NCBI RefSeq assembly: GCF_002940665.1
Contig: NZ_MIGY01000004.1
Coordinates: forward strand, 186,001 to 250,000
DNA from: Xanthomonas arboricola
Lineage (GTDB): Bacteria; Pseudomonadota; Gammaproteobacteria; Xanthomonadales; Xanthomonadaceae
DNA length: 64,000 bases
Reading direction: 5' to 3'
Part shown: positions 1 to 64,000 of the stretch, piece after piece
Layout: each line of letters begins with the position of its first letter
Position numbering within the stretch: the first letter of the stretch is position 1
Position numbers and translations under genes: made by a program
Notes under the pieces: generated by a model
The model's input: the letters and a program-made list of their open reading frames with translations, nothing else
Told to the model about the DNA's origin: nothing
Databases searched by the model: none

Positions 1-539
1 GCGGTGCTGCTCCAGCGATCCGGCCAGGTGCGCACTGCGGCGGCATACCACTCGACCGCTTCCTGCTTACGCCCGCTGCGCCATAGCGCAAGGGCCGCAG
101 TGGTCGGCAGCCAGGCCGGCGCGGCCGGGCGGCCGTTGGCCAGGCTGGCCCACTGCTGCAAGGCCTTGTCGGGCTGGTCGGCGCGCAACAGATCCCAGCC
201 ATAGTTCCAGGTGATGGCACGGTACTGCTGGCTGCCGTTGGAGACCAGCCCCAGTGCGCCCTGGTAGAGCTCGTCGCCCAACTGCGTGCGGCCACCGGCA
301 TAGGCCAGCGATGCCAGCTGCGCGCGCGGTTCGGCCGCGCGGGCGTCACGCTGCACCATCGCCGCCAAGCGGTCCACCACCGCATCGCCCTGCCCCTGTA
401 CAGCGACCACGGCCTTGGTGGTGCCGCGATCTTCGTCGAAATAGAACTCCTTGGGCTTGGGCAGGTTCTGCGCCTGCGCCATCGACCACACGCCCCCGAG
501 CAAGGCCACCATCGCGGCCCATGCGTATTTCCTTTTCAC
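1..539 (-). CDS. secreted tetratricopeptide-repeat-like protein (C-terminus off window)
   Basis: The reading frame enters from beyond the left edge, so only the N-terminal ~179 residues are visible. It starts with GTG (VKRKYAWAAMVALLGG), preceded by AGGGG at a normal distance; no ATG is available in frame before an upstream TAG. A signal peptide ends near SMAQAQ, placing the protein in the periplasm. The body is alanine- and tryptophan-rich helical sequence with TPR-like spacing (DKALQQWASLANGRP, RKQEAVEWYAAAVRTWP). TPR proteins act as protein-protein scaffolds; no specific partner can be named. Divergent from the downstream oxidoreductase gene. Confidence 0.7.
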   Translation of the reverse strand, partial: MKRKYAWAAMVALLGGVWSMAQAQNLPKPKEFYFDEDRGTTKAVVAVQGQGDAVVDRLAAMVQRDARAAEPRAQLASLAYAGGRTQLGDELYQGALGLVSNGSQQYRAITWNYGWDLLRADQPDKALQQWASLANGRPAAPAWLPTTAALALWRSGRKQEAVEWYAAAVRTWPDRWSST

Positions 540-679
540 TGGCTTTATCCCCTGACAGCAAACGACCCTTCCCGTCCCCATCCTAACCGCAGCGCGCCTG
601 CTGCGCATCCGCATGCGCAACGGGCGCGTGAAGGGCGACTGTTACACTTTGCCCCGCCGTTTTGGAATCCGTCGGGCGG

Positions 680-699
680 GTCATCTGGTTTCAGATGAC
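680..699. promoter_or_regulatory. perfect 8-bp palindrome upstream of the indolepyruvate oxidoreductase gene
   Basis: GTCATCTG, four bases, then CAGATGAC: the two arms are exact reverse complements and end 36 bases before the chosen ATG. It lies in the divergent intergenic region, so it could be an operator or a leader hairpin. No regulator is visible nearby, so the role is inferred only from position and symmetry. Confidence 0.4.
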
Positions 700-735
700 A
701 TGCACCGGGTCCCAGCCACCCTTTCCGGGCACGCC

Positions 736-3700
736 ATGACCAGTACTGCTGCACTCTCTTCTCCCGACTCTGCCAACACGCCGGAGCTCGGCCGGGTGGA
801 TGCGGATTACACGCTGGAGCACAAGTACACGCGCGCCGATGGGCGCATCTACCTGTCCGGCGTGCAGGCGCTGGTGCGGCTGCCGTTGATGCAACGCCTG
901 CGCGATGACGCCGCGGGCCTTGCGACTGCCGGCTTCATCAGCGGCTATCGCGGCAGCCCGCTGGGCGGTTTCGATCTGGAACTGTGGCGTGCGCGCAAGC
1001 ATCTGGACGCGGCCGGGGTGACCTTCACCCCCGGCCTCAACGAAGACCTGGCCGCCACCATGGTCTGGGGCACCCAGCAGACCAACCTGTTCCCCGGTGC
1101 CAAGGTGCAGGGCGTCTACGGCATGTGGTACGGCAAGGGCCCGGGCGTGGACCGCAGCGGCGATGTGTTCAAGCACGGTAACGCCGCCGGCACCTCGCCG
1201 TATGGCGGCGTGCTGGCATTGGCCGCCGACGACCATGCCTGCCGCAGCTCGACCCTGCCGCACGGCTCGGAAGAGGAATTCGTCAGCGCGATGATGCCGA
1301 TCCTCAACCCGGCCGGGGTGCAGGACATCCTGGACATGGGCCTGCTCGGTTGGGCGATGAGCCGCTATACCGGGCGCTGGGTCGGCTTCAAGACCATCGC
1401 CGAAACGGTGGAATCGTCGGCCTCGGTGGATGTGGATCCGTTCGCACGCAGCATCGTGCTGCCGGAGGACTTTGCGCTGCCGCCGGGCGGCCTGAGCATC
1501 CGCTGGCCGGATCCGCCGGTGGATCAGGAAATGCGCCTGCACCGCTATGCGATCGCCGCCGCGCAGGCCTTCGCACGCGCCAACCAGATCGACAAAGTGG
1601 TGCTGGATTCGCCGCATGCGCGGCTGGGCATCGTCACCACCGGCAAGAGCTATCTGGACGTGCTGCAGGCACTGGAATATCTCGGCCTGGATGCGCAGGC
1701 CTGCGCGCAGATCGGCATCCGCGTGTACAAGGTCGGCATGACCTGGCCGCTGGAGCCGGTGGGCATCAGCGCGTTCGCGCGCGGGCTCGACGACATTGTG
1801 GTGGTGGAAGAGAAAAAGGCCTTCATCGAGCGCCAGATGAAGGAACTGTTCTACAACTGGCCGGCCAGCGCCGGTGCGCGGCCGAGCATCGTCGGCAAGT
1901 ACGACGAGCAGGGCGCATGGATCCTGCCGTCCACCGGCGAGCTGACACCGGCCACGATCGCGGCGGTGATCGGCAAACGCATCCAGCGCTTTGCGCTGCC
2001 GTCCAGCGCGATGACCGAGTCGATCGAACACCGGCTGCGCTGGATGGACAGCAAGGAGGCCGAAATGGCCTTGCCGCGCGCGCTGTTTCCGCGCGTGCCG
2101 CATTACTGCTCCGGCTGCCCGCACAACACCTCCACGGCGGTGCCGGAAGGATCGCGTGCGCTGGGCGGCATCGGTTGCCATTACATGGTGACCTGGATGA
2201 ACCGCTCCACCGACACCTTCACCCATATGGGCGGCGAGGGCGTGACCTGGTCGGGGCAGGCGCCGTTCACCGAGACGCCGCACGTGTTCCAGAACCTGGG
2301 CGACGGCACCTATTTCCACAGCGGCTCGCTGGCGATCCGGCAGTCGGTCGCCACCGGCGTCAACATCACCTACAAGATCCTCTACAACGATGCGGTGGCG
2401 ATGACCGGCGGGCAGCCGGTGGACGGCACGCTCACCGTGCCGGATATCGCGCACCAGCTGCGCGCCGAAGGCATCCACACCATTGCGGTGGTCAGCGACG
2501 ACATCGGCAAATGGACGCGCCGGCGCGAGCGCTTCCCCGGCGAGGTGGCGTTCCACGATCGCAGCGAACTGGATGCGGTGCAGCAGCAGCTGCGCACGGT
2601 CAAGGGCGTGTCGATCCTGATCTACGACCAGACCTGCGCCACCGAAAAGCGCCGCCGTCGCAAGCGCGGCAAGCTGATCGACCCGCCCAAACGCGTCATG
2701 ATCAATTCGCTGGTATGCGAAGGCTGCGGCGATTGCGGCGAAAAGAGTTTCTGCGTGTCAGTGCTGCCCAAGGACACCGAATTCGGCCGCAAGCGGCAGA
2801 TCGACCAATCCAATTGCAACAAGGATTATTCCTGTGTGTCCGGCTTTTGCCCGAGCTTTGTGACCGTGCATGGCGGTGCGCCGCGCAAGGGCAAACAGCG
2901 CGGTGCCAGCACCTTGCTGGGCAACCTGCCCGCGCCGCCGCAACGCACCACGCTACAACAGCCCTGGAACATCCTGATCACCGGCGTCGGCGGTACCGGC
3001 GTGGTGACCATCGGCGCATTGCTCGGCATGGCCGGGCACCTGGAAGGCAAGGGTGCCACGGTGCTGGACCAGACCGGCCTGGCGCAGAAGGGCGGCGCGG
3101 TGACCACGCATATCCGCATCGCACGCCGGCCGGCCGATATCCACGCGGTGCGCATCGCGGCCGGCGAAGCAGATCTGGTGCTGGGCTGCGACATGGTGGT
3201 GGTCAACGATTACTGGGCCCTGTCCAAGGTGCGCGACGGCCGCACCCAGGTGGTGCTCAACACCTACGAAGCGATGCCGGGCAACTTCACCACCCAGCCG
3301 GATCTGCAGTTCCCCGCCGCCGAGATCATCGCCGGCGTGCGCACTGCATTGGGCGGCCAGGAGCCGCTGTTGCTGGATGCCACGCAACTGGCCACCGCAC
3401 TGCTGGGCGATGCAATCGCCAGCAACCTGTTCGTGCTTGGCTATGCCTGGCAACACGGGCTGGTGCCGTTGTCGCACGCCGCGCTGATGCGCGCGATCGA
3501 GCTCAATGGCGCGGCGGTAGCGATGAACCAGCAGGCATTTGCGTGGGGGCGCCTGGCCGCGATCGACCTGCCGGCGGTGCAGCAGGCAGCGGGGTTGGGC
3601 AAGGGTGGCGAGCGTGCGCATGCACAGGGCGATACGCCGCCAGCGCGCGCACCGGGCAGCTGGGAAGAACATGATCTTGGCGGGCAGACCGCACCGCATG

Positions 3701-4443
3701 CGCTGGCGCAGAGCGACGGCAACACGCTGCATGGCGATGTCGATGCGCCCACGCATCCGCTCGACGACGAGCAGCTGGCGCAGTCGCTGGACGAAGCCAT
3801 CGCGCGGCGCGCGGCGTTTCTGACCGACTACCAGGATGCCGCCTACGCACAGCGCTATCGCAGCCTGGTCGAGCGCGTGCGCACGCACGAAGCGCAACAG
3901 GCGCCCGGCAGCAGCGCGTTGAGCGAGGCAGTGGCGCGTTACTTCTTCAAGCTGATGGCCTACAAGGACGAATACGAAGTGGCGCGGCTGTATACGCGCG
4001 GTGACTTCCAGCGCCGGCTGCAGCAGCAGTTCGACGGCGACTACACCTTGCGCTTCCATCTGGCACCGCCGCTGCTGGCCAGGAAGGATGCGCATGGCCA
4101 CGCGATCAAGCGCGAATACGGGCCGTGGATGTTCACTGCCTTCAAGCTGCTGGCGCGGCTGAAGTTCCTGCGCGGCGGCAAGCTGGATGTGTTCGGCTAC
4201 AGCGCCGAACGGCGCGGCGAACGTCAGCTGATTGCTGACTACGTAGCGACAGTGGACACGCTGCTGCAACGGCTGGATGCCGACAACGTCGGCCTGGCCG
4301 CGCAAATCGCCAGCATTCCCGAACATATCCGCGGCTACGGCCATATCAAGCACGCGCATCTGGAAGAAGCCAAGGCACGCGAAGCGGCGCTGCTGGTGCA
4401 GTGGCGCAATCCCAAGGCCTTGCATGTGGTGCAGGCGGCGTAG
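736..4443 (+). CDS. indolepyruvate ferredoxin oxidoreductase, fused alpha/beta subunits
   Basis: Oxidises aryl-pyruvates such as indolepyruvate to the aryl-acyl-CoA with reduction of ferredoxin, in the cytoplasm. About 1235 residues: an IorA-like thiamine-diphosphate part first, then Cys clusters at ~455 (CSGCPHNT) and ~660 (CEGCGDC, followed by further Cys) that suit iron-sulfur centres, then an IorB-like part beginning near residue 750 with the glycine-rich GVGGTGVVTIG. This single-chain form is the usual proteobacterial version of the archaeal two-subunit enzyme. I chose the ATG at MTSTAALSS, because upstream in-frame residues look like untranslated sequence and include the palindrome; an ATG 36 bases earlier is possible. 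No ferredoxin gene adjoins it. Confidence 0.88.
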   Translation: MTSTAALSSPDSANTPELGRVDADYTLEHKYTRADGRIYLSGVQALVRLPLMQRLRDDAAGLATAGFISGYRGSPLGGFDLELWRARKHLDAAGVTFTPGLNEDLAATMVWGTQQTNLFPGAKVQGVYGMWYGKGPGVDRSGDVFKHGNAAGTSPYGGVLALAADDHACRSSTLPHGSEEEFVSAMMPILNPAGVQDILDMGLLGWAMSRYTGRWVGFKTIAETVESSASVDVDPFARSIVLPEDFALPPGGLSIRWPDPPVDQEMRLHRYAIAAAQAFARANQIDKVVLDSPHARLGIVTTGKSYLDVLQALEYLGLDAQACAQIGIRVYKVGMTWPLEPVGISAFARGLDDIVVVEEKKAFIERQMKELFYNWPASAGARPSIVGKYDEQGAWILPSTGELTPATIAAVIGKRIQRFALPSSAMTESIEHRLRWMDSKEAEMALPRALFPRVPHYCSGCPHNTSTAVPEGSRALGGIGCHYMVTWMNRSTDTFTHMGGEGVTWSGQAPFTETPHVFQNLGDGTYFHSGSLAIRQSVATGVNITYKILYNDAVAMTGGQPVDGTLTVPDIAHQLRAEGIHTIAVVSDDIGKWTRRRERFPGEVAFHDRSELDAVQQQLRTVKGVSILIYDQTCATEKRRRRKRGKLIDPPKRVMINSLVCEGCGDCGEKSFCVSVLPKDTEFGRKRQIDQSNCNKDYSCVSGFCPSFVTVHGGAPRKGKQRGASTLLGNLPAPPQRTTLQQPWNILITGVGGTGVVTIGALLGMAGHLEGKGATVLDQTGLAQKGGAVTTHIRIARRPADIHAVRIAAGEADLVLGCDMVVVNDYWALSKVRDGRTQVVLNTYEAMPGNFTTQPDLQFPAAEIIAGVRTALGGQEPLLLDATQLATALLGDAIASNLFVLGYAWQHGLVPLSHAALMRAIELNGAAVAMNQQAFAWGRLAAIDLPAVQQAAGLGKGGERAHAQGDTPPARAPGSWEEHDLGGQTAPHALAQSDGNTLHGDVDAPTHPLDDEQLAQSLDEAIARRAAFLTDYQDAAYAQRYRSLVERVRTHEAQQAPGSSALSEAVARYFFKLMAYKDEYEVARLYTRGDFQRRLQQQFDGDYTLRFHLAPPLLARKDAHGHAIKREYGPWMFTAFKLLARLKFLRGGKLDVFGYSAERRGERQLIADYVATVDTLLQRLDADNVGLAAQIASIPEHIRGYGHIKHAHLEEAKAREAALLVQWRNPKALHVVQAA

Positions 4444-4694
4444 GGCAGACGGATTGGCGCTGCGGTGTGAACCTTGCGCGCTGATCCGCTGGCGCGTTGT
4501 CGGTAATGCTGCAGCGACCAGCTGGTGCGTTGTGAATCAGATCTCGCGCACTGGGCGCTGCTGCGGCAAGTGATCGCGTTCGCGCATGACATCGGCCAGC
4601 GCATGCTGCGTTGATGCGCTGCCGGCGCCATGATCGGCGTTGCAACCTGTCCCTGCCGCGTACGAGCGGCGCTGCGGATGCAGCGCCCCACCCG

Positions 4695-4964
4695 TCATTC
4701 GAAATGCTGCCCGCGTCTCAGGCGGACCGGGCCACGCACCGTGCTCAGGTCGACCACTTGGCCGCGCTGAGTAATCTGCACCACGTCCTCGCCCGCCAGA
4801 TCCGCGGCAACAGTGCGTATTTGCGGCATCAGGGCGCGCCAGCGCGCTTCGTCATCGCCGAGCGCGCGGGCGACCTCGGACGGGCAGATCGATTGCTCCG
4901 GCAGCCGGCGCGCCAGCAGCGCGCGGATGGTCGCGACGATCTGCGTGTCGTCGATCCGTTGCAC
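4695..4964 (-). CDS. DUF3253 small helical protein
   Basis: An 89-residue protein (GTG start, MQRIDDTQIVATIRAL) with the winged-helix-like composition of the DUF3253 family: CPSEVARALGDDEARWRALMPQIRTVAADL then a basic strand region VVQITQRGQVVDL. No function is established for the family. It begins 15 bases after the egtD stop on the same strand, so it is probably the last gene of the egtB-egtD transcript. No Shine-Dalgarno is clear. It could be a DNA-binding accessory protein, but that is inference. Confidence 0.65.
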   Translation of the reverse strand: MQRIDDTQIVATIRALLARRLPEQSICPSEVARALGDDEARWRALMPQIRTVAADLAGEDVVQITQRGQVVDLSTVRGPVRLRRGQHFE

Positions 4965-4979
4965 GCCAGACGCCGGAGC

Positions 4980-5966
4980 TCAGAGCGGGCGCAGCACGCG
5001 CAGGCCGAACCAATCCTTGGCATCGTTCCAGCCGTGGGTGACCTTCAGCCCGGCGGCGGCGGCAAGTTCGGCAAAGCGCGCGTCGGTGTACTTGTAGCTG
5101 TATTCCACCTGCATCGCCTCGCCCTCGGCAAATTCGAATGTCTTGCCGCCCACACGCACGCGCTGTGCGCGCTGGCTGATCAGGAAGGTTTCGATCCGGC
5201 CGCGCTCGCGCGCATACACCGCGTGGTGGCGGAAGCCTTCCAGATCGAAGTCACTGCCGATCTCGCGGTTGAGCCGCGCCAGCAGATTCAAGGTGAACTC
5301 GGCAGTGACGCCGGCCGCATCGTTGTAGGCGGCCTCGATCAGGCCGGCATCCTTGTCCAGATCGATGCCGATCAGGGCGCACCCGTCGCTGCCCATGGTC
5401 TGGCGCATCGCATCAAGCAAGTCGATGGCGGCATCATCGGTGAAATTGCCCAGCGTCGAGCCGGGGAAAAACACCAGATGCCGGCGCGCCGGGCGTTGCG
5501 CCTGCGGCAGCTGCAGCGGCTTGGTGAAGTCGGTGCACACCGGCAGCATCTGGATCTGCGGGAACTGCTGTGCCAGCCGCGCGGTGCTGTCGAGCAAGGC
5601 GGTACGCGAAATTTCCAGCGGCGTATAGGCCACCACATCGCGCAGTCCCTGCAGCAGCAATTCGGTCTTGCGCCCGCTGCCGCTGCCGTATTCGACCACG
5701 TGCACGCCAGCGCCGATCGCCTGCGCGATCGAGGCCATGCTGGCCTCCAGCAAGGCCAGTTCGGTGCCGGTGAGGTAATACTCGGGCTGTCGGGTGATCG
5801 TTTCGAACAACTGCGAGCCGTGCGCATCGTAGAAATACTTCGACGGCAGCGTCTTGGGCGTTTGCGACAGGCCGGCCAGCGCGTCGGCCGTGATGTCGTC
5901 CGGTTGCGGGCGCAGGTCGGTCAGCGCGGCGTGCGCGCGTTGCATGGCATGGGCGGCGGCGTTCAA
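4980..5966 (-). CDS. egtD: L-histidine N-alpha-methyltransferase, ergothioneine pathway
   Basis: Trimethylates histidine to hercynine using three S-adenosylmethionine, the first dedicated step of ergothioneine synthesis. About 328 residues, the normal length. The SAM-binding motif is VVEYGSGSGRKTELLL; family signatures PKTLPSKYFYDAHGSQLFE and QPEYYLTGTE precede it, and FFPGSTLGNF and DLDKDAGLIEAAYND follow. I chose the TTG start because AAGGA sits six bases before it and the TTG overlaps the egtB stop (TTGA), giving coupled translation; an ATG seven codons later is the alternative. Confidence 0.9.
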   Translation of the reverse strand: MNAAAHAMQRAHAALTDLRPQPDDITADALAGLSQTPKTLPSKYFYDAHGSQLFETITRQPEYYLTGTELALLEASMASIAQAIGAGVHVVEYGSGSGRKTELLLQGLRDVVAYTPLEISRTALLDSTARLAQQFPQIQMLPVCTDFTKPLQLPQAQRPARRHLVFFPGSTLGNFTDDAAIDLLDAMRQTMGSDGCALIGIDLDKDAGLIEAAYNDAAGVTAEFTLNLLARLNREIGSDFDLEGFRHHAVYARERGRIETFLISQRAQRVRVGGKTFEFAEGEAMQVEYSYKYTDARFAELAAAAGLKVTHGWNDAKDWFGLRVLRPL

Positions 5967-7252
5967 GGCAGATCCTTGGCAAGGCGCACGCCGGCAAACT
6001 GCCAACGCGCATCGGAGGGAAAAAAGTTGCGGTAACTGGCGCGGATATGGCTGGCCGGCGTGGCACAGCTGCCACCGCGCAGCACCCACTGCGCATTCAT
6101 GAATTTGCCGTTGTACTCGCCCAGCGATCCGGGCCATGGCGCAAAGCCGGGATACGGCAGGTACGCGCTGCCCGTCCATTCCCAGACGTCGCCGAACAGC
6201 TGCTGCAGGCCGGTATCCACCGCGTCGGCACCGCGCGGATGCAACGCGTTGGTATCGACGAAATTGCCCTGCACGGCCACACCGGTGGCGGCCTGTTCCC
6301 ACTCGGCTTCGGTGGGCAGGCGCGCGCCGGCCCAGCGCGCGAAGGCGTCGGCTTCGAACAGGCTCAGATGGCATACCGGCGCATGCGCATCGCGCGGGCG
6401 CCAGCCATCCAGGGTGAACTCGCGTCCGTCCGCGTCCCAATACAGCGGCTGCTGCCAGCCTTGCGCCTGCACCATCGCCCAGCCGTCGCTGAGCCAGGCG
6501 CCGGCATTGCGGTAGCCACCGGCATCGATGAACTGCTGAAACTCGGCGTTGCTGACCACCCGATGCGCCAACGCATGCGCGCCCACCAGCACGCGGTGAC
6601 GCGGCGACTCGTTGTCGTAGGCGAAGGTGTCGGCCTGCGGCCATGCCGCCGCACCGATCTCCACGATCTGTTCGTCGCGCGCCTGCCAGCGCAGCGTGCT
6701 GGCGACGGCAGCAGGCGGTGCGGGCGCGTCGCGGTACGCTGGCTGCAGCGGGTTGCTCCACAGTGCATGCTTGATGTCGGTCAACAGCAATTCCTGGTGC
6801 TGCTGCTCGTGCTGGATGCCGAGTTGCACGATGGTGCAGGCCTGCGCGTCCAACACCCCATCGCGCAGGCGCTGCTGCATCTGCGTATCGACCGCGGCCC
6901 GGTAGTCGCGCACCTGCTGCAACGATGGCCGCGACAGCACTCCGCGACGCGCGCGCGCGTGCATCGGGCCTACGCTTTGGTAGTAGCTGTTGAACAGAAA
7001 ATCCCAGGCCGGATCGAACACGCGGTAGGCGGGATCGGCCTGCAGCACGAAGCGTTCAAAAAACCAGGTGGTATGTGCCAGATGCCATTTGCCGGGGCTG
7101 GCGTCGGGCATGCTCTGCACCATTGCGTCTTCAGCGCTCAGGGGTGCGGCGAGGCGGTCGCTCAGCGCGCGGGTCTGCGCGTAGCGTTCCAGCAGCGTCA
7201 ACTGCTGTTGCTGGTGGCGGCCCAGCAGAGGTGAGAGTGCAGACATCGCCAT
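5963..7252 (-). CDS. egtB: EgtB-type iron-dependent sulfoxide synthase
   Basis: Non-haem iron enzyme that joins hercynine to a cysteine-containing thiol with O2, forming the sulfoxide precursor of ergothioneine. About 429 residues in two parts: an N-terminal DinB-like helical domain carrying the iron ligands (KWHLAHTTWFFERF and later HEQQHQE, the HX3HXE motif), and a C-terminal formylglycine-generating-enzyme-like domain (RLPTEAEWEQAA, DVWEWTGSAY, LRGGSCATP, RASYRNFFP). Its last codons overlap the egtD start. Whether it prefers gamma-Glu-Cys or free cysteine cannot be read from the sequence. An ATG two codons later (MSALSP) is an equally possible start. Confidence 0.88.
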   Translation of the reverse strand: MAMSALSPLLGRHQQQQLTLLERYAQTRALSDRLAAPLSAEDAMVQSMPDASPGKWHLAHTTWFFERFVLQADPAYRVFDPAWDFLFNSYYQSVGPMHARARRGVLSRPSLQQVRDYRAAVDTQMQQRLRDGVLDAQACTIVQLGIQHEQQHQELLLTDIKHALWSNPLQPAYRDAPAPPAAVASTLRWQARDEQIVEIGAAAWPQADTFAYDNESPRHRVLVGAHALAHRVVSNAEFQQFIDAGGYRNAGAWLSDGWAMVQAQGWQQPLYWDADGREFTLDGWRPRDAHAPVCHLSLFEADAFARWAGARLPTEAEWEQAATGVAVQGNFVDTNALHPRGADAVDTGLQQLFGDVWEWTGSAYLPYPGFAPWPGSLGEYNGKFMNAQWVLRGGSCATPASHIRASYRNFFPSDARWQFAGVRLAKDLP

Positions 7253-7293
7253 ATGCTTGAGGAGCGCCTGTGAACGCGCCGTGTCGGCAACGT

Positions 7294-7317
7294 GGCAGCC
7301 AGCAGTAAGCTGGTGCC
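7294..7317. promoter_or_regulatory. inverted repeat abutting the start codon of the EgtE-like gene
   Basis: GGCA-G-CCAGC, five bases, then GCTGG-TGCC: a 9-bp stem with one bulged G that ends one base before the ATG. It lies between the divergent egtB and PLP-enzyme genes, where it could act as an operator for both or as a hairpin masking the start codon; neither is proven. Confidence 0.35.
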
Positions 7318-8499
7318 ATGTCTTCTTTTTCTCTGTCCAGCCTGCTCCACGCGCCCGTCGAATGGGAACGCCGCCAGCAGGCATTTGCGTTGCCTGGCGA
7401 CATCATCTATCTGGATGCCGCCTCGCGCGGCCCGCTGCTGCGCGCGGTGCAAGCGGTCGCGCATCAGGCGGTGGATGCGTTGGCCACCCCGTGGCGGCTG
7501 CCGTTCGATGCCTGGCTGCAGGACATCGAGCGTTTGCGCACGCTCGCTGCAGGTCTGTTCGACGACGATGCCGACGGCGTGGCGATGCTGCCCTCGGCCG
7601 CGCACGGCCTGGCCACGGCCGCACGCAATCTGCCGTTGCAACGCGGCGAGGCGGTGCTGCTGCTGGAAGGCCAGTTCCCATCGAACCTGCTGATCTGGCA
7701 ACGCCGCTGTGCCGAGGTGGGCGCGCACCTCGTGGCGGTGGCCACTGCCAGTGGCGATGCCTTGACCGCGGCGGTGCTGCAGGCCATCGCCGACACGGCT
7801 GCGTTGCGCATCGTGACGTTGCCGCATGCGTACTGGCTGGATGGACGACAGCTCGATCTGGAGCGCATCAGCGCCGCGGTGCACGCACGCGGTGCGGCGC
7901 TGGTGCTGGATCTGAGCCAGAGCCTGGGCGTGCTGCCAACCGACCTGCCGCGCTGGCGGCCGGATTTCGTGGTCAGCGTCGGCCACAAATGGCTGCTCGG
8001 GCCAATGGGGCTGGCCTGGCTGTGGGTGGCCCCGCAATGGCGAGCGCATGGGGTGCCGATCGAGGAACACTGGATCGGCCGCGATGCCGGCAGCAGCTGG
8101 GAGTTTCCGGTCGCCAGAGCGCCGTCCTATCGCAGCGGCGCGCGGCGGTTCGATGCCGGCGGCGTCGCCGATCCGTTGCGGATTGCGATGGCGACCGTGG
8201 CCTTGCAGCAGGTCGCTGCCTGGCAGCCGGCGCGCATCGGGGCGGCGCTTGCTGCGCTCACCGCGCAGTGGGATGCGGCGCTGCAGGGGCGTGGCCTGGG
8301 CAGCTGGTGCACGCCCGCTCACACGCCGCATCTGACCGCATTGCAACCGCCGGCAAACCGACTGGATGCGGTGGCGACGACGTTTGGCGAATGCGGGGCG
8401 ATCTGCACACGGCGGCACGGACGTTTGCGAATCGCACCGCACGTCAATGTCACCGAGGATGCGCTCTCAGCCCTGATCGCAGCGCTGCCAACCGAGTAA
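7318..8499 (+). CDS. class V aminotransferase-fold PLP enzyme, candidate EgtE C-S lyase
   Basis: A 393-residue pyridoxal-phosphate enzyme of the class V aminotransferase/cysteine desulfurase fold. The PLP-binding lysine is in SVGHKWLLGPMG, with the cofactor-ring Asp in LVLDLSQSLG upstream and the conserved GDIIYLDAASRGPL near the N-terminus. Divergent from egtB with about 65 bases between them. In actinobacteria the sulfoxide made by EgtB is cleaved by a PLP lyase of this superfamily, EgtE, so the position makes it the likely last enzyme of the pathway. The superfamily also includes kynureninase- and desulfurase-like proteins, so fold is firm and substrate is inference. Confidence 0.7.
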   Translation: MSSFSLSSLLHAPVEWERRQQAFALPGDIIYLDAASRGPLLRAVQAVAHQAVDALATPWRLPFDAWLQDIERLRTLAAGLFDDDADGVAMLPSAAHGLATAARNLPLQRGEAVLLLEGQFPSNLLIWQRRCAEVGAHLVAVATASGDALTAAVLQAIADTAALRIVTLPHAYWLDGRQLDLERISAAVHARGAALVLDLSQSLGVLPTDLPRWRPDFVVSVGHKWLLGPMGLAWLWVAPQWRAHGVPIEEHWIGRDAGSSWEFPVARAPSYRSGARRFDAGGVADPLRIAMATVALQQVAAWQPARIGAALAALTAQWDAALQGRGLGSWCTPAHTPHLTALQPPANRLDAVATTFGECGAICTRRHGRLRIAPHVNVTEDALSALIAALPTE

Positions 8500-8500
8500 C

Positions 8501-8570
8501 CGTAGGAGCGGACCTGGCCGCGACGGGGCGTTACCGGCTAAGCCCGGTCGCGGCCGGGTCCGCTCCTACG
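8501..8570. repeat. REP-type inverted repeat, GTAGGAGCGG family
   Basis: Two arms, GTAGGAGCGGACCTGGCCGC and its near-exact reverse complement, flank a 22-base loop between two convergent genes. This GTAGGAGCGG...CCGCTCCTAC element recurs near 16.2 kb. It likely acts as a bidirectional terminator or mRNA 3'-end stabiliser. No RAYT transposase is seen here. Confidence 0.8.
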
Positions 8571-8573
8571 GAC

Positions 8574-10046
8574 TCAGCCGCGTTGGCGGATGCGCAACCC
8601 ACGCGGCGTGACCCAGCGCTCCAGGCCTTCGAATACCGCCTGCACGATCAGCGCAAGCACCGCCGCAGGAATCGCGCCTTCCAGGATCAAGCCGATGTCG
8701 TCCAGGCGGATGCCGGTGAGGATCGGTTGGCCGTAGCCGCCTGCACCGATCAACGCGCCCAGCGTGGCGGTGCCCACGTTGATCACCGCCGCGGTCTGGA
8801 TGCCGGCCACGATGGTGCGACGCGCCAGCGGCAGTTCCACCCGCCACAGGCGCGTCCATGCCGGCAGCCCGATCGCCTGGGCGGTCTGACGCAACTCGCG
8901 CGGGATCGAGGTCAGCCCGGCATGCGTGTTGCGCACGATCGGCAGCAGGCTGTAGAGCAACAACGCGGCAATCGCCGGTTTTGCACCGATGCCGAACAAG
9001 GGAATCATGAAGACGAACACCGCCAGCGACGGCAAGGTCTGCAGCACGCCGGTCAACGACAGCACCACCTGCCCGAGCCGCTGCCGCCGTGCCGCCAGCA
9101 CGCCCAGCGGCAACGCGATCAGCAACGCAAGCCCCAACGAGATGCCGACCAGGGCCAGATGCTCGCGCGTATGCCGCAGCAGACGCGCCACACGCGAGTC
9201 GGCTGCCGATGCGGGCGTAACGCCCAGCCACTGCGCGGCAACGGATGCCTCGGACTGACGCTCCAGCTTCACCTGTGCGTTGAGCCGCTGCATGGTCGCC
9301 TCGTCGATGCGCCCCTGCAGCCCCTGCAACGCCTTGAGCATCGCCGGTGAGCGCTGCGCCAGCTCCTTGCGATACAGGAACACCGCCTGGTAATCGGGAA
9401 AGTAATGGCGGTCGTCGCGCAGCACCTGCAACCGGTAATACGGAATTTCCGCATCGGTGCTGTACAGATCGGTGACCTCGATCGCCCGGCTCTGCAGCGC
9501 GCGATAGGCCAGATCGTGATCCAGCCCGGTCGCGGTCTGCGGCAGTGCATAGGCGGCGCGTACCCCCGGCCAGCCATCGGCGCGCTGCATGAATTCGTTG
9601 CTCAGGCCGATCTTGAGCGCCGGATGCCGTGCCAGATCCGACATCGATGCGATGCCAAGCGCCTGCGCGCGCTCGACGCGCATGCCGAAGGCATAGGTGT
9701 TCTGGAAGCCGAGCGAGTCGGTCATCGCCAGCCCGCGTGCATCCAGTGCGGCGCGCAGTTCGGCCTGGCTGGCCTTGGGCAGCTGCAGCAGTTCCTGCGC
9801 CAGCGTGCCGGTGTATTCGGCGTACGCATCGATCTGCCCGGTCTCCAGCGCGCGCCACAGGATGCGCGTGCCACCGAGCTGCGCGCGGTGGTGCACGTCC
9901 ACGCCGTCGCGCTGCCCGGCGGCGGTGGCGATCTCGCCCAGCAGCACGGCCTCGGTGAAGTTCTTCGAGCCGATCGTCACCTGCGCGGCCTGCGCACCGA
10001 CGCTTGCGATCAGCAGTGCAACGGCGAACAGCACGCGCGCGCTCAT
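8574..10046 (-). CDS. osmoprotectant ABC transporter, fused substrate-binding protein and permease
   Basis: About 490 residues. The N-terminus is a cleavable signal peptide (MSARVLFAVALLIASVGAQA) followed by an OpuC/OsmF-type binding domain (VTIGSKNFTEAVLLGEIA, YAEYTGTLAQELL, YPDYQAVFLYRKELA-like segment), and from about residue 290 a six-helix inner-membrane permease of the OpuB/ProW type (GVLQTLPSLAVFVFMIPLFGIG, VINVGTATLGALIGAGGYG). Such fusions import glycine betaine, choline or related quaternary amines. The ATG overlaps the ATPase stop as ATGA, so the two are co-translated. The substrate is by family only. Confidence 0.85.
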   Translation of the reverse strand: MSARVLFAVALLIASVGAQAAQVTIGSKNFTEAVLLGEIATAAGQRDGVDVHHRAQLGGTRILWRALETGQIDAYAEYTGTLAQELLQLPKASQAELRAALDARGLAMTDSLGFQNTYAFGMRVERAQALGIASMSDLARHPALKIGLSNEFMQRADGWPGVRAAYALPQTATGLDHDLAYRALQSRAIEVTDLYSTDAEIPYYRLQVLRDDRHYFPDYQAVFLYRKELAQRSPAMLKALQGLQGRIDEATMQRLNAQVKLERQSEASVAAQWLGVTPASAADSRVARLLRHTREHLALVGISLGLALLIALPLGVLAARRQRLGQVVLSLTGVLQTLPSLAVFVFMIPLFGIGAKPAIAALLLYSLLPIVRNTHAGLTSIPRELRQTAQAIGLPAWTRLWRVELPLARRTIVAGIQTAAVINVGTATLGALIGAGGYGQPILTGIRLDDIGLILEGAIPAAVLALIVQAVFEGLERWVTPRGLRIRQRG

Positions 10047-10780
10047 GCGGCGTCGCCGATGCTGCGCTGCGCGGTGAGGAAACGCTGCACGAACGGATCG
10101 GCCGGGTGTTCCAGCAGGCTGCGCGCACTGCCCTGCTGCACCACCTGGCCGGCCCGCATCAGCACCAGGGTGTCGGCCAGGTAGGCGGCTTCGGCAACGT
10201 CGTGCGTCACCAGCACCACGGTCTTGCCGAGCTGGGCGAACAGCGCGCACATCTGCGCCTGCAGGTCGTAGCGCACGATCGGGTCGAGCGCGCCCAAAGG
10301 TTCGTCCAGCAGCAAGGCCGGTGGGTCCAGCATCAGGGCACGGATCAAGCCCACGCGCTGGCGCTGACCACCGGACAGCTCGGCCGGATAACGCGCCAGC
10401 AGCTCCGGCGGCAACTGGCAGAGCGCGCACAGGGTCTGCAGGCGTTGGTCGATGCGCTGCCGCGTCCAGCCCAGCGTCTGCGCCAGCAACACCGCGTTGC
10501 TGCGTGCATCCAGATGCGGGAACAGCCCACCTTCCTGGATCACATAGCCGATGCGCTGGCGCTGCGCCTGCAGGCCGGCGCGTCGCAGCGGCGCGCCATC
10601 GAAGGCGACCGTGCCGCTGTCCGGCCACTCCAGCCCCACCAGCATCCGCAGCACGGTGGACTTGCCGGCGCCGCTGGGGCCGATCAGGGCCGTGGTGATG
10701 CCGCTGGCGAAATGCAGCGAGACGGTGTCGAGGGCAATGGCCTGGCCGTAGCGCCGGCTGACCTGGTCGAGAGTGAACAT
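10043..10780 (-). CDS. ATP-binding subunit of the osmoprotectant transporter
   Basis: A 245-residue ABC ATPase: Walker A GPSGAGKST, Q-loop near YVIQEGG, signature LSGGQRQRVGL, Walker B ALLLDEPLGALD, and switch His in VLVTHDVAEA. It lacks the C-terminal CBS domains of larger OpuCA/ProV proteins, so ionic-strength sensing through CBS is absent. It overlaps the fused permease gene. A GTG 11 codons upstream is also in frame; I prefer the ATG at MFTLDQVSRRYGQ because that is where homology to the ATPase fold begins. Confidence 0.88.
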   Translation of the reverse strand: MFTLDQVSRRYGQAIALDTVSLHFASGITTALIGPSGAGKSTVLRMLVGLEWPDSGTVAFDGAPLRRAGLQAQRQRIGYVIQEGGLFPHLDARSNAVLLAQTLGWTRQRIDQRLQTLCALCQLPPELLARYPAELSGGQRQRVGLIRALMLDPPALLLDEPLGALDPIVRYDLQAQMCALFAQLGKTVVLVTHDVAEAAYLADTLVLMRAGQVVQQGSARSLLEHPADPFVQRFLTAQRSIGDAA

Positions 10781-10826
10781 GCGCTCGAGCTTGCCGAATG
10801 CAGCGTCAGACACGCGCGAAGGTGCA

Positions 10827-11189
10827 TCAGCGCGGCGGCGCCAGCAACTCGCGCGCGCTCAGGTAGCCGTCGCCGTTGGCATCCTGCCGCGCAAAACGCT
10901 CGATCAGCGTGGCGCGATGCGCGGCGCGGGTGATCGGCGTGCCGCGGCGGCCAGGCAGTTCGTCACCCTGCAGCACGCCGTCATGGTCCAGGTCGCGCTG
11001 GTCGAAGGCATAGCTCATCCAGGCCAGATACTCATCGCGACTGACGCGGCCATCGCCATCGGTATCCATGCGTTGCAGGTACTGCTGGCTGTCCTGCACC
11101 TGGGCATGCGCTTGCATAGAAAAAGCCGGAGCGCATACGACGCACGCCATCAGCAGTCCGCGTGCGATCGAACCATACGATCCACGCAC
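10827..11189 (-). CDS. secreted EF-hand protein
   Basis: A small exported protein with three canonical calcium-binding loops: DTDGDGRVSRDE, DLDHDGVLQGDE and DANGDGYLSARE. A signal sequence (ARGLLMACVVCAPAFSMQAHA) precedes the first loop. The start is uncertain: I use a GTG that gives the signal peptide a basic n-region; an internal ATG (MACVVC) with GGA upstream is possible, as is a start up to 40 bases earlier that would overlap the desaturase gene. Such proteins buffer or sense calcium in the periplasm; no partner is evident. Confidence 0.7.
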   Translation of the reverse strand: MRGSYGSIARGLLMACVVCAPAFSMQAHAQVQDSQQYLQRMDTDGDGRVSRDEYLAWMSYAFDQRDLDHDGVLQGDELPGRRGTPITRAAHRATLIERFARQDANGDGYLSARELLAPPR

Positions 11190-11217
11190 GCGCACATCAG
11201 CACGCGTGCCACCACGA

Positions 11218-12423
11218 TCACGGCCCACTCAGCGCATAACCCTTCAGCCGCGCCGCATAGGCCTGCAAGGCGGCATTGCCGCTGGCTTCGGCTTCGTGAC
11301 ACCACTGCTGCAAATGTTTGAGCCGTTCGGACGCATCGTGGCTGCGCGCTTCCAGTACGGCAGTCAGACGTGCGCGGTACTCGACCAGCGTGCGCATGCG
11401 CGGGCGCTCGGCCACCCAGCGCTGCAGTTGCGCACGCGCATCGGGGTTGAGCCAACGTCCGTCATCGACCAGGCCCCTGCGCAGGCGCCGCGGCAACAGT
11501 TGCCGCAACTTGGCGCCGGTGGCCGCAGCTTCTTCGCGCAGCGCCGGGGTGAACACATTGCGCTGGTAATCGGTCATGGCCTGGAAGCGATGCGAGAGCA
11601 AGGCCTTGAGCGTGTCGGCATCGGGCACGGCGATGTTGGGGCGGATGTCCAGCGACGGCGCCACGCGCAGCACCTTGGCCAGACCGATCGCCTGCAACCC
11701 GCGAATGGCGACCCAGCCGATATCCAGCTCCCAGCGCCGCATCGAAAACCGCGCCGAGCTCGGGAACGCATGGTGGTTGTTGTGCAGTTCCTCGCCACCG
11801 ATCCACAGCGCCCATGGCGTGAGGTTGGTGGAGGTGTCGGCCGACTCGAAATTGCGATAGCCCCACCAGTGGCCCAGGCCATTGACCACGCCGGCGGCCC
11901 AGAACGGAATCCACGCCATCTGGATCGCCCACAACGCGATGCCGGGCAAACCGAACAGCACCGCGTTGATCACCAGCAGCGCGATCGGGCCGGCATTGGC
12001 ATGCGGGGTGTACAGATGCCGCTCGATCCAGTCGGTGGGCGCGCCCTTGCCGTACTGCTCGATGTCGGCACGCTGCGCGCGCGCTTCGCGGTACAGCTCC
12101 ACGCCGCGCCAGAACACCTGGCTGATGCCCTTGGTCTGCGGGCTGTGGGGGTCTTCCTCGGTCTCGACCTTGGCGTGATGCTTGCGATGGATCGCCACCC
12201 ATTCGCGGGTGATCATCGAGGTGGTCAGCCAGGTCCAGAAGCGGAAGAAGTGCGCCACCACCGGATGGAAGTCCACACCGCGATGGGCCTGGCTGCGGTG
12301 CAGGTACAAGGTCACCGCGAAGATGGTGACCTGGGTGAACACCAGCAGCACCGCCAGCATGCCCCACACGCCCAGCCCGGCCACGCCGGAAGTCAGAACG
12401 TCGATGATCGGGTCGGACAACAT
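11218..12423 (-). CDS. membrane fatty acyl desaturase, delta-9 type
   Basis: Inserts a double bond into acyl chains at the inner membrane, adjusting fluidity. About 401 residues with four hydrophobic spans and the three histidine boxes of the stearoyl-CoA desaturase family: HRSQAH, HRKHH and HNNHH. The N-terminal half holds the catalytic domain; the C-terminal third is soluble and xanthomonad-specific in appearance. The ATG at MLSDPII was chosen because GGAGA lies five to six bases upstream; two earlier starts are in frame. It is divergent from an ABC ATPase gene. Confidence 0.88.
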   Translation of the reverse strand: MLSDPIIDVLTSGVAGLGVWGMLAVLLVFTQVTIFAVTLYLHRSQAHRGVDFHPVVAHFFRFWTWLTTSMITREWVAIHRKHHAKVETEEDPHSPQTKGISQVFWRGVELYREARAQRADIEQYGKGAPTDWIERHLYTPHANAGPIALLVINAVLFGLPGIALWAIQMAWIPFWAAGVVNGLGHWWGYRNFESADTSTNLTPWALWIGGEELHNNHHAFPSSARFSMRRWELDIGWVAIRGLQAIGLAKVLRVAPSLDIRPNIAVPDADTLKALLSHRFQAMTDYQRNVFTPALREEAAATGAKLRQLLPRRLRRGLVDDGRWLNPDARAQLQRWVAERPRMRTLVEYRARLTAVLEARSHDASERLKHLQQWCHEAEASGNAALQAYAARLKGYALSGP

Positions 12424-12574
12424 CGGCATCTCCACAGCGGCGCCATTGATTTGGTTGTTAGAGACATGATGGGGGCGATGGCGGCAAACTTCACCCTTCG
12501 GATGCGTAGGGGTCGCCCTGCATTCCTAAAGCGGTTCACACGTCCCTTTCCCCACTGCGCCTGATGTCACCCGT

Positions 12575-13420
12575 ATGACGGTTACTGCCGAGATGTCCAC
12601 CGATCCTGCTGCTGTTGCGAACCCCACCCCGTTGATCGAGCTCGACCAGGCCAGCGTGATGCGCGGCCAGGTGCGCGTGCTGCATGCGCTCAGCCTGCGT
12701 ATTGCGCTGGGGCAGCACACCGCCATCCTCGGCCCCAATGGCTGCGGCAAATCCTCCTTCATCAAACTGATCACCCGCGAGCTGTATCCGCTGGTGCGCG
12801 CCGATGGCCAGGCGGCGGTGAAAGTGCTCGGGCAGACACGCTGGCAGGTGGATCGCCTGCGCGCGCAGCTGGGTATCGTCACCGGCGACCTCAGCGTCAA
12901 CCTGGCCGACATGCCGGGGCTGGATGTGGAAAGCGCGGTGCTGTCCGGTTTCTTCGCCAGCTATGTGGTGCCACCGCACCGCGAGATCAGCGGCGACATG
13001 CGCGCACGGGCACGAGAGGCATTGGCCCTGGCGCGCGCCTTGCCGTTGCTGGACCGGCAATTTGCCGAACTGTCGGCCGGCGAAACCCGCCGCGTGCTGA
13101 TCGCACGTGCGCTGGTCAATCGCCCGCAGGCGCTGCTGCTGGACGAGCCGTCCACCGGCCTGGACCTGGTGGCGCGCCAGCACCTGCTCGACAGCATGCG
13201 TCACCTGGCCCGGCAAGGCATCACGCTGATCCTGGTGACCCACCACATCGAGGAAATCGTGCCGGAGATCGCACGGGTGATCCTGCTGCGTGCCGGCACC
13301 GTCGTGGCCGATGGCCCGCGCGATGCGCTGCTCACCGACGCCCGCCTGTCGGACGTGTTCGGGGGCCCGGTGCGGGTGCAGCGCGACGGCGAGCGCTATT
13401 GGGCGACGGTAGGCGAGTAA
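12575..13420 (+). CDS. stand-alone ABC transporter ATP-binding protein
   Basis: A 281-residue ATPase with Walker A GPNGCGKSS, signature ELSAGETRRVLIAR, Walker B ALLLDEPSTGLD and switch His in LVTHHIEEI. The sequence resembles the ModF/YlmA type of single-domain ATPases, which work without an adjacent permease; none is present here. An ATG six codons in (MSTDPAAV) is an alternative start. Substrate unknown. It may be a regulator or molybdate-related ATPase, but nothing in the context supports a specific one. Confidence 0.8.
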   Translation: MTVTAEMSTDPAAVANPTPLIELDQASVMRGQVRVLHALSLRIALGQHTAILGPNGCGKSSFIKLITRELYPLVRADGQAAVKVLGQTRWQVDRLRAQLGIVTGDLSVNLADMPGLDVESAVLSGFFASYVVPPHREISGDMRARAREALALARALPLLDRQFAELSAGETRRVLIARALVNRPQALLLDEPSTGLDLVARQHLLDSMRHLARQGITLILVTHHIEEIVPEIARVILLRAGTVVADGPRDALLTDARLSDVFGGPVRVQRDGERYWATVGE

Positions 13421-13611
13421 GGGCCACCCGCCCGCAGCGGGCCGCACGCCTTGCGCAAGCTGCGAGACGACACCCGGCATTGCGTCAGCGACGCGCGCCG
13501 GACAGGCCGCAACCGCGCCCAACCGCGCCCTCCAGGCATGACCTTGGACACGGGACGCCTTGGTGGCGGCTGCGCTTAGACTCGTCGCACGCACAGACAG
13601 GAGTCGTCCCG

Positions 13612-14622
13612 ATGGCCCAGTGGTACTTGCATGTTCCCGGACAGGCCGATCGCATCGGCCCGCTCGACGATGCCAGCGCCCGCGCGCATGCCCAGCGCCA
13701 GCCCGACGCGCTGGCCTGGCGCGACGGACTCGATGGCTGGACGCCGGCCCGCCAGCTGGCCGAGCTGCAGGGCGGCAGCGGCCTGCCGCCGCCGCTGACC
13801 GGCGCAGCCGGGCGCGCCGACGAGATCGACTACCGCATCGTCGGCAACGACATGCAGTTCGTGGAGGTCGAGCTGGACCCGGGCGAAAGCGCCATCGCCG
13901 AGGCCGGCGCGCTGATGTACAAGGACGCCGCGGTGCAGATGGACACCGTGTTCGGCGACGGCTCGCATGCCGGCCAGAGCGGCGGCGGCGGGCTGATGGG
14001 CAAGCTGCTGTCGGCCGGCAAGCGCGTGGTCACCGGCGAGAGCATGTTCACCACGGTGTTCACCCATGCCGGCAGCGGCAAGGCCAGGGTCGCGTTCGCC
14101 GCGCCCTATCCGGGCACGGTACTGGCGCTGCGCCTGTCCGAGCATGGCGGGCAACTGATCTGCCAGAAGGACAGCTTCCTGGCCGGCGCGCGCGGCGTGT
14201 CGCTGGGGATCGCGTTCCAACGCAAGATCCTCACCGGCCTGTTCGGCGGCGAGGGCTTCATCATGCAGAAGCTCGAAGGCGACGGCTGGGTCTTCGTGCA
14301 TGCCGGCGGCACCGTGGTGGAACGCGAACTCGGCCCCGGCGAACGCATCGATGTGGACACCGGATGCGTGGTCGCCTACCACGCCGGCGTGGACATGGAC
14401 GTGCGCCGCGTCGCCGGCCTGAAGAGCATGTTCTTCGGCGGCGAAGGCGTGTTCCTGGCCACCCTGACCGGCCCTGGCAAGGTGTGGCTGCAATCGCTGC
14501 CGTTCTCGCGCATGGCCGGTCGCATGCTGGCCGCCGCCCCGCAGGCCGGCGACCAGCAACGCGGCGAAGGCTCGGTGCTGGGTGGCCTGGGGCGGTTGCT
14601 GGATGGCGATAACCGGTTTTGA
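13612..14622 (+). CDS. AIM24/TIGR00266-family protein with N-terminal GYF-like domain
   Basis: About 336 residues. The first ~60 resemble the GYF_2 domain (WYLHVPGQADRIGPLDDASA, LAWRDGLDGWTPARQL), a small peptide-binding module. The rest is the AIM24-type beta-rich fold (QFVEVELDPGESAIAEAGALMYKD, GGEGFIMQKLEGDGWVFVHAGG, VRRVAGLKSMFFGGEGVF) found from bacteria to mitochondria without a settled biochemical role. The ATG is fixed by AGGAG eight bases upstream; a longer in-frame extension reads through untranslated sequence. Confidence 0.8.
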   Translation: MAQWYLHVPGQADRIGPLDDASARAHAQRQPDALAWRDGLDGWTPARQLAELQGGSGLPPPLTGAAGRADEIDYRIVGNDMQFVEVELDPGESAIAEAGALMYKDAAVQMDTVFGDGSHAGQSGGGGLMGKLLSAGKRVVTGESMFTTVFTHAGSGKARVAFAAPYPGTVLALRLSEHGGQLICQKDSFLAGARGVSLGIAFQRKILTGLFGGEGFIMQKLEGDGWVFVHAGGTVVERELGPGERIDVDTGCVVAYHAGVDMDVRRVAGLKSMFFGGEGVFLATLTGPGKVWLQSLPFSRMAGRMLAAAPQAGDQQRGEGSVLGGLGRLLDGDNRF

Positions 14623-14654
14623 TGGGGTGAAGCGGCAGGCGGGCGTGCCGGCAC

Positions 14655-14699
14655 CCTTGTCCCGCCGGGAGAAGGTGGCGCGTCGCGCCGGATGAGGGG
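14655..14699. repeat. CCTTxTCCC...GGGAGAAGG intergenic repeat, copy 1
   Basis: A hairpin-forming CCTTGTCCCG/GGGAGAAGG core followed by GGTGGCGCGTCGCGCCGG and ATGAGGGG. The same element occurs at three other places in this window, always between genes, so it is a dispersed REP-like repeat. Confidence 0.75.
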
Positions 14700-14945
14700 A
14701 CCGACGAAGCCTGCTGCGATCCCATGTGGCCTCGATCCTTACCCTCCCCCCGCTCCGCGCCCCCGGCCCGTGCAGGTGGCTGCGGTCATCGCCCGAATGA
14801 ACCGGCTCGCCCTTCTTGCCGGGACAAGGCAGTGCAACGCCTGCAAACGATGCCGTTCTGAACAATCTCCACGCACGCCAACCATCAGCGCCACCGTGAC
14901 GGCACGCGTGTATTCTCCCTCGCCTTTCCCATCGACGTTTTCGCC

Positions 14946-15983
14946 ATGACCGCGCTCCGCCGCCCCCGCTCTCTCGCCTTGATGTCGTTGCTCGGTCTGC
15001 TCTGCGCCTGCGGTGGCGAACCGCGACCGGCGGCACCGGCGCCGGTCGTGCAGGCACCGTCTGCCGGCACGGTCAAGCCGGTGAAGATCGGCGTGGCGCT
15101 CGGTGGCGGCGCGGCCAAGGGCTTTGCGCATATCGGCGTGATCAAGATGCTCGAGGCCAACGGCTTTGCGCCGGTGGTGGTGTCGGGCACCAGCGCCGGC
15201 AGCGTGGTCGGGGCGTTGTATGCCAGCGGCATGGACGCGTTCCAGATGCAGGAAAAGGCCGTTGCGCTCGACCAGACCAGCATCCGCGACGTGCGGATCT
15301 TCTCCGGCGGCCTGGTGCAGGGCCAGAAGCTGCAGGACTACGTCAACGAGCAGCTCGGCGGCAAGCCGATCGACAAGTTGCGCAAGCCGTTCGCGGCGGT
15401 CGCCACGCGGCTGGAAGACGGCGAGCGCACCGTGTTCGTGCGCGGCAATGCCGGCCAGGCGGTGCGTGCGTCCAGCAGCATCCCCGGCGTGTTCGAGCCG
15501 GTGACCATCGGCCAATACCACTATGTGGACGGTGGCGTGGTCAGCCCGGTGCCGGTGGATGCGGCGCGCCAGCTCGGTGCGGAATTCGTGGTGGCAGTGG
15601 ATATTTCCAGCAAGGCCAGCGGCAGGAATCCCGGCGATCTGCTCGGCACCGTCAACCAGTCGATCTCGATCATGGGCCAGCGCCTGGGCGAGGCCGAACT
15701 CAAGCGTGCCGACGTGGTGATCCGCCCCAAGGTCAACGACATCGGCTCGGCCGATTTCAACCAGCGTGGCGCGGCCATCCTGGAAGGCGAGCGTGCCGCG
15801 ATGGCGGCGATGCCGCAGATCCGCGCCAAGATCGCGCAGTTGCAGGCGCAGCGCAGCAGTGCCACCCGCACCGCCGCCGAGCAGGCTGCCGCCGCCAAGG
15901 CGGAAGCGTATCGCCGCTGTCTGCAAGAGCGCTCGCGCTGGCAGAAACTGCGCGGCAAGGACGAGGCCTGCGTGGCGCCGTGA
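14946..15983 (+). CDS. patatin-like phospholipase, probable lipoprotein
   Basis: A serine acyl hydrolase of the patatin/RssA group. The signal sequence ends in a lipobox-like LGLLCAC, so it is probably lipid-anchored. Patatin motifs are all present: oxyanion hole GGGAAKGFAHIGV, nucleophile elbow GTSAGS, and the catalytic Asp in VDGGVVSPVPVD. The C-terminal ~60 residues are alanine-rich and helical. 345 residues, usual for the xanthomonad homologues. It likely acts on phospholipids or lysophospholipids at the envelope; the actual lipid is unknown. Confidence 0.85.
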   Translation: MTALRRPRSLALMSLLGLLCACGGEPRPAAPAPVVQAPSAGTVKPVKIGVALGGGAAKGFAHIGVIKMLEANGFAPVVVSGTSAGSVVGALYASGMDAFQMQEKAVALDQTSIRDVRIFSGGLVQGQKLQDYVNEQLGGKPIDKLRKPFAAVATRLEDGERTVFVRGNAGQAVRASSSIPGVFEPVTIGQYHYVDGGVVSPVPVDAARQLGAEFVVAVDISSKASGRNPGDLLGTVNQSISIMGQRLGEAELKRADVVIRPKVNDIGSADFNQRGAAILEGERAAMAAMPQIRAKIAQLQAQRSSATRTAAEQAAAAKAEAYRRCLQERSRWQKLRGKDEACVAP

Positions 15984-16198
15984 GGCGGATGCAGTGCGAG
16001 GTCATGCGGAGCTGATGCGGGTGTCGCGCGAGGTCATGCAGAGCTGAGCGGGCGCGGGGTGCCTGTTTCGAGACGCGCGCTGTTAGGGCCGACGCGTGGG
16101 GCGACTGCGTTGTTGGATGCCTTGTGTTGATGCACCGAGCGTGTGCCGGACAAGGGTGCGGCGGTTCTTTTCGGTGCGCTGGGGCGTGTGGGGATGGG

Positions 16199-16302
16199 GT
16201 CGCGGCCGGGGCCGCTCCTACGAGGGTGCGGCGGTCTTTGGGTGTATCGGCGCGACGTCGGCACGGCCAGCGCCGCTCTTGTAGGAGCGGCCCTGGCCGC
16301 GA
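16199..16302. repeat. REP-type inverted repeat pair, GTAGGAGCGG family
   Basis: GTCGCGGCCGGGGCCGCTCC-TAC at the left end and GTAGGAGCGGCCCTGGCCGC-GA at the right, about 60 bases apart, in a 387-base gap between the convergent patatin and TonB-receptor genes. Nearby, GGGTGCGGCGG followed by a T-rich stretch occurs twice. I see no gene in the gap. Confidence 0.75.
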
Positions 16303-16370
16303 GGCCTTACCCGTAGTAACCCCTGGACTTCACCGGCAACGCATCAACCCCGGACGTCATCGGCGACGCC

Positions 16371-18584
16371 TCAATAGCGCCAACGCAACGACACGCTGAC
16401 AAACCGCGGCTCGCCGTAGTTCTGGTAATCCAGGTTGGCCCAGTAGGTCTTGTCGAAGGCATTGCGTACCGCCAGCGTGGCGGTCCATTGCTCGCTGATG
16501 CGGTAGTTGGCGTTGAAATGCACCAGCGCGTAGGGGTTCTGCACCACGGTCACCGGCGTGGTGGCGCCGGTGCCGTCGCCGGTGGGGCGCGCGATGTTGA
16601 AGCCGCGCACCGCGCTCTGCCAGCTGACCCCGCCGCCGATGCTCAGGCGCTCCCAGGCCCCGGGCAGGCGCAGCTGCGTGGACAGCTGCAGGTAATCCTC
16701 GGGCAGGTTGGCGTAGATCGCAGCGGTGGGCGGGCGCGTGACCTTGACATGGGTAAAGCCCGCATTGACGGTCCAGCCGGGCAGGATCTCGCCGTTGAAA
16801 TCCATTTCCCAGCCACGGCTCTTGGTGCCGTTGATGCCGATGTAGGCCGAATTGCCGTCCGGCAGCGAGGATTCCGGCTGGGTCATGTCGCGCACGGCGA
16901 AGTTGTCCTGCTTGGCCTCGAACACGGCGGCGGTGGCCATCGCACGGCCGTCGAGCAGCTGCGCCTTGACGCCGGCTTCCAGGTTGGAGCCTTCCACCGG
17001 GGCGAGCAGGTTGTTGTCCTTGTCGCGGTAATTCTGCGGGTTGAAGATTTCGGTGTAGCTGGCGTAGAGCGACACCTCCGGCACGATGTCGTAGACCAGT
17101 CCCACATACGGGGTGACTTCGTCGCTCACCTCGTACCGGCCGCTGGTGCCGGTGTAGGCGCCGCTGGCATTGAAGGCCTGGGTGCGGGTTTCCCAGGAGC
17201 TCAGGCGTGCGCCGGCGATCAGCGACAGCGGGTCGGCCAGGCGCAACCGGGTGGAGGCATACACACCACGCTGCGTGGTACGCGCCTCGCTGCGGCGGCC
17301 ATTGCGCGCATAGGTCACCTCGGGGATATCGCCATCCCAGTTGCGGATGTCGGGGATGAAATAGCAACGTTCGCTGCCGCAGGTGGACCAGTCGGCGGGA
17401 TAGGTCTGCGCGACGCCATAGGAGGTCGACTGCAGATCCTGCCAGCTGCCGCCGACCACCACATCGTGCTGGCGGCCGAACAACGAGAAACCGCCAGACA
17501 GGTACACGTCCACGCCATCGCGCGCGTCGCTGGTTTCGCCGGCAGCGGTGCGCAGGAACATGCCGCTGCCATCGGCGGCCGGATAACCGGTGCCGTAGAC
17601 GCGCAGGTTCTGCACATCGCCCTTGGTGTGCGCGTAGTTGACGCGCAGCAGCCAGTCCTCGCCGAAGCGCTGCTCCAGGTTGGCGAACGCGGTGCTGGTC
17701 TCGCGCTGCCAGCGGCTCCACTTGGGCGCCATGTTGGTCGAACGCGGCAGGTTGGCCGGCGAACCATCGGCGGCGAAGAACGGCACCGTGCCCCAGGTCG
17801 AGCCGACGGGGGTGTTGTCCTGGCGCTGATAGCCGACGGTGAGCGTGGTGCTGTCGGTCAGATCGCCTTCCAGCACCGCCATGCCCGACATCTTGTTGTC
17901 GTGGTAGCGGTCGTAGTAGTAGTCGCGGTCCTGCCAGGCGGCGACCACGCGGCTGCGCCAGCGCCCGTCTTCGGTCAGCGGCGCATTGACGTCGGCCTGC
18001 ATGCGGCGGAAATCCCAGGTGCCGGCGCTCACCGCAAACGAGGCATCGAAGTCCTTGCCCGGGCGCTTGCGCAGCAGGTTGACCGTGGCCGAGGGAATGC
18101 CGGCGCCGGTGAGCAGGCCGTTGGCGCCGCGGATCACCTCGATGCGGTCGTAGAAGACCGTGTCGTATTCCTGGTTGGTCGCACCGCTGTAGGTGGGCAG
18201 GCCATCGACCTGGAAGTCGGTGATCTGGAAGCCGCGTGCGAAATACAACGGGCGCTGGGTGTCGTAGAACGACACGTTGACGCCGGTGACGTTGCGCATC
18301 ACATCGTCGATGCTGAACAGCGATTGCTCTTCCAGCCGCTGCAGCCCGATCACGCTGACCGATTGCGGCGTTTCCTGCAGGGTCAGCGGCAGGCGCGTGG
18401 TGGTGGCCGGCTGTGCGCGGCTCACCGCGCCGTTGACGTTGACCTGGTCCAGCGTCTTGGCATTGCTTGCATCGGCGGCATCGGCGGCACGGGCAGCGCA
18501 GGGCGTCAGCGCCAACGCGCATAGCAAGGCAGCGGACAACGTGGCCAGGGGAGCGGAAATCGCGGGCATTGGAGGGTTTCTCAT
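16371..18584 (-). CDS. TonB-dependent siderophore receptor
   Basis: Outer-membrane beta-barrel importing a ferric siderophore with energy from TonB. About 737 residues. After the signal peptide (LLCALALTPCAARA) comes the plug domain: TLQETPQSVSVIGLQRLEEQ is the TonB-box/plug region typical of FpvA/FoxA/FhuE-type receptors, then DVMRNVTGVNV and VIRGANGLLTGAGIPSATVN. The barrel follows and ends in the classical aromatic C-terminus (SVSLRWRY). I chose the ATG at MRNPPMPAI, which gives the signal peptide its basic n-region; the next ATG is five codons on. The ligand cannot be deduced. No siderophore synthesis genes are nearby. Confidence 0.9.
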   Translation of the reverse strand: MRNPPMPAISAPLATLSAALLCALALTPCAARAADAADASNAKTLDQVNVNGAVSRAQPATTTRLPLTLQETPQSVSVIGLQRLEEQSLFSIDDVMRNVTGVNVSFYDTQRPLYFARGFQITDFQVDGLPTYSGATNQEYDTVFYDRIEVIRGANGLLTGAGIPSATVNLLRKRPGKDFDASFAVSAGTWDFRRMQADVNAPLTEDGRWRSRVVAAWQDRDYYYDRYHDNKMSGMAVLEGDLTDSTTLTVGYQRQDNTPVGSTWGTVPFFAADGSPANLPRSTNMAPKWSRWQRETSTAFANLEQRFGEDWLLRVNYAHTKGDVQNLRVYGTGYPAADGSGMFLRTAAGETSDARDGVDVYLSGGFSLFGRQHDVVVGGSWQDLQSTSYGVAQTYPADWSTCGSERCYFIPDIRNWDGDIPEVTYARNGRRSEARTTQRGVYASTRLRLADPLSLIAGARLSSWETRTQAFNASGAYTGTSGRYEVSDEVTPYVGLVYDIVPEVSLYASYTEIFNPQNYRDKDNNLLAPVEGSNLEAGVKAQLLDGRAMATAAVFEAKQDNFAVRDMTQPESSLPDGNSAYIGINGTKSRGWEMDFNGEILPGWTVNAGFTHVKVTRPPTAAIYANLPEDYLQLSTQLRLPGAWERLSIGGGVSWQSAVRGFNIARPTGDGTGATTPVTVVQNPYALVHFNANYRISEQWTATLAVRNAFDKTYWANLDYQNYGEPRFVSVSLRWRY

Positions 18585-18724
18585 CGATCGGTGCGGGACG
18601 CGTGGCGTCACGGGGAAGAAAAGCGCAGGCATGCGCGGCGCGTCCCACTCGGGCGACGAGCTGGCTGGCCCTGCAGGGCTGGCGGATCGGCGAGAAGACA
18701 TGCCGGACGCGGCCGGATGTTACG

Positions 18725-18746
18725 CAAATGTAAATCGTTATCGTTT
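18725..18746 (-). promoter_or_regulatory. Fur-box-like site upstream of the siderophore receptor
   Basis: On the receptor's strand the sequence reads AAACGATAACGATTTACATT, an AT-rich island in GC-rich DNA that matches much of the repeated NATWAT pattern of ferric uptake regulator boxes. It lies about 140 bases before the start codon. Repression by Fur-Fe is inferred from this match and from gene function. Confidence 0.5.
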
Positions 18747-18792
18747 GAGAGGCAAGTCACGCTGCGCGCGCCCTGCCTTGCATCCCGCCGGA

Positions 18793-19275
18793 TCAGCCCA
18801 GATGCGAGAGCGGCAGGCCTTCCGGCGCCTTCACCGTGCGCAGGACGAAACTGGAATTGACGTCGGACACGCCGGTCGCATTGAGCAGGCGGTCGAGCAG
18901 GAAGCGCGAGAAATGCTCCAGATCGCGCACCTGCACCTGCAGCAGGTAATCCATGTCGCCGGTGAGCGCCCAGCAGGCCACCACCTCGTCCCAGCCGCGC
19001 ACGCCATCGGCGAAATGTTCGATATCGGCCTGGCCGTGCTGCTCCAGCTGCACCCGCACGAAGGCCTGCAGCCCCAGCCCCAGCGCCTTGGCATCCAGGC
19101 GCGCGCCGTAGCCGGCGATGATGCCGACCGCCTCCAGCCGCTGGGTGCGGCGCAGGCAGGCCGAGGCCGACAGATTGACCTGCACCGCCAGCTCCGCATT
19201 GCTGCTGCGGCCCTGCGTCTGCAGCAGGGCGAGCAGGCGCAGATCGGTGCGGTCCAGGGCGATTGGCTGGTCCAT
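18793..19275 (-). CDS. Lrp/AsnC-family transcriptional regulator
   Basis: About 160 residues: N-terminal helix-turn-helix (RTDLRLLALLQTQGRSSNAELAVQVNLSASACLRRTQRLE) and C-terminal RAM ligand-binding domain (VRVQLEQHGQADIEHFADGV, CWALTGDMDYLLQVQVRDLEHFSRFL). Start at MDQPIALDRTDLRL. It is divergent from phhA across a 127-base region with a strong inverted-repeat operator, so it most likely controls phenylalanine hydroxylation in response to an aromatic amino acid and regulates itself. This regulator class is usual next to amino-acid catabolic genes; the ligand is inference. Confidence 0.87.
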   Translation of the reverse strand: MDQPIALDRTDLRLLALLQTQGRSSNAELAVQVNLSASACLRRTQRLEAVGIIAGYGARLDAKALGLGLQAFVRVQLEQHGQADIEHFADGVRGWDEVVACWALTGDMDYLLQVQVRDLEHFSRFLLDRLLNATGVSDVNSSFVLRTVKAPEGLPLSHLG

Positions 19276-19303
19276 ATGTTGCGCAGCAGCAGAGGAAGAC
19301 GCA

Positions 19304-19355
19304 CGAATCTTGCGCCTGCAAACACTGGACACGCAAGATTCGCAATCCCGTTGCG
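19304..19355. promoter_or_regulatory. inverted-repeat operator between lrp-type gene and phhA
   Basis: CGAATCTTGCG and its exact reverse complement CGCAAGATTCG are separated by 17 bases (centre to centre 28, close to three helical turns). The right arm runs straight into a second inverted repeat, CGCAA-TCCCG-TTGCG, which adds a third half-site. This phased arrangement is what octameric or tetrameric Lrp/AsnC proteins bind. Confidence 0.7.
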
Positions 19356-19402
19356 CGGCCGTCGGGCTAAGGTGAGCGCTGATCATCGGGAACTGCCGCC
19401 GC

Positions 19403-20293
19403 ATGAACATCGCACCGCAACGCGTCGAGAATCAGCTCACCGACAAGGGCTATGTGCCGGTCTACACCACCGCCGTGGTCGAGCAGCCGTGGGATGGCTA
19501 CAGCGCCGACGACCACGCCACCTGGGGCACCCTGTATCGCCGCCAGCGCGCGCTGCTGGTGGGGCGCGCCTGCGACGAGTTCCTGCAGGCGCAGGATGCG
19601 ATGGGCATGGGCGAGACCCACGTTCCGCGATTCGATGCGCTCAATACGGTGCTGCAGGCGGCCACCGGCTGGACCCTGGTCGGCGTGCAGGGCCTGCTGC
19701 CGGAGCTGGATTTCTTCGAGCATCTGGCCAACAGGCGCTTCCCGGTGACATGGTGGATCCGCCGCCCCGATCAGATCGACTACATCGCCGAACCGGACCT
19801 GTTCCATGACCTGTTCGGGCACGTGCCGCTGCTGATGAATCCGCTGTTTGCCGACTTCATGCAGGCCTACGGCCGTGGCGGGGTCAAGGCGCACGGCATC
19901 GGCGCGGACGCGCTGCAGAATCTCACCCGCCTGTATTGGTACACGGTCGAATTCGGCCTTATCGCCACGCCGCAGGGGCTGCGCATCTTTGGCGCCGGCA
20001 TCGTGTCGTCCAAGGGCGAATCGCTGCATTCGCTGGAATCGCCGGTGCCCAACCGGATCGGCTTCGACCTGCAGCGCATCATGCGCACGCGCTACCGCAT
20101 CGATAGCTTCCAGAAGACCTATTTCGTCATCGACAGCTTTGCCCAATTGATGCACGCCACCGCGCCGGATTTCACCCCGATCTATGCCGATCTTGCGCAG
20201 CAGGCGCAGGTGCCGGCCGGCGACGTGCTGGACACCGATCAGGTTCTTCAGCGCGGCAGTGGCGACGGCTGGAGTCGCGACGGCGACGTGTGA
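19403..20293 (+). CDS. phhA: phenylalanine 4-monooxygenase
   Basis: Hydroxylates phenylalanine to tyrosine with O2 and a tetrahydropterin, in the cytoplasm. 296 residues, the normal bacterial length without a regulatory ACT domain. The iron site is complete: two His in EPDLFHDLFGHVPLL and the Glu of LYWYTVEFGLI. Other family segments: WGTLYRRQRALL, FPVTWWIRRPDQIDYIAEPD, SSKGESLHSL. It supplies tyrosine and opens homogentisate-type degradation of phenylalanine. No pterin-recycling gene (phhB) adjoins it. Start ATG at MNIAPQRVENQL. Confidence 0.93.
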   Translation: MNIAPQRVENQLTDKGYVPVYTTAVVEQPWDGYSADDHATWGTLYRRQRALLVGRACDEFLQAQDAMGMGETHVPRFDALNTVLQAATGWTLVGVQGLLPELDFFEHLANRRFPVTWWIRRPDQIDYIAEPDLFHDLFGHVPLLMNPLFADFMQAYGRGGVKAHGIGADALQNLTRLYWYTVEFGLIATPQGLRIFGAGIVSSKGESLHSLESPVPNRIGFDLQRIMRTRYRIDSFQKTYFVIDSFAQLMHATAPDFTPIYADLAQQAQVPAGDVLDTDQVLQRGSGDGWSRDGDV

Positions 20294-20435
20294 GGGGTGC
20301 GTGGGACGGCGCTGGATCGCGTCGATCCAGGATCGGCGCGCGAGCGCAGCTGCCTCACCGCCGCATCCGCTGCACCGACTCGACACCACCGCCGACGCGC
20401 ACTATGGTCAAACCTCCCCACACCGCCTTCGCTCA

Positions 20436-21080
20436 ATGGACCTGACGCAGCTTCGCATCCGGCGCTTGGAGCTGGACGACACCCGCCTGCTGTTCACCCT
20501 GGTCAACGGCATCCGCATCGACGAGCCGATCCAGGCGCATCGGTTGTTGTTGAAGGCATCGCCGCCGCTGCGCGCGCAATGGCAGCTCACCGACGACGGC
20601 TTCGGGGTGAACTGGCCGGCAGTGGCGCCGCCCACGGCAGAGGGGCTGCTCAACATGCCCGAATTGCTGTGGCGCCGTCGCAGCGCACGGGTGCAAGCCA
20701 AACTGACCGCGCTGCGCGGACGCATGGATGCCTTGTCGCCGGGCGAGCGCGAGCTGGTGGCATTGGCGCGGCTGGATGCGGACATGAGCGAGAGCGGCTA
20801 TGCACGCTATTTCGACCGCTGGGATGCCGCCACCCGGCGTGACGCAGTGCAGGGACTGGGCGCGATGGGTGCGGCGCAGGCGCGCCAGGCGATCGAAGGC
20901 CTGGGCGCGGTGTTCGAACGCCTGGAAGAAGATCCCAACCTGCTCAGCATCGAAGACATCCTCGATGCGATGAGCGAGACCGACCGCCAGCGCGTGGAGG
21001 GTTGGGAAGAGGTCTACTACCGCCGCTCCGGCGAACTGACCCGGCTGGGGCTGAATCACTACGGGATCGACAAGGCGTAA
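20436..21080 (+). CDS. DUF2442-like protein with DMP19-like C-terminal domain
   Basis: A 214-residue cytoplasmic protein of unknown function. The first ~85 residues (IRRLELDDTRLLFTLVNGIRI, LTDDGFGVNWPAV, LNMPELLWRRR) match the DUF2442 pattern, a small domain often found beside toxin-antitoxin and mobile genes. The second half is helical, with ELVALARLDADMSESGYARYFDRWD resembling DUF4375/DMP19, a fold compared with DNA mimics. Start set at MDLTQLRIRRLE; upstream sequence is not coding-like. Tail-to-tail overlap (22 bases) with the acetylesterase gene. Confidence 0.65.
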   Translation: MDLTQLRIRRLELDDTRLLFTLVNGIRIDEPIQAHRLLLKASPPLRAQWQLTDDGFGVNWPAVAPPTAEGLLNMPELLWRRRSARVQAKLTALRGRMDALSPGERELVALARLDADMSESGYARYFDRWDAATRRDAVQGLGAMGAAQARQAIEGLGAVFERLEEDPNLLSIEDILDAMSETDRQRVEGWEEVYYRRSGELTRLGLNHYGIDKA

Positions 21081-21916
21081 GGAGGCGGGCGCCCGCTGCC
21101 GGACAGGCGCGGGCGTGCGAGATCGCGTTCGTGCACCACCAGCGAGGGATGCGCCTGCGCCGCGCGTTGGGCGGCGGTGTCGGCGGCTGCGCCGCAATCG
21201 GCATCGCGGCGCAGCTGTGGCGTGAGATCGGGTTGCAGCTGCACCCAGCCATGCACGACCAGGCACGCCACGGCGGAGGCGCCGGCGCGGCTGAAGTGGG
21301 TGCCGTCGGCCTTGCCTTGCTCGGGGACGAACAGGAAATACGGTCTGGCCGCCTGTTCGCCGAGGGCACGGATCCAGTCGCTGGAACTGGCATTGAGATC
21401 GATCAGGCCAACGTGTTCCTGCGTGGCGAGTTGCTGCATGGCCAGGGTGTAGCGGCCGTGGGTGTCGAGCAGCGCACCGAAGTCGTAGAGCAGACGTGCA
21501 GCAGGCGTGATCAGGATCGGCGTGGCGCCCTTGCCGCGCGCGGCGGCGATATAGCGGCGCAGGAACTGCTGATAGTCGCCTTGCGCATCGGTGTAGCGGC
21601 TGGGATCTTCGTGTTTGGCGTCGTTGTGGCCGAACTGGATCAGCAGGATGTCGCCGCGTTGCAGTTCGCCGGCGATGGCGTCCAGGCGCCCTTCGGCGAT
21701 GAAGCTGCGGGTGCTGCGGCCGCCCTTGGCGTGATTGCGCACCTGCCATTGCGCCGGGTCGAACCACTCCTGCAGCACCTGGCCCCAGCCGGCCTGCGGG
21801 GCGCGCTCGGCGCCGTAGTCGGCGGCGGTGGAATCGCCGGCGATGAAGATGCGTTGTGGGTCGGCACGGGCATTATTTGCGCAGAGCAGCAGCAATGCGA
21901 ACAGCAGCAGACGCAT
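21059..21916 (-). CDS. SGNH rhamnogalacturonan acetylesterase, CE12-like (copy 1)
   Basis: Secreted esterase that removes acetyl groups from rhamnogalacturonan so lyases and glycosidases can act. Signal peptide MRLLLFALLLLCANNARA; then the four SGNH blocks: GDSTAADYG (Ser), GGRSTRSF (Gly), FGHNDAKHED (Asn) and DGTHFSRAG (Asp/His). 285 residues. The ATG has GGAG six bases upstream. First gene of the pectin-utilisation region; a second, divergent member of the family lies about 13 kb away. The far C-terminus (ERDLARPRLSGSG) is low-complexity. Confidence 0.88.
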   Translation of the reverse strand: MRLLLFALLLLCANNARADPQRIFIAGDSTAADYGAERAPQAGWGQVLQEWFDPAQWQVRNHAKGGRSTRSFIAEGRLDAIAGELQRGDILLIQFGHNDAKHEDPSRYTDAQGDYQQFLRRYIAAARGKGATPILITPAARLLYDFGALLDTHGRYTLAMQQLATQEHVGLIDLNASSSDWIRALGEQAARPYFLFVPEQGKADGTHFSRAGASAVACLVVHGWVQLQPDLTPQLRRDADCGAAADTAAQRAAQAHPSLVVHERDLARPRLSGSGRPPPYALSIP

Positions 21917-21956
21917 GGTGGGCTCCGGTAAAAATGCTGAGTGCGCGACGCTGTTT

Positions 21957-21998
21957 CCTTCTCCCATCGGGAGAAGGTGCCCGAAGGGCGGATGAGGG
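21957..21998. repeat. CCTTxTCCC...GGGAGAAGG intergenic repeat, copy 2
   Basis: CCTTCTCCCATCGGGAGAAGG forms a short hairpin, followed by TGCCCGAAGGGCGGATGAGGG. It lies just upstream of the first acetylesterase gene. I see no gene in the remaining ~190 bases to the next coding region. Confidence 0.75.
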
Positions 21999-22192
21999 TA
22001 CGGCGGCATAGAAAATGTTGGACGGCCGTACTGTCGTCTCAAGCCTTTCAAGCCTCCCCGTTTAGGCCAGCTGTCTTCCGCCGTAGCCTCACTCCAACCC
22101 CGGCCCGCGCTGGCAGCGCGGGCTCCAAGGCACGCGCGCCAGTTGCGCGCAAACAGTGACCTCTCACCCCGCGGGAGGAGGGCTTTAGGCAG

Positions 22193-22855
22193 TTACGCTG
22201 CTGCGGCGGCGGCTTCGGGCTTGCCCAGCACGCCGGCGACGAAGGCGCGGATCTCGGCGTCCTGGGCATTGTCGAAGAAGCACTGCTGGAAACGCTCGCC
22301 GCCCACGGCCTGCTTGATCAGCTCCGGGTCGATGGCGCGCAGGCCGTCCAGGTAGGACTTGGCGGTGGCCTGCTTGAGCTGGGTCAGGATGCCGGCGTTG
22401 GCGGCCTGCGATTCGCGACGCTCGGCCGGGTAGCCCATGCCACGCTCGCCGCTGAAGGCCTTTTCGAAGATGTAGCGCACGTTGATTTCCGCGCCCCAGC
22501 CGTAGCCCTTGGCGAACGCCAGCGACAGCGCGTTGCCGTTGTTGACCTGGGCGAACAGGTAGGCGTCGGTCGGCTCGATGCAATAGCCGCAGAACACGCC
22601 CGGATGCGCATTGAGCGACATCATCGCGCCCTGGCCGGTGCCGCAGCCGGCGACGACGAAGTCCACGGCCTTGGAGTTCAGCAGCAGGCTGGCGACGATG
22701 CCCAGGTGGATGTAGGTCAGGCGGTGGTCGTTGTCGCCGTCCATGCCGACGTTGAAGACGCTGTGGCCCTGCTCGCCGGCGACGTCGTTGAGCTGCTGCA
22801 GGATCACCGGGTTCTTGCCGGCCTGACTGAACTCATTCATGAGTGCGATTTTCAT
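22193..22855 (-). CDS. RpiB/LacA/LacB-family isomerase, candidate DhuI-like uronate isomerase
   Basis: A 220-residue sugar isomerase. RpiB-family features: MKIALMNEFSQAGKNPVIL at the N-terminus and the active-site loop VVAGCGTGQGAMMSLN with its Cys, then GVFCGYCIEPTDAYLFAQVNNGNALSLAF. RpiB proteins interconvert ribose- and ribulose-5-phosphate, but streptococcal DhuI, a family member, isomerises 4-deoxy-L-threo-5-hexosulose uronate, the same substrate as KduI. Lying beside kduD and kduI in a pectin locus, it more probably acts on a uronate-derived sugar than in the pentose phosphate pathway. GGAG precedes the ATG. The specific reaction is inference. Confidence 0.75.
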   Translation of the reverse strand: MKIALMNEFSQAGKNPVILQQLNDVAGEQGHSVFNVGMDGDNDHRLTYIHLGIVASLLLNSKAVDFVVAGCGTGQGAMMSLNAHPGVFCGYCIEPTDAYLFAQVNNGNALSLAFAKGYGWGAEINVRYIFEKAFSGERGMGYPAERRESQAANAGILTQLKQATAKSYLDGLRAIDPELIKQAVGGERFQQCFFDNAQDAEIRAFVAGVLGKPEAAAAAA

Positions 22856-23029
22856 GGGGATGCTCCGATTGGTTTGGGGACGTTGTTTTGAATGTGGAAT
22901 GTGGTGACTGCGCGCGTCTGGGTGCTGTCTTGATTCGCTTTTCAGGTGCCTTATCCGTGAGGGATCAAGGCTCTGTAGAAACGTTGCCGGGTATGCAGCG
23001 CACGTTTGCCTGATGCGCGTGCTCGCCGG

Positions 23030-23071
23030 CCCTCATCGGCCCTTCGGGCACCTTCTCCCGGAGGGAGAAGG
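23030..23071. repeat. CCTTxTCCC...GGGAGAAGG intergenic repeat, copy 3 (reverse orientation)
   Basis: CCCTCATC, GGCCCTTCGGGCA, then CCTTCTCCCGGAGGGAGAAG-G: the same element as copies 1, 2 and 4, inverted, just downstream of kduD, where it may also terminate transcription. Confidence 0.75.
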
Positions 23072-23088
23072 CACCGCGTGGGTTTGAC

Positions 23089-23844
23089 TCAGCGTGCCAG
23101 CCAGCCGCCGTCGACCGGGATGATGGCGCCGTTGACGTAATCCGAGGCGCTGCTGGCCAGGAACACCGCGGTGCCGCCCAGGTCGGCCGGCACGCCCCAG
23201 CGCGCGGCCGGGATGCGGTCCAGGATGGCCTTGTTGCGGTCCTGGTCGGCACGCAGCTGGGCGGTGTTGTCGGTGGCCATGTAGCCGGGCGCGATGGCAT
23301 TGGTGGTCACGCCCTTGCTGGCCCATTCGTTGGCCAGCAGGCGGGTGATGCCGGCGATGCCGGACTTGCTGGCGGTGTAGGACGGCACGCGGATGCCGCC
23401 CTGGAACGACAGCATCGAGGCGATGTTGATGATCTTGCCGCTGCCCTGGGCGATGAAATGGCGGCCGGCGGCCTGCGCCATGAAGAAGGCCGATTTCAGA
23501 TTGACGTTCATCACGTCGTCCCAATCCTGCTCGCTGAAATCCACCGCGTCTGTGCGGCGGATCAGGCCGGCGTTGTTGACCAGGATGTCCAGGCGACCCA
23601 GGCCGTCCAGCGTTTCCTTGAGGATGCGCTGCACCGGTTCGACGCTGATCAGGTTGGCCTGGATCGCGACGAAGCGGCGGCCCAGGCCCTTGACCAGTTC
23701 TTCGGTCTCGGTCGGCGCCTGGATGCCGGCAGCGGCGATGTCGGCGCCGGACTGTGCCAGTGCCAGCGCGATGCCCTGGCCCAGGCCCGTGTTGGCACCG
23801 GTGACCAGTGCGACCTTGCCTTCGAGACTGAACGGATTGCTCAT
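23089..23844 (-). CDS. kduD: 2-dehydro-3-deoxy-D-gluconate / 2-deoxy-D-gluconate 3-dehydrogenase
   Basis: Short-chain dehydrogenase that reduces 2,5-diketo-3-deoxygluconate to KDG, the step after KduI in unsaturated-galacturonate catabolism. 251 residues: cofactor motif TGANTGLGQG, NNAG (LVNNAGLIRRT), catalytic Ser in IASMLSFQGG and YxxxK in PSYTASKSG. The C-terminal PVDGGWLAR is typical of KduD. AGGAG lies about 10 bases before the ATG. Same strand as kduI, with 146 bases between, which is long for an operon and may hold its own promoter. Confidence 0.9.
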   Translation of the reverse strand: MSNPFSLEGKVALVTGANTGLGQGIALALAQSGADIAAAGIQAPTETEELVKGLGRRFVAIQANLISVEPVQRILKETLDGLGRLDILVNNAGLIRRTDAVDFSEQDWDDVMNVNLKSAFFMAQAAGRHFIAQGSGKIINIASMLSFQGGIRVPSYTASKSGIAGITRLLANEWASKGVTTNAIAPGYMATDNTAQLRADQDRNKAILDRIPAARWGVPADLGGTAVFLASSASDYVNGAIIPVDGGWLAR

Positions 23845-23990
23845 TACCTTATCGCTCCTGCTGGATGTGCCACGTTGGATGAGTGCGTGCGTCCGCGCGA
23901 TGCGCGGCCGCTGGCATGGGGTGGATCTGGCGCGTTGATCGGGCTGTCGCATCGACGCGGTGAGTGCGGTGCTGCCCGGCACGCATGGGG

Positions 23991-24924
<934 letters not shown>

Positions 24925-24960
24925 CGCAGTGCACGATAGCCGCATGGCGGCGTGGGAATT

Positions 24961-25004
24961 CTTTCTCCCGTCGGGAGAAGGTGGCGCGTAGCGCCGGATG
25001 AGGG
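24961..25004. repeat. CCTTxTCCC...GGGAGAAGG intergenic repeat, copy 4
   Basis: CTTTCTCCCGTCGGGAGAAG-G, then TGGCGCGTAGCGCCGGATGA-GGG, between kduI and the LacI gene. Nearly identical to copy 1. Confidence 0.75.
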
Positions 25005-25116
25005 TGCGCCTCAGGCGATTGCCACTGCCTGCCATGATCAACGCGTCGCCACGCGCCGTCACAAGCGACTCGCCAGCGCCTTGCCTGGCGTCCCCTTGCC
25101 CGGGCTTCGACCTCGC

Positions 25117-26175
25117 TCAATCTTCCGGCGGTTGGCAGGAGTCGCGCACGATCAGGTGCGGGCGCACGCTTGCGGTGGGTAGTTGCGGGGCGTTGTCGGG
25201 CTGGATCAGCATCGCCGCGGCGGTGCGGCCGGTGTCGCGGGTGTGGCGGCGCACCGAGGTCAGCGGCGGCCACAGGCGGGAGGCCAGCGAGCTGTCGTCG
25301 TAGCCGATCACCGACAGCTGGCGCGGGATGTTGATGCCGGCGCGTAGCGCGACCTTGTAGATACCGGCCGCCATTTCGTCGTTACCGGTGAAGATGGCGG
25401 TGGGGCGTTTCTTGCCCAGCAGCAGTTTTTCGGCCGCGGCCACGCCCGATTCGAAGGTGTAGCCGGCTTCGACGATGCGCTCGGGCGGCAGTTCGATGCC
25501 GCGCCGGGTCAGCGCGTCGGCAAAGCCGGAGGTGCGCTCGATCGAGGAGCGGTAGGCGCTGGGGCCGGTGACCAGGGCGATGTCGCGGTGGCCGAGCGAG
25601 AGCAGGTAGTCGGCGGCCTCGGCGGCGCCGTCGCGGTCGTGGGTGATCACCGTCTGCGAGGTGGTGTCCAGCGCGACCGAGGCGATGCGGGTGTAGCGGC
25701 AGCCGATCTCGGCCAGCATGTCGGCCAGCGCCTGGTCTTCGGAGGCGCGTGGGACCAGGATCACCCCGTGCAGCTTCTGCGCCTGGGCGAAGCGGCGCAC
25801 GCCTTCAATGTAGCCGGGGCTGCGGCTGTCGCAGGGGTGTACCACCAGCTCGAAGCTGGAGCCGCGCAGCGCGTCCAGCGCGCCGTACTGCATGTCCACG
25901 ATGTATTGCGCGGTGGGGTTGTCGTAGACCATGCCGATCAGGAACGAGCGCCGGAACGCCAGCCCGCGCGCGAGCGGGTCGGGGGCGTAGCCGACCTCGC
26001 GCATCAGCGCCTCGACCTTCTCGCGGGTGTCCTGCCGCACCAGCGGCGAGTTGTTGATGATCCGCGAGACGGTCTTCTTGGAGACTCCGGACATCCGGGC
26101 GATGTCGTTGATCGTGGCTACCTTGCCCTTCGGCAGGCCAGGCATTCCCTCTTCGGGCATCTTGCGGGCGGGCAT
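25117..26175 (-). CDS. LacI-family regulator of the pectin/hexuronate locus
   Basis: About 352 residues. Helix-turn-helix TINDIARMSGVSKKTVSRIINNSPLVR with the hinge ALMREVGYAPDPLARGLA, then a periplasmic-binding-protein-like effector domain (LIGMVYDNPTAQYIVDMQYGAL, GHRDIALVTGPSAYRSS, TAIFTGNDEMAAGIYKVAL, SVIGYDDSSLASRLWPPLTSV). Such regulators repress uronate genes until an intermediate such as KDG binds. Encoded between kduI and the GH43 gene, it is the obvious candidate to bind the two shared operators. The N-terminal start is loose: MPARKMPEEG... has no clear ribosome site, and inner ATGs exist. Confidence 0.87.
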   Translation of the reverse strand: MPARKMPEEGMPGLPKGKVATINDIARMSGVSKKTVSRIINNSPLVRQDTREKVEALMREVGYAPDPLARGLAFRRSFLIGMVYDNPTAQYIVDMQYGALDALRGSSFELVVHPCDSRSPGYIEGVRRFAQAQKLHGVILVPRASEDQALADMLAEIGCRYTRIASVALDTTSQTVITHDRDGAAEAADYLLSLGHRDIALVTGPSAYRSSIERTSGFADALTRRGIELPPERIVEAGYTFESGVAAAEKLLLGKKRPTAIFTGNDEMAAGIYKVALRAGINIPRQLSVIGYDDSSLASRLWPPLTSVRRHTRDTGRTAAAMLIQPDNAPQLPTASVRPHLIVRDSCQPPED

Positions 26176-26316
26176 AGCGGTCAACCGTTCGAGTTGAATG
26201 GATTCTACCGGCCAGCGGGCCGGCAAGCCTTCGCAGGCCTGCCGATGTCCCGCATCCGCAGCATCGAGGCAGGCAGCGTCCGGGTGTGCCGCAGCCTGCC
26301 TGGCAGTGCGGAACGG

Positions 26317-27900
26317 TCAGTCCAGGGCGCGGTAGCGGAAGTTGCGGAACTCCACCTGGCCCTGTCCGGCGGCATACAGCGCCGGTTTCAGTGCCAGGAA
26401 CTTGCCGGCCACGTTGTGGTGATAGCCGGACACTTCCATCTGCACCGGGTACTTGGTCCAGGTGGTGCCGTCGGTGCTGCTGTGGATGGTGACGATATGG
26501 CGGTTGTTGGTGACGCGCAGCCACAGCGCACCGCCCTTGGCACTGGGCGCCAGCCTGGCCGGGCGCTCCTCGCCGTAGCGGTGCATGACGAAGTGCTCGC
26601 CATTGCTGCCCACGCCGGCGTAGAGCTTGTCGCTGTAGAACAGCAGCGCCCCGCCCTGCCCGCCCGGCGCGACGGTCATCTGCACCTCGAACTGGTAGGC
26701 CTGGTCGGGCGCGATCACCGTCAGTGGCGAGGCATCGCGCGGCGCGCTGCCCTTGCCCTGCAGGCGCAGCACGCCATCGCCGACCTGCAGGCGCTTGGCC
26801 TCGTCGGCGGCGGGGTTGAAGAACGCCCACTGCGGGCCCAGCGTGCTGGCGCGGAAGTCGTCCGACAACGCCAGCCCGTGCGGCAAGGCCTGCCCGCTGG
26901 GCTTTTTCAGCGGCGTACCCAGATCGCCGCCCTTGGCGACGAACCAGCCGTCCGCGGTCCACTCGATCGGGTCCAGCAATGCCTGCCGGCCCAGCGTCCA
27001 GTAGCCGTGCTCGTAACCGTGGTAGAGCATCCACCAGCGCTGGTCGGTGCCTTCCACCAGGGTGGCGTGGCCGCGCGACCACCACGGCTCGTCGGCGCTC
27101 TTGGTGCGGGTGATCGGGTTGTCGGGCGCGTTCTGCCAGGGGCCGTGGATCGAGCGCGAACGCGCGGTGATCACCATGTGCCCGGTCGGCGGGCCGGCGG
27201 TGCCGCCGACAGCGGTGGTCATGTAGTACCAGCCGTTGTGGCGGGTGATCTTGGGGCCTTCCTGCGCGTAGCCTTCCACGTCCCAGCTTTCCGGGTATTT
27301 CCAGCCGTCGTAGACGTGTTTGGGGGTGCCGACCACCTTGAGGCCGTCGTCGGAGAGCTGCACGTAGTCGCCGCCGCTCAGGAACAGGTAGCGCTTGCCG
27401 TCCTCGCCCACCGCATGGCCGGGGTCGATGTACTTGCCCAGGCCGATGTCGATCGGCGCGCTCCACGGGCCGGTGATGTCGTCGGCCCAGACCACGAAGT
27501 TGCTGCGCTCGCCCTGGTCGCCGCGGCGCGCCGGGAAGTAGATGTAGTAGCGCTTGCCGTGCTTGATCAGATCCGGCGCCCAGATCGCGCCGACGTTCTG
27601 GGTGATGGCATGGCCCAGCGGCTGCCAGTTGACCAGATCGCGCGAATGCCAGATCGGCAGGCCCGGATACGCATCGAACGAGGACAGCGTGAGGTAGTAG
27701 TCCTGCCCGTCCTTGAGCACCGACGGGTCGGGGTGATCGCCGGCCAGCACCGGGTTGAGGAAGGTGCCGTCGCCCTGGTCGGCGATGCGCTGGTGTTCGA
27801 TGCCGCGCTTCCAGTCGGCCGCGGCAGCGAGCCCGGCACACAGCAGCAGGCCGCCGGCCAGCAGCCAACGCAAACGGGTTGAAGCGATACGCACACGCAT
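26317..27900 (-). CDS. secreted GH43 glycosidase with C-terminal beta-sandwich domain
   Basis: 527 residues: signal peptide (LLAGGLLLCAGLAAAA), a five-bladed GH43 catalytic domain with the Asp base in NPVLAGDHPDPSVL, Asp in VGAIWAPDLI and the Glu acid in GYAQEGPKI, and a C-terminal concanavalin-like sandwich (LSDDFRASTLGPQWAFFNP ... VEFRNFRYRALD). Family 43 enzymes are beta-xylosidases and alpha-arabinofuranosidases; in a pectin locus, trimming arabinan or xylogalacturonan side chains is plausible. Export puts it in the periplasm. Exact specificity is not readable. Confidence 0.87.
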   Translation of the reverse strand: MRVRIASTRLRWLLAGGLLLCAGLAAAADWKRGIEHQRIADQGDGTFLNPVLAGDHPDPSVLKDGQDYYLTLSSFDAYPGLPIWHSRDLVNWQPLGHAITQNVGAIWAPDLIKHGKRYYIYFPARRGDQGERSNFVVWADDITGPWSAPIDIGLGKYIDPGHAVGEDGKRYLFLSGGDYVQLSDDGLKVVGTPKHVYDGWKYPESWDVEGYAQEGPKITRHNGWYYMTTAVGGTAGPPTGHMVITARSRSIHGPWQNAPDNPITRTKSADEPWWSRGHATLVEGTDQRWWMLYHGYEHGYWTLGRQALLDPIEWTADGWFVAKGGDLGTPLKKPSGQALPHGLALSDDFRASTLGPQWAFFNPAADEAKRLQVGDGVLRLQGKGSAPRDASPLTVIAPDQAYQFEVQMTVAPGGQGGALLFYSDKLYAGVGSNGEHFVMHRYGEERPARLAPSAKGGALWLRVTNNRHIVTIHSSTDGTTWTKYPVQMEVSGYHHNVAGKFLALKPALYAAGQGQVEFRNFRYRALD

Positions 27901-28136
27901 GCTTGCTCCTAGTCCCCGCTCGGCGGGGCGATACGACGGCCAGCGCCTGGAGCGTCGGCCGCCTGGATGAGGGCGGAACTACCTTCCAGCAGCCACGCTG
28001 CGCAGCGCGCCGGTAACGTCGGCCGGCGTTTGTCGGGCGAGGCGCGGCGCGCGGACATCGCATTGCACGCGCCGTGCAGGCCGCTGCCACGCACCGACGA
28101 CGCCCGCCCGACGGACGCAGTCGGGATCGCGGGCGC

Positions 28137-29420
28137 TTACGCGCGCAGCGCGCGTGGCAGCCACAGCGACAGTTCGGGGAAGAACGCCACGATCAGCAGC
28201 ACGCACAGGGCCGCCAGCCAGAACGGCCAGATGGTGCGCATGCTCTGGGCGATGGTGATCTGCCCGATCGAGGTGCCGATGAACAGCACCGAGCCGATCG
28301 GCGGGGTGATCAGGCCGATGCCGCCGGCAAGCACCATCACCAGACCGAAGTGGATCGGGTCGATGCCGTAGGCCTTGACCACCGGCAGGAAGATCGGCGT
28401 GCAGATCAGGATCTTCGGCGCCAGGTCCATGAACATGCCCAGCAGCAACAACATCACCACGATCATCAACAGCACCGTGTTCTTGCTGTCGGCGATGGCC
28501 TGCAGGAACTTCACCGCCGCCGCCGGCACCTGCAGGTAGGCCAGCAACCAGCCGAACACCGCCGCAGTGGCGATCACGAACAGGATCACGCCGGTGGTGC
28601 GCGCCGCATGCGTCACCGCGGCGAAGAACTCGGCCCACCGCAGCTGCCGATACAGCAGCGCGGTGACGATCAAGGCATACACCACCGCGATCGCCGCGCT
28701 CTCCACCGCGGTGAAGATGCCGGCACGGATACCGATGAAGATCAACGCCACCAGGCCCAGGCCCGGCAACGCGCCGATCAGGCGCAGCGCCACTGCGCGC
28801 CAGCCGGGGAACGGCTCGGTGCCGTAGCCGCGGTGGCGGGCCACCGCATAACCGGTGACCATCATCGCCGCGGTCATCAGCAGCGCCGGGAAGATACCGG
28901 CCGCGAACAGATCGGCGATCGACAGCCCGCCACCGGCCGCGGCCGAGAACAGGATCAGGTTGTGCGAGGGCGGCACCAGCAACGCCACCAGCGCGGCGGT
29001 CATGCTCACATTGACCGCGTAATCGCGGTCGTAACCGCGCTTGATCATCTGCGGGATCATGGTGCCGCCGACCGCCGAGACGTCGGCGATCGCCGAGCCG
29101 GACACGCCGCCGAAGAACAGCGACGACAGCACGCTGACCTGGCCCAGGCCGCCACGCACCCGCCCCACCAGCGAGGAGGCCAGCGCGATCAGGCGTTCGG
29201 AGATACCGCCGCGCAGCATCAACTCGCCGGCGAAGATAAACAGCGGGATCGCGATCAACGAGGCCGAGCCGCTGCCGGCGGAAATCTGCTGCACCAGCAC
29301 CACCGTGGGCAGGTCCAGATACAGCAGCGTGGCCAGTGCGGCCGCGCCCAGCGCATACGCCACCGGCACGCCGATCAGCAGCAGCACCACGAAGGTTCCC
29401 AACAACATCGCGATGCCCAT
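28137..29420 (-). CDS. dctM: TRAP transporter large permease, DctM
   Basis: The 12-helix subunit that moves the substrate using the ion gradient. About 427 residues, hydrophobic throughout: LLGTFVVLLLIGVPVAYALG, SLFFGGVSGSAIADVSAVGG (a family hallmark), PPSHNLILFSAAAGGGLS, LITPPIGSVLFIGTSIG. The ATG overlaps the dctQ stop (TGATG), so they are translated together. In this locus the transporter should import galacturonate, glucuronate or unsaturated oligogalacturonates; that is inference from context. Confidence 0.9.
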   Translation of the reverse strand: MGIAMLLGTFVVLLLIGVPVAYALGAAALATLLYLDLPTVVLVQQISAGSGSASLIAIPLFIFAGELMLRGGISERLIALASSLVGRVRGGLGQVSVLSSLFFGGVSGSAIADVSAVGGTMIPQMIKRGYDRDYAVNVSMTAALVALLVPPSHNLILFSAAAGGGLSIADLFAAGIFPALLMTAAMMVTGYAVARHRGYGTEPFPGWRAVALRLIGALPGLGLVALIFIGIRAGIFTAVESAAIAVVYALIVTALLYRQLRWAEFFAAVTHAARTTGVILFVIATAAVFGWLLAYLQVPAAAVKFLQAIADSKNTVLLMIVVMLLLLGMFMDLAPKILICTPIFLPVVKAYGIDPIHFGLVMVLAGGIGLITPPIGSVLFIGTSIGQITIAQSMRTIWPFWLAALCVLLIVAFFPELSLWLPRALRA

Positions 29421-29941
29421 CAGCGCACTCCTCCGGCCTGGATCGGGCGCAGCACACGCCACAGCTTGTATAAGGCAAAGATCACCATCAGCGCACCGCC
29501 GATCGACAGCGGCAGGTAGTTGATGCTCTGCGGCATCTGCGCGCCGGCCATCTTGATATCCAGGCCATCGAGCAGCAGCGCCGCGCTCCACCACGCCAGC
29601 ACCGCACCGATGGACATGATCATCAACGGGCGGATCAGGTCGAACACCCTGCGCACCAGCGGCGGCACGTGTTCGCCCAGCAGATAGAAGCCGAAGTGGC
29701 GGTTGGTATGCACGCCGGCGGCCGCGCCCAGGCTCAGCGCGGTGCTGAGCAACAGCAGCGTCACCGGCTCGGTCCAGCTGGGCGAGTCGTTGAGCACGTA
29801 GCGGGTGAACACCTGCCAGCCCTGCACGACCACCAGGCCCAGCAGCGCGATGGACGCCACGCCAACGGCGGTATCGGAAACGCGGTCCAGCGCGCGCTGC
29901 AACGGCGCGACCGGGACGGCGACGGTCTCGGGTTCGGTCAT
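29420..29941 (-). CDS. dctQ: TRAP transporter small permease, DctQ
   Basis: A ~173-residue, four-helix inner-membrane subunit that joins DctP and DctM (ASIALLGLVVVQGWQVFTRYV, EPVTLLLLSTALSLGAAAGV, MSIGAVLAWWSAALLLDG, LPLSIGGALMVIFALYKLW). Start ATG at MTEPETVAVP, with AGGTGA five bases upstream; it begins within the last codons of dctP, so the three genes form one overlapping operon. Confidence 0.88.
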   Translation of the reverse strand: MTEPETVAVPVAPLQRALDRVSDTAVGVASIALLGLVVVQGWQVFTRYVLNDSPSWTEPVTLLLLSTALSLGAAAGVHTNRHFGFYLLGEHVPPLVRRVFDLIRPLMIMSIGAVLAWWSAALLLDGLDIKMAGAQMPQSINYLPLSIGGALMVIFALYKLWRVLRPIQAGGVR

Positions 29942-29951
29942 CGGGTCACCT

Positions 29952-30950
29952 CTATGCAAAATCGCGGATGCGGCGGTACAGCGCTTCGATCTCCGGCTGC
30001 TTGCGGTATTCGGCCAGCAGCGGCGCGGCGGCGGCGCGGAACGCCGGCATGTCGACCTGATTGAGCTTGACGCCGTAATCGATCACCTGCTTGCGCGCGA
30101 CGGTCTCCGAGGCATCCCACAGATTGCGCATCACCGGCACCGAGGCGCGTGCCAGCTCCACCACCAGGGCGCGATCGTCAGGGCGCAGCGATTCGAAACT
30201 CTGCCGCGACATCACCAGGATGTCCGGCGCATAGGAATGCTCGCTCTGCGACCAGTAATGCGCGGCTTCAAAGTGCCGGCTGGACTGGAAGCTGCGCATG
30301 TTGTTTTCCGCACCGTCGATCATGTGCGTTTCCATCGCCGAGAACGTCTCGCCCAGCGACATCGGGGTGGGGTTGGCACCCAGCATGCGCATCAGCTTGA
30401 GGAAGATGTCCGACGAGGCCACGCGCAGTTTCAGGCCCTTGAGATCCTCCGGGCGGTGCAGCGGGTGCTTGGTGTTGTAGAAGCAACGCGCGCCGGAGTC
30501 GTAGATCGCCAGGCCCACCAGGTCGCGCTGCTCGAAGCTGCGCAACACGCTGTCGCCGACATGGCCGTCGATGGCGCGGCGCAGATGCGGCACCGAGTCG
30601 AACACGTACGGCAGGCACAGCGCCTGGGTCAGCGGAAAGGTGTTGTTCAACGCGCCCGAGTACACCCGGGTGATGTCGATGGCGCCGAAGCGCGCCATGT
30701 CGATCGCCTCGGACTCGCGGCCCAGCTGGCCGGAGTGGTACTGGCGCAGCTTGAGCCGGCCGTTGCTGCGTTGCTCCAGCTGCTTGCCGAACCACCGCAC
30801 CGCCTCCACGGTGGGGTAGTCGCCGACATGCACGTCGGTGGCGGTCAGCAGCTGCCCGCCGGGGATCGGCGTGGTGGCACCCGCGCCCCGCCAGGGGCCG
30901 GCCGCGGCGGCACCGAGCCCGGCACCGAGGAAATGTCTGCGTGTGATCAT
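29952..30950 (-). CDS. dctP: TRAP transporter substrate-binding protein, DctP
   Basis: Periplasmic receptor of the TRAP system, 332 residues. The N-terminus TRRHFLGAGLGAAAAG carries a twin-arginine motif, so it is probably exported folded through Tat. DctP features: VRWFGKQLEQRSNGRLKLRQYHSGQLGRE, RVYSGALNNTFPLTQALCLPYVF, and the substrate-Arg region GLKLRVASSDIFLKLM with ETHMIDGAENN. These are the DctP members that bind carboxylated sugars. First gene of the transporter operon. Confidence 0.9.
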   Translation of the reverse strand: MITRRHFLGAGLGAAAAGPWRGAGATTPIPGGQLLTATDVHVGDYPTVEAVRWFGKQLEQRSNGRLKLRQYHSGQLGRESEAIDMARFGAIDITRVYSGALNNTFPLTQALCLPYVFDSVPHLRRAIDGHVGDSVLRSFEQRDLVGLAIYDSGARCFYNTKHPLHRPEDLKGLKLRVASSDIFLKLMRMLGANPTPMSLGETFSAMETHMIDGAENNMRSFQSSRHFEAAHYWSQSEHSYAPDILVMSRQSFESLRPDDRALVVELARASVPVMRNLWDASETVARKQVIDYGVKLNQVDMPAFRAAAAPLLAEYRKQPEIEALYRRIRDFA

Positions 30951-30987
30951 TGGCGCCCTCCCAAGCGTCTGGTCACTGGGTCCGGCG

Positions 30988-31809
30988 TTACTTGGCGGAC
31001 ACAGCCGTACAGGAAATGTCGCCGACGCCGGCGAAGCGAATCAGCGCATGCTGTCCCACTTCGATGTCATGGATACCGGTGGCATTGCCCGTGGCGATGA
31101 GATCACCGCGCTTGAGCGGGCGCCCGCGCCGGGCCGAACGCGTGAGCGCAAACGCGTAGGCGGCGCGCAGTCCACCCGGCAACGTGGTGGCCCCGCCGGT
31201 GCCGACGAGCTGGTCGTCGATCAGGGTTTCGGCGGTCAGCGCGGCTTCGTCGCGCGCCAGCCAATCGCTCACTTCCGGGCCCAGGATCAGGCCGTTGTTG
31301 TTGCCGAAGTCGGAGATCACCACGCGCGGGCCCAGCGTGTTGATGGTCGCCAGCGGGCTGCTGGCGATTTCCACGCCGATGAACAGCGTGGCCGGCAGCT
31401 GCGCCGCCTGCTCCGGGGTGAAGTGGGTCTGCTCGGCCGGCGCGTCGGCGTCCAGGCGCAGCACGTACTCGGCCTCGACCGCACCGAAGCCGCCTTCGTA
31501 GATCGGGAATTCGGTTGTTCCACCGGTAGCATTCCAAAGCTTGTGCGAGAAGATCGGGCCTAGCAGGCGCTCGTCGCCCGATGCGTCGCGGCGCTCGGCG
31601 GCGATATAGCCCACCTTCCAGCCGACCACCTGGTCATCCCACTGGCTGATGGCGATATCCTGGACCTGGTAGGCGGTGAGCAGATCGTCGGGGATCTGCC
31701 CTGGAAAGTCCGGCAGCGATGCCCCTGCACGGCGTGCCTCCACAAAGCGCTGGGCGATCTGCGACAGCGAGGATGTGGAGGATGGTGGGGTGGCGGCGTC
31801 GTTGCTCAA
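30988..31809 (-). CDS. fumarylacetoacetate-hydrolase-family enzyme (2-keto-4-pentenoate hydratase type)
   Basis: About 273 residues of the FAH/MhpD superfamily, which act on 2-keto acids with a divalent metal: VVGWKVGYIAAERRDASG, EAEYVLRLDADAP, FIGVEIASSPLATINT and DLIATGNATGIHDIEVG. I chose the TTG start because AGGGAGA precedes it by six bases; an upstream in-frame ATG falls inside the operator and is unlikely. Its position at the operator and just before dctP suggests hydration or cleavage of a keto-deoxy-sugar acid from pectin. The reaction itself is not established. Confidence 0.78.
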   Translation of the reverse strand: MSNDAATPPSSTSSLSQIAQRFVEARRAGASLPDFPGQIPDDLLTAYQVQDIAISQWDDQVVGWKVGYIAAERRDASGDERLLGPIFSHKLWNATGGTTEFPIYEGGFGAVEAEYVLRLDADAPAEQTHFTPEQAAQLPATLFIGVEIASSPLATINTLGPRVVISDFGNNNGLILGPEVSDWLARDEAALTAETLIDDQLVGTGGATTLPGGLRAAYAFALTRSARRGRPLKRGDLIATGNATGIHDIEVGQHALIRFAGVGDISCTAVSAK

Positions 31810-31874
31810 GGGTGTCTCCCTGATAGGTGTTTTTGTTGCACTGCCAATCGACAGCGGCACGGTGTGCTGTATAT

Positions 31875-31892
31875 GGTAAACCGGTGTCATTG
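31875..31892. promoter_or_regulatory. LacI-type operator between FAH-family gene and esterase operon (copy 2)
   Basis: GGTAAACCGGTGTCATTG differs from the kduI operator by a single base. It sits in the middle of a divergent intergenic region, 66 bases before the TTG of the FAH-family gene and 58 before the ATG of the alpha/beta hydrolase, so it can control both transcripts. The FAH-dctPQM side and the esterase side would then be co-induced with kduI. Confidence 0.7.
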
Positions 31893-31949
31893 GCAATGTG
31901 CAGTGCGGCAAAACCGGCCGCAGCAACGCAGCAACCCTGGGAGGGGTGA

Positions 31950-33029
31950 ATGGAACAGACAAGCCAGATGCGCGCTCTTGCCGCGTTCTCGAAGGTCATG
32001 CGCCGGTGCATGACGGTGGTGGTGATGGGATCGCTGCTGGCCGGGCCGGCACTGGCCGCCGAAGTGCCCGGCGCCGATACCGCTGCCGAGCAGGCCAGCC
32101 GGATCCCGCTGTGGCCCAAGGGAGTTGCACCGGGAGACAAGGCGCTCAAAGAGCCACAGCGCATCGTCCAACGCAGCAGCGACCCTGCCCTGCCCGATCG
32201 CTACATCCAGCAGATCAGCACGCCTTACCTGGTGGTCTACCGGCCCAGGCGGCCGAACGGCACCGCGCTGCTGGTCACCCCCGGCGGCGGCTACCAGCGC
32301 ATCGTGCTCGACAACGAGGGCAGCGCATTGGTGCCGAGCTTCGTCGACCAGGCCGGCATCACCCTGTTCGTGCTGCGCTACCGCTTGCCTGACGAAGGGC
32401 ACCCGAATGGCGCCGACGTGCCGCTGGCCGATGCACAGCGCGCGCTGCGGCTGATCCGCGCCAACGCCGCCCGCTACGGCATCGACCGCCAGCGGGTCGG
32501 GGTGATGGGCTTCTCGGCCGGCGGCCATGTCGCCGCCAGCCTGGGCACCCGCTACGCCGCGCAGGTCTACCCCAAGGTGGATGCGGCCGATGCACTGAGC
32601 GCGCGGCCGGATTTTGCGCTGCTGATCTACCCGGTCATCAACATGGACAGCGCCAACGCGCACCCCGGCTCGCGCGAGCGCCTGCTCGGCAGCAGTCCCA
32701 GCGATGCGCAGGTGCGCGCGTATTCGCCGCAACTGCATGTGGATGCACGCACCCCGCCCAGCTTTCTGCTGCATGCGCAGGACGACACCGTGGTATCGGT
32801 GCGCAACAGCCTGCTGATGCACGACGCGCTGCTGCGCGCCGGTGTGCCGAGCGAGCTGCACGTCTTCCCGCAGGGCGGCCATGGCTTCGGCACCGCCAGC
32901 GGCAGCGGCCTGACCGTGGCCGCCTGGCCGCAGCTGGCCCAGGCCTGGATCGCGCATGTCGCCAAGGCGCAGCCGCCGGCATCTGCATCTGCACCTGCAT
33001 CGGGACCGGCGCAGGACACCGCGCGATGA
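31950..33029 (+). CDS. secreted alpha/beta hydrolase, probable acetyl-sugar esterase
   Basis: 359 residues with a signal sequence (MTVVVMGSLLAGPALAAE). Serine-hydrolase triad: GFSAGGHVAAS (Ser), LHAQDDTVV (Asp), GGHGFG (His); oxyanion region VTPGGGYQRIVLDNEG. Closest in style to the acetyl-xylan esterase/BD-FAE-like exported esterases. GGGAGGGG precedes the ATG. First gene of an operon with a type-B esterase (4-base overlap), just behind the shared operator, so removal of acetyl or feruloyl groups from cell-wall polymers is likely. Confidence 0.82.
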   Translation: MEQTSQMRALAAFSKVMRRCMTVVVMGSLLAGPALAAEVPGADTAAEQASRIPLWPKGVAPGDKALKEPQRIVQRSSDPALPDRYIQQISTPYLVVYRPRRPNGTALLVTPGGGYQRIVLDNEGSALVPSFVDQAGITLFVLRYRLPDEGHPNGADVPLADAQRALRLIRANAARYGIDRQRVGVMGFSAGGHVAASLGTRYAAQVYPKVDAADALSARPDFALLIYPVINMDSANAHPGSRERLLGSSPSDAQVRAYSPQLHVDARTPPSFLLHAQDDTVVSVRNSLLMHDALLRAGVPSELHVFPQGGHGFGTASGSGLTVAAWPQLAQAWIAHVAKAQPPASASAPASGPAQDTAR

Positions 33030-34648
33030 CAGCGCCGTCCACGCCCGACGCGCGCCGACGCACGCTGCTGCGTGGCGGCCTGCTTGTCACTGCCGCGGCA
33101 GCACTCCCCGGCTTTGCTGGCGCCGCCGCACCCCCGCCGCCGCGCGACGACAGCGCGCCGCTGGCGCGCGTGCGTGGCGGCGCCTTGCGCGGTTATCGCG
33201 ACCAGGGCATCTGCGTGTTCAAGGGCATCCCCTATGGCGGCGACACTGCCACGCGGCGCTTCCAGGCAGCGCTGCCGGAAAGCCCGTGGCAGCACGTGCG
33301 CGAGGCCAGCGCCTATGCTGCGGCGGCGCCGCAGCTCAAGGCCAGCGAGCCCACCAGCGAGGACTGCCTGTTCCTCAACGTGTGGACGCCGGGCCTGCGC
33401 GATGGCGGCAAGCGCCCGATCCTGTTCTACATCCACGGCGGCGGCTACACCACCGGCTCGGGCAGCGACCCGCTGTACGACGGCGCGCGCCTGTGCAAAC
33501 GCGGCGATGTGGTGGTGATCACCGTCAATCACCGGCTCAACTTGTTCGGCTACCTGTCGCTGGCGCAGCTGGGCGATGCCGGCTTTGCCGACTCCGGCAA
33601 TGCCGGGCAGCTGGACCTGATCCAGGCACTGCAGTGGGTGCGCCAGCACGCCGGCGAATTCGGCGGCGATGCCGGCAATGTCACCGTGTTCGGCCAGTCC
33701 GGTGGCGGCGCCAAGATCGCCACCCTGATGGCGATGCCGGCAGCACGCGGCCTGTTCCACCGCGCCTGGACCATGAGCGGGCAACAGGTCACCGTGGCCG
33801 GCCCGCGTGCGGCCACGCAGCGTGCGCAGTTGCTGCTGGATGCATTGAAACTTGCGCCTGGCGCGCTTGCGCGCATCCGCACGCTGCCGGTTGCGCAGCT
33901 GCTGGCTGCCGCGCAGCTGCGCGACCCCTCGCGGGTGGAAAACAGCGCGCTGTACTTCGGCCCGGTACTGGATGCACGCAATGTGCCGGTGCATCCGTTC
34001 TGGCCGACCGCACCACTGCAATCGGCCAGCATTCCGCTGGTGATCGGCAACACCCGCGACGAGACCCGCGCGTTTCTCGGCAACGACGCGAAGAACTTCG
34101 CATTGAGCTGGGACGAGCTGCCGGCCAGGCTGGAAGCGCAGCAGTACGTCGACCTGCTGCCGCAGGTGGTGATTGCCGAATATCGCCGGCTGTATCCGCA
34201 CTACTCGCCCTCGGACGTGTTCTTTGCCGCCACCACCGCCGGCCGCTCGTGGCGCGGTGCGGTCGAGGAGGCCGAGGCGCGTGCACGCCAGGGCGCGCCG
34301 ACCTGGGTGTATCAGCTGGACTGGGGCTCGCCGCTGGAGGGCGGCAAGTTCGGCGCCTTCCACACGCTGGATATCCCGCTGGTCTTCGACACCATTGCGC
34401 AGCCCGGCTCGCGCACCGGCGACGGCGCCGATGCGCAGCGCATGGCCGAGCAGATGAGCGAGGCGCTGCTCGCCTTCGCACGCCATGGCGACCCGAATCA
34501 TCGCGGCCTGCCGCGCTGGCGCCAGTACTCGCTGCAGCACCGCGACACGTTGCTGTTCGATGTGCCGAGCCGGATGGCCAACGACCCGCGCGGCGGCGAA
34601 CGGCGGCTCTACCAGCAGGCGCCCTTCGTCCAACGCGGTACGTTCTGA
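33026..34648 (+). CDS. secreted type-B carboxylesterase
   Basis: 540 residues of the cholinesterase/para-nitrobenzyl-esterase family. N-terminal basic and hydrophobic segment (RRRTLLRGGLLVTAAAALPGFAGA) fits Tat or Sec export. Motifs: GICVFKGIPYGG, SEDCLFLNVWTP, oxyanion YIHGGGYTTGSG, nucleophile TVFGQSGGGAKI, and the His near KFGAFHTLDIPLVF. Translationally coupled to the preceding hydrolase. These enzymes hydrolyse short-chain esters; in context, a cell-wall ester such as acetylated or feruloylated pectin is probable. Confidence 0.86.
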   Translation: MTAPSTPDARRRTLLRGGLLVTAAAALPGFAGAAAPPPPRDDSAPLARVRGGALRGYRDQGICVFKGIPYGGDTATRRFQAALPESPWQHVREASAYAAAAPQLKASEPTSEDCLFLNVWTPGLRDGGKRPILFYIHGGGYTTGSGSDPLYDGARLCKRGDVVVITVNHRLNLFGYLSLAQLGDAGFADSGNAGQLDLIQALQWVRQHAGEFGGDAGNVTVFGQSGGGAKIATLMAMPAARGLFHRAWTMSGQQVTVAGPRAATQRAQLLLDALKLAPGALARIRTLPVAQLLAAAQLRDPSRVENSALYFGPVLDARNVPVHPFWPTAPLQSASIPLVIGNTRDETRAFLGNDAKNFALSWDELPARLEAQQYVDLLPQVVIAEYRRLYPHYSPSDVFFAATTAGRSWRGAVEEAEARARQGAPTWVYQLDWGSPLEGGKFGAFHTLDIPLVFDTIAQPGSRTGDGADAQRMAEQMSEALLAFARHGDPNHRGLPRWRQYSLQHRDTLLFDVPSRMANDPRGGERRLYQQAPFVQRGTF

Positions 34649-34810
34649 GCGCTTTCGTTGCGGCGGGGCGATCAGCACGTGGCCTGCGGTCGCCACACCT
34701 GTACGAACGTCCCAGACCGGGAGGTCTGCGCAGGACACGCCAATTCCGCAGCGCTGGCCGCCCCCTCCGACGAGCGCGCAGCAGTGTTTCAGTCGTTTTC
34801 GAGGTGATGC

Positions 34811-35764
34811 ATGCGTAAGGACTGTGTTGTTGCACCGATGCTGCTGACAGCGCTGGCCGCTGCCTGCCTGCCCTTTGCCGATGCTGCCGCTGCCGCGCGG
34901 GTCGACACGCCGCTCGGGTCCGGGGCATCGACCGCCAACGTCTCTGCGCCCGCCGCGCCGGCCGCTGCGGCTTCGCTTGCCGCCAGCAAGATCGTCCTGG
35001 TCGGCGACTCCACCACCGCCGTGCAGGGCGGCTGGGGGCCGAGCTTTTGCGCGCAGCATGTGACCTCGTTTCTGAGCTGCCTCAATCTGGCGCGCGGCGG
35101 CCGCAGCACGTCCAACTACCGTGCCGAAGGTTCGTGGGAGATCGCGCTGCACGAGCTGCGCAGCGGCGGGTATCGCCAGGTGTACGTGCTGATCCAGTTC
35201 GGCCACAACGATCAACCGGGCAAGCCGGGGCGCTCCACCGACCTGGCGACCGAGTTCCCCGCCAACCTGCGCCGCTATGTGGCCGAGGCGCGTGCTGCCG
35301 GTGCGATTCCGGTACTGGTCACACCGTTGACGCGGCGGCAGTTCGCGCGCGGCCAGTTGCTGGACGATCTGGCGCCCTGGGCCGAGGCCACGCGCAAACT
35401 CGCACAGGAATTGCAGGTGCCATTGATCGACCTGCATGCGCGCAGCCGCGCCCTGGTGCAAGGCATGGGCCCGGTGCTGGCAATGCGCCTGGCGCAGCGG
35501 CCGGCCGATCCGGAGCAGGTGCTTGCCGCGCAATCGGGTACCACCATGGGCAAGACACCGGCGCAGACCACATCGACGTCAGCCACGCCTGCTGTTGCCG
35601 CTGCGCGTGCACAGGACAACGCCAGCGCCGAGCCGATGGGCCAGGCCAAGCTGGCATTCGATTACACCCATCTGGGTGCCGACGGCGCCGATCTGTTAGC
35701 GGCGATTGTCGCCGACGAACTGGCCAGGCAGGTGCCTGCGTTGCGGCCGCTGCTGCTTCCGTGA
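34811..35764 (+). CDS. SGNH rhamnogalacturonan acetylesterase, CE12-like (copy 2)
   Basis: 317 residues, signal peptide then an alanine-rich linker before the catalytic fold. SGNH blocks: VGDSTTAVQGGWG, LARGGRSTSNY, IQFGHNDQPG and DYTHLGADGAD. AGGTGA is four bases from the ATG. It carries a ~40-residue Thr/Ala-rich insertion (TTSTSATPAVAAARAQ) before the last block, absent from the other copy. Same strand as and 162 bases downstream of the type-B esterase. The two paralogues probably differ in acetyl position or in location. Confidence 0.86.
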   Translation: MRKDCVVAPMLLTALAAACLPFADAAAAARVDTPLGSGASTANVSAPAAPAAAASLAASKIVLVGDSTTAVQGGWGPSFCAQHVTSFLSCLNLARGGRSTSNYRAEGSWEIALHELRSGGYRQVYVLIQFGHNDQPGKPGRSTDLATEFPANLRRYVAEARAAGAIPVLVTPLTRRQFARGQLLDDLAPWAEATRKLAQELQVPLIDLHARSRALVQGMGPVLAMRLAQRPADPEQVLAAQSGTTMGKTPAQTTSTSATPAVAAARAQDNASAEPMGQAKLAFDYTHLGADGADLLAAIVADELARQVPALRPLLLP

Positions 35765-35845
35765 TGGGTGACGTGGTGCGTGGTGCGCGACGTGATGCAT
35801 CGCAAGCGCAGGCGTTTGCGATGGCACCCTCACCACGCGTGAGCC

Positions 35846-36994
35846 TCAGCCCAGAACAGGCACCGGTGCGTCCGCTTCGATCACCTGGTCGCGCTTGAGC
35901 TCTTCCCACACCGCTGCCGGAATCGCCACGCGCATCGAGGCCGCATTCGCATGCGCCTGCTCGGCCGTGCGCGCGCCCGGAATCACCGCCGACACCACCT
36001 TGGGTGCAGCGGCAAACTGCAGCGACACCGTGCGCAGATCCACGCCGTGGCGCTCGCAGATGGCCAGCGCCTTCTGGCGCATGGCCGGCGCCCATTCCGG
36101 TACGGTGCCGTCGTAGAGATAACGCTCGCGCCCGGCCAGATAGCCCGCCAATAGCGGCGCGCCGACCACCACCGACGCGCCATGCTTTGCGATCTTCGGG
36201 AAGGTGTCGTGCAACGCGCGCGCGTGGTCGAGCAACGAATACTGGCAGGCCAGCAGGAAGATGTCCGGGTCGGCCTCCTCGATCGCACGCAGGGCCGGCT
36301 CGGGGCGATTGACGCCAAAGCCCCAGGCCTTGATCAGGCCCTCCTTGCGCATCTTGGTCAGCTCGGGCATCGCGCCTTTCACCGCTTCGGCAAAACGCTG
36401 TTCCCATGGCATGCCGAGGTCTTTCTCGTTCTCCGGCGACAGGTCGTGGATGTAGGCGATATCGATCTGCGACACGCCCAGCCGCTGCAGGCTGTCTTCG
36501 ATCGAGCGACGCACCCCGGAGGCGCTGTAGTCGTAGCGATAGTCGAAGGGCGACGGCTGCTGCCACATCGTCTTCGGCGGTTTGTCGGTGGCGGTGAGCA
36601 GGCGCCCGACCTTGGTCGACAGCACATAGTCGTCTGCAGCGTGATTGTGCAGGTGGTGCCCGGTACGGCGCTCAGACAGGCCCAGGCCGTACCACGGCGA
36701 GGTATCGAAGTACCGCACGCCCGATTCCCACGCCGCAGCCAGGGTCGCTTCGCTTTGCGCATCGCTGGTGGGCGCAAAGCCATTGCCGATTGCCACGCCA
36801 CCAAAACCCAGTCGACTTGAAGGCCGATAGCGTGCGCCCTTGCTTGCGGGATTGGTCGGCAACGCGGATGCGGCGGCCTTGCCGCGCGTGGGCATCACGC
36901 TGCCGGGTGCGGAGGTTTGCGCCAACAACGGGGCGGCGGCCAATGCGGCGGTGCCGACAGCGGCGGCGGAGAGGAACTGGCGACGGGTATTCAT
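35846..36994 (-). CDS. exported aldo/keto reductase
   Basis: About 382 residues. NTRRQFLSAAAVGTAALAAA is a twin-arginine signal, unusual for aldo/keto reductases and pointing to a periplasmic enzyme folded with its NADP cofactor. The (beta/alpha)8 motifs are intact: RYFDTSPWYGLG (catalytic Asp and Tyr), VLSTKVGRLL (Lys), IDIAYIHDLSPE (His), and SAVIPGARTAEQ. Closest to the D-threo-aldose/L-fucose dehydrogenase group. AAGGA precedes the ATG. It closes the pectin region and may oxidise or reduce a released side-chain sugar. Confidence 0.85.
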   Translation of the reverse strand: MNTRRQFLSAAAVGTAALAAAPLLAQTSAPGSVMPTRGKAAASALPTNPASKGARYRPSSRLGFGGVAIGNGFAPTSDAQSEATLAAAWESGVRYFDTSPWYGLGLSERRTGHHLHNHAADDYVLSTKVGRLLTATDKPPKTMWQQPSPFDYRYDYSASGVRRSIEDSLQRLGVSQIDIAYIHDLSPENEKDLGMPWEQRFAEAVKGAMPELTKMRKEGLIKAWGFGVNRPEPALRAIEEADPDIFLLACQYSLLDHARALHDTFPKIAKHGASVVVGAPLLAGYLAGRERYLYDGTVPEWAPAMRQKALAICERHGVDLRTVSLQFAAAPKVVSAVIPGARTAEQAHANAASMRVAIPAAVWEELKRDQVIEADAPVPVLG

Positions 36995-37408
36995 GGAGAA
37001 ATCCTTGCAACGACGCGATGCACCAGGATGGTCCCGCCTGCGTGCAGACAAGGTCAGCGCAGGGGCCGGGGGCCTACACATGCAGGCAACGAACGGCTCG
37101 CGTGCAGGTTTGCACAAGCAGGCACGTCAGCGCGGGTTGTCAGCGGTCGCTGCTGGCGGTCATCGCATGCACCGCATGCTCAGGGCATGCTGAAGTGGCC
37201 TGTGTGTCGGGCCGATGCACCTCATCGCTCGGCATTGTCCAAGAGCAGCTGACACGACATCGCAAGCGGTGGTGAGGTGGGTTCTGGCGCGCACTCAGAA
37301 CTGCAGTGTACGCGTGGCACATGCCGCTTCCGAGCAGCGGCGGTGCAGTCGTTTTGCTAGCCGCTCTAGATCCCGGCGCAAATCTCCGTTGCACGGATCC
37401 AACTTGCA
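36995..37408. other. intergenic region without a recognised gene
   Basis: About 414 bases upstream of the aldo/keto reductase and downstream of the phosphodiesterase gene. Several GCATGC-type short palindromes cluster around 37165-37195. I found no coding sequence, RNA gene or terminator I could support. Confidence 0.5.
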
Positions 37409-37876
37409 TCAGCGTATTTCTAGCAGCTGCAGCTGCGCACGCGGCGGGCCACCGCCCAGCCACAGCGTGCCCACGCTGATCGGCAGGCTGAAGCGACGGG
37501 GGCCGGCGCTGCCCGGATTGATGTACAGCACGTCGTCGCGCGTGTGTATCGATGGCTTGTGCGAATGCCCGCAGATGATCACATCTGCAGCAACACCCGC
37601 CGCCAGCGCTTTCAGATCGTGCAGCACATGGATCCGCACGCCTGCGAGCAGCAGATCCAGCGTTTCCGGAAGCTGCGCTGCCCACGGCGTGTTATCGATA
37701 TTGCCGGCGATCGCATGCAGCGGTGCCAGCGCCTGCAGCGCAGTGAGGATCTCCGGCTTGCCCACATCGCCGGCATGGATGATCGCCGAGCAGCCCTGCA
37801 ATGCAGCCACCGCCTCGGGCCGCAGCAGGCCATGCGTGTCGGAGATCAGGCCAATGCGTAAGGCGACAGCCGTCAT
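37409..37876 (-). CDS. YfcE/MJ0936-type metallophosphoesterase
   Basis: 155 residues, complete. Binuclear metal site of calcineurin-like phosphodiesterases: GLISDTHG, HAGDVGK, AGNIDN, CGHSHKP and the final NPGSAG. Members hydrolyse phosphodiesters in vitro, often with Mn; physiological substrates are mostly unknown. It overlaps nothing and stands alone between the aldo/keto reductase and the PepSY operon. Confidence 0.88.
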   Translation of the reverse strand: MTAVALRIGLISDTHGLLRPEAVAALQGCSAIIHAGDVGKPEILTALQALAPLHAIAGNIDNTPWAAQLPETLDLLLAGVRIHVLHDLKALAAGVAADVIICGHSHKPSIHTRDDVLYINPGSAGPRRFSLPISVGTLWLGGGPPRAQLQLLEIR

Positions 37877-38023
37877 CGGGTGTGGGCGAAGGTGGCGGGC
37901 GATCAGGATGCACTGCCGGGTGAGGCCGTTGCGTCAACGGGCCAGGTTGTTGGGCCAGCAGCATGGCCAGCGACCAAGCGCGACGCCGCAGGTGTTGTCC
38001 GGCACACCGTGGCGTACCGGGCA

Positions 38024-39586
38024 TCAATCGGCGCGGTGCATCGGGCGCATGTTCCACGCCCAGACGCTGTTGGGGTCGCCCTGCAGTCCGCGCCGCCTGC
38101 TCGCACGCGCCAGTTGCCAGTACGCCCATGCCAACACCAAGGCGATCAGGTCCACGACCAGCACCGTCGCGTCCTGCCACGGCAGCACCACGCCATGTGC
38201 CGAAACACAGCTGGCCAGCGGAATCAGCGCCGTGAGGACAGCGCAGGCCAGCAAGACCTCGTACGCACCACGTGCGGTGGGGCGGACCAGCGCCCACACC
38301 AGCACGGCCGCGAAGACCGCGTAATAGACATAACGCTCCTGTCCTTGCGCAAGCAAGCGTGCGGCGATGAACAAGGCGGAGATGCCGGCGACGCTGCCCA
38401 GGCAGACGCCGATGGTCAGGCGCGCCATCGCGTGGGTGCGGCGCGGTTGATCCACCAACCGACGCTTGCGGCGTGTCTCGATCCACAACAGGTTGCCGCT
38501 GTAGAACAGGAACGCACCGCCCAACCCGAGCAGGAAATACAACCACTGCACCGGCGCATGCCCGAAGTTGCCGAAGTGCAGCCCTTGCAGCCCGCGCAAG
38601 GCAGCCGTGCCTGTCGACATCGTCGCTGGCTCGAGCACGCGCAGGACCTGGCCGGTTGCCGCGTCCAATGCCACGCCACCGAGCGTGTTGAGGCGGCGCT
38701 GATCGTGATGGCCATACACTTCCGCGCGTGCATTGGCATCGCCTGCATCGTGAAACCCGATGCTCTCCGGTACAAAGCCCGAGCTGGCCGCGCGCGCCTT
38801 GTCCAGTAGCACCTCCAGCGGCAACACCGGTGCCGCACGCCTGGCCGCTTGCACATGGGGCGTGAGTTCGAACTCCGGTGCGAGGATCTTCATCAATTTG
38901 CCGTCGAACACCAGGAACTGGAACGGCGCCAGCAGCAGCACCCCGAGGCACAACACCGCGCCGGACCAGGCAAAGATCACATGGAACGGCAGCGACAACA
39001 TGCCGACCACGTTGTGGGCGTCCTGCCACAGCCGCTTGAGGTTATGGCCCGGCCGCAGCGCGAACAGGTCCTTGAAGAACACCGGCGCGTACAACACCAC
39101 CCCGCTGAGCAGCGCCAGCCCGTACAGCACGCTCACCACGCCGAACAGATAGGTGCCGAACGCGCGCGGCAGGCCGGCGGTGAAGTGCAGGTCGTAGAGG
39201 AAGTCGGCAAAGCCCACGCGCTGCGGCAGTTCCAGCAGGCGGCCATCGGCGGCCTGTTGATACTGCCGCATGCCGCCACTGGCCTCGGCCTGCGGCCCAT
39301 GCCAGTACAGCCGCGGAGTCGGCCCGTGCTCGCCGGGCAGCAGCACCAGGAAGGATTCGGCCACCTGCGGATGCCGTGCGATCACCGCATCCAGCAGGGT
39401 CTGCGTGGCGGCGACGGGATCTGCCGGCGCACGCTGTGTGACAGGCGGCGTGGCCTGCCAGCCGCTCAATTGGTGCGTGAACACGGTGATGGCGCCGGCA
39501 TAGAAGGCAATGAACAAGGCCATGCCGGCCAACAAGCCCATCCAACTGTGGACCGACAGAAACGCGCGCAAGGTCGATGCTTTCAT
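38024..39586 (-). CDS. PepSY-associated TM-helix protein, putative siderophore-iron reductase
   Basis: About 520 residues with at least six membrane spans: an N-terminal helix (SVHSWMGLLAGMALFIAFYAG), a periplasmic part, then helices around SVLYGLALLSGVVLYAPVFF and FHVIFAWSGAVLCLGVLLLAP. Conserved histidines (LHFTAGL, DAHNVVGML, PFHVIF) suit haem or iron binding. Proteins of this type are encoded beside TonB receptors and reduce or release iron from siderophores at the inner membrane. Its ATG overlaps the stop of the small gene upstream. Here no receptor gene adjoins the operon. Confidence 0.82.
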   Translation of the reverse strand: MKASTLRAFLSVHSWMGLLAGMALFIAFYAGAITVFTHQLSGWQATPPVTQRAPADPVAATQTLLDAVIARHPQVAESFLVLLPGEHGPTPRLYWHGPQAEASGGMRQYQQAADGRLLELPQRVGFADFLYDLHFTAGLPRAFGTYLFGVVSVLYGLALLSGVVLYAPVFFKDLFALRPGHNLKRLWQDAHNVVGMLSLPFHVIFAWSGAVLCLGVLLLAPFQFLVFDGKLMKILAPEFELTPHVQAARRAAPVLPLEVLLDKARAASSGFVPESIGFHDAGDANARAEVYGHHDQRRLNTLGGVALDAATGQVLRVLEPATMSTGTAALRGLQGLHFGNFGHAPVQWLYFLLGLGGAFLFYSGNLLWIETRRKRRLVDQPRRTHAMARLTIGVCLGSVAGISALFIAARLLAQGQERYVYYAVFAAVLVWALVRPTARGAYEVLLACAVLTALIPLASCVSAHGVVLPWQDATVLVVDLIALVLAWAYWQLARASRRRGLQGDPNSVWAWNMRPMHRAD

Positions 39587-39855
39587 GCACCCAGCTCCGT
39601 CCAGCCCAATGCCTTGATGCCTGCAAGCGCGAGGTAGCACAGCAGCGTCAACCCACCGAGCACCACCCAGGCGCGCGCTGCGCTGCGAAACGCGAACGGC
39701 AGCGCCATCGCACCCACCCATGCCGGAAACATCAGCAGCAACCATGCCAGCGTGTAGCTCTGCTGCGGCCCCGGCAGCAACAGGGCGCACAGGCCCACCA
39801 CGCCGACTGCCAGCGGCAGGCCCAGTACCACCGCGGCCAGCCACCTAGCCCACAT
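39583..39855 (-). CDS. DUF3649-like small membrane protein
   Basis: About 90 residues with three hydrophobic spans (LAAVVLGLPLAVGVVGLCALLLPG, LAWLLLMFPAWVGAMALPFAF, AWVVLGGLTLLCYLALAGI). FAFRSAARAW between spans two and three resembles the signature of DUF3649, found in iron-uptake operons with PepSY proteins. Start at MWARWLAAVV. It overlaps both neighbours (ATGA), so it is translated as part of the operon. Function unknown. Confidence 0.65.
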   Translation of the reverse strand: MWARWLAAVVLGLPLAVGVVGLCALLLPGPQQSYTLAWLLLMFPAWVGAMALPFAFRSAARAWVVLGGLTLLCYLALAGIKALGWTELGA

Positions 39856-40144
39856 CGCGCACCTGCCTGCGTTGCGCACGCGCCTGCTGCCAGGTATCCA
39901 GATACGGCAGCGCCACCGCCACCAGCATCAGCGCCGTGACTGCGGCGAAGACGCCGGCCCAGATTCCCAATGCCTGCATGGCGCAGCCCAGCGACAGCAG
40001 CAGCGATGCGCTGGCGCCGATGCGTAGCGCGCGCGCCGACAGCCGACGCTGCGGCCACAGGCGCTGATGCCGTGTTGCCAGGTAGAACGCCAGCGACGAC
40101 GCCGCAGCGGTGAGCAGATAAAACCAGGTCATCAAACCGCTCAT
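39845..40144 (-). CDS. DUF3325-like small membrane protein
   Basis: 99 residues, three helices (FYLLTAAASSLAFYLAT, ALRIGASASLLLSLGCAMQALG, VFAAVTALMLVAVALPYL) with RHQRLWPQRRLSARALR between the first two, the layout of DUF3325 proteins from iron-uptake operons. Its ATG overlaps the preceding stop, and its end overlaps the DUF3649-like gene. Role unknown, presumably a structural partner of the PepSY protein. Confidence 0.65.
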   Translation of the reverse strand: MSGLMTWFYLLTAAASSLAFYLATRHQRLWPQRRLSARALRIGASASLLLSLGCAMQALGIWAGVFAAVTALMLVAVALPYLDTWQQARAQRRQVRDVG

Positions 40145-40350
40145 GCCTGCGCCTGCGTTGCATCGGAGAACGGCAACACACCGAGCTGCACCGGCCACAT
40201 GCCGCCATGCCGCGCGCCGACACACAGCGAACGTGCAACCCACACCAGTGCATGCGCGCATCCAGCGATGCGCACCACATGGGTAAACGGCTCAACCATC
40301 GAAGAAGTCACCGCCATCAAGACGCCCACGCACAACACTCCCGTACACAC
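40141..40350 (-). CDS. small hydrophobic protein, head of the PepSY operon
   Basis: A 69-residue reading frame with a GTG start (MCTGVLCVGVLMAVTSS as displayed), one or two short hydrophobic stretches and no recognised family. The main support is its stop, which overlaps the next ATG as ATGA, the same coupling seen at every junction of this operon. It could be a decayed iron-uptake gene. An internal ATG (MAVTSSMVEPF) is an alternative start. I cannot assign a function. Confidence 0.4.
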   Translation of the reverse strand: MCTGVLCVGVLMAVTSSMVEPFTHVVRIAGCAHALVWVARSLCVGARHGGMWPVQLGVLPFSDATQAQA

Positions 40351-40496
40351 GGTCGACGGAAGGCATGGCGGCGGCTGTGCCCGGCAGCCCTTCCCGGGCT
40401 GCCTACGTAGCGGCTAACACCCCTGTTGCGAAGCCCGGTGGGCGCCTGCAGCGAAGTGTTGGCCGCTCTACGGCGCGCAATCTAACAGGTGCCACA

Positions 40497-40519
40497 GCGC
40501 CGGACCAGCGGTCCGGCGC
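40497..40519 (-). terminator. strong hairpin downstream of glgB
   Basis: GCGCCGGACC, AGC, GGTCCGGCGC: a perfect 10-bp GC stem 14 bases past the glgB stop, further extendable through CACA/TGTG. No long T-run follows, so it is either a weak intrinsic terminator or an mRNA-stabilising end. Confidence 0.55.
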
Positions 40520-40532
40520 CGTGTGCGCTGCA

Positions 40533-42731
40533 TCAGCCCTGCGGCGTCAGCACGATGACGCCCAGCGGCGGCAACAGCAGCGGCAGGGAGTGCGCGTGGC
40601 CGTGCATGGACTGCTGCTCGGCGCTCACCACACCGCCATTGCCCAGATTCGCACCGCCATAGATGCCGGCATCGCTATTGAACACCTCGCGCCACTGGCC
40701 GCCCTGCGGCACGCCGATGCGGTAGCCGTGCTGCACGATCGGGGTGAAGTTGATCACCACCAGCACTGGCGCATCGCCGCGTTTGCCTTTGCGCAGGAAC
40801 GCGACCACGCTATTGGCCGCGTCATCGCCGACCACCCAGGCAAACCCGGCCGGGTCGTCGTCCTGCGCGTGCAGCGCGGGGGACTCGACATACAGCCGAT
40901 TCAGGTCGCGCACCAGGGTCTGCACGCCGCGATGGCGCGGGTCGTCGAGCAGGTGCCAGGGGATGCCGCCGTCGTGGTTCCACTCGGTGGGCTGGCCGAA
41001 CTCGCAGCCCATGAACAGCAACTTGCGCCCCGGGTGGGTGAACATGTAGCCCAGGTAGGCGCGCAGGTTGGCAAAGCGCTGCCAGTCGTCGCCCGGCATG
41101 CGGCCGAGCAACGAACCCTTGCCGTGCACCACTTCGTCGTGCGAGATCGGCAGCACGAAGCGCTCCGAATACGCGTAGACCATGCTGAAGGTCAGCTCGC
41201 CATGGTGGTACCGGCGGTAGATCGGATCCAGCGCCGCGTAATGCAGGGTGTCGTGCATCCAGCCCATGTTCCACTTGTAGTGGAAGCCCAGGCCGCCGTG
41301 CGCCACGTCGGCGGTGACGCCGGGGAACGCGGTGGATTCCTCGGCAATCATCACCGCACCCGGCGTGTGCTCGCGCACCACCTCGTTGAGCCGGCGCAGG
41401 AAGGCGATGGTCTCGTAGTTCTCGCGCCCGCCATGGATATTGGGCACCCACTCGCCGGCATTGCGGCTGTAGTCGCGGTACAGCATCGAGGCCACCGCAT
41501 CCACGCGCAGGCCGTCGACGTGGAAGCGCTGCAGGAACTCCAGCGCACTGGCGATCAGGAACCCGGACACCTCGCGCCGCCCGTGGTTGTAGATCAGCGT
41601 ATTCCAGTCGCGGTGGAAGCCTTCGCGCGGGTCGGCATGTTCGTACAGCGCGGTGCCGTCGAAATGCGCCAGGCCGTGGGCGTCGGTGGGGAAATGCGCC
41701 GGCACCCAGTCGACGATCACGCCGATGCCTTCGCGGTGGCAGCGATCGACGAAGCGGGCAAAGCCATCCGGCGAGCCGAAGCGCGCGGTCGGCGCGAACA
41801 GGCCCAGCGGCTGATAGCCCCACGAGCCACCGAACGGATGCTCGGTCACCGGCATCAGCTCCACGTGGGTGAAGCCCATATCGGCCACGTAGGGAATCAG
41901 GCGGTCGGCCAGACCATCCCAGTCCAGGTCCATGCCTTCTTCGCGCAGCCAGGAACCGGCGTGGATCTCGTAGATGCTCATCGGCGCGTCGTGCGCCTGA
42001 CGGCGCGCGCGCGTGGCCATCCAGCCGTCATCGCTCCACTGATGCGGGGTGGGGTCGGCCACGATCGAGGCAGTGCCCGGCGCCAGCTCGGCACGCCGCG
42101 CCACCGGGTCGGCCTTGGCCGGCAACTCGTTCCCCTGCGGGCCGCGTAGCTGGTACTTGTAATGCGCCCCCGGGCCGACGTCGGGCACGAACAGCTCCCA
42201 CACGCCGGACTGGTGCCGCAGCCGCATCGGATGCCGACGCGCGTCCCAACTGTTGAAATCGCCCACCACCGCCACGCGCGTGGCATTGGGCGCCCACACC
42301 GCAAAGCGCGTGCCGCGCACGCCGTCCACCTCGACCGCGTTGGCGCCGAGCGCATCGGCCAACTGCAGGTGATGGCCTTCGCTGATCAGGTGCAGGTCGA
42401 AGTCGCTGAGCTGCGGGCCGAACGCATACGGGTCGGCGGTATCCTGCTCGCCGCCTGGCCAGCCGATGCGCAGGCGGTAGCCGCCCTGCGCCGGCAACGC
42501 GCCAGCGAACAGGCCCGGCTCCGGGCCCGCCTCCAGCGCGATGACCTGGCCGTCGTCGAGCACGGCATTGACGTACGCGGCGCCCGGTTGATAGGTGCGC
42601 AGCACCCGACCGCTGTCGGTCGGGTGCGCGCCCAGGATGGCGAATGCGTCGCCATGGCGTGCCTCGGCCAGGGCGCGTGCCGCGCCGGGATCCCATCGAT
42701 TGGTCACTGCTGTCATCACTCCACTCATCAT
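40533..42731 (-). CDS. glgB: 1,4-alpha-glucan branching enzyme
   Basis: Creates alpha-1,6 branches in the glucan made by GlgE. About 732 residues: N-terminal carbohydrate-binding beta-sandwich, then GH13 barrel. Catalytic residues: Asp in [18 protein letters not shown], Glu in [12 protein letters not shown], and the transition-state Asp in [13 protein letters not shown]; also [18 protein letters not shown] and [15 protein letters not shown]. The ATG overlaps the stop of the trehalose synthase gene, with GGGAGA four bases upstream. Last gene of the operon. Confidence 0.93.
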
Positions 42732-45700
42732 GTGTCTCCCGCACCAGCGCGCGCACGGTGCAGGATGCGTCGCAAGCCCTCGATCGGCACCATCAACCAG
42801 CCGGGGCGGTTGGCAGCCTCGTAGCGCACCTCGTAACAGGCCTTCTCCACCAGGAACAGCAAGGTGGCCGCGTTGAACGCTGCCGGTGCGATCCACGGGT
42901 GCGTACTGGCATTGAGCACGGCATGGTACGCGTCCAGAAACGCCTGTGTGGAACGGCGGCGGAACTGCACCAGGAACTCGTCCAGATGCGTGTCCACGCC
43001 CACGCCGGCGCGCGCGGCGGTGCCTTCTTCGCCGCGTGCCGACACTTCGCTGGCGTAATCGAGCGAGCGCAGGAAACCGGCCACATCGCGCAGCGGGCTG
43101 GCCTTGGCGCGCCGCTCGGACAGCGGCTTGGCCGGCTCGCCTTCGAAGTCGATCAGCACCACATCGTCGAAGGCCACCAGGATCTGGCCCAGGTGGAAAT
43201 CGCCGTGCACACGGGTCAGCAAGGAATCGGCCAGCACGCTCGGTGCCTGGGCGAGCAAGGCATCCAGCTGCGGGCGCTCGGCCAGCACCGCCTGCAGCGC
43301 TTCGCGTTCGGTCGCATCGTCGCTGCCGGCCAGGCGTGCATTGACCGTGTCCCACATCTCTTCGACCTGGCGTGCGACGCAGGCCACCACATCGTTGGCG
43401 GTCGGAAGATCGATACGCTGCGGGGCGAAGTCGGCATCGTCGGTGTCGCGCGACAAGGCCTCGTGCAACTCCGCCAGGCGCTTGCCGACCACCGCGGCGA
43501 AGGCGTCGTAACCGGCGATGGCCTCGGCACGCGATTCGTCGGTCTGCGCGGTGGCGTACTCGTCGAAGCTGCGCGCCAGATGGTCCAGCGTCCAGCGCCA
43601 GGCATCGCCCTGGTTGCGGATGAAGCCCTGCAGCAGTGCGATCGTGGTGATGGTGCCCTGCGCATCGATGCGGCTGACGCTGCCCAGCAAGGGCGCGGCA
43701 TTGGCATAGCCCATCTCGGTCAGGCGACGGCCGATCTCGATCTCCGGGTTGGCACCGTTGGCCACATGCCGCAGCAGCTTGAACACCGCCTTGTCGGCGA
43801 CCACCAGCGAGCTGTTGCTCTGCTCGGCCGACAGCCAGCGGATGTCCGGATCCTGCGGGATCTCCAGCGTGGCCAGCGCCGGTGTCGCTTCGAAGCGCAC
43901 CTGCCCCTGCTGCGAGACGTCGTCGCCATCGCAAAAGTCCAGCGCGGCGTTGTCGCGCAAGGCGTCGATCACCCCGCGCACCATCGGCTTGAGCGCGAAG
44001 GCATCGGTGAGGTAGCCCACCTCGCGGCCCTGGCGCACGCGCGCCAGCGCAAGCTGCTCGGCCAGCGTGCTGGGCTGGTCGCGCTCCCACACGATGCCCA
44101 CCGGCAGCATGTAGCTCTCGTGGCGGCCATCCTCCAGCTCCACCTCCAGCTCCAGCAGGCTCATCGGCTCGGCGCCCGGCAGCGGCGTACGGCGCGAGAT
44201 GCGCACGTGCTTGAGCGCCTGATCCTTGGCCGAGAACCAGCGCCGTGCCGACAACCAGGCCGGCAGGATCTCCGCTTCCAGTGTGGGCAGATGCGGCAGC
44301 AGCGCATTGCTCTCGTCGGTGTCGCTGCGCAACACCAGCGTGCGGTAGTCCGGCAACGGCACCGGGCTGGGCACATGCCAGTCCGGCAAGGTGCCTTCGC
44401 TGACCAGCTGGAACGCGTAGAAGCCGAACGGCGGCACGGTGAGCAGATAGGTCAACCGCCCGACCGGCGGGAAGCTGCCGCCGCCGATGATGTCCACCGG
44501 CACGCGGCCCTCGAACTCGGACAGGTCCAGCTCCACCGCCTGCAGCGTGTGCGAGAGGTTGGCCACGCACAGCACCGTCTCGTCCTGGTAGCACCGCAGG
44601 TAGGCCAGCATGCGGCGGTTGCCCGGATACAGAAAGCGCAGGCTGCCGCGGCCGAAGGCCTGGTAGCGCTTGCGCACACTGAGCACGCGGCGGGTCCAGG
44701 TCAGCAGCGAATGCTGGTCGCGGATCTGCGCTTCCACATTCACTGCCTGGAAGCCGTACAGCGGGTCCATCACCGGCGGCAGCACCAGCTGCGCCGGATC
44801 GGCGCGCGAGAAGCCGCCATTGCGGTCGATCGACCACTGCATCGGCGTGCGCACGCCATCGCGGTCGCCCAGATGGATGTTGTCGCCCATGCCGATCTCG
44901 TCGCCGTAATACAGCACCGGCGTGCCGGGCATGGTCAGCAACAGGGAGGTCATCAACTCGATGCGGCGGCGGTCGCGCTCCAGCAGCGGCGCCAGCCGGC
45001 GCCGGATGCCCAGGTTGATGCGTGCGCGGCGGTCGGCGGCATAGGTCTGCCACAGATAATCGCGCTCCGAATCGGTGACCATTTCCAGCGTCAACTCATC
45101 ATGGTTGCGCAGGAAGATCGCCCACTGGCAGCTCTCCGGAATCTCCGGGGTCTGGCGCATGATGTCGGTGATCGGGAAGCGGTCTTCGCGCGCGATCGCC
45201 ATGTACATGCGCGGCATCAGCGGGAAGTGGAACGCCATATGGCATTCGTCGGCGTTCTGGCCGAAGTACTGCTGGGTGTCTTCCGGCCACATGTTGGCCT
45301 CGGCCAGCAGCATGCGGTCCGGGTATTCGGCATCCAGGGTGGCGCGGATCTTGCGCAGGATCGCATGGGTTTCCGGCAGGTTCTCGTTGGAGGTGCCGGA
45401 GCGCTCGATCAGGTACGGCACCGCATCCAGACGCAGCCCGTCCACACCGCGGTCCAGCCAGAAGCGCATCACTTCCAGCACCGCTTCCAGCACCGCGGGG
45501 TTGTCGAAGTTCAGGTCCGGCTGGTGCGAGTAGAAGCGGTGCCAGAAGTACTGCCCGGCCACCGGGTCCCAGGTCCAGTTGGATTTTTCGGTATCGCAGA
45601 AAATGATCCGCGTGCCTTCGTATTCCTGGTCGGTGTCCGACCACACATAGAAGTCGCGCTCCGGCGAGCCGGCCGGCGCAGTGCGTGCGCGCTGGAACCA

Positions 45701-46078
45701 GGGGTGCTGATCGGAGGTGTGGTTGATCACCAGCTCGGTGACGATGCGGATACCGCGTGCATGCGCCTGCGCCACCAGCTGCTCGAAGTCTTCGATGCTG
45801 CCGTAGTCCGGATGCACCGCCATGTATTCGGCGATGTCGTAGCCGTCGTCGCGGCGCGGGCTGGGGTAGAACGGCAGCAGCCAGATGGTGTCCACGCCGA
45901 GTTCGGCGATGTAGTCCAGCTTGGAAATCAGCCCCGGAAAATCGCCGATGCCATCGTCGTTGGAGTCGAAGAACGACTTGACGTGCACCTGGTAGATGAT
46001 CGCGTCCTTGTACCAAAGCTGGTCTGCAACCACCGCGGACTGTTCCGCGTCGGCTTGTAACGATGGGACTGCATTCAT
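42728..46078 (-). CDS. treS: trehalose synthase fused to maltokinase
   Basis: About 1116 residues. The N-terminal ~560 are a GH13 trehalose synthase that isomerises trehalose to maltose ([49 protein letters not shown] in part, [12 protein letters not shown]). The C-terminal half is a maltokinase (Pep2/Mak) that phosphorylates maltose with [20 protein letters not shown] and [18 protein letters not shown]. Fusion channels trehalose to maltose-1-phosphate for GlgE. The ATG overlaps the glgE stop. In mycobacteria these are two proteins; the fusion is common in proteobacteria. Confidence 0.92.
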
Positions 46079-49000
46079 GCGACCTCTCCTGCGCGGATGC
46101 GCCATAACGCGAACGGCCGCGTCGCCTCTAAACGGATGTGTTGCTGTTTTCCCTGCCATGTGAAGCGATGGCCGTCCCACAGGTCGTCCACCGCCACGCT
46201 GGCGTGATCGGGCAGGCCCAACTCCCACAATGGCACTTCGATTGCGACGTCCTGCGCAGCGTTGGGGTCCAGGTTGATCGCCACCAACACCATGCTGCGG
46301 CTGCGCGACAGGTAGCCGGCATCCAGGAACTTGCCGAAGTACAGCACCTGGTCGTTGTGCGCCTGGTAGAAGCGCGTGCCCAGGTGCGACTGCAGCTCCG
46401 GGTGCATGCGGCGCAGCTGATTGAAGCGGGTGATCTCATCGACGATGTCGCCGGGCGCACGCTCGGGCCAGGCGCGCAGCTGGAACTTCTCCGAGTCCAG
46501 ATACTCTTCCTTGCCCGGCGCCAGCGGCGTGGCCTCGCACAGCTCAAAGCCCTGATACATGCCCCACAGCCCCGACAGCGTGGTCGCCAGCGCGGCGCGG
46601 ATCAGATGCCCGTTGCGCCCGCTGGTCTGCAGGAACAGCGGATTGATGTCCGGCGTGTTGACGAAGAAGTGCGGGCGGAAGCATTCGCGCGGCACGCCCT
46701 GGTTCAACTCTTCCACATACTCCTGCAACTCGTGCTTGTGGTTGCGCCAGGTGAAGTAGGTATAGGACTGCGAGAAACCGCACTTGGCCAGGCGGTACAT
46801 CATCTTCGGCCGGGTGAAGGCCTCCGACAGGAACACCACATCCGGCCGGCGCCCGCGGATATCGGCAATCAACCACTCCCAGAACGGGAACGGCTTGGTA
46901 TGCGGGTTGTCGACGCGGAACAGCGTCACGCCCTCGTTGACCCAGAACAGCACCGCATCGCGTAGCGTGTTCCACAGGTCCGGCACCGCGCCGCTGGCAT
47001 AGAAGTCGACGTTGACGATGTCCTGGTATTTCTTCGGCGGGTTCTCCGCATACGGAATCGAGCCATCCGCGCGCCAGGTGAACCAGTCCTTGTGGTCCTT
47101 CAACCACGGGTGATCCGGCGCGCACTGGATGGCGAAGTCCAGCGCCACTTCCAGCCCATGCGCACGTGCGGCCTGGATCAACCTGCGGAAGCCCTCGAGC
47201 CCGCCGAGCTCGGCATGCACCTCGGTATGCCCGCCATCGGCCGCGCCGATCGCATACGGGCTGCCCGGCTCGCCATCGACCGCGGTGACCGAGTTGTTGC
47301 GGCCCTTGCGATTCTTCGCGCCGATCGGGTGGATCGGCGGCATGTACAGCACGTCGAAGTTCATCGCGCGGATATGCGCCAGCCGCTTGATCACATCGTC
47401 GAAGCTGCCGTGCCGTTGCGGATCGCCGCTTTGCGAGCGCGGGAACAATTCGTACCAGCTGGCGAAATGCGCCGCGCGCCGCTCGGACTCCACCCGGAAG
47501 GTCACCGGCGTCTCGGAGCGGAACGGCTTGTCGTCGGCTGCTGCCATCGCCTGCGCGGTGTCCGGCTCCAGCACGATCGCCAGCTGCTGCAGCGGCTCGC
47601 TCTGCGCACCGATGCGGGTGAGGACGGCCTGCAGGCGCTCGGCCAAGGCACCGCTGCTGCGTGCATGCGCGGCCTGCACCACGGCCACCGCTTCCTGCAC
47701 GTCCACCGGCAGCACCGTGTTGGCGGCGCGCTTCTTTTCCAGGTCCGCATGCAAGGTGGCGAACACATCGCGCCAGCCTTCCACCCGGAACTCATAAGTG
47801 CCGATACGCTCCAGCGGGAACTCTGCACGCCAGCGATCGTTGCCCAACGCACGCATCGGCGCGCTGACCCAGGTCTTGGCATCGGCCGGGCGCCACAGCA
47901 CCGCCACCGCGATGCGGTCGTGCCCATCGCAGAACGCATCGGCTTCCACGCAAATGCGGTCGCCCACGGTGCGCTTGACCGGGAAGCGGCCGTTATCGAC
48001 CGACGGGGTCACCGACTCGATGCACACGCGCGGCCAGGCGGCCGCGGTCTGCGGGCGCGGACGCATGCGCGGCACCGCCAGCACGTGCCGTGCCGGCACG
48101 CTGCGATAGACCCGCACCTCGCCCGGCTCCAATGCTTCCAGCGTCGCGCCGGAGAGCGTGCTGCCATCCTCGCCCACCAGTGCTTCGGCATCGCCGAGCA
48201 GGCGCAGCAGATCCGGCGCCGGGACCGGCACCACATGATCGGCATCGCCATTGATCAACAGCAGCGACGGCAAGCCACCCAGCGGCTCGATCGCCACCGC
48301 CGTCAGGCCAGTGCCCTCGCGCAGCAGCGGACGCAACCGCAGGCCGGCATTGCTGGGCGGCACGCCATCGCGGGCCCTGATCGACAAGGGCACTGTCTCC
48401 AGCTGCGTCTCGTCCAGCAGCCACGCCCCGCCCAGTGCCTGGGCCAGTTGCCAGTGCTGCCCGGCAGTGGCCGCACGTTTGCCATCGGGCGCGCCCACCA
48501 CTGCGACAACCTGCGACGCCAACGCGCGCAGTGCCGTGTCTTCGTCGAAGAACCAGCTGCCGCGGCCGTCCCACCATGCGAGCGAGGAGAACGCCACATC
48601 GAACCCGGCACCGGCCAGTTGCTGCAAGGCCTCGATGCCCAGGCCCGGCGTCCACGCCGCAAACACCACCTCCGGTGCCTGCGCATGCACGCGGGCGATC
48701 AACTCGCGCCAGCGCTGCGCCGGCACCTGCTGCGGCTGCAACAGGCGGAAGCCGGCCACGCCCTGCGATGCCCAGTCCAGCAAGCGCGCGCTCCACCACT
48801 CCACCAGCGCCGCACCTTCCTGCGCATAGGTAAAGCGTGCCTCGGCCACTTCGGGCGTGGCGCGCGGCTGGCGCGGGTCCGGCACCGCCGTGCTGCGTGC
48901 GCGGAACCACTGCGGGTTGTCGCGCACCACGGCGCTGGCGCCGCCCACTTCATCCAGGCGCACATCGAGCAGCAGCTTCACGCCGGCCCGGTGCGCGGCC

Positions 49001-49191
49001 TGCACCACCTCGCGCAGACGCTGCGCGTCTTCCTCGCCGGTGGTGGCGACCTCGCTTAGCCGGCCTTCGGCGTCGCGTGCAAATGGCGGCGCGAGCACCA
49101 CATGGTCAAAGCCCGCCTCACGCGCCGACTTGCAGCGCTGCTCCAGCCCGGCCTGCTCGCCGGTTGCCTCATTGAGAACACAGATCCGCAT
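46075..49191 (-). CDS. glgE: alpha-1,4-glucan:maltose-1-phosphate maltosyltransferase with long N-terminal extension
   Basis: Extends linear alpha-glucan with maltosyl units from maltose-1-phosphate. The C-terminal ~650 residues are a standard GlgE: beta-sandwich domains, then the GH13 barrel with [20 protein letters not shown], nucleophile Asp in [12 protein letters not shown], acid Glu in [14 protein letters not shown] and NTPDINP. The total of 1038 residues exceeds the usual ~660. The first ~385 residues form a second amylase-like fold that has lost the catalytic residues ([28 protein letters not shown] where active enzymes have GFRxD). First gene of the operon. Confidence 0.92.
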
Positions 49192-49541
49192 GGCGCCCCC
49201 TCAGCAGACCACGGCGCGCGCACGCACCGTGACAAAGGAGACGACGCGGGCCGACCTACCCCGCAGATCCACCGGCGCTCGGTCACGACGCACCAGTCCA
49301 ACTCCCGTCCGGATCGACCCCTGCCTACTCAAGGCCTGGTCGACCCTTTCTACCGTGACTGCACTCATGCGCAACTCCGCAACGATTCTTGACCGATGCA
49401 GTCAAGCACCCCCACTGCGAATTTCATGTGTCGGTGGAATTGACGAAAATCAAACAAGCGCGGCAGTGGTGAGGGCTCAGGCAGCGCTGGCCAACTCCCA
49501 AGGGTTGTAGGCTATGGCCTCAACCTGCAGGGAGAGCAAGG
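49192..49541. other. glgE upstream region, no gene recognised
   Basis: About 350 bases between glgE and a divergent secreted-protein gene. It should contain the promoters for both, but I found no clear operator, riboswitch or -35/-10 pair that I would stand behind. Confidence 0.5.
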
Positions 49542-50432
49542 ATGCGCAGCTACGTCATGGCGGCACTGTTGGCCATCGCCACAATTGCAACGGCAAAGGA
49601 TCAGAGGCTGAGCCCGAGCCGTGCCGGAGAGATCGTAGGGCTTTGGCAAGACGTCAGCGTCAACGACGACATCGTCAAGGAGGACTACGCCGGCTTCGTC
49701 CAGATCGTCGACCTGGACAAGGATGGAGTCGATGAGATCGTCTATCTGAGTTCTTCGTACTGCTCGGGTTCCACTTCCGACTGCCCCAACAGCATCGATG
49801 TATTGCGCAAGCACCCACCCAGGAAGGCACCCAACGTCAGTGCTCCGACCGACGAATGGCGAACCAGGGCACGCAGGACCGGTTACACGCCAGACGCCAG
49901 CGAGCAGATTCCTGGCGAAGTGATGACTCTTGCAGTCCAGGGCAACCGCATCGAGGTCGTGTTCGTCGTGCAGGAGAACTCGCCGATCTGCAAACGGGAA
50001 CAACCCAATCCGGACGGGTCGCAGCGCTGTCCCGCCCCCGGCCGCTACAGCTGGACGTACACCTGGAAGCCAGGCGCGTTGACGCGCATTACCGACGCTG
50101 ACAGCCACGAACCACACGTCCCCAAGGCCCATTTCCCCGAGCAGCTGCGAGGTGCCTGGGTCACCGCGGGGGTCGTCTGCCGCGACGCCGAGACAGCGGA
50201 CCCCAAGCACCTCATCCAGTTCGACTGGGATCACATGACCGGCAAGGGCGAAGACCTCTGGCCCAACGCGGTCACGCTGCTGGCACGCACACCATGGACA
50301 TGGCGCATCATCACCGCGTCTGCCAACGCGTCTAAGAAGGACGTTCCTGCGGTCTTCGTCCTCAGCCAGATGGAAGATCGCCTCATCATTGCGGAGCAAA
50401 CGCGCGTCAGAACCTTCGATCGGTGCCGCTGA
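49542..50432 (+). CDS. secreted protein of unknown function
   Basis: 296 residues. MRSYVMAALLAIATIATAK is a signal peptide; GGAGAG lies upstream of the ATG. Contains a VQIVDLDKDGVDEIVYLSSSYCSG segment that resembles an FG-GAP/VCBS-type Asp loop, and four to six Cys suggesting disulfides (YCSGSTSDC, PICKREQ, RCPAPG). A C-terminal part reads as a lysozyme-inhibitor-like beta region (WDHMTGKGEDLWPN), but the match is weak. I do not recognise the family. The gene stands alone. Confidence 0.7.
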   Translation: MRSYVMAALLAIATIATAKDQRLSPSRAGEIVGLWQDVSVNDDIVKEDYAGFVQIVDLDKDGVDEIVYLSSSYCSGSTSDCPNSIDVLRKHPPRKAPNVSAPTDEWRTRARRTGYTPDASEQIPGEVMTLAVQGNRIEVVFVVQENSPICKREQPNPDGSQRCPAPGRYSWTYTWKPGALTRITDADSHEPHVPKAHFPEQLRGAWVTAGVVCRDAETADPKHLIQFDWDHMTGKGEDLWPNAVTLLARTPWTWRIITASANASKKDVPAVFVLSQMEDRLIIAEQTRVRTFDRCR

Positions 50433-50571
50433 GCAGGAGGTCGCTTGCCATCACGTTTGCGGCAACGCGAAGTGGGCTCGAACGCATCGCCAGAGAACGT
50501 TTGATCGACGTCCGCGCAGGTCCCTGAAGCTCAAAATGGCGACGTCGCACTCACTCGCCGCTTGCAGACCA

Positions 50572-50600
50572 GGCGTGGCAGACCGGCGATCTGCCACGCC
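50572..50600. terminator. bidirectional hairpin between convergent genes
   Basis: GGCGTGGCAGA, seven bases, then TCTGCCACGCC: an exact 11-bp stem between the secreted-protein gene and the DUF4142 gene, six bases past the stop of the latter. No T-run follows on either strand. Confidence 0.55.
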
Positions 50601-50605
50601 CACGC

Positions 50606-51226
50606 TCACATTGCCTTCTTGATGGCTTCCGCCTTCGCCAGGTGCTGCTCGACGTGCGTCTTGGTCTCGGTCAGGTGCTGCTTCACCGGCTCGGTCGACG
50701 CCACCGTCATCATCTGCGTCTCGATCAGCTGCAGCGCGTCCTTGTGCCCGGCGATCATTGCATCGATGTAGGCCGCCGCGTAGTCCTTGCCGGACTTCTG
50801 CCCCAGCGTGGACAGGTCCTGCTCGCCCTTGCTCTCCAGCTTCTTGACGTCCGGGGTTCCGCCCAGCGTTCCCAGCGCCTTGGTCTTTTCCAGGTTCTCG
50901 GTGTGCTCTTTCTCCATCATCTTCGCGTAGTCCAGCACCGCGCCGGTGACCTTCTTGTCCTGCGCCTGCTTCGCAGCGGCGATCTCGTGGTTATCCACCG
51001 CCCCGAGCAAGCCAAGGGCGATGTCGTCCCCGGAACTCACGCGTGCCGCGCCTTCAGGCGCCGGGCTGGCTTCGCCAACAGGCGGCGTGGTCGGGGTCGC
51101 CGCGCCACCGGTCGGCGTCGGCTCGGTGGACGCGGCGGGGGCCGCGGCCTCCTTGTCGGCATTCGGCTTGCAGCCAGCGAGCGCCAGCGCCGCGACGATG
51201 GACAGGACCAACAGTGACTGTTTCAT
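50606..51226 (-). CDS. DUF4142 lipoprotein
   Basis: 206 residues with a clear lipobox (LALAGC), then a Pro/Thr/Ala-rich linker of about 45 residues, then a four-helix DUF4142 domain (DDIALGLLGAVDNHEIAAAKQAQDKK, VLDYAKMMEKEHTENLEK, KDYAAAYIDAMIAGHKDALQLIE, VKQHLTETKTHVEQHLAKAEAI). This ferritin-like helical family is common in envelope and stress-related proteins without an assigned reaction. GGAGTGGAGC precedes the ATG. Likely outer-membrane anchored, periplasm-facing. Confidence 0.85.
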   Translation of the reverse strand: MKQSLLVLSIVAALALAGCKPNADKEAAAPAASTEPTPTGGAATPTTPPVGEASPAPEGAARVSSGDDIALGLLGAVDNHEIAAAKQAQDKKVTGAVLDYAKMMEKEHTENLEKTKALGTLGGTPDVKKLESKGEQDLSTLGQKSGKDYAAAYIDAMIAGHKDALQLIETQMMTVASTEPVKQHLTETKTHVEQHLAKAEAIKKAM

Positions 51227-51511
51227 GCTCCACTCCCTCTCGATTGGAGACAGCAGCATCTGCCTGCCCAGGTGAAGGAGACTCATACACGCCCATTGCG
51301 TTATTCGGACGTAGGCATCGCCCGCGGAGCGAATGCGCAACGCCGCACCATGTGCGGCACCACGCCGCAATCGGCGGCACGCGCTTGCGCGCAGGCGTGG
51401 ACCTGGACGTGGTCAGCGCGGCTGTGGCATGCGTGGCGTGTGGTGGCACTTTCCCGCTGAAAGACAGCCCGGTTTGCCGCACACTACCGCGCCACATTTG
51501 GAGTCATTGCC

Positions 51512-52177
51512 ATGCACAAGGCCTGGATACTTGCCCTGTTGGGCGTTTCGCCACTGGTCCACGCCGCGGCTGCCGACGACGATGCCACCTGCCGCAATGG
51601 GGTGTTCACCAGCGCCCCGGTGGCGTTCTCACTCGGCAAGGTCATCCCGCCGCGCCTGTACCTGCTCAAGGACACCGATGGCTGCCCGGACACGGGCGGG
51701 GCCGCATGCCAGGGGCGCGCCTACGTGGTCAAGAACGATATCGTCCTGACGGCGCAGCGCCGCAATGCCTACGTCTGCGTGCTCTATCCCAACAAGGGAG
51801 GCGGCAATGCTGGCTGGGTCGCACAGTCCAGCCTGCAGATGCAGCCAAGCGCGGCCACACCCACACCGCAGGCATGGAACGGCCACTGGCACGACGGCGA
51901 CAACACGCTGCAATTGACCACCAACGCAGACGGCAGCATCACCGTCAACGGCGATGCGTACTGGCCCAGCGCCTTTCCCGACCCGGAACAGACGCCGGGC
52001 GGCCCGCATACGGGCTCGGTCACCGCACGCGGCTATCCAGAAGGCAACCGCGTCGAGGTCAACGAGGACACGTGCAAGGTGCGCCTGCAATTGCTGGGCG
52101 ACATGCTGCTGGCCGACGACAACCTGGAATGCGGCGGAATGAACGTTTCCTTCGGCGGGGTGTACCGAAAGAAGTGA
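51512..52177 (+). CDS. secreted protein with SH3-like and C-terminal beta domains
   Basis: 221 residues; signal peptide ILALLGVSPLVHAAAA. First half looks SH3-like (GKVIPPRLYLLKDTDGCP, CQGRAYVVKNDIVLTAQRRNAYVCVLY, NAGWVAQSSL), as in periplasmic wall-binding modules; second half is a separate beta domain (WNGHWHDGDNTLQLTTNADGS, VRLQLLGDMLLADDNLECGGMNVSF). Six or more Cys suggest disulfides. No family assigned. The layout recalls small immunity or lysozyme-inhibitor proteins, which is only a suggestion. Confidence 0.7.
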   Translation: MHKAWILALLGVSPLVHAAAADDDATCRNGVFTSAPVAFSLGKVIPPRLYLLKDTDGCPDTGGAACQGRAYVVKNDIVLTAQRRNAYVCVLYPNKGGGNAGWVAQSSLQMQPSAATPTPQAWNGHWHDGDNTLQLTTNADGSITVNGDAYWPSAFPDPEQTPGGPHTGSVTARGYPEGNRVEVNEDTCKVRLQLLGDMLLADDNLECGGMNVSFGGVYRKK

Positions 52178-52520
52178 TTGCAAGCCTAGTCACCCCGGTG
52201 CGCCGCACGCCTGCAGGGGAAGGCGCACAGGTGGTTGCGCGACCTCCAACCACTGGCCCATCCCAATGCAGCCCTACACGCCCCAGCCAGCGGAAGCAGG
52301 CACGCCATCAACCACGGCGCGGCATAAAGCCGATGCGAGGCGGCATAGTGCCGTTCCCGGTGGCCTGCGACGACCAGAACGGGTTCGGCTCGCTCGATCC
52401 CGCAATAAGTCCAATGGATGGTGATAGCAGCAGGACGTGCCAGAAGACCTTGTCAGGGGTGACGCACCGCGTAGACCGGCGTCATCTATCATTGCCGATT
52501 GCTGTTTTGAAGGAATTGCG
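52178..52520. other. intergenic region without a recognised gene
   Basis: About 340 bases before the Tli4-like gene. No repeat of the two REP families, no hairpin with T-run and no coding sequence that I can support. GTCAGGGGTGAC near 52453 is a short imperfect palindrome. Confidence 0.45.
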
Positions 52521-53780
52521 TTGAGACGTTCCGCCACGCGCCCGCTGCGCGCACTCCTGTTTCTTTCCGTGGCGTTGCTTGCCGCTTGCAGCACAACCAA
52601 CACCACCCACAAACCGTTGCCGCCATCGGCGGGCAATCCTGGCGACACAAGTTACTGCATCGGGCGTCTTGCCGTGACGCCCAACCTGCCCCTGCATTTT
52701 CTGGGAAGTTCCGCGCAGTTTTACTGGGGCGACATCGATACCTACCGCGAAGACGCGGTCAGCTATGCGCAGCGCCTGCTGACCGCACAAGCGCCGGCCA
52801 GCGATGGCAAGGTACGCCAGCTGATCAAGCCGGTGGAAACGCTGTCAAAGGACGATGGCAAGGTCATCGTCGCACACGCGGAAGACGCGTTGCCGCTCGA
52901 CCCGAACGTCGTACAGGTCACCGGCTTCGCCCATCGCGACGGCACCACCTTTCGCTTCCAGAAGACGGCGATCAGCCGCCTGCAGCACATCACCGAACGG
53001 CGCACCAAGGAAATCCTGGCCTCGATCACCAGCAGCGCATCCCCCTTCCCGCCAGCGGCACAGTCCCAGCAGGGGTTTTGCGTCATGCACGGCACCGTCA
53101 ATCTGGCACCCGGACACGACTGGCACGAGGCATCCAGAGTCGAGGGAGAATTCACCCTGCAGGAAACGCGCTACCGTTTCAGTCTGCGTTCGCGCTACCT
53201 GCGCTCGCTGTCGTTGAACGAACAGGAAGTGACAAACCAGCGCGATCTGTTGCTCGCACTGGCGGGCGCCGTACCGGACTCCCGCCTCGCGCCGATCAGT
53301 GAACTGTCGGGCGCTGACGGCAATCCATCGCAAGGCAGCGCCAGCCTGCTCGAGATGACGACAGCCGACGGCAAGCAACAGGTCTATGAGTGGCACATGC
53401 CGGCCGTTAATACAGCACCCAATACCCCGGCAACGTTTCTCTACATCTGGCCAGCGTCCGGGCAAACGTCAGCGCAGGACCAGGCCAACTTCAGGCACTG
53501 GGTCGTGGCCCATCCGCAGCAGGCGACACCGCTGTTACAGATAAAGCCGATGGCCAGCAACGGTGAACATCAACAGGCGACGCCAGCAGTAGAAGAGAGC
53601 AGGCTGGTGTACCGGATGCAGCTGCATTACCACGGCGACCAAGCTGCCGGCGGGCGCCATTACGTGATCTACAAGGATGGCCAGAAAGTCGACGATGGGC
53701 GCAGCGATGCCAACGGATTCACCAAGGCACACAATGCCGATTACGACCAGATATGGACAACCAAGGTGCTCAACAAATGA
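52521..53780 (+). CDS. Tli4-like immunity lipoprotein
   Basis: About 419 residues. The signal sequence ends in the lipobox LLAAC. The N-terminal YCIGRLAVTPNLPLHFLGSSAQFYWGDID pattern and the C-terminal SLLEMTTADGKQQVYEWHMP ... FLYIWPASGQT pattern match the two-domain Tli4 family, lipoproteins that neutralise phospholipase effectors of the type VI secretion system in the periplasm. TTG start chosen because AAGGA lies six bases upstream and it directly precedes the basic n-region. No effector, VgrG or PAAR gene adjoins it, so it may be an orphan defence against rivals. Confidence 0.6.
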   Translation: MRRSATRPLRALLFLSVALLAACSTTNTTHKPLPPSAGNPGDTSYCIGRLAVTPNLPLHFLGSSAQFYWGDIDTYREDAVSYAQRLLTAQAPASDGKVRQLIKPVETLSKDDGKVIVAHAEDALPLDPNVVQVTGFAHRDGTTFRFQKTAISRLQHITERRTKEILASITSSASPFPPAAQSQQGFCVMHGTVNLAPGHDWHEASRVEGEFTLQETRYRFSLRSRYLRSLSLNEQEVTNQRDLLLALAGAVPDSRLAPISELSGADGNPSQGSASLLEMTTADGKQQVYEWHMPAVNTAPNTPATFLYIWPASGQTSAQDQANFRHWVVAHPQQATPLLQIKPMASNGEHQQATPAVEESRLVYRMQLHYHGDQAAGGRHYVIYKDGQKVDDGRSDANGFTKAHNADYDQIWTTKVLNK

Positions 53781-53834
53781 GTCCCTGCTTCGGTGCACCA
53801 GCCAAATCTCAAGACCTGCAGTACGTGCAGGCGC

Positions 53835-54170
53835 TCAGCGTATCCAACCAATGGTCTGACCGATGTAGCACCTTCCCCGCATAACCAGGTGCCCACCCGT
53901 CACTTCCGTCTCAAACTCATGAACCGTGTCACCGGGCTGCATGGCGCTTCGTAATTCGGTTTCCTCCTGACTGTGCGGACCTAGCGCCGTAGCTGCCGCT
54001 GGAGGAGCAAGCGCTCGCCCCATCTTCTTGATGCCTGCAGGTAGCGGCTTACAGATGCCAGGTGTAACCAGGGGCGGCCGATGGGTCGCAAGCACTACAC
54101 AACCGGCCACTACGCCTGCGAGTGCAAGTAGCCAGAGCAGGAAACCAGTAGGGCTTGGTCTGTATGCCAT
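53835..54170 (-). CDS. small membrane-anchored protein, unknown
   Basis: 111 residues: one N-terminal helix (GFLLWLLALAGVVAGCVVLA) and a soluble remainder (SAMQPGDTVHEFETEVTGGHLVMRGRCYIG) of beta character. No family recognised. It is the most downstream of seven minus-strand small genes that look like gene cassettes; its own 3' end lacks the CTGACAA motif seen in the others. Confidence 0.55.
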   Translation of the reverse strand: MAYRPSPTGFLLWLLALAGVVAGCVVLATHRPPLVTPGICKPLPAGIKKMGRALAPPAAATALGPHSQEETELRSAMQPGDTVHEFETEVTGGHLVMRGRCYIGQTIGWIR

Positions 54171-54320
54171 AACTATCTAGTGTCTCCAATCAACGCAGAA
54201 GGCCATGAAATCCTCGTCCCTTTTGCTTACCAGGAAACCTGCAATCTGCTGTATCGAGACGACAAAGCTCTCTCCTCACCGCAAGCACAGCAAATCTCGA
54301 TTCACTCCTACTTACGATGC

Positions 54321-54420
54321 GCCGATGACGTAGGAAGACGGGGTGACAGGCGAGCATGGTGTGATAGCCGGGACGTAAGTGCTGCAGCGAGGCAATTCCT
54401 ACCTGAGCGAGTTGTCAGGC
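54321..54420 (-). repeat. candidate attC-like site D (degenerate)
   Basis: On the coding strand it begins at the upstream gene's stop, GCCTGACAACTCGCTCAGG, and contains inner arms TAGGAA (54331-54336) and TTCCTA (54396-54401). The outer right arm (GCCGATGAC on the plus strand) is only partly complementary to GCCTGACAAC. Weakest of the four candidate sites. Confidence 0.4.
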
Positions 54421-54852
54421 GCTCCGTTGATGCTTCCCAGCAAGAAATGCAATTGCCTCTGGATCCTGGCTAGTGATGTGATCCGTGATATGAAACACCT
54501 CCTTGCACCACGGGTGATTCAGTGCCTGGGCCCGGTCGAGCACGGCCCCAAGAAACGTTGCTTTGGACCATGGCGACTCTGCGGCATCGGTGAGCCCAAC
54601 GTTATACGTCCCCTCGGTGGCCCAGAGGCGGAACGGAAATGCAATGCGATCTGCTGGCGAGGCCGATTCACCCCACTCGCCGAGGCTGATCAAACCGCTT
54701 ATATGCTCCGGTTCGTGCCCGGGCGTGTACTGAAGGTAGTAAACAGCGTGCGCGTTACCGTCATCTGTAACGAAACGCGTGAGGCGAATGGTCTCTTTCC
54801 CGCAGCACTCGCAGGAGGAAACGCTTGGTGGTTCAAACTCGATTGCGATCAT
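54415..54852 (-). CDS. cassette-borne small protein with CxxC pair, unknown
   Basis: 145 residues. SSCECCGKETIRLTRFVTDD holds a Cys cluster that could bind zinc, and AVYYLQYTPGHEPEHISGLISLGEWGE follows, a layout seen in small cytoplasmic DUF proteins found in cassette arrays and near immunity genes. The stop codon (GCC TGA CAACTC) falls inside the repeated 3' motif. No function assigned. Confidence 0.65.
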   Translation of the reverse strand: MIAIEFEPPSVSSCECCGKETIRLTRFVTDDGNAHAVYYLQYTPGHEPEHISGLISLGEWGESASPADRIAFPFRLWATEGTYNVGLTDAAESPWSKATFLGAVLDRAQALNHPWCKEVFHITDHITSQDPEAIAFLAGKHQRSA

Positions 54853-54863
54853 ATATTTTTGGC

Positions 54864-54992
54864 GCCTGACACCAGAGGTACGTCGCGCCGCACAGTGGCG
54901 ACGGTATGGGTATGAATGCGTCGTCAGAGAGATCCCAGTGAATCCTTACTTCTCATTCCCAAGTCATGCAATGCGCGTTCGACGTGTCAGGC
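54864..54992 (-). repeat. candidate attC-like site C
   Basis: Exact 9-base inverted repeat GCCTGACAC (left) / GTGTCAGGC (right) bounding 129 bases between two minus-strand genes; inside them, ACGTCGCGC and GCGCGTTCGAC give a second, imperfect pair of arms. Two nested pairs and this length fit the attC range. Matches the core seen at sites A, B and D. Confidence 0.5.
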
Positions 54993-54993
54993 C

Positions 54994-55449
54994 TCATATT
55001 GCACCGGACAAGGAACTGAAGACGGCGGACGGCGCCTGAGAAAGGCAGGCAACCAGAGCCGACCGGCCTGGGGGACCCCCGGGTCCAAGTGACGCATGCG
55101 ACACAATCAACATGGAACCTGCCCAATCCAGGCCAAACCTGCCAGTACCATGGTTGATATAGGCTGCACGTAGCAGATAAGGCTTGGTATGGGCCGGGCA
55201 TGCAAAATCAGGGCGGCCAAACGAGGCCATGTCACTTTGCTCTTGAGCCAGGAAGGCGGCATCTGCAAGCAAGGCTTCTGCGTTCGACAACATTGGCCCT
55301 GAAACCTCAAAAAACGCACTTTCGGGAATCGCAGTCCAATCGCGCCAACTGCCGGCCGAATCAGGCACGCGCTCCAGCCAAGCTTTGGGGACGGCAGCGG
55401 CGGCAGAGGACGATAGGAATATCAATAGAAGTTTCGCCAGATACGTCAT
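54994..55449 (-). CDS. cassette-borne secreted protein, unknown
   Basis: 151 residues with a signal peptide (MTYLAKLLLIFLSSSAAAAVP). The rest, WRDWTAIPESAFFEVSGPMLSNAEALLADAAFLAQEQSD, matches nothing I recognise. The ATG follows immediately after candidate site B, so longer in-frame readings upstream are merely translated repeat. Its stop lies two bases before the left core of candidate site C. Confidence 0.6.
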   Translation of the reverse strand: MTYLAKLLLIFLSSSAAAAVPKAWLERVPDSAGSWRDWTAIPESAFFEVSGPMLSNAEALLADAAFLAQEQSDMASFGRPDFACPAHTKPYLLRAAYINHGTGRFGLDWAGSMLIVSHASLGPGGPPGRSALVACLSQAPSAVFSSLSGAI

Positions 55450-55451
55450 GA

Positions 55452-55513
55452 GGGATAAGCTCCTGAATTGAACCGCGTCGCGAGGTGGGTTCGGCTTGAA
55501 TGAGTTGTCAGGC
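55452..55513 (-). repeat. candidate attC-like site B
   Basis: On the coding strand: CCTGACAACTCATTCAAGCC, GAACCC, a CGCG-rich loop, then GGTTCAATTCAGG. The TCATTCAAGCCGAACCC segment is the form familiar from Xanthomonas integron attC sites, whose conceptual translation gives the recurring NSFKPNP. The distal core (AGCTTATC) is degenerate compared with GCGTTAGGC. Confidence 0.6.
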
Positions 55514-55867
55514 TTTCCAGGAAAGGAGACCAGCAGCGATAAGCTTGAGACGCACCATGGCCTCATCGGTGCCGAGCCTGCAGGCCTTGCCATAGCTGGC
55601 ACGACTCTCGGGGGTCTCAGGATGGATGTGAGCCAGGACGGTCTCGGCCAGTGCGCGATGTGGAGCTACGCGGGCTGCCAGCCGGCCTAGCAGCGCCTGG
55701 CCTGCAGCGTCGGACTCATGCCCGTCCAGTGCGTATGCCCAGTAAAAGTTATCGTACGCTGCACAGAAAGCTCCGAACGACAACGCACCGGCAGCACACT
55801 GCCGCACCAACGCATCGTGGTGATCGAGGGCGAGAACAAGTTCCGGCTCTGATGGGTAAGTGACCAT
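55508..55867 (-). CDS. cassette-borne helical protein, unknown
   Basis: 119 residues, mostly helical (PELVLALDHHDALVRQCAAGAL, FGAFCAAYDNFYWAYALDGHE, GRLAARVAPHRALAETVLAHI). No family recognised. I chose the ATG at MVTYPSEP because GGAG is four bases upstream; a GTG ten codons earlier is possible. The stop (GCC TGA CAACTC) is inside candidate site B. Confidence 0.65.
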   Translation of the reverse strand: MVTYPSEPELVLALDHHDALVRQCAAGALSFGAFCAAYDNFYWAYALDGHESDAAGQALLGRLAARVAPHRALAETVLAHIHPETPESRASYGKACRLGTDEAMVRLKLIAAGLLSWKA

Positions 55868-55930
55868 ATGCTCCAAAGGACCTAATGCCCGCGTCACCTC
55901 GCCGTCGCCGTGGAGGCAGTGCCGCTCACG

Positions 55931-56356
55931 TTACCTGCCATGCGACCGCCTGGATAGCGCCTCCAGCGCCTGTAGGTCACGCGTGGTCTCCAGTGGTGCG
56001 GTCCTTGAGCAACTGCCAAGCATAAGAGGCTGGGAACCGCTCGCGTATACCAACAGATCGGAGCCCAAGAGTGGAACGAAACCATCACTGACAAAATTGA
56101 TTGAATCTTCCGCTGTTGCCTGGACACGGTCTCCTGGCTTCAGCTGACCTTTCCAGACCTTCAGCACGCGAAGCTCGACGAGCCGCACAGCATCACGACC
56201 AAAACCGGGGGCCGCATAGCTCCTCTCAACATGCGCAGAGAACACGTGCTGAGCAGAGGAGTAGGCCTGCGCCGTGGATTGCTGCCCACCGCATGAGATG
56301 GCCACGGCAGGCGCAGCGACGGCGAGGCAAGCAATGAGAACGGCGACTTTCAGCAT
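55931..56356 (-). CDS. cassette-borne secreted protein, unknown
   Basis: About 141 residues: signal peptide LKVAVLIACLAVAAPAVAISC, then a beta-rich domain (AQHVFSAHVERSYAAPG, VELRVLKVWKGQLKPGDRVQATAED, LLVYASGSQPLMLGSCSRTAPL) reminiscent of TIMP/netrin-like folds seen in small periplasmic proteins: Cys near the mature N-terminus, then VxKxWKG. That resemblance is a guess from pattern. ATG at MLKVAV preceded by GGTGG. The junction to the next gene is short and lacks the CTGACAA core. Confidence 0.6.
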   Translation of the reverse strand: MLKVAVLIACLAVAAPAVAISCGGQQSTAQAYSSAQHVFSAHVERSYAAPGFGRDAVRLVELRVLKVWKGQLKPGDRVQATAEDSINFVSDGFVPLLGSDLLVYASGSQPLMLGSCSRTAPLETTRDLQALEALSRRSHGR

Positions 56357-56398
56357 GCTGCCCACCAGGTGAATAGATCTGTGCCACGCCTGGATAGT

Positions 56399-56824
56399 TT
56401 AGCGCTCAACAAGCGTGAACTCATCGCCGACCGTGGCAAATGGCTGGCCCAGCTGGAGCGCCCCACGCGCATCACGCGAGTGCGGTACGAAGACTTCGAC
56501 TGTCTCGCCCGATACGTGCGCCAATCGCGTACAGATTGCATCCGTCATGTCCTCTTGTCCGGGTGGCATCACAGACATCTCCATGCAGATGCAGGCGGCC
56601 CGGATGGCGCCAATGCGGGCAGATTGCGAGAAGGACGCTTGAAGTAGCTTAACCATCTCCGCCGATATGGAACGTTCAACCCCAAGGTCACCAGCCACCT
56701 GAGCAATCGTCCCATCTGGACGCATCAAGACACCGAATGGGATGAACTCGCCATGTGCCATCAGCATGTACTCGGCAAATCCACGCGCCTCGTTACAGAG
56801 GGCATTCAGATCTTCCGAAGCCAC
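56399..56824 (-). CDS. cassette-borne cytoplasmic protein, unknown
   Basis: About 141 residues. LNALCNEARGFAEYMLMAHGEFIPFGVLMRPDG near the N-terminus is a recurring pattern in small bacterial proteins of unknown function; the rest is helix then VSGETVEVFVPHSRDARG. I chose a GTG with AGGA seven bases upstream; an ATG at 56920, directly after candidate site A, would add 32 residues of low coding character. Ends in TAA without the CTGACAA motif. Confidence 0.6.
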   Translation of the reverse strand: MASEDLNALCNEARGFAEYMLMAHGEFIPFGVLMRPDGTIAQVAGDLGVERSISAEMVKLLQASFSQSARIGAIRAACICMEMSVMPPGQEDMTDAICTRLAHVSGETVEVFVPHSRDARGALQLGQPFATVGDEFTLVER

Positions 56825-56920
56825 ACTACCGTCCTGATCCTGCCTGGCACGGGAATGCGACAACACGAACGCCTGGCGATGCTCTGGTCGCCGTCGACTG
56901 CTATCGGTGATCGAATCCAT

Positions 56921-56984
56921 CGCCTGACAGCTTTCATGCGCCACGTCGACAGCCACACAGCGGCCCTGGATGAAGAATTGTCAG
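56921..56984 (-). repeat. candidate attC-like site A
   Basis: Outer arms CTGACA (56924-56929) and TGTCAG (56979-56984), then three- and four-base spacers, then inner arms TTCAT (56933-56937) and ATGAA (56970-56974): the two-box architecture of attC, total 64 bases. On the coding strand it starts at the stop codon of the DUF4262 gene, CTGACAATTC. Confidence 0.5.
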
Positions 56985-57457
56985 TTGCCACTCGCGGCCT
57001 GGCCGAGTACCGGCTGGGCTGCACGGAACTCCGCACTGGACCGAGGGTGCCAGGGAAACAGACCGGACTTGGACGGCCAAACAATCTGGTAAAGCGGAAA
57101 GTCGTCTCCCTGATAGTACCAGCGGGCAAAGCCTACATGCTCGTAGTACTCCGACAATGGCACTTCGGCAGAACAGCAGGAATAGTGGTCAATTAGAGCA
57201 TCTGTTGGTTGTGATAGATCGAGCGGTGTTCCGGCTTGCGCCGCATCCGCAACGATCGAGAGGATCTGGTGCGATACCCTTGAGGACAAGCCGAAGATGA
57301 TCAATTCCGGGTGCCCAAACGTCTGGTACAGGCCAACGGTGAAGGAATACCCGACCTGCTCGCCCTGCTCCATGATGTGGATGCAATGCCATCCATATTC
57401 GGCAACGTCATCAAGTAGCTGCCGCTCACTTTCGTCTACACCAATGCTGCGAACCAT
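56981..57457 (-). CDS. DUF4262 protein
   Basis: 158 residues. GWHCIHIMEQGEQVGYSFTVGLYQTFGHPELIIFGL is the DUF4262 signature; the C-terminal YYEHVGFARWYYQGDDFPLYQIVWPSKSGLFPW completes the domain. Function unknown; the family turns up in accessory DNA and beside polymorphic-toxin genes. First of the cassette-like genes. Upstream of its ATG is a lone core-like GCGCCTGACTG. Its stop (AAC TGA CAATTC) begins candidate site A. Confidence 0.8.
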   Translation of the reverse strand: MVRSIGVDESERQLLDDVAEYGWHCIHIMEQGEQVGYSFTVGLYQTFGHPELIIFGLSSRVSHQILSIVADAAQAGTPLDLSQPTDALIDHYSCCSAEVPLSEYYEHVGFARWYYQGDDFPLYQIVWPSKSGLFPWHPRSSAEFRAAQPVLGQAASGN

Positions 57458-57707
57458 GCTTTGCGCCTGACTGCGACCCGCCCGCCCAAGTGCGGTACGG
57501 CAATATCCTCGCCGAGCGGCTAAGTAAGGTCAATCTGGATTCGCCTGCACAGCCCGCCGGATCCACAGGGGAACGACGCACGCTCGCTGGTGCAGCGTGG
57601 CGTGGCACCGCGACTGGCGCCAGGCCTGGTCTCTTAAGCAGATTCTGGTTACCCGCCTTTCGGAATCCGCTACGCTCAAACCCCAACACGTGGACACGAG
57701 ACAAGCA

Positions 57708-58439
57708 ATGAAGCTGACAGCTGCGCAAATCCTTTCAACGCCTGGCCAAATCGAAAAGAACATCGGTAAGCACCTTGATGTCATTCGCCTGGCGGCAGGC
57801 AAGGGTGCGGATGTGCTGGTCTTTCCCGAGCTTTCCCTCACTGGTTACGAACCCGGATTGGCGCAGGCGCTGGCGGTGCAGCCGGCTGATCAGCGCTTTG
57901 ATCCGTTTCAGGTGGCAAGTGACCGGTACGGCATGCTTATCGCCGTTGGCGCGCCCACGAAAGGGGCAAAAGGCACCGAAATCAGCATGCTCTGCTTCCA
58001 GCCGGGGCTGGAGCGCACAAGCTACTCCAAACAGCAGTTACACCCCGACGAGTTCCCGTTCTTCACCGCCGGTATCGAGCAGCTTGTGCTCAGACACGCA
58101 GATCAGCTGCTGGCGCCTGCCATTTGCTATGAGTCACTGCAGGCAAGCCATGCGGAACAAGCTGCAGCGTCAGGTGCTGGCGTGTACCTGGCAAGCGTGG
58201 CCAAGTCGGAGAGAGGCGTGGCATCGGCCTACAGCCATTATCCGACGATTGCAAAAACGCATTCCATGACTGTCTTGATGGCGAATTGTGTAGGCCCCGC
58301 CGACACCTTCATAGGAGCGGGCCGGTCTGCCATCTGGAGCAGTGACGGTGACCTGGTTTGTAGCGCTGATGCCTTCCAGGAGGCATTGGTGGCGTACGAC
58401 ACAAGGAATGGAGAAGCGAGCGTCTTCAGATTGCCTTGA
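57708..58439 (+). CDS. nitrilase-superfamily carbon-nitrogen hydrolase
   Basis: About 243 residues with the full Glu-Lys-Cys catalytic set: Glu in VLVFPELSLTGYEPG, Lys in SYSKQQLHPDEFPFF, Cys in APAICYESLQASHAEQ. These amidases cleave non-peptide C-N bonds; substrate unknown. Start at MKLTAAQILSTPG. Base use is less GC-rich than in the 0-49 kb part. Divergent from the cassette array and therefore probably outside it. Confidence 0.85.
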   Translation: MKLTAAQILSTPGQIEKNIGKHLDVIRLAAGKGADVLVFPELSLTGYEPGLAQALAVQPADQRFDPFQVASDRYGMLIAVGAPTKGAKGTEISMLCFQPGLERTSYSKQQLHPDEFPFFTAGIEQLVLRHADQLLAPAICYESLQASHAEQAAASGAGVYLASVAKSERGVASAYSHYPTIAKTHSMTVLMANCVGPADTFIGAGRSAIWSSDGDLVCSADAFQEALVAYDTRNGEASVFRLP

Positions 58440-58558
58440 GGTCACACTGTTGCTCATCCATCGCTCTCTTGCTTTTTACTGGCCCGGTCAATGTCGTGCA
58501 GATTAGAGACCTCAGCACACTGAAATGAAGCGGCGTGAGCCAACTCTCACGGCAAGCT

Positions 58559-58607
58559 GCGTTGATAGAAGATTGTCAATGGACATCTATCAAAGTCAGA
58601 GTTAGGC
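58559..58607. repeat. GCGTTGATAGAAGAT...GTCAGAGTT element, copy 1
   Basis: Contains a perfect 8-bp hairpin, TTGATAGA (58562-58569) with TCTATCAA (58586-58593), and an inner TGTC/GACA pair. The first 15 bases and the trailing GTCAGAGTT recur at about 63.1 kb. It sits just past the stop of the small membrane protein, so it may also terminate that gene. Confidence 0.6.
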
Positions 58608-58612
58608 AAAGC

Positions 58613-58837
58613 CTATCTGCCATCAGGCTGCTTGACCGTAAGAAAGCCAAGCGTACACAGGATGACACCCATCACGGCAAGGCCAATGACAACCAACTGC
58701 CGGATCTCATCGCTGGGCGAAGGAGCCTTGATTAGGCCCCTCAAGAAAACCAATGCGGCCACCGCCAATAATATGAGTCCGATTTTGCTATAAGGATTGA
58801 TCAGGCCCCCAAGAGAAGGGCGCATCTTCTTATTCAT
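58613..58837 (-). CDS. small two-helix membrane protein, unknown
   Basis: 74 residues with two hydrophobic helices (IGLILLAVAALVFLRGLI and LVVIGLAVMGVILCTLGFLTV) and a basic N-terminus (MNKKMRPSLGG). Lysine and isoleucine codons reflect lower GC than the surrounding genome. No family recognised. Its stop is followed by GCCTAACTCTGAC and a hairpin. Confidence 0.6.
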   Translation of the reverse strand: MNKKMRPSLGGLINPYSKIGLILLAVAALVFLRGLIKAPSPSDEIRQLVVIGLAVMGVILCTLGFLTVKQPDGR

Positions 58838-59011
58838 CCATGAAGTCCTTTGTAATCCGCAGTGAGCGATTAGACTACTACTGTACGATATTCCCGCACT
58901 CTGGGCTCTTGGTCAATCATTCAACGGTATCGAGTCCAGCATAAAAATCGCAACCACGTTTGTATTGCGGCGGCACCATGAAGGGATGAGAGGTCAAGTC
59001 GACTCACTAGA

Positions 59012-59025
59012 TTAACCTGACCCCG
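59012..59025. repeat. TTAACCTGACCCCG motif, copy 1
   Basis: Fourteen bases identical to those at 62580-62593, where they mark the breakpoint of the truncated symE copy. The CTGACCCC/GGGGTCAG core is characteristic of dispersed REP-like sequences in gammaproteobacteria. The surrounding ~295 bases hold no gene I can support. Confidence 0.55.
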
Positions 59026-59132
59026 CTTCTTGTGGTCTCATCGCCTTGTGTAGGGTACAGCCCAGCTCACCTGCGGCGCGCTACGCCAGAGCTAGACGGT
59101 GGCTGCTGCATATACGCGGCGCACTTCTTTTC

Positions 59133-59492
59133 TTACAGAGAATCTGTCTGTAGAAGAGCATGAAGATCTTCGGGTCCGGGCGCTATGAGTGACGTTGAAC
59201 CGTTGCATGTGGCTGTGAGCCTGAACTTGGACTTGGTCGATTGATCCTCGATAGCGCGAACACCGTCGATAACGCACAAGACGCCGAACAGCGTTGCATC
59301 GGCCGCCATTTGCAATGCGGCGACAACGTTGGCTTTGTCGGCAGGAGCGAGACCGCGATACCAGACGGACAAGCTAACCAAGGGTTGTTCGGGCCTACGG
59401 CCCGGCGGGGCGTTAAGAAGTTCCACGCAGTCGTGAACGGCTGCGTCCGCGCATTGGGTCTTCAGCCCGCTAACAAAGTCATCTGGAGTCAT
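59133..59492 (-). CDS. cytoplasmic protein of unknown function
   Basis: 119 residues; AGGA six bases before the ATG. N-terminal MTPDDFVSGLKTQCADAAVHDCVELL is helical, WYRGLAPADKANVVAALQMAADATLFGVLCVIDGVRAIED follows, then a short beta tail. The organisation (two helices, WYxxL, then a hydrophobic helix) is seen in small immunity-like proteins, but I cannot name a family. Confidence 0.6.
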   Translation of the reverse strand: MTPDDFVSGLKTQCADAAVHDCVELLNAPPGRRPEQPLVSLSVWYRGLAPADKANVVAALQMAADATLFGVLCVIDGVRAIEDQSTKSKFRLTATCNGSTSLIAPGPEDLHALLQTDSL

Positions 59493-59677
59493 GTTTGGTC
59501 CTGGCTTTTGAAGAGTTCGCTAGCTTCCACCTTCAGACGATCGCGGTGTAGGCGTTTGAATACGGCGGAAAGCGAGCACAGCCATTTATAGCGTATGTGA
59601 GAGCCAACTCGATAGGACGCGGGAACAAGCCTTGCATGTTCTGTTGCGCACCCTACGTGCGACATTAGGACGAACCC

Positions 59678-59965
59678 ATGCGACTACAGTTCTGCTTGCT
59701 TGCGTTAGCGATGGCATTTGCGCCACACGCACTTGCCAAAGGACCTTCTACAGCGTTGTCTGATGCCAACATCAGGACGCTGCTGATTCAACAATCGATC
59801 AATGCATATCCCGGCAACTGTCCCTGCCCGTACAACGCGGCACGCGATGGCAGCAGCTGCGGCGGTAGAAGCGCATATAGCCGTGGTGGTGGCTACGCCC
59901 CGTTGTGCTACCCAAAGGACGTGACCAAGGCAATGATTGCCGACTACCGAGCTGGAGCGCAGTGA
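59678..59965 (+). CDS. small secreted Cys-rich protein, NCPCPY family
   Basis: 95 residues: signal peptide LQFCLLALAMAFAPHALA, then SDANIRTLLIQQSINAYPGNCPCPYNAARDGSSCGGRSAYSRGGGYAPLCY in part. The YPGNCPCPYNxxRxGxxCGxRSAxSRxGG pattern is shared by small exported proteins in many bacteria; no activity is known to me. Four Cys probably form disulfides. No strong ribosome site. Confidence 0.75.
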   Translation: MRLQFCLLALAMAFAPHALAKGPSTALSDANIRTLLIQQSINAYPGNCPCPYNAARDGSSCGGRSAYSRGGGYAPLCYPKDVTKAMIADYRAGAQ

Positions 59966-60069
59966 AGCCGATAGCCCAAGCTGGCCACACCATTCGGACC
60001 AAACGGCTCTCACGTCGCTTGTCTTCCGCGGCCCTGCATAAACCATCAAGTCGTTACGAGGAAACATCC

Positions 60070-60375
60070 ATGAAAAAGGCAAAGATCGTTTTGGCGATCG
60101 TGGTAGCACTCGCCTCCGCTTCAGTGTGCGCGCAGACCCGTGTCAATGGTTACTACCGCGCTGACGGCACTTATGTGCAACCTCACTATCGCAGTGCGGC
60201 CAACAGCACAACGCTCGACAATTATTCGACACGTGGGAACGTGAATCCGTACACCGGAAAAATTGGAACTGTCGATCCGTATAAAGAACAGAACACCTAT
60301 CGCCAGCCAGCACCACAGCCAACCTACGGACCATCGAGGGCTGACGCCGTCGATCCTTATGGATCCGGTTACTGA
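60070..60375 (+). CDS. small secreted Tyr/Pro-rich protein, unknown
   Basis: 101 residues. Signal peptide AKIVLAIVVALASASVCA, then a low-complexity mature part of tyrosine-glycine repeats: VNGYYRADGTYVQPHYRS, STRGNVNPYTGKIGTVDPY, ADAVDPYGSGY. This composition is known from proteins found beside the NCPCPY type. AGGA precedes the ATG by eight bases, and an intrinsic terminator follows ten bases after the stop. Likely co-transcribed with the gene before it. Confidence 0.75.
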   Translation: MKKAKIVLAIVVALASASVCAQTRVNGYYRADGTYVQPHYRSAANSTTLDNYSTRGNVNPYTGKIGTVDPYKEQNTYRQPAPQPTYGPSRADAVDPYGSGY

Positions 60376-60384
60376 TGCATCAAA

Positions 60385-60406
60385 CCCTGCCTCGGCAGGG
60401 TTTTTT
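60385..60406 (+). terminator. intrinsic terminator
   Basis: CCCTGC, loop CTCG, GCAGGG, then six T. A textbook Rho-independent terminator ending the small secreted-protein transcript. Confidence 0.9.
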
Positions 60407-60510
60407 ATCTGCATCGATGTTTGCTGGTCGTAGCGCACCGGCATGCGTGTACAACACAGCGAGGATGCATCCTGATGTTCTCATCCGGTAGACAACGCAG
60501 CCCAGGCGCA

Positions 60511-61011
60511 TCACTGCACAGCGGCCCGGCACGCAGCCAGTGCGCGGCTGATGTGCTTTTCCACCATCTTGATCGAGATGCCCATGGCTGCGGCCACTTG
60601 CGGGTAGGTGAGGCCGTCGATGCGGTTGAGGATGAAGGCCTGGCGGCATCTAGGCGGTAGTGCGGGCAGCGTGTGGATGTGCAGGTACTGCAGGATGCGG
60701 CGGGTGTCGGCGATCTGGTCGACGTGGGCGCCGTCTGCGGCCAGTGGTGCGATCAGGTCCAGTGCGACGTGGGCGTTGGCATGGCGGCGGTGGCGCGTGC
60801 GCCAATGCTCCAGCACCACGTTGTGCGCGATGCGGTACATCAGCAGTGCGTAGTCGCCGATGTCAGGCGCGTCGCGGTAGGCCAGCAGGCGGAGCAGCGT
60901 TTCCTGGGTGAGGTCGTGGGCGGTGTCGGGGTCACGCAGGCGCCGGCGCATGTAGGCGAGCAGGTCGGCATGCAATAGGCCAATGGCCTGGTCGAAACGC
61001 GCCCTGCCCAC
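60511..61011 (-). CDS. ECF-type RNA polymerase sigma factor
   Basis: About 166 residues, the size of FecI-like factors. Region 2 is LHADLLAYMRRRLRDPDTAHDLTQETLLRLLAYR and IAHNVVLEHWRTRHRR; region 4 is LPALPPRCRQAFILNRIDGLTYPQVAAAMGISIKMVEKHISRAL. I chose the GTG because GAGGAG lies six bases before it; an ATG 20 codons earlier lacks a ribosome site. FecI-like factors normally sit beside a FecR anti-sigma gene and a TonB receptor; neither is here, so its control and targets are unknown. Confidence 0.87.
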   Translation of the reverse strand: MGRARFDQAIGLLHADLLAYMRRRLRDPDTAHDLTQETLLRLLAYRDAPDIGDYALLMYRIAHNVVLEHWRTRHRRHANAHVALDLIAPLAADGAHVDQIADTRRILQYLHIHTLPALPPRCRQAFILNRIDGLTYPQVAAAMGISIKMVEKHISRALAACRAAVQ

Positions 61012-61302
61012 TGCCGGCTCCTCACGTACGCGCCAACGCGTCGTGTGGCGTATGCGGGTGTAGTCGCCCATAGATGCGGCGCGCGGATGTGCGACGTACG
61101 GCGTGCGTGTAGTGGCGGTGGTGCCTGCGGCGCTGCGTCGATGCCAGGCGGTGCAGGTGTTGGTCGCGCGTTCGACCGGCAGCGGCACCCATTTGCTGCC
61201 GAAGCGCGGGTATCTGCCGGAGGTGCCGGCCAGGGTGTCATTCACCATGCGAGTTCTCCAACTGCGGGGTGCACGCGCGGAGCGCGGGGTGCGGCGGGTT
61301 GG

Positions 61303-61656
61303 TTACTCTGCAGGTGCGACGGTGACGACCAGCTCGCCATTGCGCATGCGGATGTTAAGTTTGCTGCCGATGGTGAAGCCGAGTTGTTCCAGCCAGCGGC
61401 CGCGCAGGCGCAGCGTGGGGATGCGTTGGTGGCTGTCGGGGTAGTAGCCGTAGCCGACGGTGCAGTGTTGCGGGGCACGCGGGTGGCCTGGGCGGCGCGG
61501 CTTGGTGGGATCGGGGCGGGGCTCGGGGATGGGGGTGCGCTCGAGGTAGGGCCGCGGCGGGATCGAGGGGTCGAGCGAGTGCCAGCCGATCTCGGTGGGC
61601 GGAGGCACCGTGGCGCGCTTGCGCGCTGGCTTGGGACTGGACGTGGGTCGACGCAT
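61303..61656 (-). CDS. SymE-family toxin-like protein
   Basis: 117 residues. Basic, proline-rich N-terminus (SSPKPARKRATVPPPTE, IPEPRPDPTKPRRPGHP), then the SymE/AbrB-like fold: IPTLRLRGRWLEQLGFTIGSKLNIRMRNGELVVTVAPAE. SymE of E. coli is an SOS-induced nucleoid-condensing or RNA-cleaving toxin restrained by the antisense RNA SymR. AGGAGGG is eight bases from the ATG. The long conserved leader upstream, with its own terminator, suggests control before translation. A truncated paralogue lies 0.9 kb away. Confidence 0.75.
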   Translation of the reverse strand: MRRPTSSPKPARKRATVPPPTEIGWHSLDPSIPPRPYLERTPIPEPRPDPTKPRRPGHPRAPQHCTVGYGYYPDSHQRIPTLRLRGRWLEQLGFTIGSKLNIRMRNGELVVTVAPAE

Positions 61657-61885
61657 GGCAAAGCCCTCCTGGACGAACAGGCCCCGCCGCCGGGTGGCGA
61701 CGGGATGTCGGGAGGTTAGAAACCGCACAGAGCCGGCGGGCGTATTTCCCCGAAGGGTGTTGTATTAGCCGCCCTCCCGACGCAGGCATCGCGTCGGTTG
61801 CACCCGCAAGATGCTGCAGGCACAAAAAACCCACCGGTTTGACGGAGGTGGGTACCGCTCTGTGAGGAGTTTCTACGCTCCTTGT
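61657..61885 (-). promoter_or_regulatory. conserved structured leader of symE (copy A)
   Basis: About 229 bases that are roughly 85-90% identical to the leader of the truncated copy. In transcript order: AGGAGCGTAGAAACTCCT hairpin, an intrinsic terminator, a GC-rich hairpin region including GGAGGGCGGCTAATACAACA, and finally the ribosome site. A start-to-gene order with a terminator in the middle is the layout of an attenuator. No known riboswitch class is recognised. Confidence 0.6.
61824..61853 (-). terminator. terminator within the symE leader (copy A)
   Basis: On the minus strand ACCCACC, an 11-base loop region, GGTGGGT, then six T. It lies about 170 bases ahead of the symE start codon. 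Confidence 0.75.
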
Positions 61886-62020
61886 GGTAGAGATTGCTGC
61901 GGGTTTGTTGGGTTGTCAACTGCTTTGAGCTAAAAAGTGACAGTGATTTTTTTGAGTGCGGCCACTACGAAGAACATGCAGATCGCACCTGTTCTTGCTC
62001 GCTTCGCGCCATGCAGCGGA

Positions 62021-62494
62021 CTACCGCTTGGACGAAGCATTGAGATTGTCCATGTCCGAGAAGATCAACCAGCGCTTGCCGGAATCCCGATGCAGCGTGA
62101 GAGTGAACTTTCCTATGTCGCCGGGCGCATCTCCGTAGCCGTACGCACCGATGATGTAGGCGACATTACCTTCGGCAGAAAACCCGAGTGAGCGCAAACG
62201 TAGCGGACCTCCGCTGCTACCTTCATAGGCCGCTTCAATAGCTGCCCTACCCCGGGCTGGAGGACGATCGCTCTGCAGCAAAAAGCCATCTTCCGCAAAT
62301 AATGCAGCAAGCGCGCTTGCGTCGCCCTTACGCCATGCGCGCTCATAGTCGCGGAGTACTCGATCAAATTCTTGGGGTAACACAACGCTGGCAACTGCTG
62401 TCTGCTTGGCTTTTTCTGTGATGTTCTGGCCATGCAATGGCCCCGTGGCAAGCACGAGACTTAAGACAAAAAAGGCAATGATCGATCGGCTCAT
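62021..62494 (-). CDS. secreted SnoaL/NTF2-like protein (DUF4440 type)
   Basis: 157 residues. Signal peptide IIAFFVLSLVLATGPLHG, then the NTF2-like cone: LRDYERAWRKGDASALAALFAEDGFLLQSDRPPARGRAAIEAAY and GKFTLTLHRDSGKRWLIFSDMDN. The family includes small isomerases, cyclases and lipoproteins; most secreted DUF4440 members have no known ligand. It lies between the two symE copies, in the opposite context from neither (same strand). Lower GC than the chromosomal genes. Confidence 0.8.
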   Translation of the reverse strand: MSRSIIAFFVLSLVLATGPLHGQNITEKAKQTAVASVVLPQEFDRVLRDYERAWRKGDASALAALFAEDGFLLQSDRPPARGRAAIEAAYEGSSGGPLRLRSLGFSAEGNVAYIIGAYGYGDAPGDIGKFTLTLHRDSGKRWLIFSDMDNLNASSKR

Positions 62495-62579
62495 ATGTCT
62501 TACTCCCTCTAGGGTCTCGTTGGTTGACGACAGAATTACTCTGCGCTTCGCATTGCGGCGATGAGACTTGCTTTTTAAG

Positions 62580-62593
62580 TTAACCTGACCCCG
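62580..62593. repeat. TTAACCTGACCCCG motif, copy 2 (symE breakpoint)
   Basis: Identical to the motif at 59012-59025. It begins right after the stop of the truncated symE frame; the sequence lost relative to the intact copy is replaced by this repeat. Confidence 0.6.
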
Positions 62594-62785
62594 TTATTTT
62601 AGGGCACGCGGGTGGCCTGGGCGGCGCGGCTTGCTGGGATCGGGGCGGGGCTCGGGGATGGCGGGGCGGTCGAGGTAGGGCCGCGGCTTGATCGTTGGGT
62701 CGAGCGAGCGCCAGACGACCTCGGTTGGCGGCGGCACCTTGGCGCGCTTGCGCGCTGGCTTGGGACTGGACGTGGATCGACGCAT
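62594..62785 (-). pseudogene. truncated symE copy
   Basis: The first ~61 codons match the intact symE closely (SSPKPARKRAKVPPPTE, RPDPSKPRRPGHPRA), then identity stops at CGTGCCC and two foreign codons lead to TAA. The whole SymE/AbrB-like fold is missing, so it cannot be a working toxin. Its leader, including the ribosome site and terminator, is intact, so it could still be transcribed. It may be a decoy for whatever regulates the leader; that is speculation. Confidence 0.75.
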
Positions 62786-63014
62786 GGCAAAGCCCTCCTT
62801 GACGAACAGGCCCCGCCGCCGGGTGGCGACGGGATGTCGGGAGGTTAGAAACCGAAGACAGACGGCGGGCGTATTTCCCCGAAGGGTGTTGTATTAGCCG
62901 CCCTCCCGAGGCAGGCAACGCGTCGGCTGCGCCAGCAGGAAGCTGCAGGCACAAAAACCCACCGGGATTTCGGGGGTGGGTACCGCTGTCTTAGGAGTTT
63001 CTACGCTCCTTGGC
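62786..63014 (-). promoter_or_regulatory. conserved structured leader of truncated symE (copy B)
   Basis: Second copy of the same ~229-base leader. Both hairpins are kept: AGGAGTTTCTACGCTCCT is identical on the plus strand, and the terminator stem is unchanged. The ~35 bases that loop between terminator and ribosome site carry most differences. The rest of the ~520-base gap to the next gene holds the repeat at 63073 and nothing else I recognise. Confidence 0.6.
62953..62981 (-). terminator. terminator within the symE leader (copy B)
   Basis: ACCCACC, loop region CCCGAAATCCC, GGTGGGT, then a run of five T. Loop bases differ from copy A while the stem is kept. Confidence 0.7.
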
Positions 63015-63072
63015 GAAAAGACTGCTACGCGCTGCGTGACATGTCAACTGGCTGATGCTGGCAATCTGAAAA

Positions 63073-63125
63073 GCGTTGATAGAAGATCCTTGCGTCAACG
63101 TTTGAAGCAGCAGGGTCAGAGTTGG
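63073..63125. repeat. GCGTTGATAGAAGAT...GTCAGAGTT element, copy 2
   Basis: Shares its first 15 bases and the trailing GTCAGAGTT with the copy at 58559-58607; the middle differs and the hairpin is not kept. GGGTCAG here matches the CTGACCC core of the TTAACCTGACCCCG motif in reverse. Confidence 0.55.
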
Positions 63126-63303
63126 ATTGAACCTAGAGAGATTGCTACTCCAAGCGTATCCCCACCCTCACGCAAATAGCTTTACGTTCCCTCGCTATCC
63201 ATCACTATCGCGCCACTCAGATTCGGGCGCGGTAGTACATGACACAGACGGCACGGGTGACAATTGACCAGCAGCGCGATGCCGCGTGAGTCGCAGGATC
63301 CCA

Positions 63304-63993
63304 ATGATAAAAATTAGCTTCCGAAACCTGCTTCCCTTGTTGCTCCTTTCACTAGCGCTGCCAAGTGCATGTGCTCGCACGCCTGGGGAAGCAAGACGGG
63401 ATGCAGGCACGCCATCTGCTGCCACAGCAACGCCAACCTCTCCGGAGAAAGGCAAGAGCAACGATAACCGTGCCGATCCCGTCGCTGCCAACACCACTCT
63501 GCAAGAGCTGGAGCGCCGGCTGCTGCGCTTCATCGACGGCCTGACAGTGCCAGCGGATCTGGACTACCCACGCATGGAATCTGCACTTGGCATCAAGCTT
63601 GGCCCCCCTTCTGATCCGGCATACCCGTGGCGTGAAGCAAAAGACGTCGCTCTGGCCGATGGCTATGCGCTCTACGCGACACATCGCCCAACGAAGGATG
63701 GCTTCTCACGGATCGAAGTTGCAGTGTCTTTGCCTAACCACGGCGATCCCACGCGTGTGCCTACGTCGACCTGCATCTGGCAAGCCGAAGCATTGTCCAC
63801 AGCGCTTGAACGGATGGGATACACGCGCGGCGGCCAACGGCCGTTTCAGGGTGGATGGCTACGCCAGCATTGGCGCGCGATCAACGGCGGAAGTCAGATT
63901 TTTTCGGTCTCGTTGCTTCTGTATCGAACCAAGGAACAAGGCAGTCAACAAGAGTGCGTTTATAGCGTCAAGATCGATGGAGGCAAGCCATGA
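63304..63993 (+). CDS. secreted, possibly lipid-anchored protein of immunity type
   Basis: About 229 residues. Hydrophobic signal (LLPLLLLSLALPSAC) with a weak lipobox, a Pro/Ser/Lys linker, then LQELERRLLRFIDGLTVPADLDYPRMESALGIKLGPPSD and a C-terminal domain with STCIWQAEALSTALERMGYTRGG and QQECVYSVKI. I recall proteins of this kind beside secreted-toxin genes in xanthomonads, which suggests immunity, but I cannot name the family. AGGA is six bases from the ATG; its stop overlaps the next start. Confidence 0.65.
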   Translation: MIKISFRNLLPLLLLSLALPSACARTPGEARRDAGTPSAATATPTSPEKGKSNDNRADPVAANTTLQELERRLLRFIDGLTVPADLDYPRMESALGIKLGPPSDPAYPWREAKDVALADGYALYATHRPTKDGFSRIEVAVSLPNHGDPTRVPTSTCIWQAEALSTALERMGYTRGGQRPFQGGWLRQHWRAINGGSQIFSVSLLLYRTKEQGSQQECVYSVKIDGGKP

Positions 63994-64000
63994 ACCGGGG
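63990..64000 (+). CDS. start of next gene, cut by window edge
   Basis: ATGAACCGG: the ATG overlaps the preceding TGA, with GGAGG six bases upstream. Only three codons (MNR) are visible, so nothing can be said of the product except that it is translationally coupled to the lipoprotein-like gene. Confidence 0.6.

Follow-up and report, generated by a model that had tools for sequence, protein, structure and literature searches.

A probable decayed, integrase-less integron cassette array in Xanthomonas arboricola

Genes and boxes of the block

The window analysed here, a 64,000-nucleotide stretch of the Xanthomonas arboricola genome (RefSeq assembly GCF_002940665.1, contig NZ_MIGY01000004.1, positions 186,001 to 250,000), contains a block of seven small genes at 53835-57457; as a sequence-only reading had described, all are present as open reading frames pointing in one direction on the minus strand.

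53797..57640, minus: whole block, 3.8 kb, flanked by a 447-aa gene (plus strand, ending at 53780) and a carbon-nitrogen hydrolase gene (plus strand)
53835..54170, minus: p1, 111 aa; open reading frame, no Pfam, NCBIfam or PADLOC match
54415..54852, minus: p2, 145 aa; CxCC and HITDH motifs conserved in the alignment; cassette gene elsewhere
54994..55449, minus: p3, 151 aa; gene undergoing degradation, with sequence lost in L046 and in L047
55508..55867, minus: p4, 119 aa; open reading frame, also open in L046, L047 and G031
55931..56356, minus: p5, 141 aa; probable signal peptide (judged by eye)
56399..56920, minus: p6, 173 aa; open reading frame, 5' part replaced in G031
56981..57457, minus: p7, 158 aa; DUF4262 (PF14081, E 4e-39); cassette gene elsewhere

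The start of p6 given here was reassigned to an ATG downstream of a box and differs from the annotated start. The suggestion that these genes might include new defence or immunity functions found no backing, as none of the seven proteins matched a PADLOC defence family; none matched NCBIfam either, and the DUF4262 domain of p7 was the sole match in Pfam. A search of solved structures with profiles of p2, p5 and p7 returned one weak match apiece (E 0.38 to 0.91), and 35 homologues of p5 were collected in a search made without genomic context. Scans yielded no promoter (shuffle mean 1.7) and one terminator, which is under the shuffle mean of 3.1.

Five sites or boxes could be delineated around the genes:

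55453..55513, minus: decayed attC, gap p4/p3; 33.4 bits, E 4.4e-6 (wider model 36.1 bits)
54864..54992, minus: attC remnant, gap p3/p2; best-scored part 54864-54929, 14.6 bits, E 0.37
56921..56986, minus: box-level remnant, gap p7/p6; CTGACAATTC ... TGTCAGGC, no covariance match at E 10
54409..54420, minus: solitary R'' box that contains the stop of p2; GCCTGACAACTC, no covariance match
57463..57473, minus: lone R' box preceding p7; CAGTCAGGCGC on the minus strand

The inverted repeats quoted between the genes, CTGACA+TTCAT/ATGAA+TGTCAG included, are present in the sequence, as is the lone box at 57463 before the first gene, which is kept in L046 and, with one change, in L047. The stop codons of p2 and p4 do lie within GCCTGACAACTC and that of p7 within CTGACAATTC; for the fourth gene, p3, GCCTGACAC begins one base beyond its end rather than the two that had been claimed. 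The exact GCCTGACAC/GTGTCAGGC pair at 54864-54992 also exists but is particular to the window genome, the two relatives that retain the left box of this site (L046 and L084) reading GCCTAACAC. At 55452-55513, proposed as a Xanthomonas-style repeat, the left half of a canonical attC is intact, but there is no clean inverted repeat and the right half has decayed. The gap between p6 and p5 holds no recognisable box.

Counts of these boxes exceed expectation, although both motifs were picked after being seen: GCCTGAC stands at offsets -2, +5 and +5 from the stop in three of the seven genes (expected 0.011 from 16-nt stretches and the motif rate outside the block, P 2e-7), and GTCAGGC precedes the start by 14 and 18 nt in two of the seven genes when annotated starts are used (expected 0.017 within 30 nt), or in three of seven with the moved p6 start. 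An independent 21-mer taken from other arrays matched once, at 55493-55513, and in 0 of 100 shuffles; a degenerate 12-mer allowing 2 mismatches was not enriched (13 found vs 10.55 expected).

Covariance scores and folding of the gaps

The gaps were scored with a covariance model trained on 36 of 67 palindrome-scan rows; the rows used came from intI-adjacent arrays of seven other genomes, of which six carry ilvD on the same contig as the array, whereas own-genome rows, duplicates, rows short of R' and some rows that were not picked were left out. A first palindrome scan was too strict, detecting nothing in the window and, across nine loci, 2 distinct sites; the training set came from relaxed scans. 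A wider model used 150 of 166 matches, with neither the window nor its orthologues among the sources.

With the model built without the window genome, one of the six gaps in the window scored significantly, at 55453-55513; the others were below threshold there, four of the six having no match at E 10 with either model. Detectable attC sites amount to one significant and one at E 0.37 in the window, and to two at E < 1e-4 in L046. Orthologues of the 55453-55513 site score 42.7, 35.5 and 32.7 bits, and those of the 54864-54992 site 29.5 bits in L046 and 24.1 bits in L084. Since a single gap is significant in the window, the attC identity of the other five leans on their boxes and on the relatives.

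The window sites lack attC-type folding of the bottom, recombinogenic strand. Their folding z values are +0.31, +0.27, -1.16, +0.87 and +0.83, and those of orthologous sites +0.36, -0.48 and -1.32, against -2.06 to -6.36 for ten reference attC sites of 57 bits or more; the value of -1.16 belongs to the 129-nt reading of 54864-54992, in which the outer and some inner pairs are kept. Poor folding is not special to the block, because a weak site (43 bits) in the genome's own ilvD array likewise folds poorly (z -0.63).

Integrase, relatives and cassette homologues

The proposed absence of an integrase is borne out nearby, there being no intI near the block, and a profile search of the genome gave no match above the TIGR02249 cut-off and no intact intI. 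The best match (118.8 bits, among the five of eight matches listed) lies beside ilvD on contig C3, where the ilvD array has 16 covariance matches, and carries an in-frame internal deletion that removes the catalytic middle. A complete integron would have a functional intI and attI beside the array, whereas here intI is defective and on a contig other than the block's. The block was also considered as the distal end of the ilvD array, a possibility raised by attC sites that close contig C4; this was discarded because in two relatives, G001 and G015, the two loci lie 289 and 233 kb apart, respectively, in opposite orientations.

The window, L046 and L047, which represent three species, carry the same seven genes in identical order, and at ten junctions examined the block was absent from six and present in four, one of them partial. 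The differences seen consist of internal deletions, one replaced end and presence or absence of the whole block: p3 has lost 430 bp in L046, L047 has lost 366 bp comprising the end of p3 and part of the next site, and in G031 a different gene replaces p7 and part of p6. The p3 gap was not put down to excision of a single cassette, the breakpoints in L046 and L047 not falling at attC ends. The expectation of mobile cassettes is therefore not upheld, no shuffling of single cassettes being seen at the junctions and in the relatives examined, nor is that of a cluster of working attC sites, given one significant gap in six, no attC folding and an order fixed in three species. The sequence-only reading had itself held that sub-threshold scores at all sites together with conserved order would argue against mobility; this holds for the most part but not entirely, as the order is conserved in three species and one site alone scores above threshold.

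These observations bear on whether the block is a still-mobilisable CALIN, whose cassettes an intact IntI acting in trans could excise or shuffle. Mobilisation of CALINs in trans is described in PMC12444791, one window site reaches 33 bits, and one end of the block is exchanged for a different gene in G031; however, the sites do not fold, the deletion ends in L046 and L047 are not at attC cleavage points, and the G031 break is within p6 and not at a box. We judge such residual mobility improbable.

Homologues of the block genes provide a separate line of evidence. Among 14 of 29 newly collected loci that were searched for attC sites, p2 homologues are flanked by two such sites in L091 and L093, and more weakly in L094, and p7 homologues in L100 and L104 (57-88 bits for the flanking sites in these four loci); no model match was found beside the p2 and p7 homologues of L092, L095, L099, L101 and L102. 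This comparison covered p2 and p7 and showed both to be cassette genes elsewhere. The L091, L093, L100 and L104 arrays, which belong to other members of the family, resemble the block in carrying genes homologous to p2 or p7 (42-67% identity) and in drawing a stop codon from the attC R'' box; unlike the block, they are dense, with sites of 52-92 bits. Because p2 and p7 homologues stand between attC sites in other genera, and because 55453-55513 is a recognisable attC, the seven genes are very probably former integron cassettes, as had been proposed.

We give very little weight to the view that the block was never an integron array, being instead an ordinary cluster of genes in which palindromes arose by chance. 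The four unmatched gaps, the unenriched 12-mer and the conserved order would fit it, but the 55453-55513 match speaks against it and the cassette homologues contradict it for p2 and p7. A trace of a separate integron type, having GTC instead of GTT core boxes and an integrase now gone, appears extremely improbable. GTCAGGC does occur in all three recognisable R' boxes and is kept in the relatives having the region, and GTC is found at R' in 1 of 150 aligned model matches (of which 5 rows come from the site of the block itself and 2 are opposite-strand duplicates). Nevertheless, the boxes owe their selection to the match itself, the covariance model is blind to sites unlike its training set, one R'' in L046 and L084 is GCCTAAC, the best site has a canonical left half, and the cassette homologues of L091, L093, L100 and L104 have TAAC/GTT.

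Origin and fate of the block

CALINs, defined by at least two attC sites, have been published for the lamG/secF locus of Xanthomonas, according to Colombi et al. 2025 (PMC12444791). The block is like those described there in having integrase-less cassette genes away from ilvD, but differs from them in that its sites are mostly decayed, with one significant in the window. In the relative G021 a LamG gene adjoins an attC cluster of the block's region. The ilvD integron, the genome's own (L033) included, is of the same attC lineage, its canonical site being matched by the left half of 55453-55513, yet its array contains numerous high-scoring sites and the block is a separate locus. The block is a decayed member of a kind already described in Xanthomonas.

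Synonymous divergence, pooled over p1, p2, p4 and p5 (genes chosen after the values were seen), is 0.018, 0.122 and 0.059 in three comparisons vs 0.094, 0.204 and 0.249 for ilvD, i.e. 1.7 to 5 times lower (Fisher P 6e-6, 0.009 and 3e-11, respectively). The dip is absent for p6 and p7 in L046 (0.089, 0.100) and weak in L047. The lower divergence suggests that the block spread by homologous recombination.

Taken together, the block is very probably a relic CALIN, meaning a decayed, integrase-less cassette array, that belongs to the lamG-side attC region and is separate from the ilvD integron. That it is a relic and not a live array is indicated by the five gaps without significant scores, the lack of folding, the fixed order, the defective intI and the presence or absence of the block as a whole. 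The cassettes would have been assembled by an ancestral IntI and the sites would have decayed afterwards, the R'' boxes perhaps lasting longest where they supply a stop codon, because a change of TAA to TGA would still leave a stop. Since then the block may have been inherited, and exchanged between species, as a fixed unit via homologous recombination, with p7 and p2 probably still under selection and p3 apparently in the process of being lost. More tentatively, and with considerable doubt on our part, the array may have been domesticated: the change from GTT to GTC core boxes and the loss of folding would lock the sites, leaving a fixed, partly selected cluster that homologous recombination, not an integrase, moves between species.

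The decayed array illustrates a possible fate of cassette genes without an integrase, in which sites fade at unequal speeds and some genes are selected as others rot, while recombination can still spread the block. It suggests, too, that old arrays may escape integron finders that rely on thresholds, and that looking for homologues in intact arrays is useful as a second test for cassette ancestry.

Layout of the block and its attC-like sites

The window spans C4:186001-250000 of the source genome (4.75 Mb, 11 contigs) and carries a block of seven genes that the sequence-only reading took for integron cassettes; the origin as cassettes stands, but not the present state, since the block is a relic of an already known kind of array, its sites decayed.

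53835-57457, minus strand: ORFs p1 to p7, by ORF reading of the window

The boxes quoted in that reading are present in the window sequence, and p2, p4 and p7 each have their stop codon within a GCCTGAC- or CTGAC-type box, as when the R'' core box of an attC site supplies the stop codon. GCCTGAC occurs close to the stop in three of the seven genes against about 0.011 expected, a motif picked after being seen, and independent models were therefore relied on. Rfam at gathering thresholds gave three matches in the window and none in the array. A covariance model of 36 attC sites from intI-linked arrays in seven other genomes, run over the window with filters off, matched 55453-55513 at 33.4 bits (E 4.4e-6) and 54864-54929 at 14.6 bits (E 0.37), the seven remaining matches to E 10 all lying outside the block. 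With a wider model (150 sites, the window and its orthologues excluded from the sources) the two places scored 36.1 and 13.8 bits, and the other four window gaps had no match at E 10 with either model. The place orthologous to 55453-55513 scored 42.7 bits in X. euroxanthea (locus L047), 35.5 in X. arboricola pv. juglandis CFBP 2528 (L046, 94-98% identical to the window over shared locus parts) and 32.7 in the relative G031 (L084); that orthologous to 54864-54929 scored 29.5 bits in L046 and 24.1 in L084.

All three recognisable R' boxes (minus strand, 5' ends 54870, 56928 and 57471) read GTCAGGC, not GTTAGGC. Among 150 aligned model matches, which include five rows of the block's own site (window and relatives) and two opposite-strand duplicates, GTC stands at R' in one and GAC at R'' in ten (about six distinct sites by eye). 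Stop-codon retention could account for GAC at R'' but cannot for GTC at R'. One site reads GCCTGAC in the window and GCCTAAC in two relatives, and part of the window's neat palindrome is therefore recent.

Recombination at attC depends on the folded form of the recombinogenic strand. Folding of this bottom strand in five window stretches was no better than that of shuffles (z +0.31, +0.27, -1.16, +0.87 and +0.83); three orthologous sites gave -0.48, +0.36 and -1.32, and ten comparison sites of at least 57 bits gave -2.06 to -6.36. Poor folding (z -0.63) was also seen at a 43-bit site in the genome's own integron, the ilvD array on contig C3, and decay therefore extends beyond the block.

Integrase and cassette ancestry

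That the array lacks an integrase was borne out: this genome matches TIGR02249 best in a truncated intI elsewhere, adjoining ilvD on C3. The match covers profile positions 1-110 and 280-315 and, at 118.8 bits, falls short of the cut-off of 265; among the matches listed (five of eight) the others cover Xer-type regions. Compared with the full-length G031 protein, the truncated intI has lost in frame the segment with GSGMR, DGKGGKD and HTLRHSF and kept QIYTHVL, motifs that carry the catalytic residues (Arg, Lys, HxxR and Tyr). The attC model has at least 29 matches in the genome (150 of 3414 candidates scored).

Matches to the attC model by place
C3, ilvD array: at least 16
C4, end: at least 4
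C4, start: at least 2
Window block: at least 1
C8: at least 1
C1: at least 2
Opposite-strand duplicates: at least 3

Homologues of p2 and p7 indicate that these two genes, and probably the others of the block, are integron cassette genes. Across the 247 genomes and 54 genera of the family (own genome included) the distribution of both is patchy, p2 being matched in 9 genomes from 6 genera and p7 in 20 genomes from 12 genera. Of the 29 new p2/p7 loci, 14 were scanned for attC. Pairs of attC sites scoring 57-88 bits directly flank the p2 homologues at L091 (67%) and L093 (63%) and the p7 homologues at L100 (65%) and L104 (42%); the pair around the p2 homologue at L094 (47%) is weaker, at 40 and 31 bits. 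Five loci (L092, L095, L099, L101 and L102) had no attC match in the scan, and thus not every p2/p7 relative is recognisably a cassette. A protein database search gave 89 homologues of p2, 190 of p7 and 35 of p5, many on short contigs. The unnamed family of p2 (54415-54852) has invariant C14, C16 and C17 and a conserved HITDH motif, and may be metal-binding. No defence function, suggested as a possibility for some of these genes, came up for the seven proteins in PADLOC, Pfam or NCBIfam.

The locus in relatives and its setting

Reordering of single genes, which mobile cassettes had led one to look for, did not appear: L046 and L047 have the same seven genes as the window, in identical order, and the losses, 430 bp within p3 in L046 and window 54905-55270 in L047, do not end at attC ends. 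G031 has only the 3' part of p6, the break falling within that gene; a different gene, with its own GTCAGGC boxes, takes the place of p7 and of the 5' part of p6 upstream of this remnant. About 220 bases are added in X. euroxanthea at the array's far end, next to window 53797 (L047:13304-13524), and partly resemble window 59366-59499 (78%). The flanking 447-aa gene gave matches in 13 of the 35 genus genomes, of which two are small fragments and one lies near a contig end. Of ten junctions compared, four have the block (G000, G001, G015 and, in part, G031) and six lack it altogether (G002, G004, G020, G021, G023 and G034), with 124-173 bp of other sequence in its place.

The block lies 289 kb (G001) or 233 kb (G015) from ilvD, in orientation opposite to the ilvD array. 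G021, one of the genomes without the block, has, about 21 kb away from the flanking gene, an attC cluster that adjoins a Laminin_G protein; within this lamG-side cluster lies a protein with an Abi_C abortive-infection domain (L079:9434-10177). The region fits the lamG/secF CALIN locus (a cluster of attC sites lacking an integrase) of Xanthomonas, as described in a published survey (PMC12444791). In the source genome a four-site attC cluster of 49-81 bits lies 8-11 kb past the block (C4:251554-254838, minus strand; L035:6655-9939 in the stretch reaching past the window end), a cassette array running toward the end of C4, which stops before any lamG would be visible; three large ORFs in this array had no Pfam match. 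Other features of the neighbourhood were as follows.

61303-61781: SymE toxin-like gene (PF08845, E 7e-23) adjoining an sRNA-Xcc1 match
62602-62910: another sRNA-Xcc1 match, next to a shorter repeat of the 61303-61781 region
63286-64000, on to L035:6542, plus strand: lipoprotein-like ORF, then XVIPCD-domain protein (PF20410, E 4e-31)
37247-37322: match to Xanthomonas sRNA sX9 (RF02228)

In the survey, symE/sRNA-Xcc1 is the most widespread cassette (PMC12444791). The lipoprotein-like ORF and the XVIPCD protein together resemble a pair of type IV secretion effector and cognate immunity protein.

Selection and probable spread between lineages

Values of dN/dS, from our own NG86 script, were 0.14 and 0.17 for p7; 0.59 (three changes only), 0.10 and 0.23 for p2; 0.27-0.81 for p1, p4, p5 and p6; and, for p3, 1.05 against G031 and about 0.46 against L047, where 58 of its codons remain. 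Synonymous divergence of p1, p2, p4 and p5, pooled only after the values were known, was 0.018 (L046), 0.122 (L047) and 0.059 (G031), against 0.094, 0.204 and 0.249 for ilvD, i.e. lower 5.1-, 1.7- and 4.2-fold (Fisher P 6e-6, 0.009 and 3e-11). In L046, p6 (0.089) and p7 (0.100) are ilvD-like. The simplest reading of these divergences is that the p1-p5 part would have recombined between lineages after their split. The survey gives the cassette flux between X. arboricola and X. euroxanthea as its joint highest (PMC12444791).
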